This document shows, piece after piece, positions 1 through 54,303 of a stretch of 54,303 bases of DNA (positions are counted from its first letter, which is position 1; each line of letters opens with the position of its first letter). Under the pieces are notes generated by a model that worked only from the letters and a program-made list of their open reading frames with translations, made no database searches and was not told the origin of the DNA. The DNA lies in NCBI GenBank assembly GCA_022824765.1, contig JAJDZG010000083.1:1-54303 (forward strand), given 5' to 3'. The stretch is from Dehalococcoidia bacterium. Lineage in GTDB: Bacteria > Chloroflexota > Dehalococcoidia > Bin125. The translations under genes were made by a program, and so were the position numbers.

Positions 1-676
1 CCCGCGACGCGCGGAGATCGCGCAGCAGTTGAGATACCTCGTCCCGCTCCTCGCCCAGTCCCAGCATGAATCCGGTCTTGGTCGGAATCTGCGGCTGCCA
101 CTCCGAAGCCCGTCGCAGCAGTTCCAGCGAGCGCTCGTAACGCGCCTGGAAACGCACGCGTGAGTAAAGCCGTGCGACGGTCTCGACGTTATGGTTCAGC
201 ACGGTCGGCGCCGCCCGCAGCACCGTCTCCAGCGCGTCCCAGTTGCCGACAAAGTCCGGGATCAGCACCTCCACCGACGTCTGCGGCCGCCGACGCCGAA
301 TCAGCTCGATGCAAGAGGCGAAGATCTGAGCCCCGCCGTCGGCCGTATCGTCTCGATTCACTGACGTGATGACCACATAGGACAAGCCCAGCCGATCGAC
401 CGCCGCAGCCAGCCGCGCGGGCTCAGCCCAATCCAGCGGCTGCGGCTTGCCAGACGTGACGGCGCAAAAGCCGCACGCACGCGTGCACGTATCGCCCAGA
501 ATCATGAACGTCGCGGTGCCGCGGTTGAAGCACTCGCCGATGTTCGGGCAGCGCGCCTCTTGGCAGACCGTGTTGAGCGTCTCGTCTTGCAACAGCTGGA
601 CGATCTGCCCATATCGCTCTCCGCCCGGAAAGTGGGCCCGAATCCACTCTGGCTTCCGCTCGCGCGTTCGCGGCAT
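1..676 (-). CDS. lipA: Lipoyl synthase (radical SAM), C-terminus truncated by window edge
   Basis: Reverse-strand translation begins MPRTRERKPEWIRAHFPGGERYGQIVQLLQDETLNTVCQEARCPNIGECF and includes GTATFMILGDTCTRACGFCAV (radical SAM CxxxCxxC). ATG at 676 overlaps the lipB TGA. Confidence 0.93.
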   Translation of the reverse strand, partial: MPRTRERKPEWIRAHFPGGERYGQIVQLLQDETLNTVCQEARCPNIGECFNRGTATFMILGDTCTRACGFCAVTSGKPQPLDWAEPARLAAAVDRLGLSYVVITSVNRDDTADGGAQIFASCIELIRRRRPQTSVEVLIPDFVGNWDALETVLRAAPTVLNHNVETVARLYSRVRFQARYERSLELLRRASEWQPQIPTKTGFMLGLGEERDEVSQLLRDLRASR

Positions 677-1392
677 CAATCGCCTCCCCGCCACCGAGCC
701 ATCGAGAGCCGCAGACCGAACACGTCGCTGAAGCTTGCCGCAAGCATCGGCGCGCATGCCTCCACCGAGATATGTCGGCTCGCCTCAATCGACAGCGACG
801 TCGCCGATGCGCCCTCGATCCCGCAGGCGCGAATGTCATCAAACCAGGCAAGGTCGACATCACAGTTCAGTGCCAGACCGTGTCGGCTGACTCCGCCCTG
901 GATGCGGACGCCCACGCTCGCCAGCTTGCGCTCGCCGATCCAGAGGCCTGGCCGCCCGGGCACGGCTTCTGCCGCGATGCCAAACTGCTCGACGGTCAGG
1001 CGCACCGCCTTCTCGAGTCCGCGCACGTACGACGCGATGCCGATCTGCCGCTCCCGAACCCTCAGGATCGGCCAGACAACGAGCTGGCCGGGGCCGTGAA
1101 ACGTGATGTCTCCGCCGCGATCTGTATCGATGACGGGCGCCGACAGCGGTCGCAGAACGTGTTCGCGGCCGCCTCGCCGCCCCTGGCTGTAGACCGGATC
1201 ATGTTCCAACAGCACCACAACTTCGGGCGCGGACCCGGCGGCGACGGCCGCGGCCCGCCTCTGCTGCCAGCTGATCGCGTCCGCGTAGGGCACGCGTCCC
1301 GCATGCGTGACCTGGACAATCTGCGAGCGTTCGAACCCCCGCGCAGATACCGGCTCGCGGCTTGTGGTCGTCTCCAGCGTCTGCGTGCCCAC
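676..1392 (-). CDS. lipB: Octanoyltransferase
   Basis: RGGDITFHGPGQLVVWPIL motif plus GRPGLWIGERKLASVGVRIQGGVSRHGLALN; adjacent to lipA. Confidence 0.93.
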   Translation of the reverse strand: MGTQTLETTTSREPVSARGFERSQIVQVTHAGRVPYADAISWQQRRAAAVAAGSAPEVVVLLEHDPVYSQGRRGGREHVLRPLSAPVIDTDRGGDITFHGPGQLVVWPILRVRERQIGIASYVRGLEKAVRLTVEQFGIAAEAVPGRPGLWIGERKLASVGVRIQGGVSRHGLALNCDVDLAWFDDIRACGIEGASATSLSIEASRHISVEACAPMLAASFSDVFGLRLSMARWRGGD

Positions 1393-1485
1393 GATGCCCC
1401 CCTGCGCGTGCCTCTGATTCAGTCTATCCAGCGACCGATGCGCGGGAACGGTGTCGCCGCCAATCTTGAGTAGACTGAATCCACC

Positions 1486-4182
1486 ATGACGACCTCTGAG
1501 TCCCCCTGGTTTTCAGCGCACGCCCGCGCGACAGACCCATTGGGCGCCGACGACTGGCTGGAAACGAACGACTGGATCGACTCCTTACGCGATGTCGCGC
1601 GGCGGCGCGGGCCCGACCGCGTCTCGCGGCTGCTGCAATCTCTCCAGATCGAGGCCCAGCGCGGCGGCATCCGCCTGCCCGTGACATCGCAGACCCCGTA
1701 CGTCAACACGATCCCCATCGAGCGCCAACCCGCCTACCCCGGCGACCTCGAGATCGAACGCAGAATCAAGTCGATCATCCGCTGGAACGCCATGGCGATG
1801 GTCGTCGAGGCGAACCAGAACAACCACGGCATCGGTGGACACATCTCGACCTACGCCTCGGCGGCGACGCTGTACGAAGTGGGCTTCAACCACTTCTTCC
1901 GCGGCCAGGACCACCCCAGCGGCGGAGACCTGGTCTACTTCCAGGGGCATTCCGCGCCAGGCATCTATGCGCGCGGTTATGTCGAGCGCAGACTCGAGCC
2001 CGCGCAGCTGCACAAGTTCCGCCAGGAGCTCTCCGGCGGACTGCCGTCCTATCCCCATCCGTGGTTGATGGACCACTACTGGCAGTTCCCCACGGTCTCG
2101 ATGGGGCTCGGGCCGCTTCAGGCCATCTATCAGGCGCGATTCATCCGCTACCTCGAGAACCGCGACCTCTTGCCCATCACCGATCGCAAGGTCTGGTGCT
2201 TCCTCGGCGACGGCGAGACGGACGAACCTGAGTCACTCGGTTCGATCGCCCTCGCATCGCGCGAGGAGCTCGACAACCTGATCTTCGTCGTCAACTGCAA
2301 CTTGCAGCGGCTCGATGGGCCGGTGCGCGGCAATGGACAGATCATCCAGGAACTCGAAGCCGTCTTCCGCGGCGTCGGCTGGAACGTGATCAAGGTGATC
2401 TGGGGATCGGAGTGGGATCAGCTGCTCGCCCGAGACGATGAGGGGCTGCTCGTTCAGCGCATGGGCGAGGTGGTCGACGGCGAGTATCAGAAGTACACCG
2501 TGGCCGGCGGCGGATACATTCGCAAGCACTTCTGGGGCGTTGATCCGCGACTGCTGCGGATGGTCGATGACCTCTCTGACGACGCCCTCTGGCGAATGCG
2601 CCTGGGCGGACACGACCCCCTCAAAGTCCACGCCGCCTTCCGAGCCGCCAGCGACCATCGCGGCGCGCCGACGGTCATCCTCGCCCGTACGATCAAGGGC
2701 TACGGACTCGGAGAAGCCGGCGAAGGCCGCAACATCACCCATCAGCAGAAGGAGCTCAACGAACAAGAGCTGTTGCAGTTCCGCGACCGCTTCGCCATCC
2801 CCCTCTCCGATGAAGAAGTGGTCGGCGCTCCGCTCTATCGTCCCGCGCCCGACAGTCGTGAGGCGTTCTACGTGTCCGACCGCCAGTCCGCATTGGGCGG
2901 GCCCGTCCCCGAACGCCGATCGCCGCCATCGCCCTTGACCGCGCCGCCAGACGACGCGTTCCAGGAGTTTCATGAGGGCACCGGCGACCGCGAGGCGTCC
3001 ACCACGATGGGATTCGTGCGAATGCTCAGTCGGCTCATGCGCGACCGCGAGATTGGCCAGCGCATCGTCCCGATCGTCCCCGACGAGTCGCGCACCTTCG
3101 GCATGGAAGGCATGTTCCGCGAGTTCGGCATCTATGCCTCCACCGGCCAGCTGTACGAACCGGTCGATTCCGACCGCCTGCTCTTCTACAAGGAGTCGCG
3201 CGACGGACAAATCCTGGAAGAAGGCATCACCGAGGCCGGCGCGATGTCGTCGTTCATCGCCGCCGGTACCGCCTACTCGACGCTGCAAGCGCCAATGATC
3301 CCGTTCTTCATCTTCTACTCGATGTTTGGCTTGCAGCGCATTGGCGATCTTGCCTTCGCCGCCGGCGACGCCAGGGCACGCGGCTTCCTGATCGGCGCCA
3401 CCGCCGGCCGCACCACACTCAACGGCGAAGGCCTCCAGCATCAGGACGGACACAGTCATCTCCTGGCCTCGACGATCCCCAATCTGATCGCATACGACCC
3501 GGCCTACACCTACGAGATCGCCGTCATCGTCCAAGAGGGCTTCAGACGCATGCACGACGAGGACGAGAGCGTGTTCTTCTACGTCACGGTCGAGAACGAG
3601 GCGTACCCGCAGCCGCCGATGCCCGAGTCGGAGCTGGTGCGTGAGGGGATCCTGCGCGGCATCTACCCGTTAGCCGTGTGCAATGACCCGCAGGTTCGGC
3701 TGCTCGGCAGCGGACCGATCCTGAATGAAGTGCGCCGCGCTCGAGACATGCTGGAGCACGATTACGGCGTTCGCGCAGATGTCTGGTCCGTCACGTCCTA
3801 CACCGAGCTGCGGCGTGAGGCGCTCCATACCGACCGCTGGAACCGCATGCATCCGCTCGAAGAGTCGCGCCGTTCCTGGCTGGAGAGTGCGCTGGGAACG
3901 TCCCATGCGCCGATCATCGCGGCCAGCGACTACGTCGCAACCCTGCCCGACATGGTCGACCGTTGGCTGCCAGGACCGCTGACCGCGCTGGGCACCGATG
4001 GCTTCGGTCGTTCAGACACGCGCGAAGCACTGCGCGACTTCTTCGAAGTCGACGCCAACTCTGTGGTCTGGTCGGCGTTGAGCGCGCTCGCGCGTCGCGA
4101 TGAGATCGATGGAGACACCCTGCTTCGCGCCCGCGACACCCTCCGCATCGACCCTGAGCGCCCCGATCCTATGTTGCAGTAG
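1486..4182 (+). CDS. aceE: Pyruvate dehydrogenase E1 component, homodimeric type
   Basis: 898 aa; FLGDGETDEPESLGSIALASREELDNLIFVVNCNLQRLDGPVRGNG (TPP motif) and GLQHQDGHSHLLASTIPN; followed by E2 and E3. Confidence 0.95.
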   Translation: MTTSESPWFSAHARATDPLGADDWLETNDWIDSLRDVARRRGPDRVSRLLQSLQIEAQRGGIRLPVTSQTPYVNTIPIERQPAYPGDLEIERRIKSIIRWNAMAMVVEANQNNHGIGGHISTYASAATLYEVGFNHFFRGQDHPSGGDLVYFQGHSAPGIYARGYVERRLEPAQLHKFRQELSGGLPSYPHPWLMDHYWQFPTVSMGLGPLQAIYQARFIRYLENRDLLPITDRKVWCFLGDGETDEPESLGSIALASREELDNLIFVVNCNLQRLDGPVRGNGQIIQELEAVFRGVGWNVIKVIWGSEWDQLLARDDEGLLVQRMGEVVDGEYQKYTVAGGGYIRKHFWGVDPRLLRMVDDLSDDALWRMRLGGHDPLKVHAAFRAASDHRGAPTVILARTIKGYGLGEAGEGRNITHQQKELNEQELLQFRDRFAIPLSDEEVVGAPLYRPAPDSREAFYVSDRQSALGGPVPERRSPPSPLTAPPDDAFQEFHEGTGDREASTTMGFVRMLSRLMRDREIGQRIVPIVPDESRTFGMEGMFREFGIYASTGQLYEPVDSDRLLFYKESRDGQILEEGITEAGAMSSFIAAGTAYSTLQAPMIPFFIFYSMFGLQRIGDLAFAAGDARARGFLIGATAGRTTLNGEGLQHQDGHSHLLASTIPNLIAYDPAYTYEIAVIVQEGFRRMHDEDESVFFYVTVENEAYPQPPMPESELVREGILRGIYPLAVCNDPQVRLLGSGPILNEVRRARDMLEHDYGVRADVWSVTSYTELRREALHTDRWNRMHPLEESRRSWLESALGTSHAPIIAASDYVATLPDMVDRWLPGPLTALGTDGFGRSDTREALRDFFEVDANSVVWSALSALARRDEIDGDTLLRARDTLRIDPERPDPMLQ

Positions 4183-4191
4183 AGAATCGCC

Positions 4192-5568
4192 ATGACGACC
4201 AACGCATCCGATCCCGGAGCCATCCTGCTGCCCGACCTCGGGGAGGACATTGATGAGGCCGACGTGCTCCAGATCTACGTCTCCGTTGGTGACGTGGTCG
4301 TGATCGAACAACCGCTGATCGAGATTGAGACCGAGAAAGCAACGCTTGACCTGCCCTCGCCAGTTGGCGGAGCGGTGACTGCCGTACATGTCAGCAACGG
4401 CCAGACGATCCGTCCCGGTGATCTGGTGCTCAGCATTGATCCCAGTGCGCCCAATGTGCCGGTGGCGCATGAGCCGAGTGCGACTGAATCGGTGCAGAAT
4501 GAGCAATCGCCGGCCCCGCCCACTGCTGCTCCCGAAGCCCCTCCGGCGCCAGGGCGCAATGAGATGCCCCCTGAAGACTTCGACGATCCGCCTGAAGAAC
4601 TCGCAGCCCGCTTACCCTCCGCCGCTCCCGCGCCCTTGCTTGACGGCGAGCCTGAGGGTCGACCTGTCTTTGCCTCGCCTTCGGCCAGACGCTTTGCGAG
4701 AGAGATCGGCGTCGACATCCGCGCCGTCGGCGGCAGCGGCCCGGGCGGGCGGATCGACCTGGACGACATTAAGCGGCACGCGCGCGAGACACCGCGCGAA
4801 GCGCCGCAGGCGGCTCATTCAGCGCTGGCGCCAGGGCCGCTGCCCGACTTCTCGGAGTTCGGCGCCATCGAGCGCGTGCCGATGAGCCGCCTGCGCCGCA
4901 CCATCAAGCGCAACATGGCCCTCTCGTGGCACGAGGTGCCGCATGTGACGCTGCACCACACCGCTGACGTCACCGAGCTCGAGCAGGTCCGCCACGACTA
5001 TCGCGACCGCGCAGAGGAGCTGGGCGGTCGGCTGACAATCACCGCGATCCTGCTCAAGATCGCCGCCGCCGCCTTGCAGGCGCACCCGCACGTCAACAGC
5101 TCGCTCGACGCTGAGACCGACGAGTTGATCCTCAAGCGCTACTACCACCTCGGCGTCGCGGTGGACACGCCGCGCGGTCTGGTCGTGCCCGTCATCCGCG
5201 ACGTCGACCGCAAGAACATCATCGAGCTCTCCGTGGAGCTGACCGACATCTCCGAGCGCGCGCGATCGGGAGATCTGGAACTGCAGGACTTTCGCGGCAG
5301 CAGCTTCACCGTGACCAACCTGGGTGGGTTGGGCACTGGGCACTTCACGCCGATCATTCACCATCCCAACACGGCGATCCTGGGTATGGGCCGCGCCGAA
5401 CGTCGGCCGGTCTGGTCCGAAGCGCTCAACGACTGGGAACCGCGCAGCATTCTGCCCCTGTCGTTCACCTTCGACCACCGCGTGATCGACGGCGCGGACG
5501 GCGCGCGCTTCATGACCTGGATCGCCGACGTGATTCGCCAGCCGCTAGTGCTGGCGCTGGGCGGCTAA
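4192..5568 (+). CDS. Dihydrolipoamide acyltransferase (E2) with one N-terminal lipoyl domain
   Basis: Lipoyl motif IEIETEKATLDLPSPVGG; E3-binding domain ASPSARRFAREIGVDIRAVGGSGPGGRI; C-terminal LSFTFDHRVIDGADGARF. Confidence 0.94.
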   Translation: MTTNASDPGAILLPDLGEDIDEADVLQIYVSVGDVVVIEQPLIEIETEKATLDLPSPVGGAVTAVHVSNGQTIRPGDLVLSIDPSAPNVPVAHEPSATESVQNEQSPAPPTAAPEAPPAPGRNEMPPEDFDDPPEELAARLPSAAPAPLLDGEPEGRPVFASPSARRFAREIGVDIRAVGGSGPGGRIDLDDIKRHARETPREAPQAAHSALAPGPLPDFSEFGAIERVPMSRLRRTIKRNMALSWHEVPHVTLHHTADVTELEQVRHDYRDRAEELGGRLTITAILLKIAAAALQAHPHVNSSLDAETDELILKRYYHLGVAVDTPRGLVVPVIRDVDRKNIIELSVELTDISERARSGDLELQDFRGSSFTVTNLGGLGTGHFTPIIHHPNTAILGMGRAERRPVWSEALNDWEPRSILPLSFTFDHRVIDGADGARFMTWIADVIRQPLVLALGG

Positions 5569-5588
5569 GCGGGGAGGAGGGCGAGATC

Positions 5589-7025
5589 GTGACTGTGGTG
5601 ACGGAGCGCAGCAACGCAGACGCCCATCGGCTGGTCGTGCTCGGCGCCGGGCCCGGCGGCTATCCAGCGGCCTTCCACGCCGCCGAACGCGGGTTGGACG
5701 TCACACTCGTCGATACGCGGTCGCAACCCGGCGGCGTCTGCCTATACGAGGGCTGCATCCCATCCAAGGCGTTGCTCCATGTCGGCAAGCTGATCCGCGA
5801 GGCGCGCGAGGCCTCAGCCTGGGGGGTCAGCTTCGGCGACCCAACCCTCGACCTCGATCAGCTGCGCGACTGGAAGGACGGCGTCGTCAAGAAGATGACC
5901 AACGGGCTCGGACTGATGCGCCGCCAGCGCAGCGTCCAGTACCAACAGGGATACGGACGCATCCGCGACAGCAACACGCTCAACATCGAGTCCAACGGCG
6001 AAGTGATCCCTCTCGAGTTCGACTCCTTGATCGTGGCCACCGGCTCGACGCCCGCCGCGCCGCGCGCCCTGCGGCTTGACTCTGACCGCGTGCTCGACTC
6101 CACCACCGCGCTTGAACTGCCCGAAATCCCCGAAACTCTGCTCGTCGTCGGCGGCGGCTACATCGGACTCGAACTCGGCACCGTCTACGCCGAGTTGGGC
6201 GCGAGGGTCACCGTGGTGGAGGCGCTGCCCGAAATCCTCAGCGGCGTCGAGCGCGACCTCGTCCGCGTGCTGCAGCGCAGCCTGCGTTCGCGATTCGAAG
6301 CGATCCACGTCAACGCCTCCGTGCAGTCCCTCGCCGAGACTGATCACGGCGTCGAAGTCGTCATCACGGACAAGGAAGGAGTCGAGCGCACGGAGGTCTA
6401 CAGCCATGTCCTCATTGCGACCGGGCGCCGACCGAACAGCGACGGCCTGGGACTGGAACGCACGCGGGCGCTGATCGACGAGCGCGGCTTCATCGTCACC
6501 GACCAGCAGCGTCGGACAGCGCAGTCTTCCATCTTCGCCATCGGAGACGTCGCCGGCGAGCCGATGCTGGCCCATAAGGCGACGGCTGAAGCGTCGGTGG
6601 CCGTTGAAGCGATCCTGGGCGAGCCCTCGGCATTCCGTCCGCTGGCCGTGCCGGCCGTCATCTTCACCGATCCCGAAATCGCCTGGTGCGGACTGAGCCA
6701 GTCAGACGCCGCAGCCGTTGGGATGGAGGCGTCGACGGTCAGCTTTCCTTGGGCAGCGCTGGGCCGCGCAACCGCTTCGGGGCGAAACGACGGCCTGACC
6801 CGGTTGGTGATCGAGCACGGCACCGAGCGCATCCTCGGCATGCAAGTCGTGGGCGCAGGTGCGGGTGAGCTGATCGGCGAGGGTGTGCTGGCGGTCGAGA
6901 TGGGCGCGCGCGCCTCCGACCTGGCCGAGTCGATCCACGCCCATCCGACGCTGAACGAGTCCGTCATGGAGGCGGCGCAGGTCTTCTTCGGCCTCAGTCC
7001 GCACTATCTGGCCCGCAAGCGCTGA
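5589..7025 (+). CDS. lpdA: Dihydrolipoyl dehydrogenase (E3)
   Basis: GAGPGGYPAAFHAAERG; redox-active GGVCLYEGCIPSKALLH; C-terminal HAHPTLNESVMEAA. Confidence 0.95.
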   Translation: MTVVTERSNADAHRLVVLGAGPGGYPAAFHAAERGLDVTLVDTRSQPGGVCLYEGCIPSKALLHVGKLIREAREASAWGVSFGDPTLDLDQLRDWKDGVVKKMTNGLGLMRRQRSVQYQQGYGRIRDSNTLNIESNGEVIPLEFDSLIVATGSTPAAPRALRLDSDRVLDSTTALELPEIPETLLVVGGGYIGLELGTVYAELGARVTVVEALPEILSGVERDLVRVLQRSLRSRFEAIHVNASVQSLAETDHGVEVVITDKEGVERTEVYSHVLIATGRRPNSDGLGLERTRALIDERGFIVTDQQRRTAQSSIFAIGDVAGEPMLAHKATAEASVAVEAILGEPSAFRPLAVPAVIFTDPEIAWCGLSQSDAAAVGMEASTVSFPWAALGRATASGRNDGLTRLVIEHGTERILGMQVVGAGAGELIGEGVLAVEMGARASDLAESIHAHPTLNESVMEAAQVFFGLSPHYLARKR

Positions 7026-7046
7026 GCCGGCACGAGTCCCGCGGAC

Positions 7047-7919
7047 ATGCAGATCCAACTCGGCGGACAGACTCTCGACGCGACCGATCGCTGCCTGGTC
7101 ATGGGCATCCTCAACGTCGCAACGGACTCGCCGGTCACCGAGTCCATCGTCGATGTCCAGGAAGCGCCGCGCCGCGCCGCCGAACTCCGCGACGCAGGAG
7201 CATCGATCATCGACGTTGGCGCACAGTCCACGCGAACAGGCGCTGCCGCAGTATCACCCGAACAAGAGATCGCGAGAGTCGCCCCAGTGATCGAGATGCT
7301 GGTGCGCGAAGGGCACCTCGTCTCCGTCGACACCTGGACAGCACCGGTCGCGCGGGCGGCCGTGGCCGCGGGCGCCCATCTGATCAACGACATCACCGGC
7401 GCCGCGCCCGAGACCGTCGCGGTTGCAGTCGAGACGACCACGCCAATCGCAGTCATGCACATGCGAGGCGAGCCGCAACGTCACCGCGAAGTGACCCACG
7501 AGTATGAGGACGTCGCGGGCGAAGTCCGCGACTGGCTCGGACGGAGAGCAACTGAGATTGAAGCCGCGGGCGCTCCGTCGGTCTGGATCGATCCCGGCTT
7601 CCAGTTCGGACGCGGGCTGGCTGACAACCTGCGCCTGCTACTCGATCTCCCGCAGCTCGCAAATCTGGGCTATCCCGTCCTCATCTCGGCGTCCCGCAAG
7701 GGGTTTCTGGCCGAGATGCTGGGTCACGGCGAGCTGCGCTCCCACGATGCGCACGGCAAGCCAGGCATGCTCGAGGCGACCATCGCCTTCAACGTCCTCG
7801 CCGCCTGGCTCGGTGCTCACGTCGTGCGCGTCCACGACGTGGAAGAGGTGGCTTGGGCGCTCGAGGTATCGGCGGCAGCCAAATCCTTGCGCCGCGCCAG
7901 AGACGATGCAGCCCGCTGA
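7047..7919 (+). CDS. folP: Dihydropteroate synthase family protein (divergent)
   Basis: VMGILNVATDS, DVGAQSTRTGA, INDITGA, ISASRKGFL and RVHDVEEV match the DHPS motif order, but loop motifs are altered. Confidence 0.78.
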   Translation: MQIQLGGQTLDATDRCLVMGILNVATDSPVTESIVDVQEAPRRAAELRDAGASIIDVGAQSTRTGAAAVSPEQEIARVAPVIEMLVREGHLVSVDTWTAPVARAAVAAGAHLINDITGAAPETVAVAVETTTPIAVMHMRGEPQRHREVTHEYEDVAGEVRDWLGRRATEIEAAGAPSVWIDPGFQFGRGLADNLRLLLDLPQLANLGYPVLISASRKGFLAEMLGHGELRSHDAHGKPGMLEATIAFNVLAAWLGAHVVRVHDVEEVAWALEVSAAAKSLRRARDDAAR

Positions 7920-7975
7920 GCGCGCGATACACTCTCCCTGAGTGCCCCCGCAATCATCCGCAGGAGAATCGCGTC

Positions 7976-8176
7976 ATGCCCGTCTATACCTATCGCTGCG
8001 AAGTATGCAGCGAAAACTTCGACAAGATTCGTCCAATGGCTCAGGCGTCCGAACCGCAAGCCTGCCCCACGTGCGACGCTGAGGCTGAACGCGTCATGGC
8101 CGGCGTCTTCGAGAACAACTCGACCAAGAACCGCTCGGCGAACTTCCCCAGACGCAAGCGCTACACCAACTGGTAA
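7976..8176 (+). CDS. FmdB-family zinc ribbon protein
   Basis: MPVYTYRCEVCSENFDKIRPMAQ...ACPTCDAEAERVM; upstream AGGAG. Confidence 0.85.
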   Translation: MPVYTYRCEVCSENFDKIRPMAQASEPQACPTCDAEAERVMAGVFENNSTKNRSANFPRRKRYTNW

Positions 8177-8217
8177 CGACTGCCGACAAACAGCGACGTT
8201 CGCACTTGGAGTCTTGC

Positions 8218-9315
8218 ATGAGCCAGCGACCGCCCGATCCGATTCCGTTCCCCAGCGACCGCATCCAGGGCGGCGCACCGCCGCCGCAGACTCCACAGCC
8301 GCCGGCCCAACCGTCGGGGCCCGTGATCTACTCAGCCTCAGGTCAACCGATGCGACGAGTCACCCAGCCGCCCGCTCCGCCGCCGCCGCCTCCGGTACCG
8401 CTCAACGCGGCACCTCCGCAGCCGGCCGACGTTGGTGATCCCGCCACACAGGAACCAGTCGGCTTACACGGACACATTGCCGCCGTAATCGACTCGACCG
8501 ATGCGGACTTCGAGCGCGATGTGATCCAACGATCGCATGAAATGCCGGTGATCGTCGACTGCTGGGCGCCGTGGTGCGGGCCTTGCCGCGTGCTGGGACC
8601 GATCCTCGAGAAGCTGGCCTATGAGCGCGACGGCCAGATCCAGTTGGTCAAGGTCAACACCGATGAGAACCCGCAAGTCGCGCGCGCGTTGCAAGTGGAA
8701 GGCATCCCGGCCGTCTTCGCGTTCGCCGGCGGACAGCTGGTCAACCGCTTTGTCGGCGCGTTGCCCGAGGAACAGGTGCGAGCATTCTTTGACTCGCTGA
8801 TTCCCTCCGAAGCCGACATCAAGGCGGCAGAGGGCTACCGCATGATGCAGGAAAACCAGATTCCCATCGCGCGACTGCATTTCGAGTCCGCGCTCGACGA
8901 AGATCCCAACCACGAAATGGCTGGCGTCGGTCTCGCGGCCATCCTGTCGCGTCTCGGCGAGACGGAGCGCGCCGCCGAGCTCGCGCGCCGCTGGCCCAAC
9001 CATCCGTTGAGCAAGAGCGTGCTCACGTCCATGGAACTCGCAGCGGCGCTGGACGGTCAGGACGCCGGCGCGATCCGCAACGCTGCTGCATCTCAGCCGA
9101 CCGACGCGATGAGCCGCTATCGGCACGGCTGTCTGCTGGCCCTGGAAGGTCAGATGATGCAGGCGTTGGACGAGATGCTGGAATCAGTGCGGCTGGATAG
9201 GTCAGCCGGCGACGAGGCGGCGCGCAAGACGCTGCTCGGCCTCTTCGCCATGCTCGGCGAGAACGAGCCAGTCGTCGCCGAGTACCGCAAACGGCTCGGT
9301 CAGCTGCTCTTCTAG
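8218..9315 (+). CDS. Thioredoxin-domain, tetratricopeptide-containing protein (YbbN/CnoX-like) with Pro-rich N-terminus
   Basis: VIVDCWAPWCGPCRVLGPILEKLA plus C-terminal TPR-like helices; ATG at 8218 chosen over the upstream TTG. Confidence 0.88.
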   Translation: MSQRPPDPIPFPSDRIQGGAPPPQTPQPPAQPSGPVIYSASGQPMRRVTQPPAPPPPPPVPLNAAPPQPADVGDPATQEPVGLHGHIAAVIDSTDADFERDVIQRSHEMPVIVDCWAPWCGPCRVLGPILEKLAYERDGQIQLVKVNTDENPQVARALQVEGIPAVFAFAGGQLVNRFVGALPEEQVRAFFDSLIPSEADIKAAEGYRMMQENQIPIARLHFESALDEDPNHEMAGVGLAAILSRLGETERAAELARRWPNHPLSKSVLTSMELAAALDGQDAGAIRNAAASQPTDAMSRYRHGCLLALEGQMMQALDEMLESVRLDRSAGDEAARKTLLGLFAMLGENEPVVAEYRKRLGQLLF

Positions 9316-9350
9316 ACGCTCTCCGCTATGCCACGGCGAGGCAACGACGG

Positions 9351-9677
9351 CTACGCCTCGTCGTCGTCCTTCGTGTACCACTCCCGTGTCCGCCACCATG
9401 GCATGGGACGAATGTCGTCTTCAGCCGTTGCCCGGTTGCGGACCGCCCAGACGAACACCCAGATCGTCACCCCAACGAACACGAACGGGATGAACAGCGA
9501 AGTCGCCAGCGTCTCGTCAGAGACGTGCAAGTCGTCGCCGTCATCCTCGCCGCCGGCATTCGCAACCTGCGGCTGCTCTGTCAACGCGAACTCGCCCGCC
9601 GCGGCCGCGCCGAGCGTCAGCGCGCACAAGCCGCTCACCACCATCAGCGCCAGCAGGAAACGTCGAAGCTGGGACAT
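9351..9677 (-). CDS. Small hypothetical membrane protein (signal peptide plus one TM)
   Basis: MSQLRRFLLALMVVSGLCALTLGAAAAG leader and LFIPFVFVGVTIWVFVWAV TM; ATG at 9677. Confidence 0.6.
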   Translation of the reverse strand: MSQLRRFLLALMVVSGLCALTLGAAAAGEFALTEQPQVANAGGEDDGDDLHVSDETLATSLFIPFVFVGVTIWVFVWAVRNRATAEDDIRPMPWWRTREWYTKDDDEA

Positions 9678-9751
9678 TCGATCACACCCCTCAACTGTTC
9701 TCGCCATAGTGTCGCGCGATGCGCCGACAGCGTCAACGCTAGAATAGGCGC

Positions 9752-11329
9752 ATGCATCCTCCCACGACATTCGCATTGCGCGATGCCGAGGGCCGTGAGC
9801 GGCAGTTCCCGCCCGACGGCCCGGTGTTGCTCGCTCTGGTCAAAGAAGATTGCGACACCTGCAATCTGACGCTGCCGCTGCTCGAAAAGGTCCATCAGGC
9901 CACCGAAGACGGACTGGACGTCTGGGTCGCCGTGCAGAAGACCGACGACATCCCCGTCCTCAAAGAGCGGCACAGCCTGACCATGCCGCTGCTCGACGAC
10001 GACGCGCTCGACCTCTCCTACGAGACCGACATCGACACCGTGCCGACGCTCTTCCTCTATGACGAGCAGCAGAACTGCACGTTGCAGACCTTCGGCTTCG
10101 ACCGACACGAGTGGCGCGAGATCGCCTCGGAGTCAATGACGCTCGCCGGCCGTCCCGATCGCGACACCCAGATCGAATGGGACGCCCTGCCCGTGCAGCG
10201 TCCAGGCTGCGGCGCTCGCAACTACGAGCCAGGCGTCTACGAGCGTCTGCAAGCGCTCAAAAGCGGCGATCTCCTCTCGCGACTGGTCGACCTCGCCGCG
10301 TCCGACGACATCTACGAGTTCATGTACGAGCAGGGCTACACCGACGGCTTCCCGGTCGTCCCGCCCACCCGCGAGCGTGTCTGGAAGATGCTGCAAGGCA
10401 CCCAGCGCGACCCGCAGGACGACGTCGCCGTGATGCCGCCCAACCTGGCCCCGATCACGGTCGAAAAAATCGCCATCAACGCCGTTATGGCCGGCGCGAA
10501 GCCCGAGTATCTCCCCTCGATCATCACCCTCGTCGAGATCGCCTGCACAGAGACATTCAACATTCACGGCGTGCTCGCCACGACGATGGGCGCAACGCCG
10601 GTCGGCATCTTCAACGGTCCGATCCGCGACAGAATCGGGATGAACTACCTGCACGGCGCGCTCGGCTCAGGAAACCGCGCCAACGCCTCGATCGGCCGCG
10701 CGCTGCGTCTCTGTGCGCGCAATGTGGGCGGCAGCCTGCCCGGCGGCACCGACCGCGCCACGCAGGGCGGACCGCATCGCATGACGATGAACTTCGCCGA
10801 GAACGAAGCCGCAAGCCCGTGGGAGTCATACGCGGTCGAGCGCGGCTTCGAGCCAACCGACGACGTGGCCACCCTGATGGCCATGTCCGGCGGACCCGCG
10901 ACCGTCGCCGACGAACGAGCCCGCGACGGTCGCGCACTGGCCGGAACGCTGGCCGCGTCGATGTCCTGCATGCAAGACCCCAAATCGCCCATGGTCGACA
11001 CGCTGGTCGTGTTGTCTCCCGACCACGCGGGCATCTTCGGCCGCTCGGGTTGGTCGAAGGACGACGTGCGCGAGTGCATCATGGAGGAGACCTCGATCCC
11101 ACTGAAGGATCGACTGCGTTCCGACGACGCCGGCTGCGGCCTGCCGCCGGGCATCGTCGAACAGTTCGGCGGCGAGGCGGCGCTCGACATGCCGATCGCC
11201 AAGTTCCGCGACAAGTCCAACATCATTCTCGTGGTCGCAGGATCTTCGGCTGCGAAGTTCTCGACCATTCTCGGCGGCTGGGCCGGCGGCGCATACTCAA
11301 TGCCGGCCAGCAGTAAGATCGGCGTCTGA
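9752..11329 (+). CDS. Thioredoxin-fold domain fused to a domain of unknown function shared with the downstream 12061-13173 gene
   Basis: N-terminal LLALVKEDCDTCNLTLPLLEKV (CxxC thioredoxin-like); C-terminal part (YTDGFPVVPPTRERVWKML...ITVEKIAINAVMAG...GSGNRANASIGRALRL) is collinear with the downstream gene. Confidence 0.85.
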   Translation: MHPPTTFALRDAEGRERQFPPDGPVLLALVKEDCDTCNLTLPLLEKVHQATEDGLDVWVAVQKTDDIPVLKERHSLTMPLLDDDALDLSYETDIDTVPTLFLYDEQQNCTLQTFGFDRHEWREIASESMTLAGRPDRDTQIEWDALPVQRPGCGARNYEPGVYERLQALKSGDLLSRLVDLAASDDIYEFMYEQGYTDGFPVVPPTRERVWKMLQGTQRDPQDDVAVMPPNLAPITVEKIAINAVMAGAKPEYLPSIITLVEIACTETFNIHGVLATTMGATPVGIFNGPIRDRIGMNYLHGALGSGNRANASIGRALRLCARNVGGSLPGGTDRATQGGPHRMTMNFAENEAASPWESYAVERGFEPTDDVATLMAMSGGPATVADERARDGRALAGTLAASMSCMQDPKSPMVDTLVVLSPDHAGIFGRSGWSKDDVRECIMEETSIPLKDRLRSDDAGCGLPPGIVEQFGGEAALDMPIAKFRDKSNIILVVAGSSAAKFSTILGGWAGGAYSMPASSKIGV

Positions 11330-11391
11330 CGCCGCAACATCGCGCAATGCGCGCCGCGACCCTGCAGTCGGCGCGTTGATGGAGAGGTCCC

Positions 11392-11922
11392 ATGGTTACG
11401 CAGATCCTCGACCCGACAGACGAACGAGTGCCGATCAAGCGCTCCCTCACGCCGCGCCCTGAAGCGCTGCATGGGACGATCGCCCTGCTCGATATCTCCA
11501 AGCCGCGCGGTGACAAGTTCCTCGACCGACTCGAACAGCTCCTGCACGAGCGCGCGCCGGGCGTCGAGACCCGTCGGTTCATGAAGCCGACCGTCGCCAA
11601 GCCCGCCCCCGAACCGATCAAACAAGCGATCCTGGAGGAATGCGACTTCGTCATCGAAGCGCTCGCTGATTGAGGATCCTGCACGACGTGCAGTGTGCAC
11701 GACACCGTCTTCTTCGAACTGCAGGGCAAGCCCTCGGTCTTCGTCGCCACCTCTGAGTTCATCAAGGCCGCCAGCCACCAGGCCGAGCGGCTCGGACTCG
11801 AAGAGGTGCGGCGCGTCTTCATTCCGCATCCGATGCAGGACCGCACCGATGCAGAGATGCATGAACACGCCGAGCGCTTCATCGACGAAATCCTGGACAC
11901 CCTCATGGCCCCTGTCGAGTAA
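11392..11922 (+). CDS. UGSC-family selenoprotein (TGA at 11671-11673 read as selenocysteine)
   Basis: ORFs 11392-11673 and 11695-11922 are in the same frame. Read through the TGA: ...EECDFVIEALAD-U-GSCTTCSVHDTVFFELQGKPSVFVATSEF.... The U-G-S-C motif defines the known UGSC family. ATG is preceded by GGAGAGG. Confidence 0.85.
11674..11703 (+). promoter_or_regulatory. Candidate bacterial SECIS hairpin downstream of the UGA
   Basis: CGTGCA (11687-11692)-GTG-TGCACG (11696-11701): 6-bp stem with GUG loop; first loop G is 20 nt after the UGA. A competing hairpin CTGCAC-GAC-GTGCAG lies at 11679-11693. Confidence 0.5.
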
Positions 11923-11934
11923 CCCACGGGTTCC

Positions 11935-12037
11935 CACTTCACCTCTCCCCCCGCACTGCGGGGGAAGAGGCCGCTCCACTTCACCTCTCCCCCTCCGGGG
12001 GAGATGCCGAAGGCAGAGGGGGGCTCCCCCCTCCACC
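11935..12037. repeat. Palindromic intergenic repeat cluster (REP-like), three consecutive hairpins
   Basis: CACTTCACCTCTCCCC occurs at 11935-11950 and 11977-11992. Hairpins CCTCTcCCCCCGC-ACT-GCGGGGGaAGAGG (11942-11970), CTCCCCC-TCC-GGGGGAG (11987-12003) and GAGGGGGGCTCCCCCCTC (12016-12033). Confidence 0.75.
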
Positions 12038-12060
12038 GAGAACCCACCTAAGGCCCCACC

Positions 12061-13173
12061 GTGTCCGCCGATCCCGCATCCTCAGCGCGAATCATCGACA
12101 TCGCCGAACACGTCGATGTCCATGAGTTCATGTTCGACCAGGGCATCACCGACGGTCTGCCGGTCGTGCCCCCGACCCGCGAACGGGTCGACCGCATGCT
12201 CGCCGCGTCGCCCGACCATTGGAACGATCCCAGCGCAGAGATCGCCAAGCTGCCCCCGAACTATGGACCGCTCACGGTCGAGAAAGCGGCCATCAACGCC
12301 GTCATGGCGGGCTGTGCGCCGTCCTGCTTCCCGACCGTGCTGGCCTCCATCGAGGCAGCGGCCGATCCGCGCTTTCCACTCCACGGTTCGATCGCCACGA
12401 CCGCTGGCCTGGCCCCGCTAATGCTCGTCAACGGACCCGTCCGCGAGCAGATTGGGATGAACTGGGGCTTGAACGCGCTCGGTCAGGGCAACCGCGCCAA
12501 CTCAACCCTGGGGCGCGCGCTGCGGCTGATGCTGCGCAACGTCGGCGGCGCGGTGCCCGGCGAGATCGAGCAAGCCATCCAGGGCGGCGGTCACAAGTGG
12601 ACCCTCTCCTACGCCGAAGACGAAGACACCTCGCCGTGGGAACCCTTCCACGTCGAGCACGGCTGGAATCCTGAGGACAGCGTCGTCTCCCTGATGGCCA
12701 CGACCGGCGGGCCGCGCGTCTGCATCGATCAGACCAGCCGCAACGCGCGGGCCCTGACCGGATCCATCGCAATGGCCTTCCAACAGGTGGTCAAGCCGCG
12801 CGGACAGGTGTCGCCCACGATGTTCGTCATCTCGCCCGAGCACGCCGATGTCTACCGCGCGGATGGTTGGACAAAGGACAACATCCGCGAGGCGATCATG
12901 GAGTTCACCGCTCTGCCGCTGCGTGATCGTCTGGCCTCACCAACGCTGGGCGGCGGCATCAACGAGTACGCGCCGCAGCAGTACGGCCTGACCGAAGAGC
13001 AGCTCGACCTGCCGTTGTCCAAAGTGGCGCATCCGTCGTTCATCCAGATCACCGTCGCCGGCAGCCATGCGGGGAAATGGACGAGCATCTATCAAGGCAT
13101 CTTCGGAGACGGCGACCCGACCAAACCGCCGCCCGGCCCGTTCGTCCCGCCCGCTGCCCGTGTGCGCTCCTGA
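12061..13173 (+). CDS. Protein of unknown function, paralogous to the C-terminal domain of the 9752-11329 product
   Basis: FMFDQGITDGLPVVPPTRERVDRML, LTVEKAAINAVMAG, QIGMNWGLNALGQGNRANSTLGRALRLMLRNVGGAVPG, WTKDNIREAIMEFTALPLRDRL; GTG start. Confidence 0.85.
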   Translation: MSADPASSARIIDIAEHVDVHEFMFDQGITDGLPVVPPTRERVDRMLAASPDHWNDPSAEIAKLPPNYGPLTVEKAAINAVMAGCAPSCFPTVLASIEAAADPRFPLHGSIATTAGLAPLMLVNGPVREQIGMNWGLNALGQGNRANSTLGRALRLMLRNVGGAVPGEIEQAIQGGGHKWTLSYAEDEDTSPWEPFHVEHGWNPEDSVVSLMATTGGPRVCIDQTSRNARALTGSIAMAFQQVVKPRGQVSPTMFVISPEHADVYRADGWTKDNIREAIMEFTALPLRDRLASPTLGGGINEYAPQQYGLTEEQLDLPLSKVAHPSFIQITVAGSHAGKWTSIYQGIFGDGDPTKPPPGPFVPPAARVRS

Positions 13174-13189
13174 GCGGCCCGTATCTCGC

Positions 13190-13831
13190 ATGGCCGCAAC
13201 GTCTCTGGAACTGGACCGGCTGCAGGGACTGCGAACCCATCTCGCATCGCAGCCACGGGTCACGATCGAAGTCGGCGACCACAGCGTCTCGCTCGCCTCA
13301 CGGCACGGCTTGTTCTCAGCCCGATCGCTCGACGACGGCACGGCCATGATCCTGCGCGAACTGGAGTCGCTGCCGGCTGCGGCGCGCGTCCTCGATCTGG
13401 GCTGTGGATACGGCGCGCTCGGCATTCCTCTCGCGCTGCGCTGGCCCGACGCCAAGGTCGTAATGGTCGACGTTGACCTCCGCGCCATCGAGGCGGCTCG
13501 CGAGAATGTGGAACGACTTGGCCTGCAACACACCGCTGTACTCCCGTCCGACGGCGTGAGCGCCGTTCGATCGCTGCCGCGCTTCGACCTCGTCGTCTCC
13601 AATCTGCCCGCGCAAGCCGGCAACGATGCGCTGGATGAGTTGCTGTTGGGCGCGCACGATGTCCTGGCGGCGGACGGCCTGCTCGTAGTGGTCGCGGTCA
13701 ACGGTCTGCGGACCTATCTGCAACGCCGATTGGCGGACATCTTCGGCAGGCGGCAGACCTCGAAAGTGCGGCAAGGTCAGCGGCACACGGTCTTGCAAGC
13801 CGTGCGGTCGGCGGCGAGCATATCGCCATGA
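13190..13831 (+). CDS. Class I SAM-dependent methyltransferase (RsmC/RlmG-like)
   Basis: RVLDLGCGYGALGIPLALRWPDAKVVMVDVDLRAIEAAREN and LVVSNLPAQAG. Confidence 0.82.
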   Translation: MAATSLELDRLQGLRTHLASQPRVTIEVGDHSVSLASRHGLFSARSLDDGTAMILRELESLPAAARVLDLGCGYGALGIPLALRWPDAKVVMVDVDLRAIEAARENVERLGLQHTAVLPSDGVSAVRSLPRFDLVVSNLPAQAGNDALDELLLGAHDVLAADGLLVVVAVNGLRTYLQRRLADIFGRRQTSKVRQGQRHTVLQAVRSAASISP

Positions 13832-15216
13832 GTTCGCCGCTGGCGCCGAGCCGTCCGGGCATGACCGAGCCGCTGCGCTTGCGTGAGTTCCGCCTGCTGC
13901 TGATCGGCTTCATCCTCGGTCAATCGATGATGCCGCTGCAGTTCGTCACGTCGATCGCCTGGATTCAGCACGTCGCCGCCGACGAAGTCGAGATCATCAT
14001 GGTCGGCGCGATCGGCACGATCCGCGGACTCGGCATGATCGGCTTTGGATTGTTCGGCGGCGCGCTGGCCGACCGCTTTGACCGCCGCCGCCTGCTGATG
14101 GTGACGCAGACGCTCGCGTTCGCCTGCAATATCGGTATCGCCGTCGTGATGTGGACAGGCGCCGGCGGCGCAGTCGAGATTGGCATCTTCTTCCTGCTCA
14201 CGATCATCGCGTCATCGGCGCACGCCATCGACGGTCCTACCCGCCAGGCGATCACGCCCGAGATCCTTGGCCCGCGCCTGACCCCAGCCGGCATTGCCCT
14301 GAACTCAGCCGCGATGCAGCTGGCCATGCCCTTCTCCATCTTCGCGTCAGGCCTGCTCATCGACTCCTTGGGACACGGCACGGTGTTCGCCATTTCCTCG
14401 TTCGGACACCTGGGCGAAGTGCTCGTTTTGGCGTTGATGTCCTACCGCACCGTGTTCTCGGCCGAGCACATGAAGAGCCTCGCGGAGCGCGGACAGGGTC
14501 CGCGTCAGGCGCTCTCCGACATCGCCGCCGGTCTGCGCTACGCGCGATCCAAACCGGTCGTGCTCTGGACCGTGCTGATCGTCGTGCTGATGATGTCCCT
14601 GATCATGCCGCCGACCGGCACGCTCGGCCCACAGTGGGTGACGACCGTTGTCGGAGCGACCTGGTCGGAGTTCAGCTTTATCGCTGTCTTCTGGGGCGGC
14701 GGCGCGATGATCGCCTCCCTGATCCTGGTGCGCTTCTCCTGGATCGAGCGCAAGGGCCTGCTGACCGCCGCCGGCGTGATCGTCATGGCACTCGGATTCG
14801 TCGTCTTCACCAATCCGCCGACGACGATCAACGCGATGGCAGGCAACTTCCTGCTCGGCGTCGGCATGTCAATCGCGATGGTCAGCGCGAACTCGACCCT
14901 CGCGCACGAAACACCCAACGAGATGCGCGGACGGATCATGGGCCTGATCTTCCTCGGCATGGGGATCGCGCAGGCGGTCGGTCTGCCGCTCGGAGCGCTC
15001 GCGCAGTGGCTGACCATGGAGACGCTGTTCCCGCCGTTGTCCTACGCCGTGCTGGCGGTGTTGGCGGCGATCATCGTCCTCCGACCTGTCATCCTGCGCG
15101 CGCGCGTGCCTCAGCACCCCCCAGAGGCCGCGGCGGCGCCGAGCGCCGCCGTGCGGCGCGTCCTCAACGGCGCCGCCAGCAGGATCATCCGCGCTGCGCC
15201 CCAGCACGCGCGTTGA
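13828..15216 (+). CDS. MFS transporter
   Basis: About 12 hydrophobic segments; GLFGGALADRFDRRRLLM loop motif. Confidence 0.85.
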   Translation: MSSPLAPSRPGMTEPLRLREFRLLLIGFILGQSMMPLQFVTSIAWIQHVAADEVEIIMVGAIGTIRGLGMIGFGLFGGALADRFDRRRLLMVTQTLAFACNIGIAVVMWTGAGGAVEIGIFFLLTIIASSAHAIDGPTRQAITPEILGPRLTPAGIALNSAAMQLAMPFSIFASGLLIDSLGHGTVFAISSFGHLGEVLVLALMSYRTVFSAEHMKSLAERGQGPRQALSDIAAGLRYARSKPVVLWTVLIVVLMMSLIMPPTGTLGPQWVTTVVGATWSEFSFIAVFWGGGAMIASLILVRFSWIERKGLLTAAGVIVMALGFVVFTNPPTTINAMAGNFLLGVGMSIAMVSANSTLAHETPNEMRGRIMGLIFLGMGIAQAVGLPLGALAQWLTMETLFPPLSYAVLAVLAAIIVLRPVILRARVPQHPPEAAAAPSAAVRRVLNGAASRIIRAAPQHAR

Positions 15217-15282
15217 CACCGATCGCCTGCACGCTGCGTTAACATCAATCTGACCGATCTGAAACCCAATGGAGAGCCTGCC

Positions 15283-16449
15283 ATGGAGTATCGATTCAGC
15301 GACAAAGCCCGCGCGTTTGAGTCCGAAGTGAACGACTTCCTCGACAGCGAGTGGACGCCGGAGTTGCGCGCGACCATCGGCGATCCCAACACCGACACGA
15401 TGACCCAAGAGCGGGGCTTTCGCAGACTCCTGGCGGATCGCGGCTGGCTCACCATGTCATGGCCGGCCGAGTACGGCGGGCAGGAACGCTCGCTGGAAGA
15501 GCAGTACCTGTTCTGGGAAGCGATGAACTACGCGGGTGCGCCGCAAGCCACCGTGGCGACGCAGCAAGTGGGGCCGACCTTGATGCGCTTTGGCACCGAG
15601 GAGCAGCAGGAACGCTTCCTGCCGCCCATCGCGCGCGGTGAAGTCGAGTTTGCCTTGGGCTACACGGAGCCCGACGCGGGCTCCGACCTCGCCTCGCTGC
15701 AGTTGCGAGCGATCAAGGATGGCGACGACTACATCCTCAACGGCATCAAGCGGTTCACATCCGGTGCTCACCGCAGCGAGTACGTCTGGCTGGCGACACG
15801 GACCGATCCCGACGCGCCCAAGCACCGCGGCGTATCGATGATGCTGGTCGACATGCAGTCACCCGGCATCACCGTCAAGCCGCTCTGGACGATGGCCGGC
15901 TATCGCACGAACGAGGTCTACTTTGAGGACGTGCGCGTGCCCACCAACGTGCTCGTCGGCGAAGAAAACCGCGGTTGGTACTACGCCGCGCACGCGCTCG
16001 ACCGCGAACGCATCTCCATCTTCACCGTGTCGTCTGTCCGCGCCGTCTACGACCGCCTGTTCGATTGGGCCTCGTCGGAGACGCCCATGGGCCGCCCCAT
16101 CGACGACGCAGGTATTCGCGGAACGTTTGCGGACTTCAAGGTCCAGCTGGAGGTGCTCCAGCACCTGTCCTACCGCATCCTCGACATGCTGAAGCGCGAC
16201 GAATCGCCAAACCACGAAGCGAGCCAGGTCAAGATCTTCTCGACCGAAATGATGCAGCGCCTGCAGAACTTCTCGCTGCACGCCATGGGCCTCTATGGGC
16301 AGCTGAATAGCAACGATCAGCGCGCGCCGATCGGTGGATCCGCCGAGAACGGGTACCTGGCAGCGGTCATGCCCACCTTCGGCGCCGGCGGCAATGAACT
16401 GCAGCGCAACATCATCGCCCAGCGAGGCTTCGGCTTCCCCCGCGCCTAA
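15283..16449 (+). CDS. Acyl-CoA dehydrogenase
   Basis: FALGYTEPDAGSDLASLQLRAIKDGDDYILNGIKRFTSGAHRSEYVWL; C-terminal RNIIAQRGFGFPR. Confidence 0.92.
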   Translation: MEYRFSDKARAFESEVNDFLDSEWTPELRATIGDPNTDTMTQERGFRRLLADRGWLTMSWPAEYGGQERSLEEQYLFWEAMNYAGAPQATVATQQVGPTLMRFGTEEQQERFLPPIARGEVEFALGYTEPDAGSDLASLQLRAIKDGDDYILNGIKRFTSGAHRSEYVWLATRTDPDAPKHRGVSMMLVDMQSPGITVKPLWTMAGYRTNEVYFEDVRVPTNVLVGEENRGWYYAAHALDRERISIFTVSSVRAVYDRLFDWASSETPMGRPIDDAGIRGTFADFKVQLEVLQHLSYRILDMLKRDESPNHEASQVKIFSTEMMQRLQNFSLHAMGLYGQLNSNDQRAPIGGSAENGYLAAVMPTFGAGGNELQRNIIAQRGFGFPRA

Positions 16450-16452
16450 CGA

Positions 16453-17130
16453 CTAACCGTCGGAACCGCGCGACGCCAACCAGCGGCGAGTGTTCGGCGC
16501 GATCTCCGCCGGCAGTTGGGGCAGCACCTGTTCCAGCCAGCGCAAGTCGGCCGGCGTGTCGAGGTCGAAGGCCCAGACATCGATCTGCGCCTCCCGGAAT
16601 GGCACCCCGGCCTCTCCCGCCGCCGCGGCCGACTGGGCATGCGCTCGAGCGGAAGACGGTCCGAACTGCGGCGCGATCACCTCAGGCGGGCGCAGCAGCA
16701 ACCCGTTCGTCCCGCCATTGTGCGCCGGCGCGACGACCACAGACGCTCCGACCGGCGCGGAGGCGACCAGCACGTCAACCGAATCGGGCGTGATCAGCGG
16801 GACATCGGCCGGGACAATCAGCAGCGCATCCGCACCCGAAAACTCGGACTGCGCGAAGGCCACCGCTCGGTTGTAGCCAAGTCTCAGCCCGGTTTGGTCG
16901 AGGAAGTCGACGCCGAGACGGGCGGCCTCAACCGCCGCCGCGGCATCGCGCGACGCAATCACGACGCGGTCCACCAGCTCGGCCGATGTCAGGGCGTCGA
17001 CCACGTCGTCCAGCATCGCGCGGACCAACGCGTTGCGATCATCCACGTCGAGCAGCGCCGCCAACCGCCGTTTGCCCGCGGGCAAGCCGCGGACCGGCAC
17101 CACAGCGATCAACCCACCCTCAGACGCCAT
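16453..17130 (-). CDS. cofC: 2-phospho-L-lactate guanylyltransferase (F420 biosynthesis)
   Basis: AVVPVRGLPAGKRRLAALLD, LLIVPADVPLI, HNGGTNGLLLRPP; overlaps cofD. Confidence 0.88.
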   Translation of the reverse strand: MASEGGLIAVVPVRGLPAGKRRLAALLDVDDRNALVRAMLDDVVDALTSAELVDRVVIASRDAAAAVEAARLGVDFLDQTGLRLGYNRAVAFAQSEFSGADALLIVPADVPLITPDSVDVLVASAPVGASVVVAPAHNGGTNGLLLRPPEVIAPQFGPSSARAHAQSAAAAGEAGVPFREAQIDVWAFDLDTPADLRWLEQVLPQLPAEIAPNTRRWLASRGSDG

Positions 17131-18061
17131 GTCCGGCCGCCTCCAGCACTCCGCGCGCAAGCGCCGTCTTGGCGGCCGCGTCGACCATCAAGGTCGGCAG
17201 CACGACGACGCCCAGGCCAGTCTCCGCTGCAATCTCACCGGCCAACGCGGCATCGGCCTGATCAATCACGAACGTGTCGGCGACATCGGCGTAGAGTCTG
17301 GCCACGCCGAGCGCTGACACGTCGTGCCCCAGTGAGGCCATGATCTCCGCCGCCGGACCCTTCACGGCCTGGCCGCCGATGATCGGGCTGACCGCGACGA
17401 CCGGCGCACGAGCCTTGATCACCGTCTCCCGCATCGTTCGCACGCTCAGGATTGGCTCGATACTCAGAAACGGGTTGGACGGCGCGATCACAATCACCTC
17501 AGCCTCAAGCAGCGCGAGGATCGCTCTCGGCAATGGCTGCGCGGTCTCGATGCCGTCGAATCGGAGCGATCGCACGCTGTCGGACGCGCGGCGGCGCACA
17601 AAGTAGTTCTGAAAGGAGAACTCCCCCGCGTCGGTGTTGACCAACGTGCGCAAGCGGTCGTCGGTCGCGGGCAAGATGTTCAGTTCCAGACCAGCGCCTC
17701 TGACCAGATCACGAGTGATCGTGGACAGCGGATTGCCCTCCTCCAGCCAGTGAGTACGGAAGAGGTGCGTGGCCAGATCGAGGTCGCCGATCATGAACCA
17801 GTCCGGCCCGCCAAGATCGGAGAGGCGGTCGAGCGTCCGCCGCGATTCACCGCGCAGCCCCCAGCCCGTCTCGGGGTTGACCATGTCGGCGAGCGTGTAG
17901 ATGACCGTGTCGATGTCGGGCGAGATGTGCAGTCCCGCCCACTCCATGTCATCGCCGACGTTGACGATGGCCGTGACGTCTCGCGGCGGCAGCACGCGGA
18001 CGAGTCCGTCCAGGAATCGTGCAGCTCCGACGCCGCCGGCGAGCACCGCTGCGCGCGTCAT
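17120..18061 (-). CDS. cofD: 2-phospho-L-lactate transferase (F420 biosynthesis)
   Basis: VLAGGVGAARFLDGLVRVLPP, VNVGDDMEWAGLHISPDIDTVIYTLA, IAPSNPFLSIEPIL. Confidence 0.92.
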   Translation of the reverse strand: MTRAAVLAGGVGAARFLDGLVRVLPPRDVTAIVNVGDDMEWAGLHISPDIDTVIYTLADMVNPETGWGLRGESRRTLDRLSDLGGPDWFMIGDLDLATHLFRTHWLEEGNPLSTITRDLVRGAGLELNILPATDDRLRTLVNTDAGEFSFQNYFVRRRASDSVRSLRFDGIETAQPLPRAILALLEAEVIVIAPSNPFLSIEPILSVRTMRETVIKARAPVVAVSPIIGGQAVKGPAAEIMASLGHDVSALGVARLYADVADTFVIDQADAALAGEIAAETGLGVVVLPTLMVDAAAKTALARGVLEAAGHGV

Positions 18062-18429
18062 CCGGCCGCCTCGTTGTTGATCCGCAGCGTCAGCTGGACA
18101 TCGCCATCGTCAACCTGCAACAGCTCAAGCTCCGCGCGATCGCTGCGCAGAGTCAGTTCCAGCAGGTCACCCGCTCGTTCATCCGCCCGTTCATCCGCCA
18201 ACGCATCGCCAGACGGTTCAAAGGAAATCACGTCGAAGGCCTCTCCGTGCTCGAAATTCAGCTCTGATTCGGCCACAACGCCATCGCGGTCGACGACCAG
18301 CCGCAGGGCGATGCTGATCGACTCGGCCGCCTGCTCGCCGACCAGTTCGATGTGGCGGCTGCCGTCCAGCTGCCGCTCGTCCTCGACAATCTCGGCGATC
18401 AGCGTCAGGGGCGCAGTCTCGTGTTGCAC
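18058..18429 (-). CDS. Hypothetical protein coupled to cofD
   Basis: Overlaps the cofD start; GTG at 18429 gives VQHETAPLTLIAEIVEDERQL...; longer start options exist. Confidence 0.55.
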   Translation of the reverse strand: MQHETAPLTLIAEIVEDERQLDGSRHIELVGEQAAESISIALRLVVDRDGVVAESELNFEHGEAFDVISFEPSGDALADERADERAGDLLELTLRSDRAELELLQVDDGDVQLTLRINNEAAG

Positions 18430-18507
18430 GTGAGGATCGTACAACCGACCGCGCACACGCTGGGTCAGTGGTTGACCGACTCGCGCGCGCACGTGAACCT
18501 TGCCCTG

Positions 18508-19101
18508 ATGCTGATTGACATGCACACGCACACGTCGGTGCACTCCACCGACAGCAACCTGCTCCCGCTGGACTCGCTAGCCCGAGCGATCTCGCGCGGC
18601 CTCGACGGTGTCGTGCTGACGGAGCATGATGTGGTCTGGCCGCGTCACTTGGCGGAGCAGCTATCGGAAGAAGCGGGCATCGTCGTCATCCCTGGTGTGG
18701 AAGTGACCACAGAGTTGGGACACGTGCTGGTCTATGGGATCAAATCGCTGGTCCCCCGCATCACCGACGCGAAGCGCTTGCGCAAGTTCTGCGACGACCA
18801 GGAAGCGCTGATGTTTCTGGCCCATCCCGCGCGCGATCCCGGACTGCGCGTGCCAAAGGACGCGATGCAGCTGTTCGACGGCGTCGAAGGCCTGAACGGA
18901 TGCGACGGTCCGCTCCAGAACATGAGCGCACGCTCGCGCGGTCGGACGCGTCCGCTACCACCGATCGGCGGCAGCGATTCTCACGCGTTGCACGAGGTCG
19001 GCACCGCCGCGACCGAATTCGACGCCGACATCCGCAACTTGGCCGACTTGATGGCTGCCCTGCGCAGCGGCGACTACCAGCTCAAGGAGATCGATCCCTG
19101 A
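18508..19101 (+). CDS. PHP-domain metal-dependent phosphoesterase
   Basis: IDMHTHTSVHSTDS, GLDGVVLTEHD, GVEVTTELGHVLVYG, PIGGSDSHAL. Confidence 0.88.
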   Translation: MLIDMHTHTSVHSTDSNLLPLDSLARAISRGLDGVVLTEHDVVWPRHLAEQLSEEAGIVVIPGVEVTTELGHVLVYGIKSLVPRITDAKRLRKFCDDQEALMFLAHPARDPGLRVPKDAMQLFDGVEGLNGCDGPLQNMSARSRGRTRPLPPIGGSDSHALHEVGTAATEFDADIRNLADLMAALRSGDYQLKEIDP

Positions 19102-19150
19102 GCGGCGAGTCTGCGATTACGCTCATCACAGGAGAGCCGAGGCACTGCGC

Positions 19151-19855
19151 GTGGGCCGATTCGAGCCATTGCCAACCGACCCGTATGAACATCCGCCGGG
19201 TGAGCGGCGCTTTGGGGCGATCTGCGCGGCCTGCCGCGGCGACACCCGCCTGGGCACTCGCTTCTGCACCAACTGCAGCGCGCTGCGCGAAGACGCCGAG
19301 CGCGGACACACCGTCCGCTATGCGGCCTCCAAGTGGATGCGCCTGTTTGCCCGCCTGGCCGACGTTCTGCTGATCGCAGCCATCGGCATGACCGTCTTCT
19401 TGCTGCTCGACGCCGCAGGCGCCATCGACATCGACCTGTCCGACTGGAGCAACCAGGAGCTGAACGATCTCAACGTCAGCACGCTGATCGCGACGGGCAT
19501 CTGGTTCCTCTGGTTCGCCCTCGTCGCGCCGCGCGGACAGACACCGGGCAAACAGCTGCTGCGCATGCGGATCATCATGGCCGACGGCTCTGACGCGCCG
19601 ACATCGCTCAACTGGATGCGCGAAGGACTGTTTCAGTTCTTCGCGGTGGTCCCATCGCTGGTCGCTGAGCCCATTATGTCTCCAGCCGAATGGCTGGCCG
19701 CCATCGTCAGCCTCGCCCCGTTTGTGATGCTGCTCGATGCCGCGTTCATCTTCGCCGGCTCGGACAAGCAGACGGTGCATGACCGAATCTTCCGCACGCT
19801 AGTCGTGCGCATTCAGCGTGTGCCCCAGCACAGCGCCGAGCTGCGCGCCCTATGA
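19151..19855 (+). CDS. Zinc-ribbon RDD-family membrane protein (copy 1)
   Basis: CAACRGDTRLGTRFCTNC ribbon; SKWMRLFARLADVLLIAAI...RGQTPGKQLLRMRI...DKQTVHDRIFRTLVV (RDD); GTG start. Confidence 0.82.
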   Translation: MGRFEPLPTDPYEHPPGERRFGAICAACRGDTRLGTRFCTNCSALREDAERGHTVRYAASKWMRLFARLADVLLIAAIGMTVFLLLDAAGAIDIDLSDWSNQELNDLNVSTLIATGIWFLWFALVAPRGQTPGKQLLRMRIIMADGSDAPTSLNWMREGLFQFFAVVPSLVAEPIMSPAEWLAAIVSLAPFVMLLDAAFIFAGSDKQTVHDRIFRTLVVRIQRVPQHSAELRAL

Positions 19856-20409
19856 CCGCGACCGACCGTCGGACCCGCATCTATGTGCTCGAATGCCGGG
19901 TCTGCGCAAAGCCATCGGGCGCCGGACGCTACTTCTGCGCCAGCTGCGGGATTCTCAACACGGCAGACGCCAAACCAGCCGACGCGGCCTATGCCGCCTC
20001 GCCGCGATCTCGGCTGGCGGCCTTTCTGCTCGACTATCTGATCATCTGGCTGACTGCCGGAGTCGGTTGGCTGCTCTGGCTCGCGATCGTCGCGCGTCGC
20101 GGCCAATCGCCCGGCAAAGCATTGCTCGGTCTGCGAGTCACCGACCGAACGGGGCGCGCCGCATCCGCCCGCCTCGTCTGGCTCCGAGAGTTTGGTTGGG
20201 ACGCGGCGGTCGGAACGCTGCTGCTTGTCGTATTGCTGCTGCTGGGCGCCGTCGCTCACTCGCTCGGTGACTTGCTCGAGCTCTGGTTCTGGCTGACGGT
20301 CTTGTTCTGGCTAGTCTCCTTCGGCGACGCCGCGCGTCTGCTGCGCGACGCCGATCGCCAATCCTGGCATGATCGCGCGCTCGGCACCCTCGTGGTCGGC
20401 GGGCGATGA
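19852..20409 (+). CDS. Zinc-ribbon RDD-family membrane protein (copy 2)
   Basis: CRVCAKPSGAGRYFCASCG; SRLAAFLLDYLIIWLTAGV...RRGQSPGKALLGLRV...DRQSWHDRALGTLVV. Confidence 0.82.
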   Translation: MTATDRRTRIYVLECRVCAKPSGAGRYFCASCGILNTADAKPADAAYAASPRSRLAAFLLDYLIIWLTAGVGWLLWLAIVARRGQSPGKALLGLRVTDRTGRAASARLVWLREFGWDAAVGTLLLVVLLLLGAVAHSLGDLLELWFWLTVLFWLVSFGDAARLLRDADRQSWHDRALGTLVVGGR

Positions 20410-20446
20410 TCAGGCAGAGCCACTAGCCTCGCCGCGGAGGTCTCGG

Positions 20447-21178
20447 ATGTCTGCCCGCCTGCCCTCGCTGCGGCGTGAATCATGTCCCGCATGCGGAGAG
20501 TATCCCGGCGTGGGCGTCTTCTGCAGCGAGTGCGGCGTGCTCATGTCGCATCCAGAATCAGGCGATTTCGCGGCGCCCTATCTGCGCCGTCTAGCCGCCG
20601 AACTGCTCGACTTGCTGCTCTTCCTGCTCCTGCCGCTCTGGCTCTTCTGGATGTGGCAGACATCGCGCGACGGACAGTCGCCCGCGAAGTCACTGCTCGA
20701 CCTGTACGTAATCGACGAGGCGGGCCAGCCCATCACACCGCAGCGAATGTGGGTGCGGGAGTTGGTGATCAAGCGGCTGGTGCTGGGCCTGGTCGGCTAC
20801 GCGTTCACGCTGCTCGGGCCGATCATCAACGCCGGCTGGATTCTGATGAACCCCGACCGCCAGTGCATCCACGACCGCGCCGTGGGAACGTTGGTCGTCG
20901 TTCGACGCGACGCGCCCACGCGTGCCGAGACTTTGCCTGAGCCGCAGGCAGCCGACTTCCAGATGCCGCCTCCCGCGCCGAGCGGCCCACGTCTGACACC
21001 ACCGATTCCTGCTCCAGCGCCAACGCGTGCGGTCGGCCACAACGTCGAAGCCGCGCCTCCATCAACACCAACGTCGCCGGAGCTGGAAGCACTCGAGTTG
21101 CAGCGAACCCATCTCTCGCAGACCGAGTATGAGCGCCGTCGACGGGCGCTGGTCCGTCAGCTCGAGGAGTCGAGCTGA
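20447..21178 (+). CDS. Zinc-ribbon RDD-family membrane protein with C-terminal SHOCT-like tail (copy 3)
   Basis: CPACGEYPGVGVFCSECG; LRRLAAELLDLLLFLLL...RDGQSPAKSLLDLYV...DRQCIHDRAVGTLVVV; tail LEALELQRTHLSQTEYERRRRALVRQLEES. Confidence 0.8.
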   Translation: MSARLPSLRRESCPACGEYPGVGVFCSECGVLMSHPESGDFAAPYLRRLAAELLDLLLFLLLPLWLFWMWQTSRDGQSPAKSLLDLYVIDEAGQPITPQRMWVRELVIKRLVLGLVGYAFTLLGPIINAGWILMNPDRQCIHDRAVGTLVVVRRDAPTRAETLPEPQAADFQMPPPAPSGPRLTPPIPAPAPTRAVGHNVEAAPPSTPTSPELEALELQRTHLSQTEYERRRRALVRQLEESS

Positions 21179-21194
21179 CGGAGCAGGCGCACGA

Positions 21195-24071
21195 TCATCC
21201 GCAGCCCGTTGTCTCGCCGCAGTTGAGGCACTGGAAGCACGAGCCCGCGCGCACCATCAGCGAGCCGCACATCGCGCAAGCCGGTGCGTCGATCTGGCCC
21301 ATCCCCGCTTGACTGGACGTCGCAATGCTCACGCTGATCGGCGCAGGGCCAGCATCCTCGTCCGCGACGGCATCTTCATTGGGGCTCATCGGCATGCGGC
21401 CTTGCACCGCGACCGTGTCAGTGGAATCAGCTGGCAAGTAGCGCAGGCCCATCCAGCGGAAGATGTAATCGAGAATCGAGTCTGCCTGCGGGATATCAGA
21501 GTTACGTGTCCAGCCGCTCGGCTCGAATCGAGTGTGCGCGAACTTCTTGACCAGCGTCGACAGCGGCACGCCCGATTGCAGCGAGACCGACGTCAGCGCG
21601 GCGACCGCGTCCATCAGTCCCGAGACCACGGAGCCTTCCTTGGAGATGTACACGAACAGCTCGCCGGGGCTGCCGTCCTCGTACTCACCAATGGTCATAT
21701 AGCCCTCGTGATTGCCGATCGTGAACTTGTGCGTCACCGCGCCGCGCTCGTCCGGCAGACGGTGGCGTCGATACGCCGGCGGAGACAGGGCATCGTCGAT
21801 CTCGACAGGCGCGTCCGACGGCGACGACGGCCCAACAGACACAGCAGGCGCGTCAGCAGTCGCGGCATTGGCGTGTTGCGGTTCTGAGCTGCCGCGCGAT
21901 TGCAGCGGTTGCGATCGCTTGGAGTTGTCCCGGTAGATGGCGACCGCCTTGACGCCCAAACGCCATGCCTCGACATACGTGTCCATGATCTCTTCGACAG
22001 TCGTCTCCTCAGGCGCGTTCACCGTCTTGGAGATGGCGCCGGAGAGGAACGGCTGCAACGCGCCGAGCATGCGCACGTGGCCCAGCGGCGCGATGCTGCG
22101 CTCGCCGTGTTGCGGCGTCAAGGAACAGTCGAAGATCGGCAGATGCTCAGGCTTGAGGTCAACGGCGCCCTCGATCGTGCCGGTCTCCTCCAGGTACTGA
22201 TCGATGCGAACAATCTCGGCCTCCGTGTAGCCGAGTCGTCGAAGCGCGGCAGGCACCGTGCGGTTGACGAACTTCAGCAGCCCGCCGCCGGATAGGTTCT
22301 TGTGCTTGATCAATGACAGGTCAGGCTCAACACCCGTGGTGTCGCAGTCCATCATCAGGCCGATCGTGCCCGTCGGCGCCAGGACCGTCGCCTGGGCGTT
22401 GCGATAGCCGTGCTGCTCGCCAAGCTCGATCGCCTGGCGCCAGGCGTCGGCGGCAGCCAGGCTCACCGCGTCTGGCACACGGCTCAGACCATCGATGCGG
22501 CCCACCGCGTCCTGGTGCTTGCGCATCACCCGCAGAAATGACTTGCGATTAACTTCATACTGGTTGAACGGACCGATCCGCTCGGCCATGCGCGCCGACT
22601 GAGCGTAGGCCTCGCCGGTCATCAGCGCGGTCACCGCGGCCGCCAGCGCGCGACCGTCGACCGAGTCATAGGGCAGCCCGCGCGCCATCAGCAGCGCTCC
22701 CAGATTGGTGTAGCCCAGTCCGAGCGGGCGGAAGTCCTCAGAGTTCTCGCCAATCAGATCAGATGGGTAGGACGCGTTCGAGACCAGAATCTCCTGCGCG
22801 GTGAACATCACCCGGCAGGCGTGCCGATAGGACTCGACATCAAACTCGTGCGTCTCCAGATCGTAGAACTTGAGCAGGTTCAACGAGGCCAGGTTGCAGG
22901 CCGTGTCGTTCAGGAACATGTACTCGGAGCATGGGTTCGAGGCATAGATGCGATCCGTGCCCGCGCAGGTGTGCCAATCGTTGATGACGCTGTCGAACTG
23001 CATGCCCGGGTCGCCGCATTGGTGCGTCGCGGCGGCAATGGCCTTCAGGATCTCCCGCGCCGGCATCTGCTCGACGACCTCGCCCGTGACCACCGCGCGT
23101 GTCGACCACGGCGCATCCGCCACCACGGCCTGCATAAACTCATCCGTCACCCGCACCGAGTGGTTGGCGTTCTGGAACGAGACCGAAGAATACGCATCGC
23201 CGTTGACGCTGCCGTCGTAGCCAGCGTCAATCAACGCCCAGGCCTTGCGCTCCTCGTCCGCCTTGCAGTTGATGAAGTCGATCACATCCGGGTGGTCAGC
23301 ATCGAGAATGATCATTTTCGCCGCGCGACGCGTCTTCCCGCCCGACTTGATCACGTTGGCGAACGCGTCGTAGCCGTGCATGAAGGGGACGGGACCAGAA
23401 GCCTGTCCGCCGCCAGTCAGCGGTTCCCTGCTCGAGCGCAGCGTGGAGAGGTTGGATCCCGTCCCGCTGCCCCACTTGAACAGCATCGCCTCGCGCTTGG
23501 CGAGGTCCATGATCGACTCCATCGAGTCCTCAACCGAGTTGATGAAGCAGGCCGAACACTGCGGCAGCTCCTCGACGCCGACGTTGAACCAGACCGGCGA
23601 GTTGAACGACGCATACTGATTGATCAGCAGGAATCGAAGCTCGGACGAGAAGGCGGACACCGCCGCCTGATCGCCGAAGTAGCCGCCCTCCCGTCCCCAG
23701 CGGCTGATCGTGTCCACAACGCGGTCAACGAGCGTCTTCATCGACGTCTCCCGCAACGGTGTGTCCAGCGGGCCCCAGAAGTACCTCGAAGCCACGATGT
23801 TGACTGCGTTCTGCGACCAGAAGCTGGGCGCCTCGACGCCGGACTGTTCGAAAACGGCCTGGCCAGTGTCCGTCGCGATCGACGCGGTGCGCAGCGTCCA
23901 CTCAATCTGGTCGTAGACGTTCTCGCCAGGCCTGGTGAAATGACGCTCGATCAGCGGCTCGCTGACGACCCGCTCAGCAGGCAGCTCGAATGCGCGCTCA
24001 TCCTGCTCCGACTCGCTGGGGGCAACGGCGGAAACAACCTCAGCGTCATCGTGGTCGTCAATGCGAGTCAT
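21195..24071 (-). CDS. nrdJ: Adenosylcobalamin-dependent (class II) ribonucleotide reductase
   Basis: 958 aa; WGSGTGSNLSTLRSSREPLTGGGQASGP, NPCSEYMFLNDTACNLASLNL, ATVLAPTGTIGLMMDCDTTGVEPDL; C-terminal CAMCGSLMVRAGSCFQCLNCGETTGCG. Confidence 0.95.
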   Translation of the reverse strand: MTRIDDHDDAEVVSAVAPSESEQDERAFELPAERVVSEPLIERHFTRPGENVYDQIEWTLRTASIATDTGQAVFEQSGVEAPSFWSQNAVNIVASRYFWGPLDTPLRETSMKTLVDRVVDTISRWGREGGYFGDQAAVSAFSSELRFLLINQYASFNSPVWFNVGVEELPQCSACFINSVEDSMESIMDLAKREAMLFKWGSGTGSNLSTLRSSREPLTGGGQASGPVPFMHGYDAFANVIKSGGKTRRAAKMIILDADHPDVIDFINCKADEERKAWALIDAGYDGSVNGDAYSSVSFQNANHSVRVTDEFMQAVVADAPWSTRAVVTGEVVEQMPAREILKAIAAATHQCGDPGMQFDSVINDWHTCAGTDRIYASNPCSEYMFLNDTACNLASLNLLKFYDLETHEFDVESYRHACRVMFTAQEILVSNASYPSDLIGENSEDFRPLGLGYTNLGALLMARGLPYDSVDGRALAAAVTALMTGEAYAQSARMAERIGPFNQYEVNRKSFLRVMRKHQDAVGRIDGLSRVPDAVSLAAADAWRQAIELGEQHGYRNAQATVLAPTGTIGLMMDCDTTGVEPDLSLIKHKNLSGGGLLKFVNRTVPAALRRLGYTEAEIVRIDQYLEETGTIEGAVDLKPEHLPIFDCSLTPQHGERSIAPLGHVRMLGALQPFLSGAISKTVNAPEETTVEEIMDTYVEAWRLGVKAVAIYRDNSKRSQPLQSRGSSEPQHANAATADAPAVSVGPSSPSDAPVEIDDALSPPAYRRHRLPDERGAVTHKFTIGNHEGYMTIGEYEDGSPGELFVYISKEGSVVSGLMDAVAALTSVSLQSGVPLSTLVKKFAHTRFEPSGWTRNSDIPQADSILDYIFRWMGLRYLPADSTDTVAVQGRMPMSPNEDAVADEDAGPAPISVSIATSSQAGMGQIDAPACAMCGSLMVRAGSCFQCLNCGETTGCG

Positions 24072-24205
24072 GACTCCTGCTCCCTAAGGCAATATAGAAC
24101 ATGCGTACCTTCCCGACGGAGCGCACGTTATGTAGGCTGGCGAAGCCGGCCAGGAGCACCGCAATCGGCGACGACTCCACGACGGCCACACTCCGCTTCG
24201 GTAAA

Positions 24206-24223
24206 TGATCACCTGCGTGATCA
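24206..24223. promoter_or_regulatory. Perfect 7-bp inverted repeat (candidate operator) upstream of nrdJ
   Basis: TGATCAC-CTGC-GTGATCA in the nrdJ/24310 divergent intergenic region. Confidence 0.45.
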
Positions 24224-24309
24224 AGTGGACAATAATAGTACCGCTCTCTCTCCATCTTCGCAACAGCCCCAATTCGGCTCACAGCTAAACTAGATCAGCC
24301 CGCCCGACC

Positions 24310-25413
24310 GTGCTGGCGCGGTACACACCATCAACGGAAGCGGTTGACAGCGTGGACGCACCCATTCATCTGCCTCTGCTGCCCTGCGGAATCGGCTCGA
24401 CCCGTCATGTCGACGCCGCTGAGGCGGTCGCCGAGGTGCTCGACGGCTATTGGCGCCTCCCGTTCTGGCCCCAGCTACCCAACAGATCCGCCCACGAACT
24501 GATGCTCCCGCAGATCGGTCTGTCCCTGCCCGACGCGTCCTGGGACGGCGAGCTACTCCACTGGAGCGGCGCCCTCTCGGACGCCGACATCGCCGACGCC
24601 GGCCTCCCGCCTCAAGACCGAGCAGCTGGACTCTACGAACTGATCGATCAACTGCCCAACGTGGCGGAAGGTCGGCAGTCAAAGGTGGTCAAAGGCCAAC
24701 TGGTCGGCCCGCTGACATTGGCTCGTTGGTCGCGAACCGCCACGGGCGCGTCGCCGCTCGATGATGTCGAGACGCTGGTCCGGCTCGGCGCCTGGCTGGG
24801 TGCCGCCGCGGCAGAGCAGGCCCGCGTCTTTCAGCGGCTCGGCTATCAAGCGATCATCATGTTCGACGAGCCCGAGCTGGCCATGGTCGGCGAACTGAGC
24901 ATCCCCCTGCCCTGGCGCGAGGTGACCCCAGTGCTGCGCGCCGCCATCGAACCCGTGCAGCGGGTCGGCGCGATCGCCGGCATCCATTGCTGCGCCGCGC
25001 CCAACTGGACGCGCGTGCTCGACTCGAGGCCCAATCTGATTCACTTCGACGCCCGCGAGGGCCACGTCGACGACGTGATCCGGCACCATCGAGCCGTCCG
25101 CGAGCATGTCGCGCGCGGTGGATATCTGGGTTGGGGCCTCTGGCCCACCGACGGCCGCGGACCCATGCCATTCGACTCCAGAGAGATGCAGTACTTCCTC
25201 GCCAACAAGGCGCGCGATCTGTCCTTCGTCGACGCTTCGGTTGGCCTGATCTTCAAGCGCTCGATGCTGACCGGCGTCTGTGGTGGCGCCGGTCTCGACG
25301 AGGCGACCGAGCAACAAGTCGCCCAAGACCTCGAAGAGCTGTCGATGGGCATCCGCCACCGCTATTGGATCGCCGAGTCGACCGACGTCGACCCCGACGC
25401 ACCGCTCACCTAG
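24310..25413 (+). CDS. MetE-like / cobalamin-independent methionine synthase C-terminal-type protein
   Basis: LLPCGIGSTRHVDAAEAVAEVLDGYWRLPFWPQLPNRS; KVVKGQLVGPLTLA; IIMFDEPELAMVG; GIHCCAAPNWTRVLDSRPNLIHFDA. Confidence 0.65.
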   Translation: MLARYTPSTEAVDSVDAPIHLPLLPCGIGSTRHVDAAEAVAEVLDGYWRLPFWPQLPNRSAHELMLPQIGLSLPDASWDGELLHWSGALSDADIADAGLPPQDRAAGLYELIDQLPNVAEGRQSKVVKGQLVGPLTLARWSRTATGASPLDDVETLVRLGAWLGAAAAEQARVFQRLGYQAIIMFDEPELAMVGELSIPLPWREVTPVLRAAIEPVQRVGAIAGIHCCAAPNWTRVLDSRPNLIHFDAREGHVDDVIRHHRAVREHVARGGYLGWGLWPTDGRGPMPFDSREMQYFLANKARDLSFVDASVGLIFKRSMLTGVCGGAGLDEATEQQVAQDLEELSMGIRHRYWIAESTDVDPDAPLT

Positions 25414-26438
25414 CTCGGGTTGCTGCCGCCCAGCGGATCGCGGTAACGCTCGAGGAACTCGATCATCAGCCGGTTGACGTCTTCGCTGCCCTCCTGCTGC
25501 ACCCAGTGGCCGCAGTCGGGCAGGTAGGTCAGCTCGAAGGGGCCGCTGAACAGACCGTCCATCCCCTCGGTCAACTCCCGGCCCAGCGCGGTGTCCCGCT
25601 CGCCCCAGAGCAGCAAGGTCGGTGAGCTGATCTTCGTATAGGTCGTCGTCGTGGCTGGCGCCGGACCTAGCACGCTGTCCAACGCCTTACCGAGTCCGAC
25701 GAAGCGGCCCGCGATTCGGGCCCGCGACTCGCCAGCACCGGCTCGAACGGCCGCCCGATAGTAGTGCAGCGGACCGCTCAGCCCCTGACGCGCGGCGGCC
25801 CGCCGATACTCCTGCAGGACCTCCGGCGGGAAGGCGTCTCGGCGGGCGGAGTTCTGACGAATGATCCAGCCCACCCGTTCGTACTCGTTGACCGCGAGCC
25901 ATCGTTCCGGCGCTCTCGGAATCTGGAACAGGAACATGTACCACGAACGGCCGATCTGGCGAATGTTGGGACGCGCGCCGAACGCCTCCGCCATCCGCTC
26001 AGGGTGCGGAGCGTTCATCACAACCAGACGGTCGACAGATTCCGGATAGTCCATCGCAAAACGCCAGGCAACCACCCCGCCCCAATCGTGTCCCACGATC
26101 ACCGCCCGGTCCCGGCCGCAATGCTCGATCAGCTGCTGGACATCTTCGGTCAGGGTCTCAATCCGGTAATCCTGTACGTCTGGCGGACTCTCGGAGAGGT
26201 TGTAGCCACGCAAGTCTGGCGCGACGACCCAGTACCCGGCAGCCGCGAGCGCCGGCATCTGCATGCGCCATGACCACCAGAACTCCGGGAACCCGTGCAA
26301 CAAAATGACCAGCGGCGCACCCTCACCGCCAACGGCGGAACGAATCTCGGCGTAGTGCAGTCGGACGCCGCCAGCGCCGTCGGCAAAGCGATGCGCCCAC
26401 GCGCCGCGCGGTTGATCTTCGGTTGACGGATCGGCCAT
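25410..26438 (-). CDS. Alpha/beta hydrolase (epoxide hydrolase-like)
   Basis: LVILLHGFPEFWWSWRMQMP, VIVGHDWGGVVAWRFA nucleophile elbow, DCGHWVQQE. Confidence 0.87.
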   Translation of the reverse strand: MADPSTEDQPRGAWAHRFADGAGGVRLHYAEIRSAVGGEGAPLVILLHGFPEFWWSWRMQMPALAAAGYWVVAPDLRGYNLSESPPDVQDYRIETLTEDVQQLIEHCGRDRAVIVGHDWGGVVAWRFAMDYPESVDRLVVMNAPHPERMAEAFGARPNIRQIGRSWYMFLFQIPRAPERWLAVNEYERVGWIIRQNSARRDAFPPEVLQEYRRAAARQGLSGPLHYYRAAVRAGAGESRARIAGRFVGLGKALDSVLGPAPATTTTYTKISSPTLLLWGERDTALGRELTEGMDGLFSGPFELTYLPDCGHWVQQEGSEDVNRLMIEFLERYRDPLGGSNPS

Positions 26439-27340
26439 CAGGACGCGGGCCCGGCCGCTACGGCGGCGGGCGCGAGGAACTCGAGCATCGCTGCGGTCAC
26501 CTGTGCCGGCTGCTCCTGCTGTACCCAGTGCCCGGCGTTGTCGATGATCACCTGCTGCAAGTCGTCGACGTACTCGGCCGCTTCTTCCATGAACGGCAGA
26601 CGCACCGCGCGATCTTCACGCCCCCAGATGAACTGCGTCGGACAGCTCACGCGCAGATTGCGGTCCGGCCAGGTCAGGAACCAGTTGGGCCAGTAGATGT
26701 TGCGGTAGTACCTCATCGCCGCCGAGAGCGCGCCCGGCTGCTTCAGCGCATCGGCAAAGACCTCAATGTCCTCGGCGCTAAACGCGTCGTCGTCGGCTGC
26801 GACGCTCTGGAAGACACGACGGGTCGTCTCGTCAATGTCCGACCAGCCCCGCCGCTCCGCCAGCCCCGGCACCTGCATCATCAGCGCATAGGTGTTGTTG
26901 GGGAAATTGCGGCGACCCCAGTACCACGAGCGGACGAGCGGCGCGTTCATCACAATCAGCCGATCACACGCGTTGGGATAATCGCGCGGAAACTGATGCG
27001 CGATCACGCCGCCCCAATCGTGGCCGACGATGATCGCCGACTGCTCGCCGAACGCGCGGATCAGCCCGCGCACATCCTTGGTCAGATTCTTGATGTCGTA
27101 GCCCCGGCGCGGCTTGTCGGACGTGTTGTAACCGCGCATGTCGGGCGCGACCACGCGGAAACCGGCCTGCGCCAGCGGCGCGATCTGGTGCCGCCACGAG
27201 TACCAGTGCTCCGGGAACCCGTGCAGCAACAGCACGAGCGGACCCTCGCCCTGCGTCACGTAGTGGAGTCGGACGCCGTTGGTCTCGACGTGGCCGTCTA
27301 CCCAGCCAGAGCGATCGAAATCGAACTGATCAGTGCTCAT
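26438..27340 (-). CDS. Alpha/beta hydrolase (epoxide hydrolase-like), tandem with the 25410 gene
   Basis: LVLLLHGFPEHWYSWRHQI, IIVGHDWGGVIAHQFP, NAGHWVQQEQP; TGATG overlap. Confidence 0.87.
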   Translation of the reverse strand: MSTDQFDFDRSGWVDGHVETNGVRLHYVTQGEGPLVLLLHGFPEHWYSWRHQIAPLAQAGFRVVAPDMRGYNTSDKPRRGYDIKNLTKDVRGLIRAFGEQSAIIVGHDWGGVIAHQFPRDYPNACDRLIVMNAPLVRSWYWGRRNFPNNTYALMMQVPGLAERRGWSDIDETTRRVFQSVAADDDAFSAEDIEVFADALKQPGALSAAMRYYRNIYWPNWFLTWPDRNLRVSCPTQFIWGREDRAVRLPFMEEAAEYVDDLQQVIIDNAGHWVQQEQPAQVTAAMLEFLAPAAVAAGPAS

Positions 27341-27376
27341 GTGCCTCTCCGATCGCGGATCCCTCGCGGACGCTGC

Positions 27377-28678
27377 CTACTCCAGCCGGCCGAGCGGGTC
27401 GACCGCCGCGCCGTTGATGATGATTTCGAAGTGTAAGTGCGCACCTGACGAGTTGCCGGTGTTGCCGACCGTGCCGATGAACTCGTTCGCGTCAACCCAC
27501 TGACCCTCCCAGACCCAAATCTCGTCCAGGTGCGCGTAGCGGGACTTGTACCCGCCGCCGTGGTCGATCTCAATCCAGTTGCCGTACGACGGCCCCCAGG
27601 TCGCGACCGAAATCTGTCCCGCAGCAGTCGAGCCGACGATCGTCCCGACCGGCGCCGTGAAGTCCACCCCCGTGTGATAGCCGTACGCGTTTCCCCGTGG
27701 TGTGCCGAACGGATCGCTGATCCGGTCGTAGCCGAGCGGCCATTTGAAGACCGGCGGCGACCACACGGCCGCGCCCCCTCCCCCGCCAGACGACACAGAC
27801 GGCGCAGAGACGACCGAGGCCGATCCCTGCACCAACAGCAGCGTCTGGCCAGCGTAGATCTGTTGCGGGTTGCTGATCTCGTTGGCAGGCCAGGCCAGAG
27901 TCAGCGCCTCGTCCGCCTGGAACTTGTGCATCAGCGACGAAAAGGCATCACCCGGCTGCACCGTGTAGACCAGGCCGTCCACCGGCGGCAACACGATCTC
28001 GTGGCCGATCGTCAGCTGGTTGGGGTCGTAGATGTCGAAGTTGTTGAAGAGCACCGTCGCCTCGTTCAGTCCGAAGGCGGCAGCGATGCTCGACGCGGTA
28101 TCGCCCGCCTCAATGACGTAGACGAACGAGACGGGCAACTGGACGCCGGCGCTCAGCCCCAGGTAGTCGCGCAACCGCGATGCGGGATCATCCAGAGTTG
28201 CCGCCCCGCTCCCCCCGCTACGCAATGTCGCGTCGGTCGCGGCCGTCTGCACGTCATCAACAGCTGATCCGTCTGCCGCTGCCGTTGTGTTCGCCGGACG
28301 GTTCGCCGCGCTGGTCGCCGAACTCGTTGACGGATCGTCCGCCAGGCGGACTGAGTCCGCCGTCGCTGACCCGCTCGTGGTCGCTCCCTCGATCGCTGGA
28401 GGCGCACTGGCCTCGACGGCCTCGGCCGTTGCCGCGGGAGCAGTCGACTGCGGCAGCTCAATCGTCACCGGCGGAAGCTGTTGCTGCACGGCAGCGGGGA
28501 GCCGAAGGTCGAACACGACCGATGCCATCGCTGCGATGGCGGCCGCGAGCACGATGATTAGCGAGGTACGGCGGTCAGCGGCGGCGACTCGCAGCAAGCG
28601 CGACCGGTCATCCAGCGCCCAACCGCCCAGTAGGTCGGCACCCGCGAACCGGCTTCGCGCCTCAGCTTGCCTCAGCAT
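27377..28678 (-). CDS. LysM-domain M23 peptidoglycan endopeptidase
   Basis: Two LysM-like segments (YVIEAGDTASSIAAAFGLNEATVLFNN; YTVQPGDAFSSLMHKF) and M23 motifs YHTGVDFTAPVGTIV...GAHLHFEI; N-terminal TM. Confidence 0.9.
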   Translation of the reverse strand: MLRQAEARSRFAGADLLGGWALDDRSRLLRVAAADRRTSLIIVLAAAIAAMASVVFDLRLPAAVQQQLPPVTIELPQSTAPAATAEAVEASAPPAIEGATTSGSATADSVRLADDPSTSSATSAANRPANTTAAADGSAVDDVQTAATDATLRSGGSGAATLDDPASRLRDYLGLSAGVQLPVSFVYVIEAGDTASSIAAAFGLNEATVLFNNFDIYDPNQLTIGHEIVLPPVDGLVYTVQPGDAFSSLMHKFQADEALTLAWPANEISNPQQIYAGQTLLLVQGSASVVSAPSVSSGGGGGAAVWSPPVFKWPLGYDRISDPFGTPRGNAYGYHTGVDFTAPVGTIVGSTAAGQISVATWGPSYGNWIEIDHGGGYKSRYAHLDEIWVWEGQWVDANEFIGTVGNTGNSSGAHLHFEIIINGAAVDPLGRLE

Positions 28679-28769
28679 GGAGTCGTCCGCTCAGCGATCA
28701 TGATCCCATCTTAACGCAGCCCACCCAATCGGCATCGATCAGTGACCGCCGGATTGATCTCAGCCTCGC

Positions 28770-28798
28770 GTGACATCTCCCCTCGTCTGTGATACTAT
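28770..28798 (+). promoter_or_regulatory. Candidate sigma70-type promoter of the sirtuin leader
   Basis: -35 GTGACA (28770-28775), 17-nt spacer, -10 TACTAT (28793-28798). Confidence 0.55.
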
Positions 28799-28828
28799 GA
28801 CAGCGTCGGGACGAGAGAGGAGGCTCTC

Positions 28829-28894
28829 ATGCGCAAGCTGAATATCCACCTCGTCTTTGGAGTCCTTCAAGTCGACAGGCCAGGCTCCCACTAG
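28829..28894 (+). CDS. Candidate 21-aa leader mini-ORF MRKLNIHLVFGVLQVDRPGSH
   Basis: ATG with upstream GAGAGGAGG; TAG lies at the loop/stem edge of a 7-bp hairpin; an intrinsic terminator follows. Confidence 0.4.
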   Translation: MRKLNIHLVFGVLQVDRPGSH

Positions 28895-28913
28895 GGAGCC
28901 AGAGCCTCAGTAC

Positions 28914-28938
28914 AACGCCCCCGCAAAGGGGGCGTTTT
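28914..28938 (+). terminator. Intrinsic terminator between mini-ORF and sirtuin gene
   Basis: AACGCCCCC-GCAAA-GGGGGCGTT followed by TT: 9-bp GC-rich stem with a short T tract. Confidence 0.8.
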
Positions 28939-28969
28939 CGTATCTGCGGAATCTGCGAACATCGCGCCC

Positions 28970-29767
28970 ATGACTGAATCGTCCGGCCAGCATCAGGAAT
29001 CGATCGAGCGCGCCGCCGACTTGCTCGCGCAGTCTCGATACTGCATCGCCCTGACCGGCGCCGGCATTTCGGCCGAGTCGGGTATCCCCACCTTTCGCGG
29101 CAAGGACGGCCTCTGGACCAAGCACGGCGAACCGCCGCTGAACCAATACGAGCAGTTCTCCGCCGATCCCGCGCTGTGGTGGGAAAACGTCGCAGAACGC
29201 CGCCGCAACCCTGACGAGTTGACCGCCACAATCGCCGAGGCGCAGCCCAACGACGCCCACTACGCCATGGCCGAGCTGGAGCGCATTGGCGTCCTCAAGC
29301 ACATCATCACCCAGAACGTTGACGGCCTGCACCGCGCCGCGGGCGCTCAGTCCCTCACCGAGATTCACGGCTGCACCAGCCTGCTGCGCTGCATTGACTG
29401 CAACACGCGCTCGCCCTTTGACGAGCTGCCAGAACTCTTCCCGCCCCGCTGCGATCAGTGCGGCGGCATCGTCAAGACCGACACCGTGATGTTCGGCGAG
29501 CCGATTCCGCCCGATTGCCTGCAACGCTGCTACGAAGAGTCGTCCAAGGCAGACTGCGTGATCCTGGTCGGAACGACCGCCGTGGTCTCGCCCGCCGCGG
29601 ACTTCGCCTTCGCAATCGGACAGCGCGGACATCCGATGATCGAGGTCAATCTCGATCCCACGATCATCACCCAATACTGTGCGGTCGCAATCCATGATCG
29701 CGCCGGTGAGTTGATGTCTCGGATCGCGGCCGAAGTGAAACGCATCCAGTCCGATCCCGAGCCCTGA
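28970..29767 (+). CDS. NAD-dependent protein deacylase (SIR2/sirtuin)
   Basis: ALTGAGISAESGIPTFRGKDGLW; TQNVDGLHRAAG; two CxxC pairs CIDC...CDQCGG; FGEPIPP. Confidence 0.93.
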   Translation: MTESSGQHQESIERAADLLAQSRYCIALTGAGISAESGIPTFRGKDGLWTKHGEPPLNQYEQFSADPALWWENVAERRRNPDELTATIAEAQPNDAHYAMAELERIGVLKHIITQNVDGLHRAAGAQSLTEIHGCTSLLRCIDCNTRSPFDELPELFPPRCDQCGGIVKTDTVMFGEPIPPDCLQRCYEESSKADCVILVGTTAVVSPAADFAFAIGQRGHPMIEVNLDPTIITQYCAVAIHDRAGELMSRIAAEVKRIQSDPEP

Positions 29768-29802
29768 GCCGGGTTGGACAGATCGGTCCGTATACTCGCG
29801 GC

Positions 29803-31128
29803 ATGACCACCACCCCAAACCTCGGCATCAACTGGGACGACGTGACCGCAGAGATCACGTCAACCCTCCGCGACTTCCTGCGCATCAACACCTCCAACCC
29901 GCCGGGCAACGAGCAAGCGGCCGCTGAATGGCTCGCCACGCTGCTGGAACCTGAGGGCTACGAGTGCGAGTATGTCGAAGCCGGCCCAGGCCGCGTCTCA
30001 ATGCGCACCCGCCTCGCCGGCACCGGCGATGCGGCCCCGCTGATGCTGCTCAATCACACCGATGTCGTGCCCGTCCAAGAGGAATTCTGGGACGTCGATC
30101 CCTTCGCCGCCGTCGAGCAAGACGGCATGCTCTGGGGGCGCGGTGCGCTCGATATGAAGGGCATGGGCACCCTCGAACTGCTGATCATGCTGCTCTTCAA
30201 GCGACTCAAGCTGACCCCGCAGCGCGACATCATCTTCCTCGCCGTGGCCGACGAAGAAGCCGGCTCCGCCTTCGGCATGGAGTGGTTGGACCAAAACGAG
30301 CAGTCCTGGATTACCGAGCCCGAGTACGCGCTCAATGAGGGCGGCATGGGCGCCTTGAACATGCTCGGCTCCAACCGACCAGTCTTCGCCTGCGCGCCGT
30401 CCGAAAAGTCCCCGCTCTGGCTCAAGCTCCGTGCCGAAGGCCAGCCCGGACACGGCTCCACCCCGCACGGCGACAACGCCGTCGAGCGCCTGATTCGCGC
30501 GCTCTTCGCGATCCAGAACTGGGACCGCGCCGTGACGGTCCAGCCGCACACCGCCGAAGCCTTGCAGCGGATGCGCGACGCCAACGCCTGGCCCGGCTCC
30601 GCGCCCAGCGTGGCCCAGCTGTGCCAGACCTATCCCGCATTCGCCGCCGTCACCCGAGACACCATCTCCAACACCGGCGCGACCAGCGGGATCAAGCACA
30701 ACGTGATCCCCGCTGACGCCGAAGCCACGCTCGATTGCCGCCTCCTCCCCGGCGAAACCTACGACAGCTTCATCAAGCAGATGCGCGACGTGATCGACGA
30801 CGACAAGGTCGATGTCGAGGTCGTCTTCGGCAGTATGGGCCCATCGAGCAGCTTCGAGACCGAAATCGTGAGCGTGATTGAGGACGTCGTCCGCGAGCAG
30901 GTCGAGGGCGCGCTCGTCGTGCCGTCCACCTGCGTGGGCTTCACCGATTCGCGTGTGCTGCGTCGACATGGCGTACATTCCTATGGGTTCGTGCCGACCT
31001 TGATGGATGCCTCGCTCGCGGCCGGCGTGCACGGACACAACGAGCGCACTCCGATCGAAGGCCTGAACACCGGCATCCAGATCCTCTTTGAAGTCGTGCG
31101 GCGCTTCACCAACGCGCAGCGACTCTAG
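29803..31128 (+). CDS. M20 family metallopeptidase (ArgE/DapE/carboxypeptidase G2-like)
   Basis: NTSNPPGNEQAAAEWL; LLNHTDVVPVQEEFWDVDPF; GRGALDMKGMG; ADEEAGSAFGMEWL. Confidence 0.92.
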   Translation: MTTTPNLGINWDDVTAEITSTLRDFLRINTSNPPGNEQAAAEWLATLLEPEGYECEYVEAGPGRVSMRTRLAGTGDAAPLMLLNHTDVVPVQEEFWDVDPFAAVEQDGMLWGRGALDMKGMGTLELLIMLLFKRLKLTPQRDIIFLAVADEEAGSAFGMEWLDQNEQSWITEPEYALNEGGMGALNMLGSNRPVFACAPSEKSPLWLKLRAEGQPGHGSTPHGDNAVERLIRALFAIQNWDRAVTVQPHTAEALQRMRDANAWPGSAPSVAQLCQTYPAFAAVTRDTISNTGATSGIKHNVIPADAEATLDCRLLPGETYDSFIKQMRDVIDDDKVDVEVVFGSMGPSSSFETEIVSVIEDVVREQVEGALVVPSTCVGFTDSRVLRRHGVHSYGFVPTLMDASLAAGVHGHNERTPIEGLNTGIQILFEVVRRFTNAQRL

Positions 31129-31171
31129 CCGCCGTCCCGACTCCATTCCATCGTCAACAGGAGGTTGCATC

Positions 31172-31984
31172 GTGCGTCACTCACAGCTGGACGGTCAATG
31201 GGCGCTGATTTTGGGCGCGTCGTCAGGCTTTGGCGGCACGACCGCGGTCGCCTTGGCCGAGGCCGGCATGAACATCGCCGGTGTCCACCTCGATCGACGC
31301 TCGACGATGGCGAACGTGGACCGGATCACCTCTGAGATTGCCTCACACGGCCGAGAGGCGCACTTCGTCAACATGAACGCCGCCGACCCCGCCAAGCGCG
31401 CCGACATGCTGGACGACCTGAAGGCCAAACTCGACGCATCCGACGGACCCGCAACGGTCAGGATCATGCTGCATTCATTGGCCTTCGGGACACTAGGACC
31501 GTACATCGGCGAGGCGGACGACCGACCGATCACGCAGCGTCAGATGGAAATGACGCTGGATGTGATGGCCAACTCCGTCGTCTACTGGTCCCAGGACATG
31601 ATGGCGCGCGGACTGCTCGGCGCGGGCAGCAAGATCTATGGCATGACCTCCGGCGGCGACGTCCGGGTCATTCCCCAGTACGGCGCCGTCTCAGCGGCCA
31701 AGGCCGCACTGGCGGCCCACTTGCGACAGCTCGCCGTCGAGCTCGCTCCCATGGGTGTGGCGGCCAACGCGATCAAGGCCGGCATCACGCACACCCCAGC
31801 GCTCGAGAAGATTCCCGCCGGCATGCAGCTGCTCGACTTCGCAGAGAATCACAACCCTTCCGGTCGCGTCACCGAGCCGGCCGACATCGCCCGCGCCATC
31901 ATCGGGCTCAGCCTCGACGACTCCAACTGGGTCACGGGCAACACCATCAACGTCGACGGCGGCGAAGACATCACAGTGCTCTAA
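31172..31984 (+). CDS. SDR-family oxidoreductase (enoyl-ACP reductase-like)
   Basis: ALILGASSGFGGTTAVALAEAG; MTSGGDVRVIPQYGAVSAAKAAL; GRVTEPADIARAI; GTG start with AGGAGG. Confidence 0.85.
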   Translation: MRHSQLDGQWALILGASSGFGGTTAVALAEAGMNIAGVHLDRRSTMANVDRITSEIASHGREAHFVNMNAADPAKRADMLDDLKAKLDASDGPATVRIMLHSLAFGTLGPYIGEADDRPITQRQMEMTLDVMANSVVYWSQDMMARGLLGAGSKIYGMTSGGDVRVIPQYGAVSAAKAALAAHLRQLAVELAPMGVAANAIKAGITHTPALEKIPAGMQLLDFAENHNPSGRVTEPADIARAIIGLSLDDSNWVTGNTINVDGGEDITVL

Positions 31985-32035
31985 CTCGTCATTCGGCATA
32001 CCAGCCAAGCCCCGTCAAACCAGCGAAACCCCGTC

Positions 32036-32054
32036 ATTCCAGCTTGTCTGGAAT
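32036..32054. repeat. Short palindromic intergenic element (CGTCATTCCAG...CTGGAATCC type)
   Basis: ATTCCAG-CTTGT-CTGGAAT hairpin flanked by CGTC and CCC; resembles a common dispersed bacterial intergenic repeat. Confidence 0.5.
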
Positions 32055-32121
32055 CCCGCCCCTCGTTGCTAGACTGCACCCACTCTCCTCACGATGGACT
32101 GGAGCAAGACAGGAACATGGC

Positions 32122-33312
32122 ATGAGCGATCCAATTCGAGGACAGACAGCGATCTGCGGTCTCGGCATCACAGAAATGGGCAAGGTCTACGGACACGACG
32201 CCTCGTGGTTCGCCGGTGAGGCGATCCGCCTCGCCGTTGAAGACGCCGGACTCCAGAAGGACGACCTGGACGGTCTGCTGATCAACCCAGGCATCACCGG
32301 AATGATGGGTACGGGCATCAGCATTCCCCTCCAGAACTATCTCGGCCTGCGCAACCTGCGCCTGCTCAATCACATGAACTCATTCGGCGCAACCGCCTCC
32401 GCGATGGTCCACTTTGCGGCCATGGCCGTGCATCACGGCATGGCCAACTACGTCGCCTGCGTCTTCTCCGACGCTCCACTGCAGCAGGGCGGATCCGCCG
32501 GCGCCGCCTACGGCGGCGCGGGACGCCGCGGACCGACCGGTATGGCCTCGCTCATGCCGGCCTTCGGCTTCTACGGCGCCAACACGTCCTACGCGCTCGC
32601 TGCGCGACGCTACATGGAGCAGTACGGAATCACCAACAACGACCTCGGCCGCGTCTCCGTGACCCAGCGCCGCTACGCCGTCGACAATCCGCACGCAACC
32701 ATGCGCCAGCCCTTGACGCTCGAGGATTACCACAACTCGCGCTGGATCGTAGATCCGTTCCACCTGCTCGACTGCTGCCTCGTCTCCAATGGAGCGGTCT
32801 GCACGATCGTGACGACCGCCGAACGGGCCAAGGACCTCCCCTCATCGCCGGCCTACATCTGGGGCATGGGACAGGGCCACCCGGGCAACCTGCCCCACGC
32901 CGAAGTCGAGACCTACACCACGTCCGGTGCCACCATCGCCGGTGAGACCGCCTACAACATGGCCGGCGTCGGACCCGAAGACGTCGACATCTGCGAGTTC
33001 TACGACTGCTACACCTACACAGTGCTACGCACGATCGAGGACTACGGGCTGGCCAAGCCCGGCGAGGCGATCGGACTCTACCCCGACGACCCGTCCGACC
33101 CCGAGGCCGATCTGCCACTGATCAACACCGGCGGCGGACAGCTCTCCTCCTACTACATGTGGGGCATGACGCCAATCTCCGAGGGCGTCATCCAGGCCCG
33201 CGGATCGGGCGGCGACCGCCAGGTCGAGCAGCATGACATCGTGCTCTGCTCCGGCAACGGCGGCACGCTCGACACACACGGCACCCTGATCCTCTCGCCC
33301 AACGCCAACTAG
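32122..33312 (+). CDS. Thiolase-family / lipid-transfer-like protein
   Basis: GLGITEMGKVYGHDASWFAGEAIRLAVEDAGLQKDDLDGLLINPG; GVGPEDVDICEFYDCYTYTVLRTIEDYG; LCSGNGGTLDTHGTLIL. Confidence 0.85.
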   Translation: MSDPIRGQTAICGLGITEMGKVYGHDASWFAGEAIRLAVEDAGLQKDDLDGLLINPGITGMMGTGISIPLQNYLGLRNLRLLNHMNSFGATASAMVHFAAMAVHHGMANYVACVFSDAPLQQGGSAGAAYGGAGRRGPTGMASLMPAFGFYGANTSYALAARRYMEQYGITNNDLGRVSVTQRRYAVDNPHATMRQPLTLEDYHNSRWIVDPFHLLDCCLVSNGAVCTIVTTAERAKDLPSSPAYIWGMGQGHPGNLPHAEVETYTTSGATIAGETAYNMAGVGPEDVDICEFYDCYTYTVLRTIEDYGLAKPGEAIGLYPDDPSDPEADLPLINTGGGQLSSYYMWGMTPISEGVIQARGSGGDRQVEQHDIVLCSGNGGTLDTHGTLILSPNAN

Positions 33313-33321
33313 GAAGCGCTC

Positions 33322-33726
33322 ATGGCATACGACAAGCCGCTCCCCAACCCCGACGAGCAAACACAGCCGTTCTTCGACGCGCTGCAGAACCACAAGCTGC
33401 TCCTGCAGTACTTCCCATCCGCCGACCATTACCAGTTCCCCTTCAGCGACCGCTGCTACAAGGATTGGTCGACCGATTGGGAATGGCGCGAGTCGACCGG
33501 CTCAGGCGAGGTCTACTCCTGGGTGCGGATGCATCAGCTCTACCACCCATCGTGGAAGGCAGAGATTCCCTACACGCTCGCCGTGGTCCAGCTCGACGAG
33601 GGCCCGCGCATGAACACCAACCTGGTCAATGTCCAGGCCGACGACATCAAGGTCGGCATGCGCGTGCAAGTCGTCTTCGATGACGTCACCAACGAGTTCA
33701 CCTTGCCCAAGTTCGAGCCCGCCTGA
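33322..33726 (+). CDS. OB-fold (DUF35-type) protein paired with the thiolase-like protein; zinc ribbon cysteines missing
   Basis: PNPDEQTQPFFDALQNHKLLLQYF...GSGEVYSWVRMHQLYHPSWKAEIPYTLAVVQLDEGPRMNTNLV..VGMRVQVVFDDVTNEFTLPKF. Confidence 0.8.
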   Translation: MAYDKPLPNPDEQTQPFFDALQNHKLLLQYFPSADHYQFPFSDRCYKDWSTDWEWRESTGSGEVYSWVRMHQLYHPSWKAEIPYTLAVVQLDEGPRMNTNLVNVQADDIKVGMRVQVVFDDVTNEFTLPKFEPA

Positions 33727-33838
33727 GCGACAAGCTGCTCGGTCGCCGCGCCCGCCCATATCCTGACAAACGCCGTTCCGATTCCTCTATAATCAGTCAA
33801 CCAGGCCCCGCCACTCGTTTGCAGATTGGAGAGATCGC

Positions 33839-34309
33839 ATGATCGAGACACTGGTCAGCATTGGCAAGCGCGTTCCGCTCTCTTTGGTGCTCGTCCTGCA
33901 CTGGGGGCTGTTCTGGTTGTTCAATGGCATCGACAAGTTCGCCAACAACAACTTCGGCGTCACCTTCAGCGAACATCTGCGGCTCAATCTGTTGCCCAAC
34001 ATCGGCATCGGCGACGGTGAAGCTGACCCCAGTTCCACGCTCCCCGAAATCATGGCCTACCTCGTCGGCATCGCCGAGATCGGGCTCGGCGTCGTCTTCC
34101 TGCTCACCGTCGGACTGTTCGTCCAAAAGCACGCGCAGCGTTGGGACCTGGCCAACATCGGACTCACGCTCAGCGTCCTGATGTTCCTCGTGCTCTCATT
34201 CGGTACGATCATCCTGGGCGACCGCAACGCGCTGCTGCAGCATGGCGTCTTCATCGGCACGCTGCTGCTGACCGCCATGACGTTGCGGCACTTCCAGAGC
34301 CAGGAATAG
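33839..34309 (+). CDS. Small integral membrane protein of unknown function
   Basis: About four TM segments (LSLVLVLHWGLFWLF; IMAYLVGIAEIGLGVVFLLTVGLF; IGLTLSVLMFLVLSFGTIIL; GVFIGTLLLTAMTL); TATAAT box upstream at 33788-33793. Confidence 0.7.
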   Translation: MIETLVSIGKRVPLSLVLVLHWGLFWLFNGIDKFANNNFGVTFSEHLRLNLLPNIGIGDGEADPSSTLPEIMAYLVGIAEIGLGVVFLLTVGLFVQKHAQRWDLANIGLTLSVLMFLVLSFGTIILGDRNALLQHGVFIGTLLLTAMTLRHFQSQE

Positions 34310-34331
34310 ACCGGCGCAGAGGTCGACAACG

Positions 34332-35612
34332 TTGACTCCAACAGAGGCAGGCGACGGAATCCCGGATTCCGCCGAGTGGCGCGCGCCGCTCGACGGCGTG
34401 CGCGTGATCGACTTCACCTGGATCGTCGCAGGGCCGACCTGTACACGACTGCTCGGTGACCTCGGCGCGGAAGTGATCCGCGTCGAGAACGAGCAGACGC
34501 TCGACTCGATTCGCTTCGGCCGTCCCCATCCGAACGGCTTCGACCCGCCCAACTCCAGCGGCATGTTCAACTGGCTGGACCGCAACAAGCGATCAATCAC
34601 CATCAACGCCCGCCATCCAGACGGACTGGCACTGATCAAGCAGCTGATCCGCGTCTCCGACGTGCTCGTCGAGAACTACTCCTCGCGCATCCTCGAGAAC
34701 TGGGGGCTGAGCTACGCGGAGCAATGCGCCGAAAATCCGCAGATCATCTACGTCTCGCTCTCCGGATTCGGACACTCCGGTCCACAGCGCGACTACTCGA
34801 CCTGGGGACCGACGGCGCAAGCGTTGAGCGGACTGACCTCAATGTCGGGCTTGCCCGAGGCACCCGAGCCAGCCGGCTGGGGATATTCCTACCTCGATCA
34901 CATGGCGGGCTTCACGGCCGCAGCGGCGATCACCGCCGCTCTGCGACATCGACGCGAGACCGGCCAGGGGCAGTGGATCGATCTCTCGCAGGTCGAAACC
35001 GGCATGGCCCTGACCGCCGGCGCCACCCTCGACTTCACGGTCAACGATCGGCGCTATCGCCAAACTGGCAATCCACCCGGCAACCGCGCCGTCTGGCCGC
35101 AGTCCGCGCCGCACAACACCTACCCCACCGCCGGCGATGACAACTGGATCATGATCACCTGCACCTCCGACGCCGAATGGGAGCGCTTCTGCGAGATCAG
35201 CGACCACCCGCATTGGCGATCGGACAGCCGCTTCGCCACGCTGCCCGCCCGGCTCCGACACGAGGACGAGCTCGACGAACAGATTGGCTCGTGGACGGCG
35301 GGTCAGGACGGTCGTGCGCTGATGCAGCGTCTGCAAGCCGCCGACGTGCCAGCCGGCGTCGTCCAAAACGGTCTGGACCTGGTCGTCAACGATCCCCAGA
35401 TGCACGCTCGCGAGTGGACGGCGACGCGCGACCACCCCATCATCGGTGAGCACCTGACCGACGGACTGCAGATTCGATTCTCTCGCACGCCAGCCCACCG
35501 CGACCGCGCAGCTCCAGTGCTCGGTGAGGCCAACCACTACGTCTTCAGCGATCTGCTCGGTCTCAGCGATACACAAATCGCCGAGCTGCATGAGAACGGT
35601 GCGTTGGGATGA
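34332..35612 (+). CDS. CaiB/BaiF (class III) CoA transferase
   Basis: GVRVIDFTWIVAGPTCTRLLGDLGAEVIRVEN; LDRNKRSITINARHPDGLALIKQLIRVSDVLVENYSSRIL; YSYLDHMAGFTAAAAITAALRHR (Asp present); TTG start. Confidence 0.9.
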   Translation: MTPTEAGDGIPDSAEWRAPLDGVRVIDFTWIVAGPTCTRLLGDLGAEVIRVENEQTLDSIRFGRPHPNGFDPPNSSGMFNWLDRNKRSITINARHPDGLALIKQLIRVSDVLVENYSSRILENWGLSYAEQCAENPQIIYVSLSGFGHSGPQRDYSTWGPTAQALSGLTSMSGLPEAPEPAGWGYSYLDHMAGFTAAAAITAALRHRRETGQGQWIDLSQVETGMALTAGATLDFTVNDRRYRQTGNPPGNRAVWPQSAPHNTYPTAGDDNWIMITCTSDAEWERFCEISDHPHWRSDSRFATLPARLRHEDELDEQIGSWTAGQDGRALMQRLQAADVPAGVVQNGLDLVVNDPQMHAREWTATRDHPIIGEHLTDGLQIRFSRTPAHRDRAAPVLGEANHYVFSDLLGLSDTQIAELHENGALG

Positions 35613-36868
35613 CGACTGACACTCATGCGAGGGCGTTGGCGGGCATCCGCGTGCTCGATTGCTCGGACCCAAAAGGTCACTTCACCGGCAAGCTGCTGGC
35701 TGGCCTGGGCGCCGACGTGATTCAGATCGAACCCCCCGGCGGCAGCCCCGGACGCGCGATCGGCCCCTTCCTCGACGATCAGCCGGGACTCGAACGCAGC
35801 CTCTACTGGTGGCACTACGCCGGCGGCAAGCGATCAGTGGTGCTGGACCTCTACTCCGACGACGGACTCGACGTCTTCTTGCAGATGGCAGAGTCGGCCG
35901 ACGTGGTGCTTGAGACCTGGCAACCCGGCCGTGATCGGCCCTTCGATCCTCTCGCGTTGGCCGAGCACCTGCCTGAACTCGTCGTCCTCAGCCTGACGCC
36001 GTTCGGACAGACCGGACCATGGCGTGATTTCTCCTGGTCCGACGCCGTCGGACTGGCACTCGGCGGGCCGATGGGCAGCTGCGGCTACGACAACATCCCG
36101 GGCACACCGCCCATTCGACCCACGGAGCACCATGCATCGCACATCGCCGGCTACTACGCGGCGACCGGCATCTGCGCGGCGCTCTACGAGCGGCAGTCGA
36201 GCGGTCTGGGACAGCACCTCGACGTGTCCATGCACGAATGCATGGGATTCACCATCGAGTCATCGGCACCGTGGGCGCTCTACGAGCAGCATCCCCTGAT
36301 CCGCCAGGCCGGACGCCATGCCGGCCCACAGCCGACCGAACCCTGGCAATATCCGACAGCCGATGGGCGGCTCATCAACATCTTCGGCATGCCTCGCTCG
36401 GAGGCCAGCTGGCTCAGCCTGGTGGCGTTCATTCAGTCCAAGGGCTTGGGCGACCGGCTCTCCGACGTCGAGTTGCTCGACGGTCGCAAGCGGCAGCTCG
36501 GACTCCAACAACCCAGCGTCGCCATGATGTTGGCCGACATCGCCGAGTTCATCGCGGCGAATGAGGCCGAAGAGATATACGCTGGCGCACAGGCAGCCGG
36601 TGCCGCTTGGAGCATCATCAGAACGCCGGACGAGTGCCTCTCCGACGAGCATTGGCACGCACGCGGCTTCTTCGTCGACGTGGAGCATGAGGAACACGGT
36701 CGTACAGTGACATTCCCCGGCGCGCCGTACGTCTTAAGCGAAACGCCGTGGCAGCATGGTCGGCGTGCGCCGCTGCTTGGCGAGCACACCTCCGATCTGC
36801 TCTGCGGAGAACTGGGGCTGAGTACAGAAGAGCTGGCCATGCTAGTCGCGGCAGGAGTCGCACAATGA
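35609..36868 (+). CDS. CaiB/BaiF-type CoA transferase homolog (putative catalytic Asp absent)
   Basis: GIRVLDCSDPKGHFTGKLLAGLGADVIQIEPPGGSPGR; GKRSVVLDLYSDDGLDVFLQMAESADVVLETWQPG; ASHIAGYYAATGICAALYER. Confidence 0.87.
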   Translation: MTTDTHARALAGIRVLDCSDPKGHFTGKLLAGLGADVIQIEPPGGSPGRAIGPFLDDQPGLERSLYWWHYAGGKRSVVLDLYSDDGLDVFLQMAESADVVLETWQPGRDRPFDPLALAEHLPELVVLSLTPFGQTGPWRDFSWSDAVGLALGGPMGSCGYDNIPGTPPIRPTEHHASHIAGYYAATGICAALYERQSSGLGQHLDVSMHECMGFTIESSAPWALYEQHPLIRQAGRHAGPQPTEPWQYPTADGRLINIFGMPRSEASWLSLVAFIQSKGLGDRLSDVELLDGRKRQLGLQQPSVAMMLADIAEFIAANEAEEIYAGAQAAGAAWSIIRTPDECLSDEHWHARGFFVDVEHEEHGRTVTFPGAPYVLSETPWQHGRRAPLLGEHTSDLLCGELGLSTEELAMLVAAGVAQ

Positions 36869-37656
36869 GCAATCAACAGCCGCGCCGGCGCCGTCGGCGA
36901 CGACCGGCGCGTCCCGCCGGCGCGAGCGGCGAGTCCGAGGTCGGGCGACAGACGGACGCGCCCGCAGGCGACGACTCGCGCGGTCCCGGCGGCGGACGCC
37001 GCTCCGCCGCCGCTGCCTCGCAAGAGCCGCCGCGACGCACCCTCTTCGGAATGCCCCGCATGTCCGTAGCGCTGCTCGGCGGACTCCTGGTCGCCATGAT
37101 CGCCGTCTTCGCCATGCAGCTGATCTTCCCGCCCGATGAGGTGCTCAGCGTCGAGGGCGTGCAGAACTTCCCCGACCAGGGCCGACGCCACCTCGCCGAG
37201 AGCGACACGTTCGACGCCTACAACTCGTATCCGCCGACATCCGGGCCGCAGCCCGCCGAAGGCGCAGCCGCAGAGGTCTACCTGCCCGACGCAGAGGCCA
37301 TCCCCTCGCCCGCCCAGATGCTGCCGCTGCTCGAGCGCGGCGGCGTGGTCATCTACTACGACCCTGACACCTACAGATCCGCCGACGATCCGGGCGGATT
37401 GCTCGGTGCCATGCAGAGCTTGCGACAATTCCGCGAGCGCCTCGCCGTCGTGCCGCTGGAAGGCATCGGCGATCAGTACGAGGGCGCGACCATCGTCGTC
37501 GCCGCCTGGCGCACGCTCTTGCCCGTGCTCGCCTGGGACTCCGACGGCAACGAGCAGATCAGCGCATTCATGCAGAACGCGCCCGACGGCTACTACGACC
37601 GCTATCGACTCGAGCGCGGAGACTCCGTCATCTCAGCCGGGACATCCAGCCAATGA
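36865..37656 (+). CDS. DUF3105-like membrane-anchored protein
   Basis: Basic N-terminus, one TM (MSVALLGGLLVAMIAVFAMQLIF), then VQNFPDQGRRHLAESDTFDAYNSYPPTSGPQ...GGVVIYYDP. Confidence 0.75.
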   Translation: MSNQQPRRRRRRRPARPAGASGESEVGRQTDAPAGDDSRGPGGGRRSAAAASQEPPRRTLFGMPRMSVALLGGLLVAMIAVFAMQLIFPPDEVLSVEGVQNFPDQGRRHLAESDTFDAYNSYPPTSGPQPAEGAAAEVYLPDAEAIPSPAQMLPLLERGGVVIYYDPDTYRSADDPGGLLGAMQSLRQFRERLAVVPLEGIGDQYEGATIVVAAWRTLLPVLAWDSDGNEQISAFMQNAPDGYYDRYRLERGDSVISAGTSSQ

Positions 37657-38234
37657 GGCAGCGCAGAGTTGGGCTGTCGTCGTCGGTCGCGACCGCGCTC
37701 GCGCTGTTGGCGCTGTTCGCCGCTGCATGCTCCAGCGGCTCTGGTGGTGCCGGCGGCAGTTATGTCAATATCCACGACCGCGCCGAACTCGAACTCTACG
37801 ACAACGAGCACACCACATCCACGCAAATCCATCTGCCCGTCGGCGTGACGGCTGACTACACCGTCATCCCCCCCTACGGCGAAGAGCACTCGCCGATCGC
37901 GCTCGCCTGCGGCATCTACAGCGCGACGCCGACATTCGAAATGGTCGTCCACGCCATGGAACATGGAGCGGTCGTGCTCTGGTACGCACCGAACGAGCTG
38001 ACGGATGACAGCCTCGCCTCACTCACAGAAATCGCCTCCAACCACCTGAACGACAATCACTACGTGATCCAGGCGCCCTATGGAGGCTTGGACAGCCCGC
38101 TCATGCTGGTCGCCTGGGGCGTGCGGCTGCCTCTGCCAGCGGTCGAGGCCCGCGCCATCGAGCAGTTCTTCGACGAGTTCCACGACGACGCACCGGAGCC
38201 GGTGGCTGCCGGTGGTTGCAGCACGGCCAGTTGA
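37653..38234 (+). CDS. DUF3105-like lipoprotein, tandem paralog
   Basis: Signal/lipobox LALLALFAAACSSGSGG; NIHDRAELELYDNEHTTSTQIHLPVG...GAVVLWYAPNEL. Confidence 0.7.
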   Translation: MRQRRVGLSSSVATALALLALFAAACSSGSGGAGGSYVNIHDRAELELYDNEHTTSTQIHLPVGVTADYTVIPPYGEEHSPIALACGIYSATPTFEMVVHAMEHGAVVLWYAPNELTDDSLASLTEIASNHLNDNHYVIQAPYGGLDSPLMLVAWGVRLPLPAVEARAIEQFFDEFHDDAPEPVAAGGCSTAS

Positions 38235-38241
38235 GCGCTCC

Positions 38242-39687
38242 ATGATCCAACAGGCGCCGCCGCATCCGCTCGATCCGATCTTTCATCCGCGCGGCGTGGC
38301 GGTCGTCGGCGCATCTCGCGACAGCAGCAGCGCCCGCGGTCCGGGCGGTTGGATCGCCTCACTCAAAGACGCCGGACAGCCCAACATCTATCCAGTCAAC
38401 CCAAAGGCCACCGAAATCGATGGTCTGCCCTGCTTCCCGCGGTTGACCGATATCCCAGGCCCCGTTGACCACGTGATCAGCGCGATCCCCGCCCAGTACG
38501 TCTTGCCCATGCTGGAGGACGCCGCTGAGTCTCGCGTGCGCTCGATTCACCTCTTCACCGCAGGCTTTGCCGAAACCGGTATCACCGACCGGCTCGAGCT
38601 GCAGGAACAGCTGAAGTCCCGCGCGGCGGAGCTGGGCATTCGCCTGATCGGCCCCAACTGCATGGGCCTCTACGTGCCCGACGGACGCGTCTCCTTTGCC
38701 CAGCAGCTGCCAACCGACTCCGGCCCGGTCGCGTTCTTCTCCCAGTCAGGCACGAATGCGAACGACGCCGCCTACAACGGAGCGGTCCGTGGGCTGCGAT
38801 TCTCGAAAGTCGTCTCGTTCGGCAACGCAATCGATGTGTCCGCCTCGGAACTGATCGACTACGCCGCCGCCGACCCGCAGACAGAGCTGATCGGCGCATA
38901 CATCGAGGGCATGCAGGACGCGCGGCAGTTCTTCCGCTCCTTGCGACACGCAGCAGCCGAGAAGCCAACGGCCATCCTCAAGGGCGGACTGCTCCCCTCC
39001 GGCAGCCGCGCCACACAGTCGCACACAGCTTCCCTGGCAGGCTCCGGACAGATCTGGTCGGCAGTCGCGCGACAGACCAATGCCGTGCTCGTCCACAACA
39101 TGCAAGAGATGGTCGACCTGCTCGTCGGCTGGCGATTCCGAGCCGTGCCCGCCGGCCCCCGCATCGGACTGGTCGTGGGCGGCGGCGGAATCTCGGTCCA
39201 GGGAGCGGACGATGTCGAGCGGGAGGGCCTGCAACTGCCAGCCCTCACCGACCATACCCTGCGTCGACTCGGCGACGTCACCCCGCTCGCCGGCACCGGC
39301 ATCCGCAATCCCGTCGACACCATGTCCCTCTGGGACGGGCGCAGCCTCGAACCAACCTTGGATGCCGTAGCAGAGGATCCCAGCGTCGATGCGATCATCA
39401 TGCAGGTCGGCATGAACTGGGGCGTCAACAACTACGACCTCGACCAGATCGAGGCTCGGCGCGGCATGATCGAGCAGATTGCCTCAGCACGCGAGCGGCA
39501 CGGCCTCGCGCTGTCGGTCGTTGTGCCGATTCAGCTCGACCACAGCTCCGGCCGCATGAACGCCGAAATGTCAGGCATGATCTCCGACGCCGGCCTGCCG
39601 GTCTACTACAGCATCCGAGACGCGGCACGAGCAATGCGGCGTCTGTTGACCTGGAGCGACAAGCGCGCTGAGAGGGCTGCCACATGA
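38242..39687 (+). CDS. Acyl-CoA synthetase (NDP-forming) alpha-subunit-type protein (CoA-binding and CoA-ligase domains)
   Basis: PRGVAVVGASRDSSSARGPGGWIASLKDAGQPNIYPVNPKATEIDGLPCFPRLTDIP; LIGPNCMGLYVP; SHTASLAGSGQIWSAVARQ. Confidence 0.87.
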   Translation: MIQQAPPHPLDPIFHPRGVAVVGASRDSSSARGPGGWIASLKDAGQPNIYPVNPKATEIDGLPCFPRLTDIPGPVDHVISAIPAQYVLPMLEDAAESRVRSIHLFTAGFAETGITDRLELQEQLKSRAAELGIRLIGPNCMGLYVPDGRVSFAQQLPTDSGPVAFFSQSGTNANDAAYNGAVRGLRFSKVVSFGNAIDVSASELIDYAAADPQTELIGAYIEGMQDARQFFRSLRHAAAEKPTAILKGGLLPSGSRATQSHTASLAGSGQIWSAVARQTNAVLVHNMQEMVDLLVGWRFRAVPAGPRIGLVVGGGGISVQGADDVEREGLQLPALTDHTLRRLGDVTPLAGTGIRNPVDTMSLWDGRSLEPTLDAVAEDPSVDAIIMQVGMNWGVNNYDLDQIEARRGMIEQIASARERHGLALSVVVPIQLDHSSGRMNAEMSGMISDAGLPVYYSIRDAARAMRRLLTWSDKRAERAAT

Positions 39688-40304
39688 GCAAGACATCCGA
39701 CATCTACGAAGTCATGCAGACGCAGCGCGCAATCCGCCGCTGGACCGACCAGCCAGTCGACCGCGACACAATCGAACGAATCATCCAGGCCGCATGTTGG
39801 GCGCCGAGCGGAAGCAACTCGCAGCCCTGGGGATTCCTGGTCGTCACCGACGACGGCATCCGCGAGCGCTTGGCGGAAGCAATCCGCAACTGGTTCACAG
39901 CAGGCCTGGCCGATCGACCTGACCCATCACAGCTGCCCGATCCGACTCAGCGCCGCATGCTGACCGGAGCGTTCAACCTGTTCGACAACTTCGCCGCGGC
40001 GCCGGTCTGGATCATCCCCTGCCTGGTGCGACCTGAGTCGCCCGCGGCCGACGGCCTGATCGCGGGCAGCAGCATCTACCCGAGCATCCAGAACCTGATG
40101 CTCGCCGCGCGCGCCGAGGGACTCGGTACCGTCCTCACGACTCCGCAGGAAGGCATCATGGACGACTTGCGCGCCGAGCTCAGCATTCCCGACAACGCGC
40201 GACCCGTTGCCATCATCCCCATGGGCCACCCAGACGCCAACTTCGGACCAGTCACCCGCAAGCCCCTCGACACATTCCTGCACTGGAACGGCTGGAGCGA
40301 GTAG
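39684..40304 (+). CDS. Nitroreductase family protein
   Basis: MQTQRAIRRWTDQPVDRDTIERIIQAACWAPSGSNSQPWGFLVV; RAEGLGTVLTTPQEG; IIPMGHPD. Confidence 0.9.
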   Translation: MSKTSDIYEVMQTQRAIRRWTDQPVDRDTIERIIQAACWAPSGSNSQPWGFLVVTDDGIRERLAEAIRNWFTAGLADRPDPSQLPDPTQRRMLTGAFNLFDNFAAAPVWIIPCLVRPESPAADGLIAGSSIYPSIQNLMLAARAEGLGTVLTTPQEGIMDDLRAELSIPDNARPVAIIPMGHPDANFGPVTRKPLDTFLHWNGWSE

Positions 40305-40307
40305 CCG

Positions 40308-40955
<648 letters not shown>

Positions 40956-40958
40956 TCC

Positions 40959-41876
40959 ATGCCTGACAGCGAACGCGACCGACGAGTCGGATTCATCGGC
41001 GCGGGCAACATCGGAAACCTGATGGCTCGCAACCTCATCGCCGCAGGACATCAGCTCGTCATCTTCGATCTGCGTCCCGAGGCGATGGAAAACCTGCTCG
41101 AGCTGGGCGCAGAGTCAGCAGCGAGCCCGGCCGTGATCGCCAGCCGATGCTCTGTGGTCTTCACCTCCCTGCCCGGCGATCCGCAGCTCGCAAGCGTGGT
41201 CGAGGGCGACGAAGGCCTGCTCGCGGCGGCGGCAACAGGTGATATCCACGTCGACCTCAGCACGAAGTCGGTCTCCGGCGCGCTGCGTCTGCTCGATCTC
41301 GAAGCGGCCGCTGGCGTCATCTATCTGGACGCCCCAGTCACCGGCGGAGTCGCCAGGGCCTCCGACGGCACGCTCACCGTCCTCGGCAGCGGCGACCCCA
41401 TGGCCTTTGAACGCGTACGGCCAATGCTCGAGGCGATCGGCGACCACGTACTGCATCTCGGCGCTTCCGGCATGGGCGTTCGCTACAAGCTCGTCAACAA
41501 CACCATCTCGCTCTGCGCGCACATGATCGTCCAGGAGGCGCTCGTCTTGGGCCAGAAGGCTGGACTCGACCTCGCCGACCTCGTCGAGAAGCTGCGCTCG
41601 GGCACCGCGCGGCCCTTCATGGGCGCTGCCGACATCTTCCTCGATCGCGACTTCGAGGATCCAACCTCAACGCTCACGATCGGCGCGAAGGATGTCACGC
41701 TGGCACTGGACTTCGCGCGCGATCTCGCCGTCCCGATGCCAGCCGTCAGCGCGGCTCATCAGACATTCCTCCAAGCATTGGCAGCCGGCTACCAAGACCT
41801 CGCCCACTACACCACCATCCTGGCGCTTGAGTCGGGCGCCGGCATTGAGACCACCACAGATGGAGACGCGACATGA
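40959..41876 (+). CDS. NAD(P)-dependent beta-hydroxyacid dehydrogenase (copy 1)
   Basis: VGFIGAGNIGNLMARNLIAAGHQLVIFDLRPEAM; LDAPVTGGVARASDGTLTVL; GVRYKLVNNTI. Confidence 0.9.
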   Translation: MPDSERDRRVGFIGAGNIGNLMARNLIAAGHQLVIFDLRPEAMENLLELGAESAASPAVIASRCSVVFTSLPGDPQLASVVEGDEGLLAAAATGDIHVDLSTKSVSGALRLLDLEAAAGVIYLDAPVTGGVARASDGTLTVLGSGDPMAFERVRPMLEAIGDHVLHLGASGMGVRYKLVNNTISLCAHMIVQEALVLGQKAGLDLADLVEKLRSGTARPFMGAADIFLDRDFEDPTSTLTIGAKDVTLALDFARDLAVPMPAVSAAHQTFLQALAAGYQDLAHYTTILALESGAGIETTTDGDAT

Positions 41877-42805
41877 CCAGCAACGTCCGCGACCAGCGAA
41901 TCGGATTTATCGGCACCGGCAACATCGGCAATCCCATGGCTCGCAACCTGATTGCGGCCGGACATCAACTCGTCGTCTTCGATCTGCGGCCTGAGGCGAT
42001 GGAAAACCTGCTCGAGTTGGGCGCCGAGTCCGCCGAGAGCTGCGCCGATGTCGCCTCCCGCTGCGCGGTGGTCTTCACGTCGTTGCCCGGCCCGCCTGAG
42101 ATCGAAGCAGCCATCACCAGCGCCGACGGCATTCTGGCCGGCGCGTCGCGCGGCGACGTGCACGTCGACCTGTCCAGCAACTCGATCACCGCCGTGCGGC
42201 GGCTCGCTCAGCTCGAAGCCGATGCCGGCGTCTCATACATCGATGCGCCAGTCACGGGCGGAGTGCCTGGCGCCGAGGCCGCCACCTTGACCGTGCTCGG
42301 CAGCGGCGACGCCGACGCCTTCGAGCGCGTGCGTCCGCTGCTGGATGCGATTGGCGAGAACATCTTCCATCTCGGCGAGGCAGGCTCAGGCTGTCTGTTC
42401 AAGCTGCTCAACAACGTGATCATCCTCTGCGGAAACCAGATCGTGCAGGAGGCGCTGGTGCTCGGCGCCAAGGCAGGCCTCGATCCCGAGGACATGGTCG
42501 AGAAGCTGCGGCTGGGCACCGCCCGCCCCTACGTCGGACTCGCTCCCTACCTGATCGGCAAGCGCTTCGACAATCCATCCTTCACCCTCCGCCTCGCGGA
42601 GAAGGATGTCTCGCTCGCGCTCGAGGCGGCGCGAGTCAACCACGTCCCGATGCCCGTCGCCAACGCCGCGCACCAGACCTATCTGCGAGCGCTCAGTCAG
42701 GGCCTCGGCGACCAGTCGTTCCTGGCGACCTTGTCAGCGTTGGAAGCGGCGGCAGGGCACGAGATCCCCACAGTCGAAATCGAGGGCGGCCGCGCGTCGC
42801 TCTAG
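41873..42805 (+). CDS. NAD(P)-dependent beta-hydroxyacid dehydrogenase (copy 2)
   Basis: IGFIGTGNIGNPMARNLIAAGHQLVVFDLRPEAMENLLELGAESAE; IDAPVTGGVPGAEAATLTVL; CLFKLLNNVI. Confidence 0.9.
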   Translation: MTSNVRDQRIGFIGTGNIGNPMARNLIAAGHQLVVFDLRPEAMENLLELGAESAESCADVASRCAVVFTSLPGPPEIEAAITSADGILAGASRGDVHVDLSSNSITAVRRLAQLEADAGVSYIDAPVTGGVPGAEAATLTVLGSGDADAFERVRPLLDAIGENIFHLGEAGSGCLFKLLNNVIILCGNQIVQEALVLGAKAGLDPEDMVEKLRLGTARPYVGLAPYLIGKRFDNPSFTLRLAEKDVSLALEAARVNHVPMPVANAAHQTYLRALSQGLGDQSFLATLSALEAAAGHEIPTVEIEGGRASL

Positions 42806-42833
42806 CCTCCCCATGTCGAAGCAGGGACCGGGA

Positions 42834-44357
42834 TCACCAGGCGTCGATCGGATGCTTCTTGGTTGCCGAAAGCGCTGCGCGCGGTGTCATGCGCAGCATC
42901 TTGATCAACACCTCGCGGGTCTCCTCAGGCACGATCACGTCGTCGAACTCGTAGCGTCGGCCGGCATTGATCGCTGAGTTCCGCTCGCGCATCTCGTTCG
43001 CCCACTCGTCGCGCAGCCGACGCGCTTCGGCGGGATCCGTCCGCTCGACTTCGCGAATCTGCTCACGGTTGACCAGCAGCGACGCGCCTTCCAGCCCCAT
43101 CCCGCCCGACTCCGCGGTCGGCCAGGCCAGACGCAGATCCCGCGGAGCGTAGGAGTTACCCATCGCCGCAGGTCCAAGTCCGTAGGCCTTGCGCAGCTGG
43201 ACCGTATAGAGCGGCACCGTGCGGTTCTGGTGAGCGATGATCGGCCGCGCGTGATGACGCGCAATCCCCGCCTCTTCGGCCGGACGCCCAACCATGTAAC
43301 CAGGATTGTCGACGAACGACACCATCGCGATCTCATGCGCGTCGCAAAGCTGAACGAACCGCGCGATCTTGTCCGATGCGTCGGAGTCAATGGCCCCAGC
43401 GATGACCGAGAGCGGCTGGTTGGCGATGATCCCCACGGATCGCCCGCCCAGCCGTGCCAAAGCCGTGATCAGCTGCGGGGCCCAGGTCGGCCGCAGCTCA
43501 AACACCGAGTCGCGGTCCATCACCGCGCGGATCACCCGCCGCATGTCGTACGCGCGCCGACGATTGGACGGCACGATGCCCCGGATGCGCTCGTGCCACG
43601 CGTCGGGCTCCCCGTCCGGCAGGTCGTAGAGGAAGTAACGCAGATATCGTCCCGCCGCGTCTATGGCCTCCGCTTCCGTCTCGACCATCAGATCGATGCC
43701 GCCGACACGATCGTGCATCTCTGCCGGGCCAATCTCATCAGGCGTGAGCTTCAGACCCATCGCCCCCTCGACGAGTGGTGGTCCGCCCATCCCGATCGCC
43801 GAGTCGCGCGTCGCGACGATGAAGTCGGACAGACCGGCGATCGAGGCGTTGCCCGCAAATGACCGTCCCGAGACCACCGAAACCGTGGGCACCCAGCCTG
43901 AGAGCACGGCCATCCCGTCGAACGTGCCCCAGCGACCCGTCAGCCCGCGCTGTGATCCGGCGAGGTCGTGTGCGCGCGCGCCGCCGCCATCGGCGAAGGT
44001 GATCAGCGGCCAACGCCGCTCGTGAACCAGCTCGAGCAAGCGATCGAACTTGCCATGATTCAGCGCCGTCTGCGTGCCGCCCTGCACCGTGTAGTCGTAG
44101 GAGGCAATCGCCGTGGGATGTCCCTCCACGGTGCCGAATCCTTGCACGAGCCCATCGGCAGGTCCGCTCATCGACTGGTTCGCCGGGATCGCGAGCACGC
44201 CGTACTCGACGAAACTGCCCTCGTCGAGGACCATCTCAATCCGTTCGCGGGCAGTGAACTTGCCCTTGGCATGAACGCGCGCCGCCGCATCGGGGCGCGC
44301 CGAGTCCATCGCCTGGGCGCGAGCCCGCACAATCTCCTCAATGATCGCGTCATCCAT
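42834..44357 (-). CDS. Acyl-CoA carboxyltransferase-family protein (propionyl-CoA carboxylase beta-like)
   Basis: ARVHAKGKFTARERIEMVLDEGSFVEYG; FADGGGARAHD; SVVSGRSFAGNASIAGLSDFIVATRDSAIGMGGPPLVEGAMG; VDNPGYMVG. Confidence 0.9.
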   Translation of the reverse strand: MDDAIIEEIVRARAQAMDSARPDAAARVHAKGKFTARERIEMVLDEGSFVEYGVLAIPANQSMSGPADGLVQGFGTVEGHPTAIASYDYTVQGGTQTALNHGKFDRLLELVHERRWPLITFADGGGARAHDLAGSQRGLTGRWGTFDGMAVLSGWVPTVSVVSGRSFAGNASIAGLSDFIVATRDSAIGMGGPPLVEGAMGLKLTPDEIGPAEMHDRVGGIDLMVETEAEAIDAAGRYLRYFLYDLPDGEPDAWHERIRGIVPSNRRRAYDMRRVIRAVMDRDSVFELRPTWAPQLITALARLGGRSVGIIANQPLSVIAGAIDSDASDKIARFVQLCDAHEIAMVSFVDNPGYMVGRPAEEAGIARHHARPIIAHQNRTVPLYTVQLRKAYGLGPAAMGNSYAPRDLRLAWPTAESGGMGLEGASLLVNREQIREVERTDPAEARRLRDEWANEMRERNSAINAGRRYEFDDVIVPEETREVLIKMLRMTPRAALSATKKHPIDAW

Positions 44358-44376
44358 CGGGTCCTCCCGCTCCGCT

Positions 44377-44398
44377 GATACCCTCCGCATACGGTATC
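44377..44398. promoter_or_regulatory. Inverted repeat GATACC-N10-GGTATC (candidate operator)
   Basis: Perfect 6-bp arms in the divergent intergenic region between 42834-44357(-) and 44459-46396(+). Confidence 0.4.
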
Positions 44399-44399
44399 C

Positions 44400-44447
44400 G
44401 CACGGCAGTCCTGCGCACGTCGCGCACGGCAATCCTGCGCACGGCGA
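44400..44447. repeat. Two tandem 24-nt direct repeats in a divergent promoter region
   Basis: GCACGGCAGTCCTGCGCACGTCGC / GCACGGCAATCCTGCGCACGGCGA, 21/24 identical. Confidence 0.8.
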
Positions 44448-44458
44448 GTTGGAGATGG

Positions 44459-46396
44459 TTGATGGCATCCGAGATCGATCTCGTTGGTCCAATCGTTCGG
44501 GAGATTCAGCGCCGGGCGCTCGACGACCCGGATGCGTTCTGGTCAGAAGCCGCATCGCGCATTCCCTGGTTCCGCGAATGGGATGACGTGTTCGAGTGGA
44601 CACCGAACGAGGTGCCGGCCTTCCGCTGGTTCATCGGCGGCGAAACCAATCTCGCCTACGCCTGTCTCGACGCCCAGGTCGCCGATGGCAACGGCGGCCG
44701 CGCCGCCTTGATCTGTCTGGACGAGAACGGCGGACAGCGAGTCTTCACCTACGCACAGCTGCTCCGCCAGGTCGAGCGAATGGCCGCCTCGCTGCGAGCC
44801 ATCGGCATCGAGCGCGGAGACCGCGTCGCCGTCTACATGCCGACCAACTTCGAGGCCATCGCGCTCATGCTGGCCTGCGCCCGCATCGGCGCCGTCCACC
44901 TCGTCATCTTCGCCGGATTCGGCGCCGGCGCCATCGCCGAGCGAATCAAGCTCTCCCAGGCCAAAGCCATCTTCTGCACCGACTCCACCTACCGGCGCGG
45001 ACGCAACGTCCCGCTCGATCACTTCGTCCGCGGAGCACTCCAGAATGAGGGCGCCAACGAGTTCGTCGAGACCGTCGTCGTCGAACGACGCCTCGCCGAC
45101 AGTCCGAACATCGGCGCCGACAAAGAGATCAGCTGGGAAGACTTCCTCGCAGCCGGTGCAGGCGGCGACGGGTCATGGACCCCAATGGAAGCCAACGATC
45201 CCGCCTACATTCTGGCCACCTCAGGCACCACAGCCCGGCCAAAGCTCTGCGTCCACACGCACGGCGGATATCCCGTCTGGATCGCCAGCATGGCCGACTG
45301 GGTCTTCGACATTCAGCCCGAGGACGTCTGGTGGGCCACCTCCGACATCGGGTGGGTCGTCGGACACTCCTACATCGTCTACGGACCGCTGCTGTCCGGA
45401 GCAACGACCATCGCCTTCGAGGGCGCACTCGACTACCCAGATGTCTCGACCTTCTACAAGATCATCGAGGACCACGGCGTCACCGGGATGTTCACCTCGC
45501 CGACGGCAATCCGACTACTCATGCGTTCCGGCACCGAACCTGCAGAGTCAGTCGATATGTCTTCCTTGACCCGCACGTTCTCAGCCGGCGAAGTGCTCAA
45601 CCCGCCCGCTTGGGAATGGTTCCAGCACGAGATCTTCGGCGACCAGATCCCGGTCCTTGACCACATGTGGCAGACGGAGACGGGCGGACCGATCATCGGC
45701 AACCCCTACGGCATTCAAATGCTGCCAATCAAACCAGGCTCCGCCGGCATTCCGCTGCCCGGCGTTGAGGGCCTCGTGCTCTCGCCCGAAGGCGACGAAC
45801 TGTCCGCCGACGACAAGGGCATCTTCGCCATCACCAGACCATTCCCAGGCCTGACCGCGCGACTCTGGGGTGAGCCCGAGCGCTATCAGACCGACTACTG
45901 GGGCAAAGTACCGGGACGCCAGGTCTACTTCACCGGCGACGCCACATCCGTCGATCAAGACGGCTACGTCTGGTTCTCTGGACGCGCCGACGAAATCATC
46001 AAGATCGCCGCGCACCGCATCGGCACCATCGAGGTTGAGTCTGCCATCCTCAGACACCCAGGAGCCGCCGAGGCAGGTGTCACCGGCCGACCCGACGAGC
46101 TCCGCGGCGAGGTCATCTCCGCCTTCGTCGTGCTCAAGGCCGGCTTCCAACCCAGCGACGACCTCAAGAACGAAATCCTCCAGACCATCCGTGGCGAGCT
46201 CGGTCCTGTCGCTGTGATCGGGGAACTCAACTTCGTCGACGCCCTCCCCAAGACCCGCTCCGGCAAAATCATGCGGCGAGTCCTCAAAGCCGTCACCCTC
46301 GACACCGACCCCGGCGACATCTCAACGATCGAAGACGAAGGTTCCGTCGAAGACGCCCGCTCCGCCTGGGAGACCATGAAGGCAAGCTTGCAGTAG
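44459..46396 (+). CDS. AMP-forming acyl-CoA synthetase (acetyl-CoA synthetase-like)
   Basis: YILATSGTTARPKLCVHTHGGYPVWIASMADWVFDIQPEDVWWATSDIGWVVGHSYIVYGPL; VDALPKTRSGKIMRRVLKAV. Confidence 0.93.
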   Translation: MMASEIDLVGPIVREIQRRALDDPDAFWSEAASRIPWFREWDDVFEWTPNEVPAFRWFIGGETNLAYACLDAQVADGNGGRAALICLDENGGQRVFTYAQLLRQVERMAASLRAIGIERGDRVAVYMPTNFEAIALMLACARIGAVHLVIFAGFGAGAIAERIKLSQAKAIFCTDSTYRRGRNVPLDHFVRGALQNEGANEFVETVVVERRLADSPNIGADKEISWEDFLAAGAGGDGSWTPMEANDPAYILATSGTTARPKLCVHTHGGYPVWIASMADWVFDIQPEDVWWATSDIGWVVGHSYIVYGPLLSGATTIAFEGALDYPDVSTFYKIIEDHGVTGMFTSPTAIRLLMRSGTEPAESVDMSSLTRTFSAGEVLNPPAWEWFQHEIFGDQIPVLDHMWQTETGGPIIGNPYGIQMLPIKPGSAGIPLPGVEGLVLSPEGDELSADDKGIFAITRPFPGLTARLWGEPERYQTDYWGKVPGRQVYFTGDATSVDQDGYVWFSGRADEIIKIAAHRIGTIEVESAILRHPGAAEAGVTGRPDELRGEVISAFVVLKAGFQPSDDLKNEILQTIRGELGPVAVIGELNFVDALPKTRSGKIMRRVLKAVTLDTDPGDISTIEDEGSVEDARSAWETMKASLQ

Positions 46397-46399
46397 CGC

Positions 46400-47149
46400 G
46401 TGAGGGCGACAGCAGTGAGGAACTGGCTGGCAGCGCTGCGCTCGGGGCGCAACGACGCAGCGCGCGGCGATTGGGAACGGCGCACGAATCTCGTGCTCCT
46501 GCTGCTCGCGGCAGCGATGCTGCCCGTGCTGATTCTGCCCGAGATATCAAACCTCAACGACACGACGCGTCGCTCGTTCACCTACGCCGAGTGGGGAATC
46601 TGGGCGATCTTCGCGTTGGATTTAGCGGTACGCCTGCAGTTGGCCGAGAAAAAGTGGGAGTTCTTGCGCAAGAACTGGCTTGACGTGCTGATCGTGGCGT
46701 TACCGTTCCTGCGTCCGTTGCGATTGCTGCGCGCGGTTGCGTTTCTGGCGCGGGCATGGGAGCAGCTTGACCGTCGCGGCATCCACGGCACCGCAACGCT
46801 CGCCGTTGCGGTGCTGTTCGGCGCGACGGTGGCCATCTTCGCGGCCGAGAACAGCGGCGGCGCTGAGATCCACAGCTGGGACACCGCGCTCTGGTGGACG
46901 CTCCACACGATGGCCACCGGCGACGGCGTGGCGGTTGCCGAGACGACACTGGGCAAGGTCGTCGGAGCAATCGTGACGCTGCTCGGCTTTGCGCTCTTGG
47001 GTATGGTCACAGCCACGATTGCGGCCTGGTTCGTCGAGCAAGACCAAGAGGAAGATCAGCAAGCGATCCTCGAGAGACTCGACGCGCTGCAGGCTGAAGT
47101 CGTGTCACTGCGGCAGGAGCTGCGAGACTCGCGAGACTCAACCGACTGA
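46400..47149 (+). CDS. Ion-channel-family protein (voltage-gated-cation-channel-like) with atypical pore
   Basis: Multiple TMs, S3/S4-like LDVLIVALPFLRPLRLLRAVAFLARAWEQL; pore segment LWWTLHTMATGDGVAVAETTLGK; TM LLGFALLGMVTATIAAWFV; C-terminal coiled coil. Confidence 0.8.
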   Translation: MRATAVRNWLAALRSGRNDAARGDWERRTNLVLLLLAAAMLPVLILPEISNLNDTTRRSFTYAEWGIWAIFALDLAVRLQLAEKKWEFLRKNWLDVLIVALPFLRPLRLLRAVAFLARAWEQLDRRGIHGTATLAVAVLFGATVAIFAAENSGGAEIHSWDTALWWTLHTMATGDGVAVAETTLGKVVGAIVTLLGFALLGMVTATIAAWFVEQDQEEDQQAILERLDALQAEVVSLRQELRDSRDSTD

Positions 47150-47191
47150 ACTCAGCTCAGCCGCGCTTGTCTCAGCCGATGCCATCAGAGA

Positions 47192-48181
47192 CTAGAACGG
47201 GCGGCCGATGTCCTCACCGATCTTCCGCAGACGCTCCACTCGCTGCTCCGTTGGCGGGTGCGTCGAGAAGAATCGACCCGCGCCGCCTGCTAGCGGATTC
47301 ACGATGAACATATGGTTCGCCGCTTCGGCCGTTTTCATCTCTTCGGCCGCGTAGCGCGATTCAGGCGTGCGGACGCCTTGCTCCATCTTCATCAGCGCGT
47401 AGGCGAGGGCTTCCGGATCTCCGCAGCGTCGCGCTCCCGTGTCGTCGGCCTTCAGCTCCCGCTGTCGACTCACCGCCGTCTGAATCAGCATCGCAATGAA
47501 CGGCGCGATGATCGCCACGATCAGCGCACCGGCGAGGTGTCCCGCGCCGCCGCCGTTGTCATCTCGTCCCCCGACGCCGCCGAACATGAACCCGATGATC
47601 AGCACCCACTGGGCCAACATCGCGACGAAGCTGATGACCATCGCCATCGAAGCAACGATTGTCGACCAGAGCGTGTCACGGTTGGTGATGTGCGCCAACT
47701 CGTGCGCCATCACTCCGGCCAACTCTCGCTGCGTCAACAGCCCCATGATCCCGGTCGTCGCCGCCACGGCCGAATGCTTCGGATGCCGACCCGTTGCGAA
47801 CGCATTGGGGATCGGCGTGTCGATCACAAAGACGTCAGGAATGTGACGCGGACAGTCGCCGGCGCGGCAATGTCCCGAGCAGCGAGCTTCCAGGTGTTCG
47901 AGCGTGAACTGCTCCAGCAGCTCAGGCTTGAAAGGCATCTTCGCCTGGCAGGCCGCGCGCTCGACGATGCGGTACAGCTCAGGCGCCTCCTTGACCGTGA
48001 CCAGCTGGCCGCCCATCAACTTGGGCACCATCGAATGCGAGTTGAAGTAGCTGTAGAAGTTGATCCCAACCGCGATGACGAACATCACAATCAGACCAAC
48101 CTCGCCCGCGACGGCAAAGCCCGCGACCATCATCAGGCCGGCCATCAGCACGACCAGGAACATTGTCCGTAGTCCGTACAC
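47192..48181 (-). CDS. htpX: M48 family metalloprotease HtpX-like
   Basis: ELAGVMAHELAHITNRDTLWSTIVASM (HExxH), VFVIDTPIPNAFATGRHPKHSAVAATTGIM, DDTGARRCGDPEALAYAL, RFFSTHPPTEQRVERL. Confidence 0.93.
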   Translation of the reverse strand: MYGLRTMFLVVLMAGLMMVAGFAVAGEVGLIVMFVIAVGINFYSYFNSHSMVPKLMGGQLVTVKEAPELYRIVERAACQAKMPFKPELLEQFTLEHLEARCSGHCRAGDCPRHIPDVFVIDTPIPNAFATGRHPKHSAVAATTGIMGLLTQRELAGVMAHELAHITNRDTLWSTIVASMAMVISFVAMLAQWVLIIGFMFGGVGGRDDNGGGAGHLAGALIVAIIAPFIAMLIQTAVSRQRELKADDTGARRCGDPEALAYALMKMEQGVRTPESRYAAEEMKTAEAANHMFIVNPLAGGAGRFFSTHPPTEQRVERLRKIGEDIGRPF

Positions 48182-48276
48182 GATGCGCCTCCTCAGTCCG
48201 TCAGGTGCGAGAGTCCCGTGAAGATCGTACCATCGGACGAGAGCCGTCGGACGGACGGCGCCGTCAGGAGCCCGAC

Positions 48277-48573
48277 ATGCCGATCTACGAATACGCCTGC
48301 CGAACCTGCGGCGCCGAGTGGGAACACTTCACGCGCAAGATGGACGCGCCGCCGCCCGCCTGCGAGGCCTGCGACTCCGGCGGTCCGGTGGAGCGCCTGA
48401 TCGCCCGCTCAGCATTCATCAAAGACGAGAACACCAAGATGGCCGAGATGCATCCCAAGTACGCCAAAATGGTCGACGCGGCCTGGGAAAAGTCGTCGCG
48501 CAACGATCCACTCAGCAGGACGCGCTTCGCGCCGCTCGTGGACTCGGGCAAGCGCGTCCAGGACATGACCTAA
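48277..48573 (+). CDS. FmdB-family zinc ribbon protein
   Basis: MPIYEYACRTCGAEWEHFTRKMDAPPPACEACDSGGPVERLIARS. Confidence 0.85.
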   Translation: MPIYEYACRTCGAEWEHFTRKMDAPPPACEACDSGGPVERLIARSAFIKDENTKMAEMHPKYAKMVDAAWEKSSRNDPLSRTRFAPLVDSGKRVQDMT

Positions 48574-48591
48574 GACATCCGTCCCGACCGC

Positions 48592-49536
48592 TCACTCCGT
48601 CTCGACCCGCTCGAACGATGCGCCAGCCTCAACGCCGTGGGCCGACGCCCACTCGTGCGCATCCTGACGGTCCCGACCCACGGCCAGTGTGCTCACACGG
48701 ATCGACCCTCCGTCGCCGCAGGTAATGGTCATGCCGGACTCATCGATCGACGCCACCTGGCCAGCGCCATCGCCGGAATGGTTGGCCCGCGTCGAACCGA
48801 GCAGGGTAACCCTGTTGCCGTTGATCGTGCTCCATGCGCCCGGCGCGCGGTCGGAGCCGCGGATGAAGTTGTGCACCGCATGAGCATCCTGCGACCAGTC
48901 GATCTGCGCGACGTCGCCCTCCCAGGGACCCTCATAAGTCATGTCGTCCTCGTTCTGGACATGGCGCGGCGCCTGCCCCGCCGCAACGAGACTCACCGCC
49001 TCTGACATCGTCTCGACGCCCAGCGGAAAGAGATGCTCGCGGTAGACCTCGTTGATTGTCGCATCAGGACCGATCGGGCACGACCGCTGAAGCAGGATCG
49101 GGCCGGTGTCCAGCCCCTCGTCGACCCAGAAGATGGTGACGCCCGTCATCGTGTCGCCCTGCAGGATCGAGTGGTTGATCGCCGATCGGCCGCGGTGCTT
49201 TGGCAGAATCGATGGGTGGTACTGAATCGTCTTGCGTGGCGGGAACTCGAGCACCCGCGAGGGGATGATCTGGGTCACGAACGCCATCACGTTCAGCTCC
49301 GGCTGCGTCGCCTCGTACTGGGCCATGACCTCCTCGTCGACCACGCCGCGACGCTGCCAGCGGCGCGGCTGGACGAGCGTGATGCCGGCCTCGCGGGCCG
49401 CCTGGGCCAGCGGATCGGGGCGGCCGCCTGCTTGCTCCGGCGGCGTGAACACCCCGCATATCTCATGACCATCGGCAAGCAGCCGTTCAAAGATCGCGGC
49501 GCCGAATGGGGCCTGACCAATCAGGGCGATGCGCAT
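48592..49536 (-). CDS. Formyltransferase-family protein (Fmt / 10-formyl-THF hydrolase-domain-like)
   Basis: MRIALIGQAPFGAAIFERLLADGHEICGVFTPP; TIQYHPSILPKHRGRSAINHSILQGDTMTGVTIFWVDEGLDTGPIL. Confidence 0.88.
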   Translation of the reverse strand: MRIALIGQAPFGAAIFERLLADGHEICGVFTPPEQAGGRPDPLAQAAREAGITLVQPRRWQRRGVVDEEVMAQYEATQPELNVMAFVTQIIPSRVLEFPPRKTIQYHPSILPKHRGRSAINHSILQGDTMTGVTIFWVDEGLDTGPILLQRSCPIGPDATINEVYREHLFPLGVETMSEAVSLVAAGQAPRHVQNEDDMTYEGPWEGDVAQIDWSQDAHAVHNFIRGSDRAPGAWSTINGNRVTLLGSTRANHSGDGAGQVASIDESGMTITCGDGGSIRVSTLAVGRDRQDAHEWASAHGVEAGASFERVETE

Positions 49537-49562
49537 GGCGGCAACCTCTCATCCTCTCCGCG

Positions 49563-50033
49563 TCAGCTCGACGCGCGCCAGATTCTCGGCAGTTTGTCGG
49601 CAATGATGTCCTTGAACGTCGTGATCGAGACCCGCCTCACCCTGATCTTGATCAGCGCCGGCGGACGCAGGTCCGGACCGAAGAAGTCGTCCACGACGTA
49701 GGGGAAGTACGGAGCAATCTCAACGATCTTCTCCACGTCGTACGAGATCTCCGCGCGACCAGCCAGATTCAGGTGGCGGAAGTCGGCGGTCCAGTGCAAC
49801 AGCTCGACGCGGTCGTTGCTCTCAATCTGATCGACCTTCGGCGCCCCCTGCGACGTGAGCACATAGGCGTCCAGGCCGACATAGGCAGGCGTGACCGGCC
49901 GCACGTGCGGTTGCGCTCCGTGCGCCGTGGCGAGCAGCGCAATCGGCGCCGCACGGATCACATCCAACGCCTCCGGCCAGAAGTCCGGCACGTCCAGCGA
50001 CAGAGCATCGGGTTGGTCCTGCTGCTGCGTCAC
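49563..50033 (-). CDS. Pyridoxamine 5'-phosphate oxidase-like (possibly F420/flavin-dependent) protein
   Basis: APIALLATAHGAQPHVRPVTPAYVGLDAYVLTSQGAPKVDQIESNDRVELLHW. Confidence 0.75.
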   Translation of the reverse strand: MTQQQDQPDALSLDVPDFWPEALDVIRAAPIALLATAHGAQPHVRPVTPAYVGLDAYVLTSQGAPKVDQIESNDRVELLHWTADFRHLNLAGRAEISYDVEKIVEIAPYFPYVVDDFFGPDLRPPALIKIRVRRVSITTFKDIIADKLPRIWRASS

Positions 50034-50090
50034 GTCTCCTCCATGCCGGCCGCGCGGGCCCGATGACCGTCCTTGACCGCAGGGTAACGG

Positions 50091-50825
50091 CTACTCTTCT
50101 GTCCGCGCAGCGGACGGATCGACTTCGCGGATGCCGCCGTCGCGCATCAGGAACAGGCGGTTGGCGCGCCGCGCGATCTCCAGATTGTGCGTGACCATCA
50201 CGATCGTCTGCCCCGCTCGGTTGAGCTCCTCCAACAGCGACACGATCTCGCGGCCGGTCTGAGAGTCGAGGTTGCCCGTCGGCTCGTCCGCCAGGATCAC
50301 ATCCGGATCGTTGGCCAGCGCCCGCGCAATCGCGACGCGCTGGCGTTCCCCGCCCGAGAGCTGCAACGGGCGATGCTCCAACCGCTCAGCGAGGCCCACG
50401 GCGCTCAGCAAGTCCTCCGCCCGTTCGCGGCGCTGGCGGCGCGGCACCCCAGCCAACGCCAGCGCGATCTCCACATTCTGCCGAGCGGTCAGCATCTGCA
50501 ACAGGTTGAAGGCCTGGAACACAAATCCCAACGTGCGCAGTCTGAGCGCCGCCCGCTGCTCCCCACCAAGCTCTTCTGCCGAGCGGTCGCGTACCCGCAC
50601 CTCGCCCCGAGTCGGCGAGTCGACCAGTCCCAGCAGCTGCAACAGCGTCGATTTGCCAGACCCGGACGGCCCCGCGATGGCGATGAAGTCGCCTTGATGA
50701 ATCTCGAGGTCCAGCGGTCGCAGCGCGTGGATGGTCTGTTCGCCCAGGCGGTACACGCGCTCGAGACTCCGCACTGAGATCAGTGGTGCTCGCGTCGCCT
50801 TCGAGGTTTGACTCGCGTCGGTCAT
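50091..50825 (-). CDS. ABC transporter ATP-binding protein (MacB/LolD-type)
   Basis: [63 protein letters not shown]. Confidence 0.94.
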
Positions 50826-52033
50826 TCGTAACGCAGCGCAATGATCGGATCGACCTGCACGGCGCGATACGCCGGCATTAGCGCGGCGATCATCGAGCAG
50901 ACGCTGAGAATCCCAGCCGCGCCCCACTCAATCTTGCCCGAACGCAAACCCACCGCGTCCGAGCCCAGCGCCTGCCGAATCACGACCCGTGACATCGGCA
51001 CGCCGACCAACGAGCCTGCCAGCGCGAATCCAGCCGACTCGGCCAAGATCAGCGAGAGCAGTGAGCGCCTCGATGCGCCAATCGCTCGCAGCGTGCCCAG
51101 CTCCCGCGTCCGTTCCAGCACCGAGACGAACATCACGATCGCGATCAACAGCGCAGCGACGGAAACGGACGTCCAGCGCACCACATCGAACAACTGGTTG
51201 ACGCGGTCAAGCAGCTTGCGCGCATTCTCGGCCAGCTGCTTGTCCGAGATCACCATCAGTTCCGCATGGCTGGACTCGATCGTCATCTGCAGCGGCTCGA
51301 TATCGGACGCCCGCTTCGGTGACACCAGCATGGCGGTCACCGAGCGCGGCGACTGCAACACGCATTGCGCGTCTTGCAGCGGCACCATCACCGCTGAACG
51401 CAGCAGCTGGTTCGTCTCCGGCTCGATGATGCCCTGCACCTCGAACTCCTGACCTCGGACCGAAATCATGCTGCCCAGCGCCGCTAGCTCAATCGGTCCC
51501 ACCGGCGACGGCACTTCCGTGGTCATCGACGCCACCGGCGCGAAGTGACGCGCCGCGAGCACGCCGAGAATCGCCGGCGGCGCGCTCGCAGCGCCGTTCC
51601 GACTCGGAAAGTCGCAGCGTCCCGCGGCAGGAGTGGCACCGTTGAGGAACACGTCCTCTTTGCCTTCCTCTATCCCCACCAACAGCGCCTCAGGCGGCGC
51701 AGTTGGATACGGAGGCGGCGCCAGCGCCGCAAACGATATCTTCGTCGAACGCGCCTGATCGACCGCCGGATCGCCAAGCACCTGGTCCGCTTCCTCAATC
51801 GAGATGGTCGAGGAGATCGGCGGCCATTCAATCCCCGACAGCCCCGCCAGTCCACGCGATTGCACGAACAGCACACCCGTGAATCGCTGTACCTGCAAGT
51901 CGAGGTCATCGGTGATGAACCGCATCACCGTCGTCACCACGATGTAGAGGTTGACGCAGACCCCGAAGCCCAGCACGGTCAGCGCGCTGCGCAGCTTCTT
52001 CGTCAGCAACTGCTGAATCGCCAATGTGAGCAT
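50822..52033 (-). CDS. ABC transporter permease (FtsX/MacB-type)
   Basis: N-terminal TM, large periplasmic region, ERTRELGTLRAIGASRRSLLSLILAES; overlaps the ATPase ORF start (ATGA). Confidence 0.92.
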   Translation of the reverse strand: MLTLAIQQLLTKKLRSALTVLGFGVCVNLYIVVTTVMRFITDDLDLQVQRFTGVLFVQSRGLAGLSGIEWPPISSTISIEEADQVLGDPAVDQARSTKISFAALAPPPYPTAPPEALLVGIEEGKEDVFLNGATPAAGRCDFPSRNGAASAPPAILGVLAARHFAPVASMTTEVPSPVGPIELAALGSMISVRGQEFEVQGIIEPETNQLLRSAVMVPLQDAQCVLQSPRSVTAMLVSPKRASDIEPLQMTIESSHAELMVISDKQLAENARKLLDRVNQLFDVVRWTSVSVAALLIAIVMFVSVLERTRELGTLRAIGASRRSLLSLILAESAGFALAGSLVGVPMSRVVIRQALGSDAVGLRSGKIEWGAAGILSVCSMIAALMPAYRAVQVDPIIALRYE

Positions 52034-52072
52034 TGGAAACAGCGTACCGCCAGCCGGCGACCGTGCTTCAGA

Positions 52073-52912
52073 TCAGCTGCCGACGAAAATGCCGCCGTCA
52101 GGGTGCAGAATCTGTCCCGTGATGTATCCCGCCTGGTCGCTGAGCAGGAAGAGCGCAGACTCCGCGATGTCCGCGGGTTCACCGAGTCGATTCAGCGGGA
52201 TCGCCTCGATCCGTCGCTGCCGGCGCTCCTCGTCCGACGTGACGGCCAGCGTCATCGGTGTGTCGATCAGTCCTGGCGCAACCGTGTTGACCCGAATCTG
52301 ATGCGCAGCCAGCTCCAGCGCCAGCACGCGCGTCAGCATCCACACACCAGTCTTGGAAACGCAGTAGTCGGCCATCCCCCGGATCGGCGCCTTCGCCGCG
52401 CCCGACGAAATGTTGACAATCGAGCCCCCATCCCCCTGCTCAATCATCCGACGCGCCACTGCCCGATTCGTCAGCATCACACCCGTCAGATTGACGGCGA
52501 GGACCTTCTCCCAATACTCGACCGGCTTCTCCAGCACGTGACGGCCGCGTCCGCCGAGCAGCGGCTCGCCCTCCGTAACCTCACCCGACACATAGCCGGC
52601 GTGCGAAATGCCCGCCGCCGCGATGCACAGGTCCAGCCGTCCGAAGTGATCAATCGCCGCCTGCGCCATGGCCTCACACTCCGCCTCGCGCGTGACATCG
52701 ACGCCGACATAGATCGACTCACCACCAGCAGCCTCGACGAGCGAGACCGTCTCAGCGCCGCGCTCATCGTCGGCCAATCCAGCGACAACCACCGACGCGC
52801 CCTCGCGCCCCAGCCGAATCGACGCCTCGCGTCCCATCCCACTGGCGCCGCCAGTCACCACCGCGACCTTGCCCTGGAAGCGATCCAACGATTCTGCGGG
52901 TGGCAACGGCAT
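52073..52912 (-). CDS. SDR-family oxidoreductase
   Basis: MPLPPAESLDRFQGKVAVVTGGASGMGREASIRLGREGA; YCVSKTGVWMLTRVLALELA; GYITGQILHPDGGIF. Confidence 0.92.
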   Translation of the reverse strand: MPLPPAESLDRFQGKVAVVTGGASGMGREASIRLGREGASVVVAGLADDERGAETVSLVEAAGGESIYVGVDVTREAECEAMAQAAIDHFGRLDLCIAAAGISHAGYVSGEVTEGEPLLGGRGRHVLEKPVEYWEKVLAVNLTGVMLTNRAVARRMIEQGDGGSIVNISSGAAKAPIRGMADYCVSKTGVWMLTRVLALELAAHQIRVNTVAPGLIDTPMTLAVTSDEERRQRRIEAIPLNRLGEPADIAESALFLLSDQAGYITGQILHPDGGIFVGS

Positions 52913-53170
52913 GGTTCGACTCCTTGCAGGCAGCTCAGCTTGACCGAGACGGCAACTCCACGCCAAAGATACCCCGCCAGCCTCGCTGTCCTCCAATCTG
53001 CCGCCCGGCACCACCGCGCGAAGTGGCATTGACCACGCATCGCGCTGGCCATAGGCTCCGTCTTCAGTTTGGCAACGAACTCGTCCCCTGCCAGGAAGCG
53101 GACCGTGCGAATGGCCGCCCAAGCCATGAGGAGAGACCCATGCGACGAGTAGGGTGGTCGAGACGTCAGT

Positions 53171-53560
53171 GTGGTTGTCGAGAACTGCTCACCTCTGCGA
53201 CCCTTGGACTTCGGCCAGCCTGTCAGTGTCAGTATCCCGTTTGCGGACGTCTACGACGATGAGCCGACCACTCCTGTACCCTCGACTTCTGAAGTAACAA
53301 TCACTGGACGCGACGAGAACGCTGAGTTCTTTACTCTCTCCGCTGGCAATTGGTTGGCAACATTAACCTCGCGCCCTTGGTGCTCGATGCGCTTCGACGG
53401 AGGAGTGCCGTACGGAAAAGTTGGAGGTCTCAGCGGTAGATCGCGCGACGCGAATCAGGTGACGCGAACTTCTGTAGTCGAGTCCAATGGAGGCATCTCG
53501 TGGACTGATCCAAACGGTTGTGACGGGAGTTGGACTATAACGTTCACTCCGGTCAACTGA
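53171..53560 (+). CDS. Orphan ORF of unknown function, lower GC than surroundings
   Basis: 129 aa Ser/Thr/Gly-rich MVVENCSPLRPLDFGQPVSVSIPFADVYDD...SWTITFTPVN; GTG start; composition differs visibly from neighbours. Confidence 0.45.
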   Translation: MVVENCSPLRPLDFGQPVSVSIPFADVYDDEPTTPVPSTSEVTITGRDENAEFFTLSAGNWLATLTSRPWCSMRFDGGVPYGKVGGLSGRSRDANQVTRTSVVESNGGISWTDPNGCDGSWTITFTPVN

Positions 53561-53591
53561 AGCAGGTCAAGAAGTCTCCTCCAATGAGAGC

Positions 53592-54303
53592 TCAGCCCGT
53601 GAACAGACCACCGTCCGGATGCAGAATCTGGCCCGTGATGTAGCCCGCGTGGTCGCTCAACAGGAACAGCGACGCCTCCGCGATGTCCGCCGCCTCGCCA
53701 AGTCGTCCAAGCGGCACAAACCGCTCAAACGCCGCGCGACGCTCCTCATCCTGCGACAGCGCGAGCGCCATCGGCGTGTCAATCACGCCCGGCGCCACCG
53801 TGTTAACCCGGATGTCGTGCGGCGCCAACTCCTGCGCGAGCACTCGCGTCAACATCCAGACACCTGTCTTCGATACCGAGTACTCGGCCGATCCCGGCAT
53901 CGGAATCTTGGCCGCGCCCGACGAGATGTTGACAATCGAGCCGCCATCGCCCTGCTCAATCATCCGACGCGCCACCGACCGATTCGTCAGCATCACGCCG
54001 GTCAGATTGACCGAGAGCACCTTCTCCCACAACTCCACCGGCTTGTTGATCAGAAATCCATCGCGCCGATCAGCGGCCAGCTCGCGATCAGAGACCTCGC
54101 CTGAGACGTAATCGGCGTGCAGGATTCCTGCCGCGGCAATGCACAGGTCGATCCGGCCGAACGCATCAACGGCCGCCTGCGCCGCCGCATTGCAGTCTGG
54201 CTCGCGCGAGACATCGGCGCCGACATAGATCGCCCGGCCGCCGTCGTCCCTAATCTGTTGGACGACCTCCCCGCCGCGCGGATCGTCGGGCAATCCGACG
54301 ACC
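53592..54303 (-). CDS. SDR-family oxidoreductase, partial (N-terminus beyond window), close paralog of 52073-52912
   Basis: YSVSKTGVWMLTRVLAQELAPHDIRVNTVAPGVIDTPMALAL and GYITGQILHPDGGLFTG, nearly the same as the neighbouring SDR. Confidence 0.92.
   Translation of the reverse strand, partial: VVGLPDDPRGGEVVQQIRDDGGRAIYVGADVSREPDCNAAAQAAVDAFGRIDLCIAAAGILHADYVSGEVSDRELAADRRDGFLINKPVELWEKVLSVNLTGVMLTNRSVARRMIEQGDGGSIVNISSGAAKIPMPGSAEYSVSKTGVWMLTRVLAQELAPHDIRVNTVAPGVIDTPMALALSQDEERRAAFERFVPLGRLGEAADIAEASLFLLSDHAGYITGQILHPDGGLFTG

What the first reader, a model, noticed from the sequence alone, without database searches (positions are those of the whole stretch)
28770..28969. Structured leader with mini-ORF and intrinsic terminator before a sirtuin gene
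A plausible promoter (GTGACA-17-TACTAT) is followed by a 21-codon ORF with a Shine-Dalgarno-like sequence. A 7-bp hairpin GGCTCCC-ACTA-GGGAGCC has the ORF's TAG at its loop/stem edge. A strong terminator AACGCCCCC-GCAAA-GGGGGCGTT then ends about 30 nt before the sirtuin ATG. This looks like an attenuator, or a ~135-nt sRNA with its own terminator. The peptide shows no run of a single amino acid, so a classical amino-acid attenuator is unlikely, and a metabolite/NAD-responsive element is speculative.
Basis: partly seen in the sequence, partly recalled or inferred. Interest (0 to 1): 0.62.

Follow-up and report, generated by a model that had tools for sequence, protein, structure and literature searches.

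The report
Chloroflexota mini-gene RNA beside sirtuin gene
The stretch before this sirtuin gene is the short form of an apparently undescribed small bacterial RNA, found across the phylum Chloroflexota, that carries a tiny protein-coding frame with a fixed core sequence and a hairpin at a fixed distance behind it, as if built to pause ribosomes.

Summary
All 15 same-genus genomes plus a sister genus keep promoter hexamers, Shine-Dalgarno, a translated mini-ORF (13/15 third codon positions vary versus 3/30 first/second; p=7e-7), a hairpin near the stop and a terminator hairpin. The interpretation changes. The element is one branch of a wider family without an Rfam match: at least 34 more genomes in 20 Chloroflexota families carry a mini-ORF with core H-x-x-[FY]-G-V-[WLF]-Q-[VT]-D, usually stopping 0-1 codons after Asp. 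A GC hairpin starts 6-7 nt after the Asp codon in 41 of 47 copies, wherever the stop lies. Most copies look like free-standing ~240-nt RNA genes with strong promoters, a covarying three-way-junction domain (26/38 pairs with two-sided changes; 0/500 shuffles) and a terminator; their neighbours differ and are often on the opposite strand. The window genus has a ~135-nt form without that domain, 33 nt before the sirtuin. An NAD riboswitch, amino-acid attenuator or canonical antiterminator is not supported. Best reading: an independent small mRNA whose mini-ORF pauses ribosomes at Val-Asp, the sirtuin probably reached by read-through. Pausing and function are inferred; no expression data were available.

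The parts
28770..28798 (+). promoter GTGACA-17-TACTAT
   Evidence: hexamers conserved and spacer variable across 16 orthologs. Free-standing relatives have near-consensus TTGACA-17-TATAAT-type promoters
28818..28823 (+). Shine-Dalgarno AGGAGG of the mini-ORF
   Evidence: conserved in the genus and in most relatives
28829..28894 (+). mini-ORF MRKLNIHLVFGVLQVDRPGSH*
   Evidence: third-position variation 13/15 versus 3/30 at positions 1+2, p=7e-7; the 16-residue core without the tail in sister genus G017
28847..28876 (+). conserved core H-L-V-F-G-V-L-Q-V-D
   Evidence: invariant H, G, V, Q, D in 40 cores from 20+ families
28859..28862 (+). GGAG inside the ORF (Gly codon always GGA/GGG), possible internal Shine-Dalgarno, 8 nt before the Val codon preceding Asp
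   Evidence: 33 GGA, 7 GGG of 40 cores; GGA is 14% of Gly codons in window genes; role inferred
28883..28900 (+). hairpin P1 GGCTCCC-ACTA-GGGAGCC, starts 6 nt after the Asp codon, stop codon at the loop edge
   Evidence: one compensatory pair change in G017; spacing 6-7 nt in 41 of 47 family members
28914..28938 (+). terminator hairpin with short T tract
   Evidence: arms invariant while the loop varies in 16 orthologs
28970..29767 (+). sirtuin (SIR2 family) gene following the element
   Evidence: Pfam PF02146, E=1.7e-45

Best explanation
The element is the window genus's single copy of a Chloroflexota small-RNA family that is, as far as I could find, undescribed. It is an independently transcribed small mRNA that carries a translated mini-ORF with the core HxxFGVxQVD, a hairpin (P1) 6-7 nt behind the Asp codon, and its own terminator. 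The layout (SD-like GGRG about 8 nt upstream, fixed nascent-chain core, hairpin at the ribosome's mRNA entry as Asp is decoded) suggests a programmed ribosome pause at Val-Asp. In most lineages the RNA is about 240 nt, contains a three-way-junction domain between P1 and the terminator, and acts without a gene in cis. In the window genus and in G018 that domain is absent and a gene follows closely (sirtuin, or ABC transporter), so incomplete termination probably also supplies the sirtuin mRNA. Shown by comparative sequence: conservation, coding, structure, family membership. Inferred: the pause, the trans role, the read-through.
For: Coding signal and conserved elements in 16 orthologs. Family found by pattern and covariance searches. 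A model built only from free-standing members still hits the window element (E=0.002 in 146 kb), G017 (2.6e-4) and G018 (2.6e-4). Intermediates: MLRTAIHALYGVWQTD* in the same family, and MHQKLHVYYGVWQVDRAGSR* whose stop also lies in the P1 loop. Structure covariation, 26/38 pairs, 0/500 shuffles. Asp-to-P1 spacing 6-7 nt in 41 of 47 whatever the stop position, and hairpin score >=15 in 91% versus 5.8% of control sites. Promoters: 11 of 31 score >=10/12 versus 6 of 487 control stretches. Downstream genes differ and are often on the opposite strand.
Against: No transcript, ribosome or peptide data. The window branch lacks the three-way-junction domain that defines the long form, so its function may have changed. 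The pause is deduced from anatomy only. The covariance hit on the window is modest. The sirtuin neighbour is constant in this genus, which a cis role would also explain.
Confidence: 0.6

Rival explanations
1. Cis-acting leader of the sirtuin: ribosome stalling on the mini-ORF (drug, metabolite or nascent chain) changes the fold of the leader and lets RNA polymerase pass the terminator, so the sirtuin is induced.
For: The element is directly upstream of the sirtuin in all same-genus genomes with an assembled upstream region and in G017. There are 25-45 nt between terminator and ATG and no evident promoter there. In G018 an ABC transporter follows instead, a target known from drug-inducible leaders.
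Against: No conserved antiterminator: the P1 3' arm and terminator 5' arm pair with a fixed A-C mismatch in the genus, -7.3 to -9.5 versus about -18 kcal/mol for the terminator. Free-standing relatives have no gene in cis.
Confidence: 0.25
2. The product is a free microprotein (12-21 residues) acting in trans; hairpin and terminator only end and stabilise its small mRNA.
For: Strong promoter, strong SD and strongly conserved peptide core; single copy per genome in the pattern search.
Against: Constraint is not only on the peptide: Gly codon restricted to GGR, a rare CTT Leu codon (1%) conserved in the genus, constant Asp-to-P1 spacing, and a large structured 3' domain. The residues after Asp are free and can be absent.
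Confidence: 0.25
3. Metabolite (NAD/nicotinamide) riboswitch or classical amino-acid attenuator.
For: Position before an NAD-consuming enzyme only.
Against: No Rfam family matches at gathering threshold in the window, nor at E<=1 in 13 relatives' loci. No repeated regulatory codons. Family members sit beside unrelated genes.
Confidence: 0.03

Closest known systems
Macrolide-inducible leader ORFs (ErmBL)
   Same: Short ORF with SD. ErmBL stalls with Asp10 in the P site and its residues R7-K11 matter (PMC8274638). LVFGVLQVD-R resembles ErmBL LVFQMRNVD-K (ErmBL sequence from memory; shuffle p about 0.01, one post hoc comparison).
   Different: No resistance gene in cis, own terminator, free-standing in most genomes, no alternative fold found. 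The resemblance is a lead, not a test.
TnaC / SpeFL-type arrest peptides (from own knowledge)
   Same: Conserved C-terminal residues at or next to the stop codon, short nascent chain.
   Different: Those control operons in cis; here relatives have none.
Dual-function sRNAs with mini-ORFs (SgrS, RNAIII; own knowledge)
   Same: Free-standing, strong promoter, terminator, structured RNA plus small ORF.
   Different: No sequence relation found (Rfam E<=1: none). Here the hairpin is placed at a fixed distance from a codon of the ORF.
Programmed frameshift cassettes such as dnaX (own knowledge)
   Same: Internal SD-like sequence upstream and a stem 5-9 nt downstream of the critical codons.
   Different: No slippery heptamer (TGG CAG GTN GAY); frames after Asp are short and variable.

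Membership tests
HxxFGVxQVD mini-ORF RNA family (defined here) | SD plus 12-27-codon ORF with core H-x-x-[FY]-G-V-x-Q-x-D | tested here: met
HxxFGVxQVD mini-ORF RNA family (defined here) | GC-rich hairpin starting 6-7 nt after the Asp codon | tested here: met
   6 nt in the window; 41 of 47 members 6-7 nt
HxxFGVxQVD mini-ORF RNA family (defined here) | own promoter and intrinsic terminator | tested here: met
   the T tract in the genus is weak
HxxFGVxQVD mini-ORF RNA family (defined here) | three-way-junction domain P2-P4 between P1 and terminator (long form) | tested here: not met
   only about 14 nt between P1 and the terminator stem in the window; model R2 finds no full-length copy in the window genome. 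Hence a short branch, not a long-form member
Amino-acid attenuator (trp/his/ilv type) | run of codons for one amino acid in the leader peptide | tested here: not met
   peptides
Amino-acid attenuator (trp/his/ilv type) | mutually exclusive antiterminator (2:3) and terminator (3:4) | tested here: not met
   (A-C mismatch in all genus members; weak duplex)
NAD riboswitches and other Rfam cis-regulatory families | match to the covariance model | tested here: not met
tmRNA | tRNA-like ends with tag ORF | tested here: not met
   ARAGORN found none in 11 loci of relatives
Drug-inducible arrest leaders (ErmBL type) | resistance gene in cis | tested here: not met
   sirtuin in cis; ABC transporter only in G018
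Drug-inducible arrest leaders (ErmBL type) | ribosome stalls at a defined codon | not testable with these tools
   needs toeprinting or ribosome profiling

The most novel reading that the evidence does not exclude
A Chloroflexota-wide housekeeping RNA whose mini-ORF is translated in order to park a ribosome: internal SD, a tunnel-active HxxFGVWQVD chain and a hairpin at the entry channel hold the ribosome, and the attached structured RNA (or the ribosome-RNA complex) acts in trans, as a translation sensor or ribosome-bound regulator. The short form was recruited as a sirtuin leader in one genus.
Probability: 0.25. Interest if true: 0.88.

Novelty: new variant of a known kind. Interest (0 to 1): 0.72.

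Why it matters
Phylum-wide conserved small RNAs that are absent from Rfam are rare finds, and one that couples a translated 14-codon ORF to a fixed-distance hairpin and a covarying three-way junction offers a testable case of a ribosome pause used outside cis-attenuation. It also adds an mRNA-like gene to a phylum with little RNA biology. For the window, it explains the leader and warns against reading it as an NAD sensor.

Tried and rejected
Antiterminator 2:3: fixed A-C mismatch, weak. Pairing 1:4 (P1 5' arm with terminator 3' arm): possible in 99% of cells but no two-sided change, so uninformative. SD/start sequestration helix: invariant or one-sided changes only. Stop readthrough or a second ATG in the linker: read by eye; linker lengths differ between species and no constant frame joins the sirtuin. 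Anti-P1 pairing of ORF codons with the P1 5' arm: read by eye, not conserved with CAA/CAG changes. Sirtuin-linked leader as a general sirtuin trait: absent in L017 and L019 and in the class-level sirtuins examined. Narrow pattern in genome contigs (NxHL...) found only this genus and its sister; it was too narrow, and the family appeared only with the covariance model and the relaxed patterns. Phage/viral contigs: none. G046 leader MRLLTSHLLAEHKTTVIVTFAPLII* (E=0.0015) judged unrelated. ErmBL resemblance is not significant once post hoc choice is counted. Papers: no match for GVWQVD; searches for sirtuin leaders and Chloroflexi motifs gave nothing.

Full report
WHAT IS THERE. The leader folds better than shuffled sequence (z -3.5). 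Upstream on the other strand is a LysM/M23 peptidase gene, downstream an M20 peptidase gene.

CONSERVATION IN THE GENUS. The window lies in a Dehalococcoidia MAG genome (record titles; G000). All same-genus genomes carry the element just upstream of the sirtuin. Hexamers, SD, ORF, P1 and T are conserved, while the promoter spacer, the T loop and the 25-35 nt before the sirtuin ATG vary. The ORF is translated in evolution: over 16 genomes 13 of 15 third positions vary but only 3 of 30 first and second positions (p=7e-7). Synonymous sites are nevertheless more conserved than in the sirtuin itself (leader 0.76 versus 0.58 identity; 2 of 224 sirtuin windows reach the leader value), so the nucleotide sequence is also constrained. 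Residues 1-16 are kept; the tail RPGSR is not: in the sister genus G017 the peptide is MRKLNIHLVFGVLQVD*, and P1 there has one compensatory pair change and the same distance from the Asp codon.

THE WIDER FAMILY. A covariance model of the 16 leaders (R1) found a further copy in the same taxonomic family (G018, E=1.1e-7): MLRTAIHALYGVWQTD*, a hairpin, a terminator and then an ABC transporter operon. Patterns derived from it then found at least 34 bona fide members outside the genus and its sister, in 20 families of Chloroflexota (16 in Dehalococcoidia, 4 in other classes): for example MRLHVIFGVWQVDR*, MKLHVLYGVWQVDK*, MTLHKMYGVWQVDW*, MVRLHKVFGVLQVD*, MYPMKKPHKVYGVWQVDF*. Chance matches inside long frames were set aside; the true ones nearly all end 0-7 codons after the Asp (two run on for 17 and 25 codons), have an SD at the right place and a GC hairpin behind. 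In 40 cores H, G, V, Q and D are invariant at codon positions 1 and 2 with free third positions, except that the Gly codon is always GGA or GGG.

ANATOMY OF THE FREE-STANDING FORM. Most members have a strong promoter (TTGACA-17-TATAAT in the best cases; -10 box end to start codon 47-51 nt in many; 11 of 31 score >=10/12 against 6 of 487 control stretches), the mini-ORF, P1, 115-160 nt of structured RNA and a strong terminator, about 240 nt in all. Sixteen of them share P1, a long helix P2 that encloses P3 and P4, and T: 91.9% of cells paired, 26 of 38 pairs with two-sided changes (shuffles 12.3 +/- 2.0; 0 of 500), and all slid controls far lower. Downstream genes differ (for example putative cysS, rpe, tatD, an M16 peptidase and a nitronate monooxygenase-like gene, assigned by reading the translations) and are on the opposite strand in several. 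No Rfam family matches in 13 loci of relatives at E<=1, no tmRNA, and no held paper contains GVWQVD.

LINK BETWEEN WINDOW AND FAMILY. A model made only from free-standing members (R2) finds the window at E=0.002, G017 and G018 at 2.6e-4 in 146 kb. L158 is an intermediate: MHQKLHVYYGVWQVDRAGSR*, with the stop in the P1 loop as in the window (VDRPGSR*). The window genus has no long-form copy, and one copy of the element per genome. So the window element is a short branch that lost, or never had, the P2-P4 domain.

HOW IT PROBABLY WORKS. Shown: P1 starts 6-7 nt after the Asp codon in 41 of 47 copies whether the stop follows at once or five to seven codons later; such hairpins are rare at control sites (91% versus 5.8% at score >=15). 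Inferred: the functional reference point is a ribosome decoding Asp, when the base of P1 reaches the mRNA entry. The GGRG of codons 5-6 of the core then lies 8 nt upstream of the P-site codon, a good Shine-Dalgarno distance, and the conserved chain HxxFGVxQ fills the upper tunnel. These three features together suggest a programmed pause. What the pause serves is unknown. In free-standing copies it cannot regulate a gene in cis, so the peptide, the RNA domain or the ribosome-RNA complex should act in trans. In the window genus the terminator tail is weak and the sirtuin has no visible promoter of its own, so the sirtuin is probably read through from the same promoter; whether translation of the mini-ORF tunes that is open. 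A standard antiterminator was looked for and not found.

COMPARISON. It works like an arrest-peptide leader or a dual-function sRNA but fails defining tests of the known members (see membership rows). The resemblance to ErmBL, which stalls at Asp10 (PMC8274638), is suggestive only.

LIMITS. No expression data. Pattern searches sample the family incompletely; distribution outside Chloroflexota was not testable here, and the one all-genome scan used a pattern too narrow for the family. Genomes are mostly metagenome bins.

Noticed in passing
window 29790-29805 and L005, L007, L008, L010, L012, L014: The M20 peptidase gene after the sirtuin has a conserved TATACT box 6-7 nt before its ATG, which looks like a leaderless promoter kept across the genus; so it need not depend on the sirtuin transcript.
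   Followed up: no
window 28865-28873 and orthologs: Codon 13 of the mini-ORF is the very rare Leu codon CTT (1% of Leu codons in window genes) in all genus genomes, and CTT also recurs in L109 and L110 from other families.
   Followed up: partly
L095 (G327), reverse strand, about 200 nt after the matched lysC end: A GTG-started mini-ORF MYHVKTHLLHGVLIVQY* with SD, hairpin right behind the stop and a terminator about 100 nt on, between lysC and rpiB; possibly a diverged member, but model R2 does not match it.
   Followed up: partly
L086 about 4034-3900, minus strand (G046): Another leader-like ORF MRLLTSHLLAEHKTTVIVTFAPLII* followed by a terminator (GAGCCCCCGCAAGGGGGCTTTTCC); probably unrelated, could be a different attenuator.
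   Followed up: no
L048 and L049 (G391, G156): Two Dehalococcoidia genomes share a secreted protein starting MRKWNIHL; its match to the search pattern is by chance.
   Followed up: yes
L109 and L110: Both have the same two neighbours (a peptidase-like gene before, a membrane protein MESTGELAWFRSEI... after), a case of conserved synteny around the free-standing RNA.
   Followed up: no
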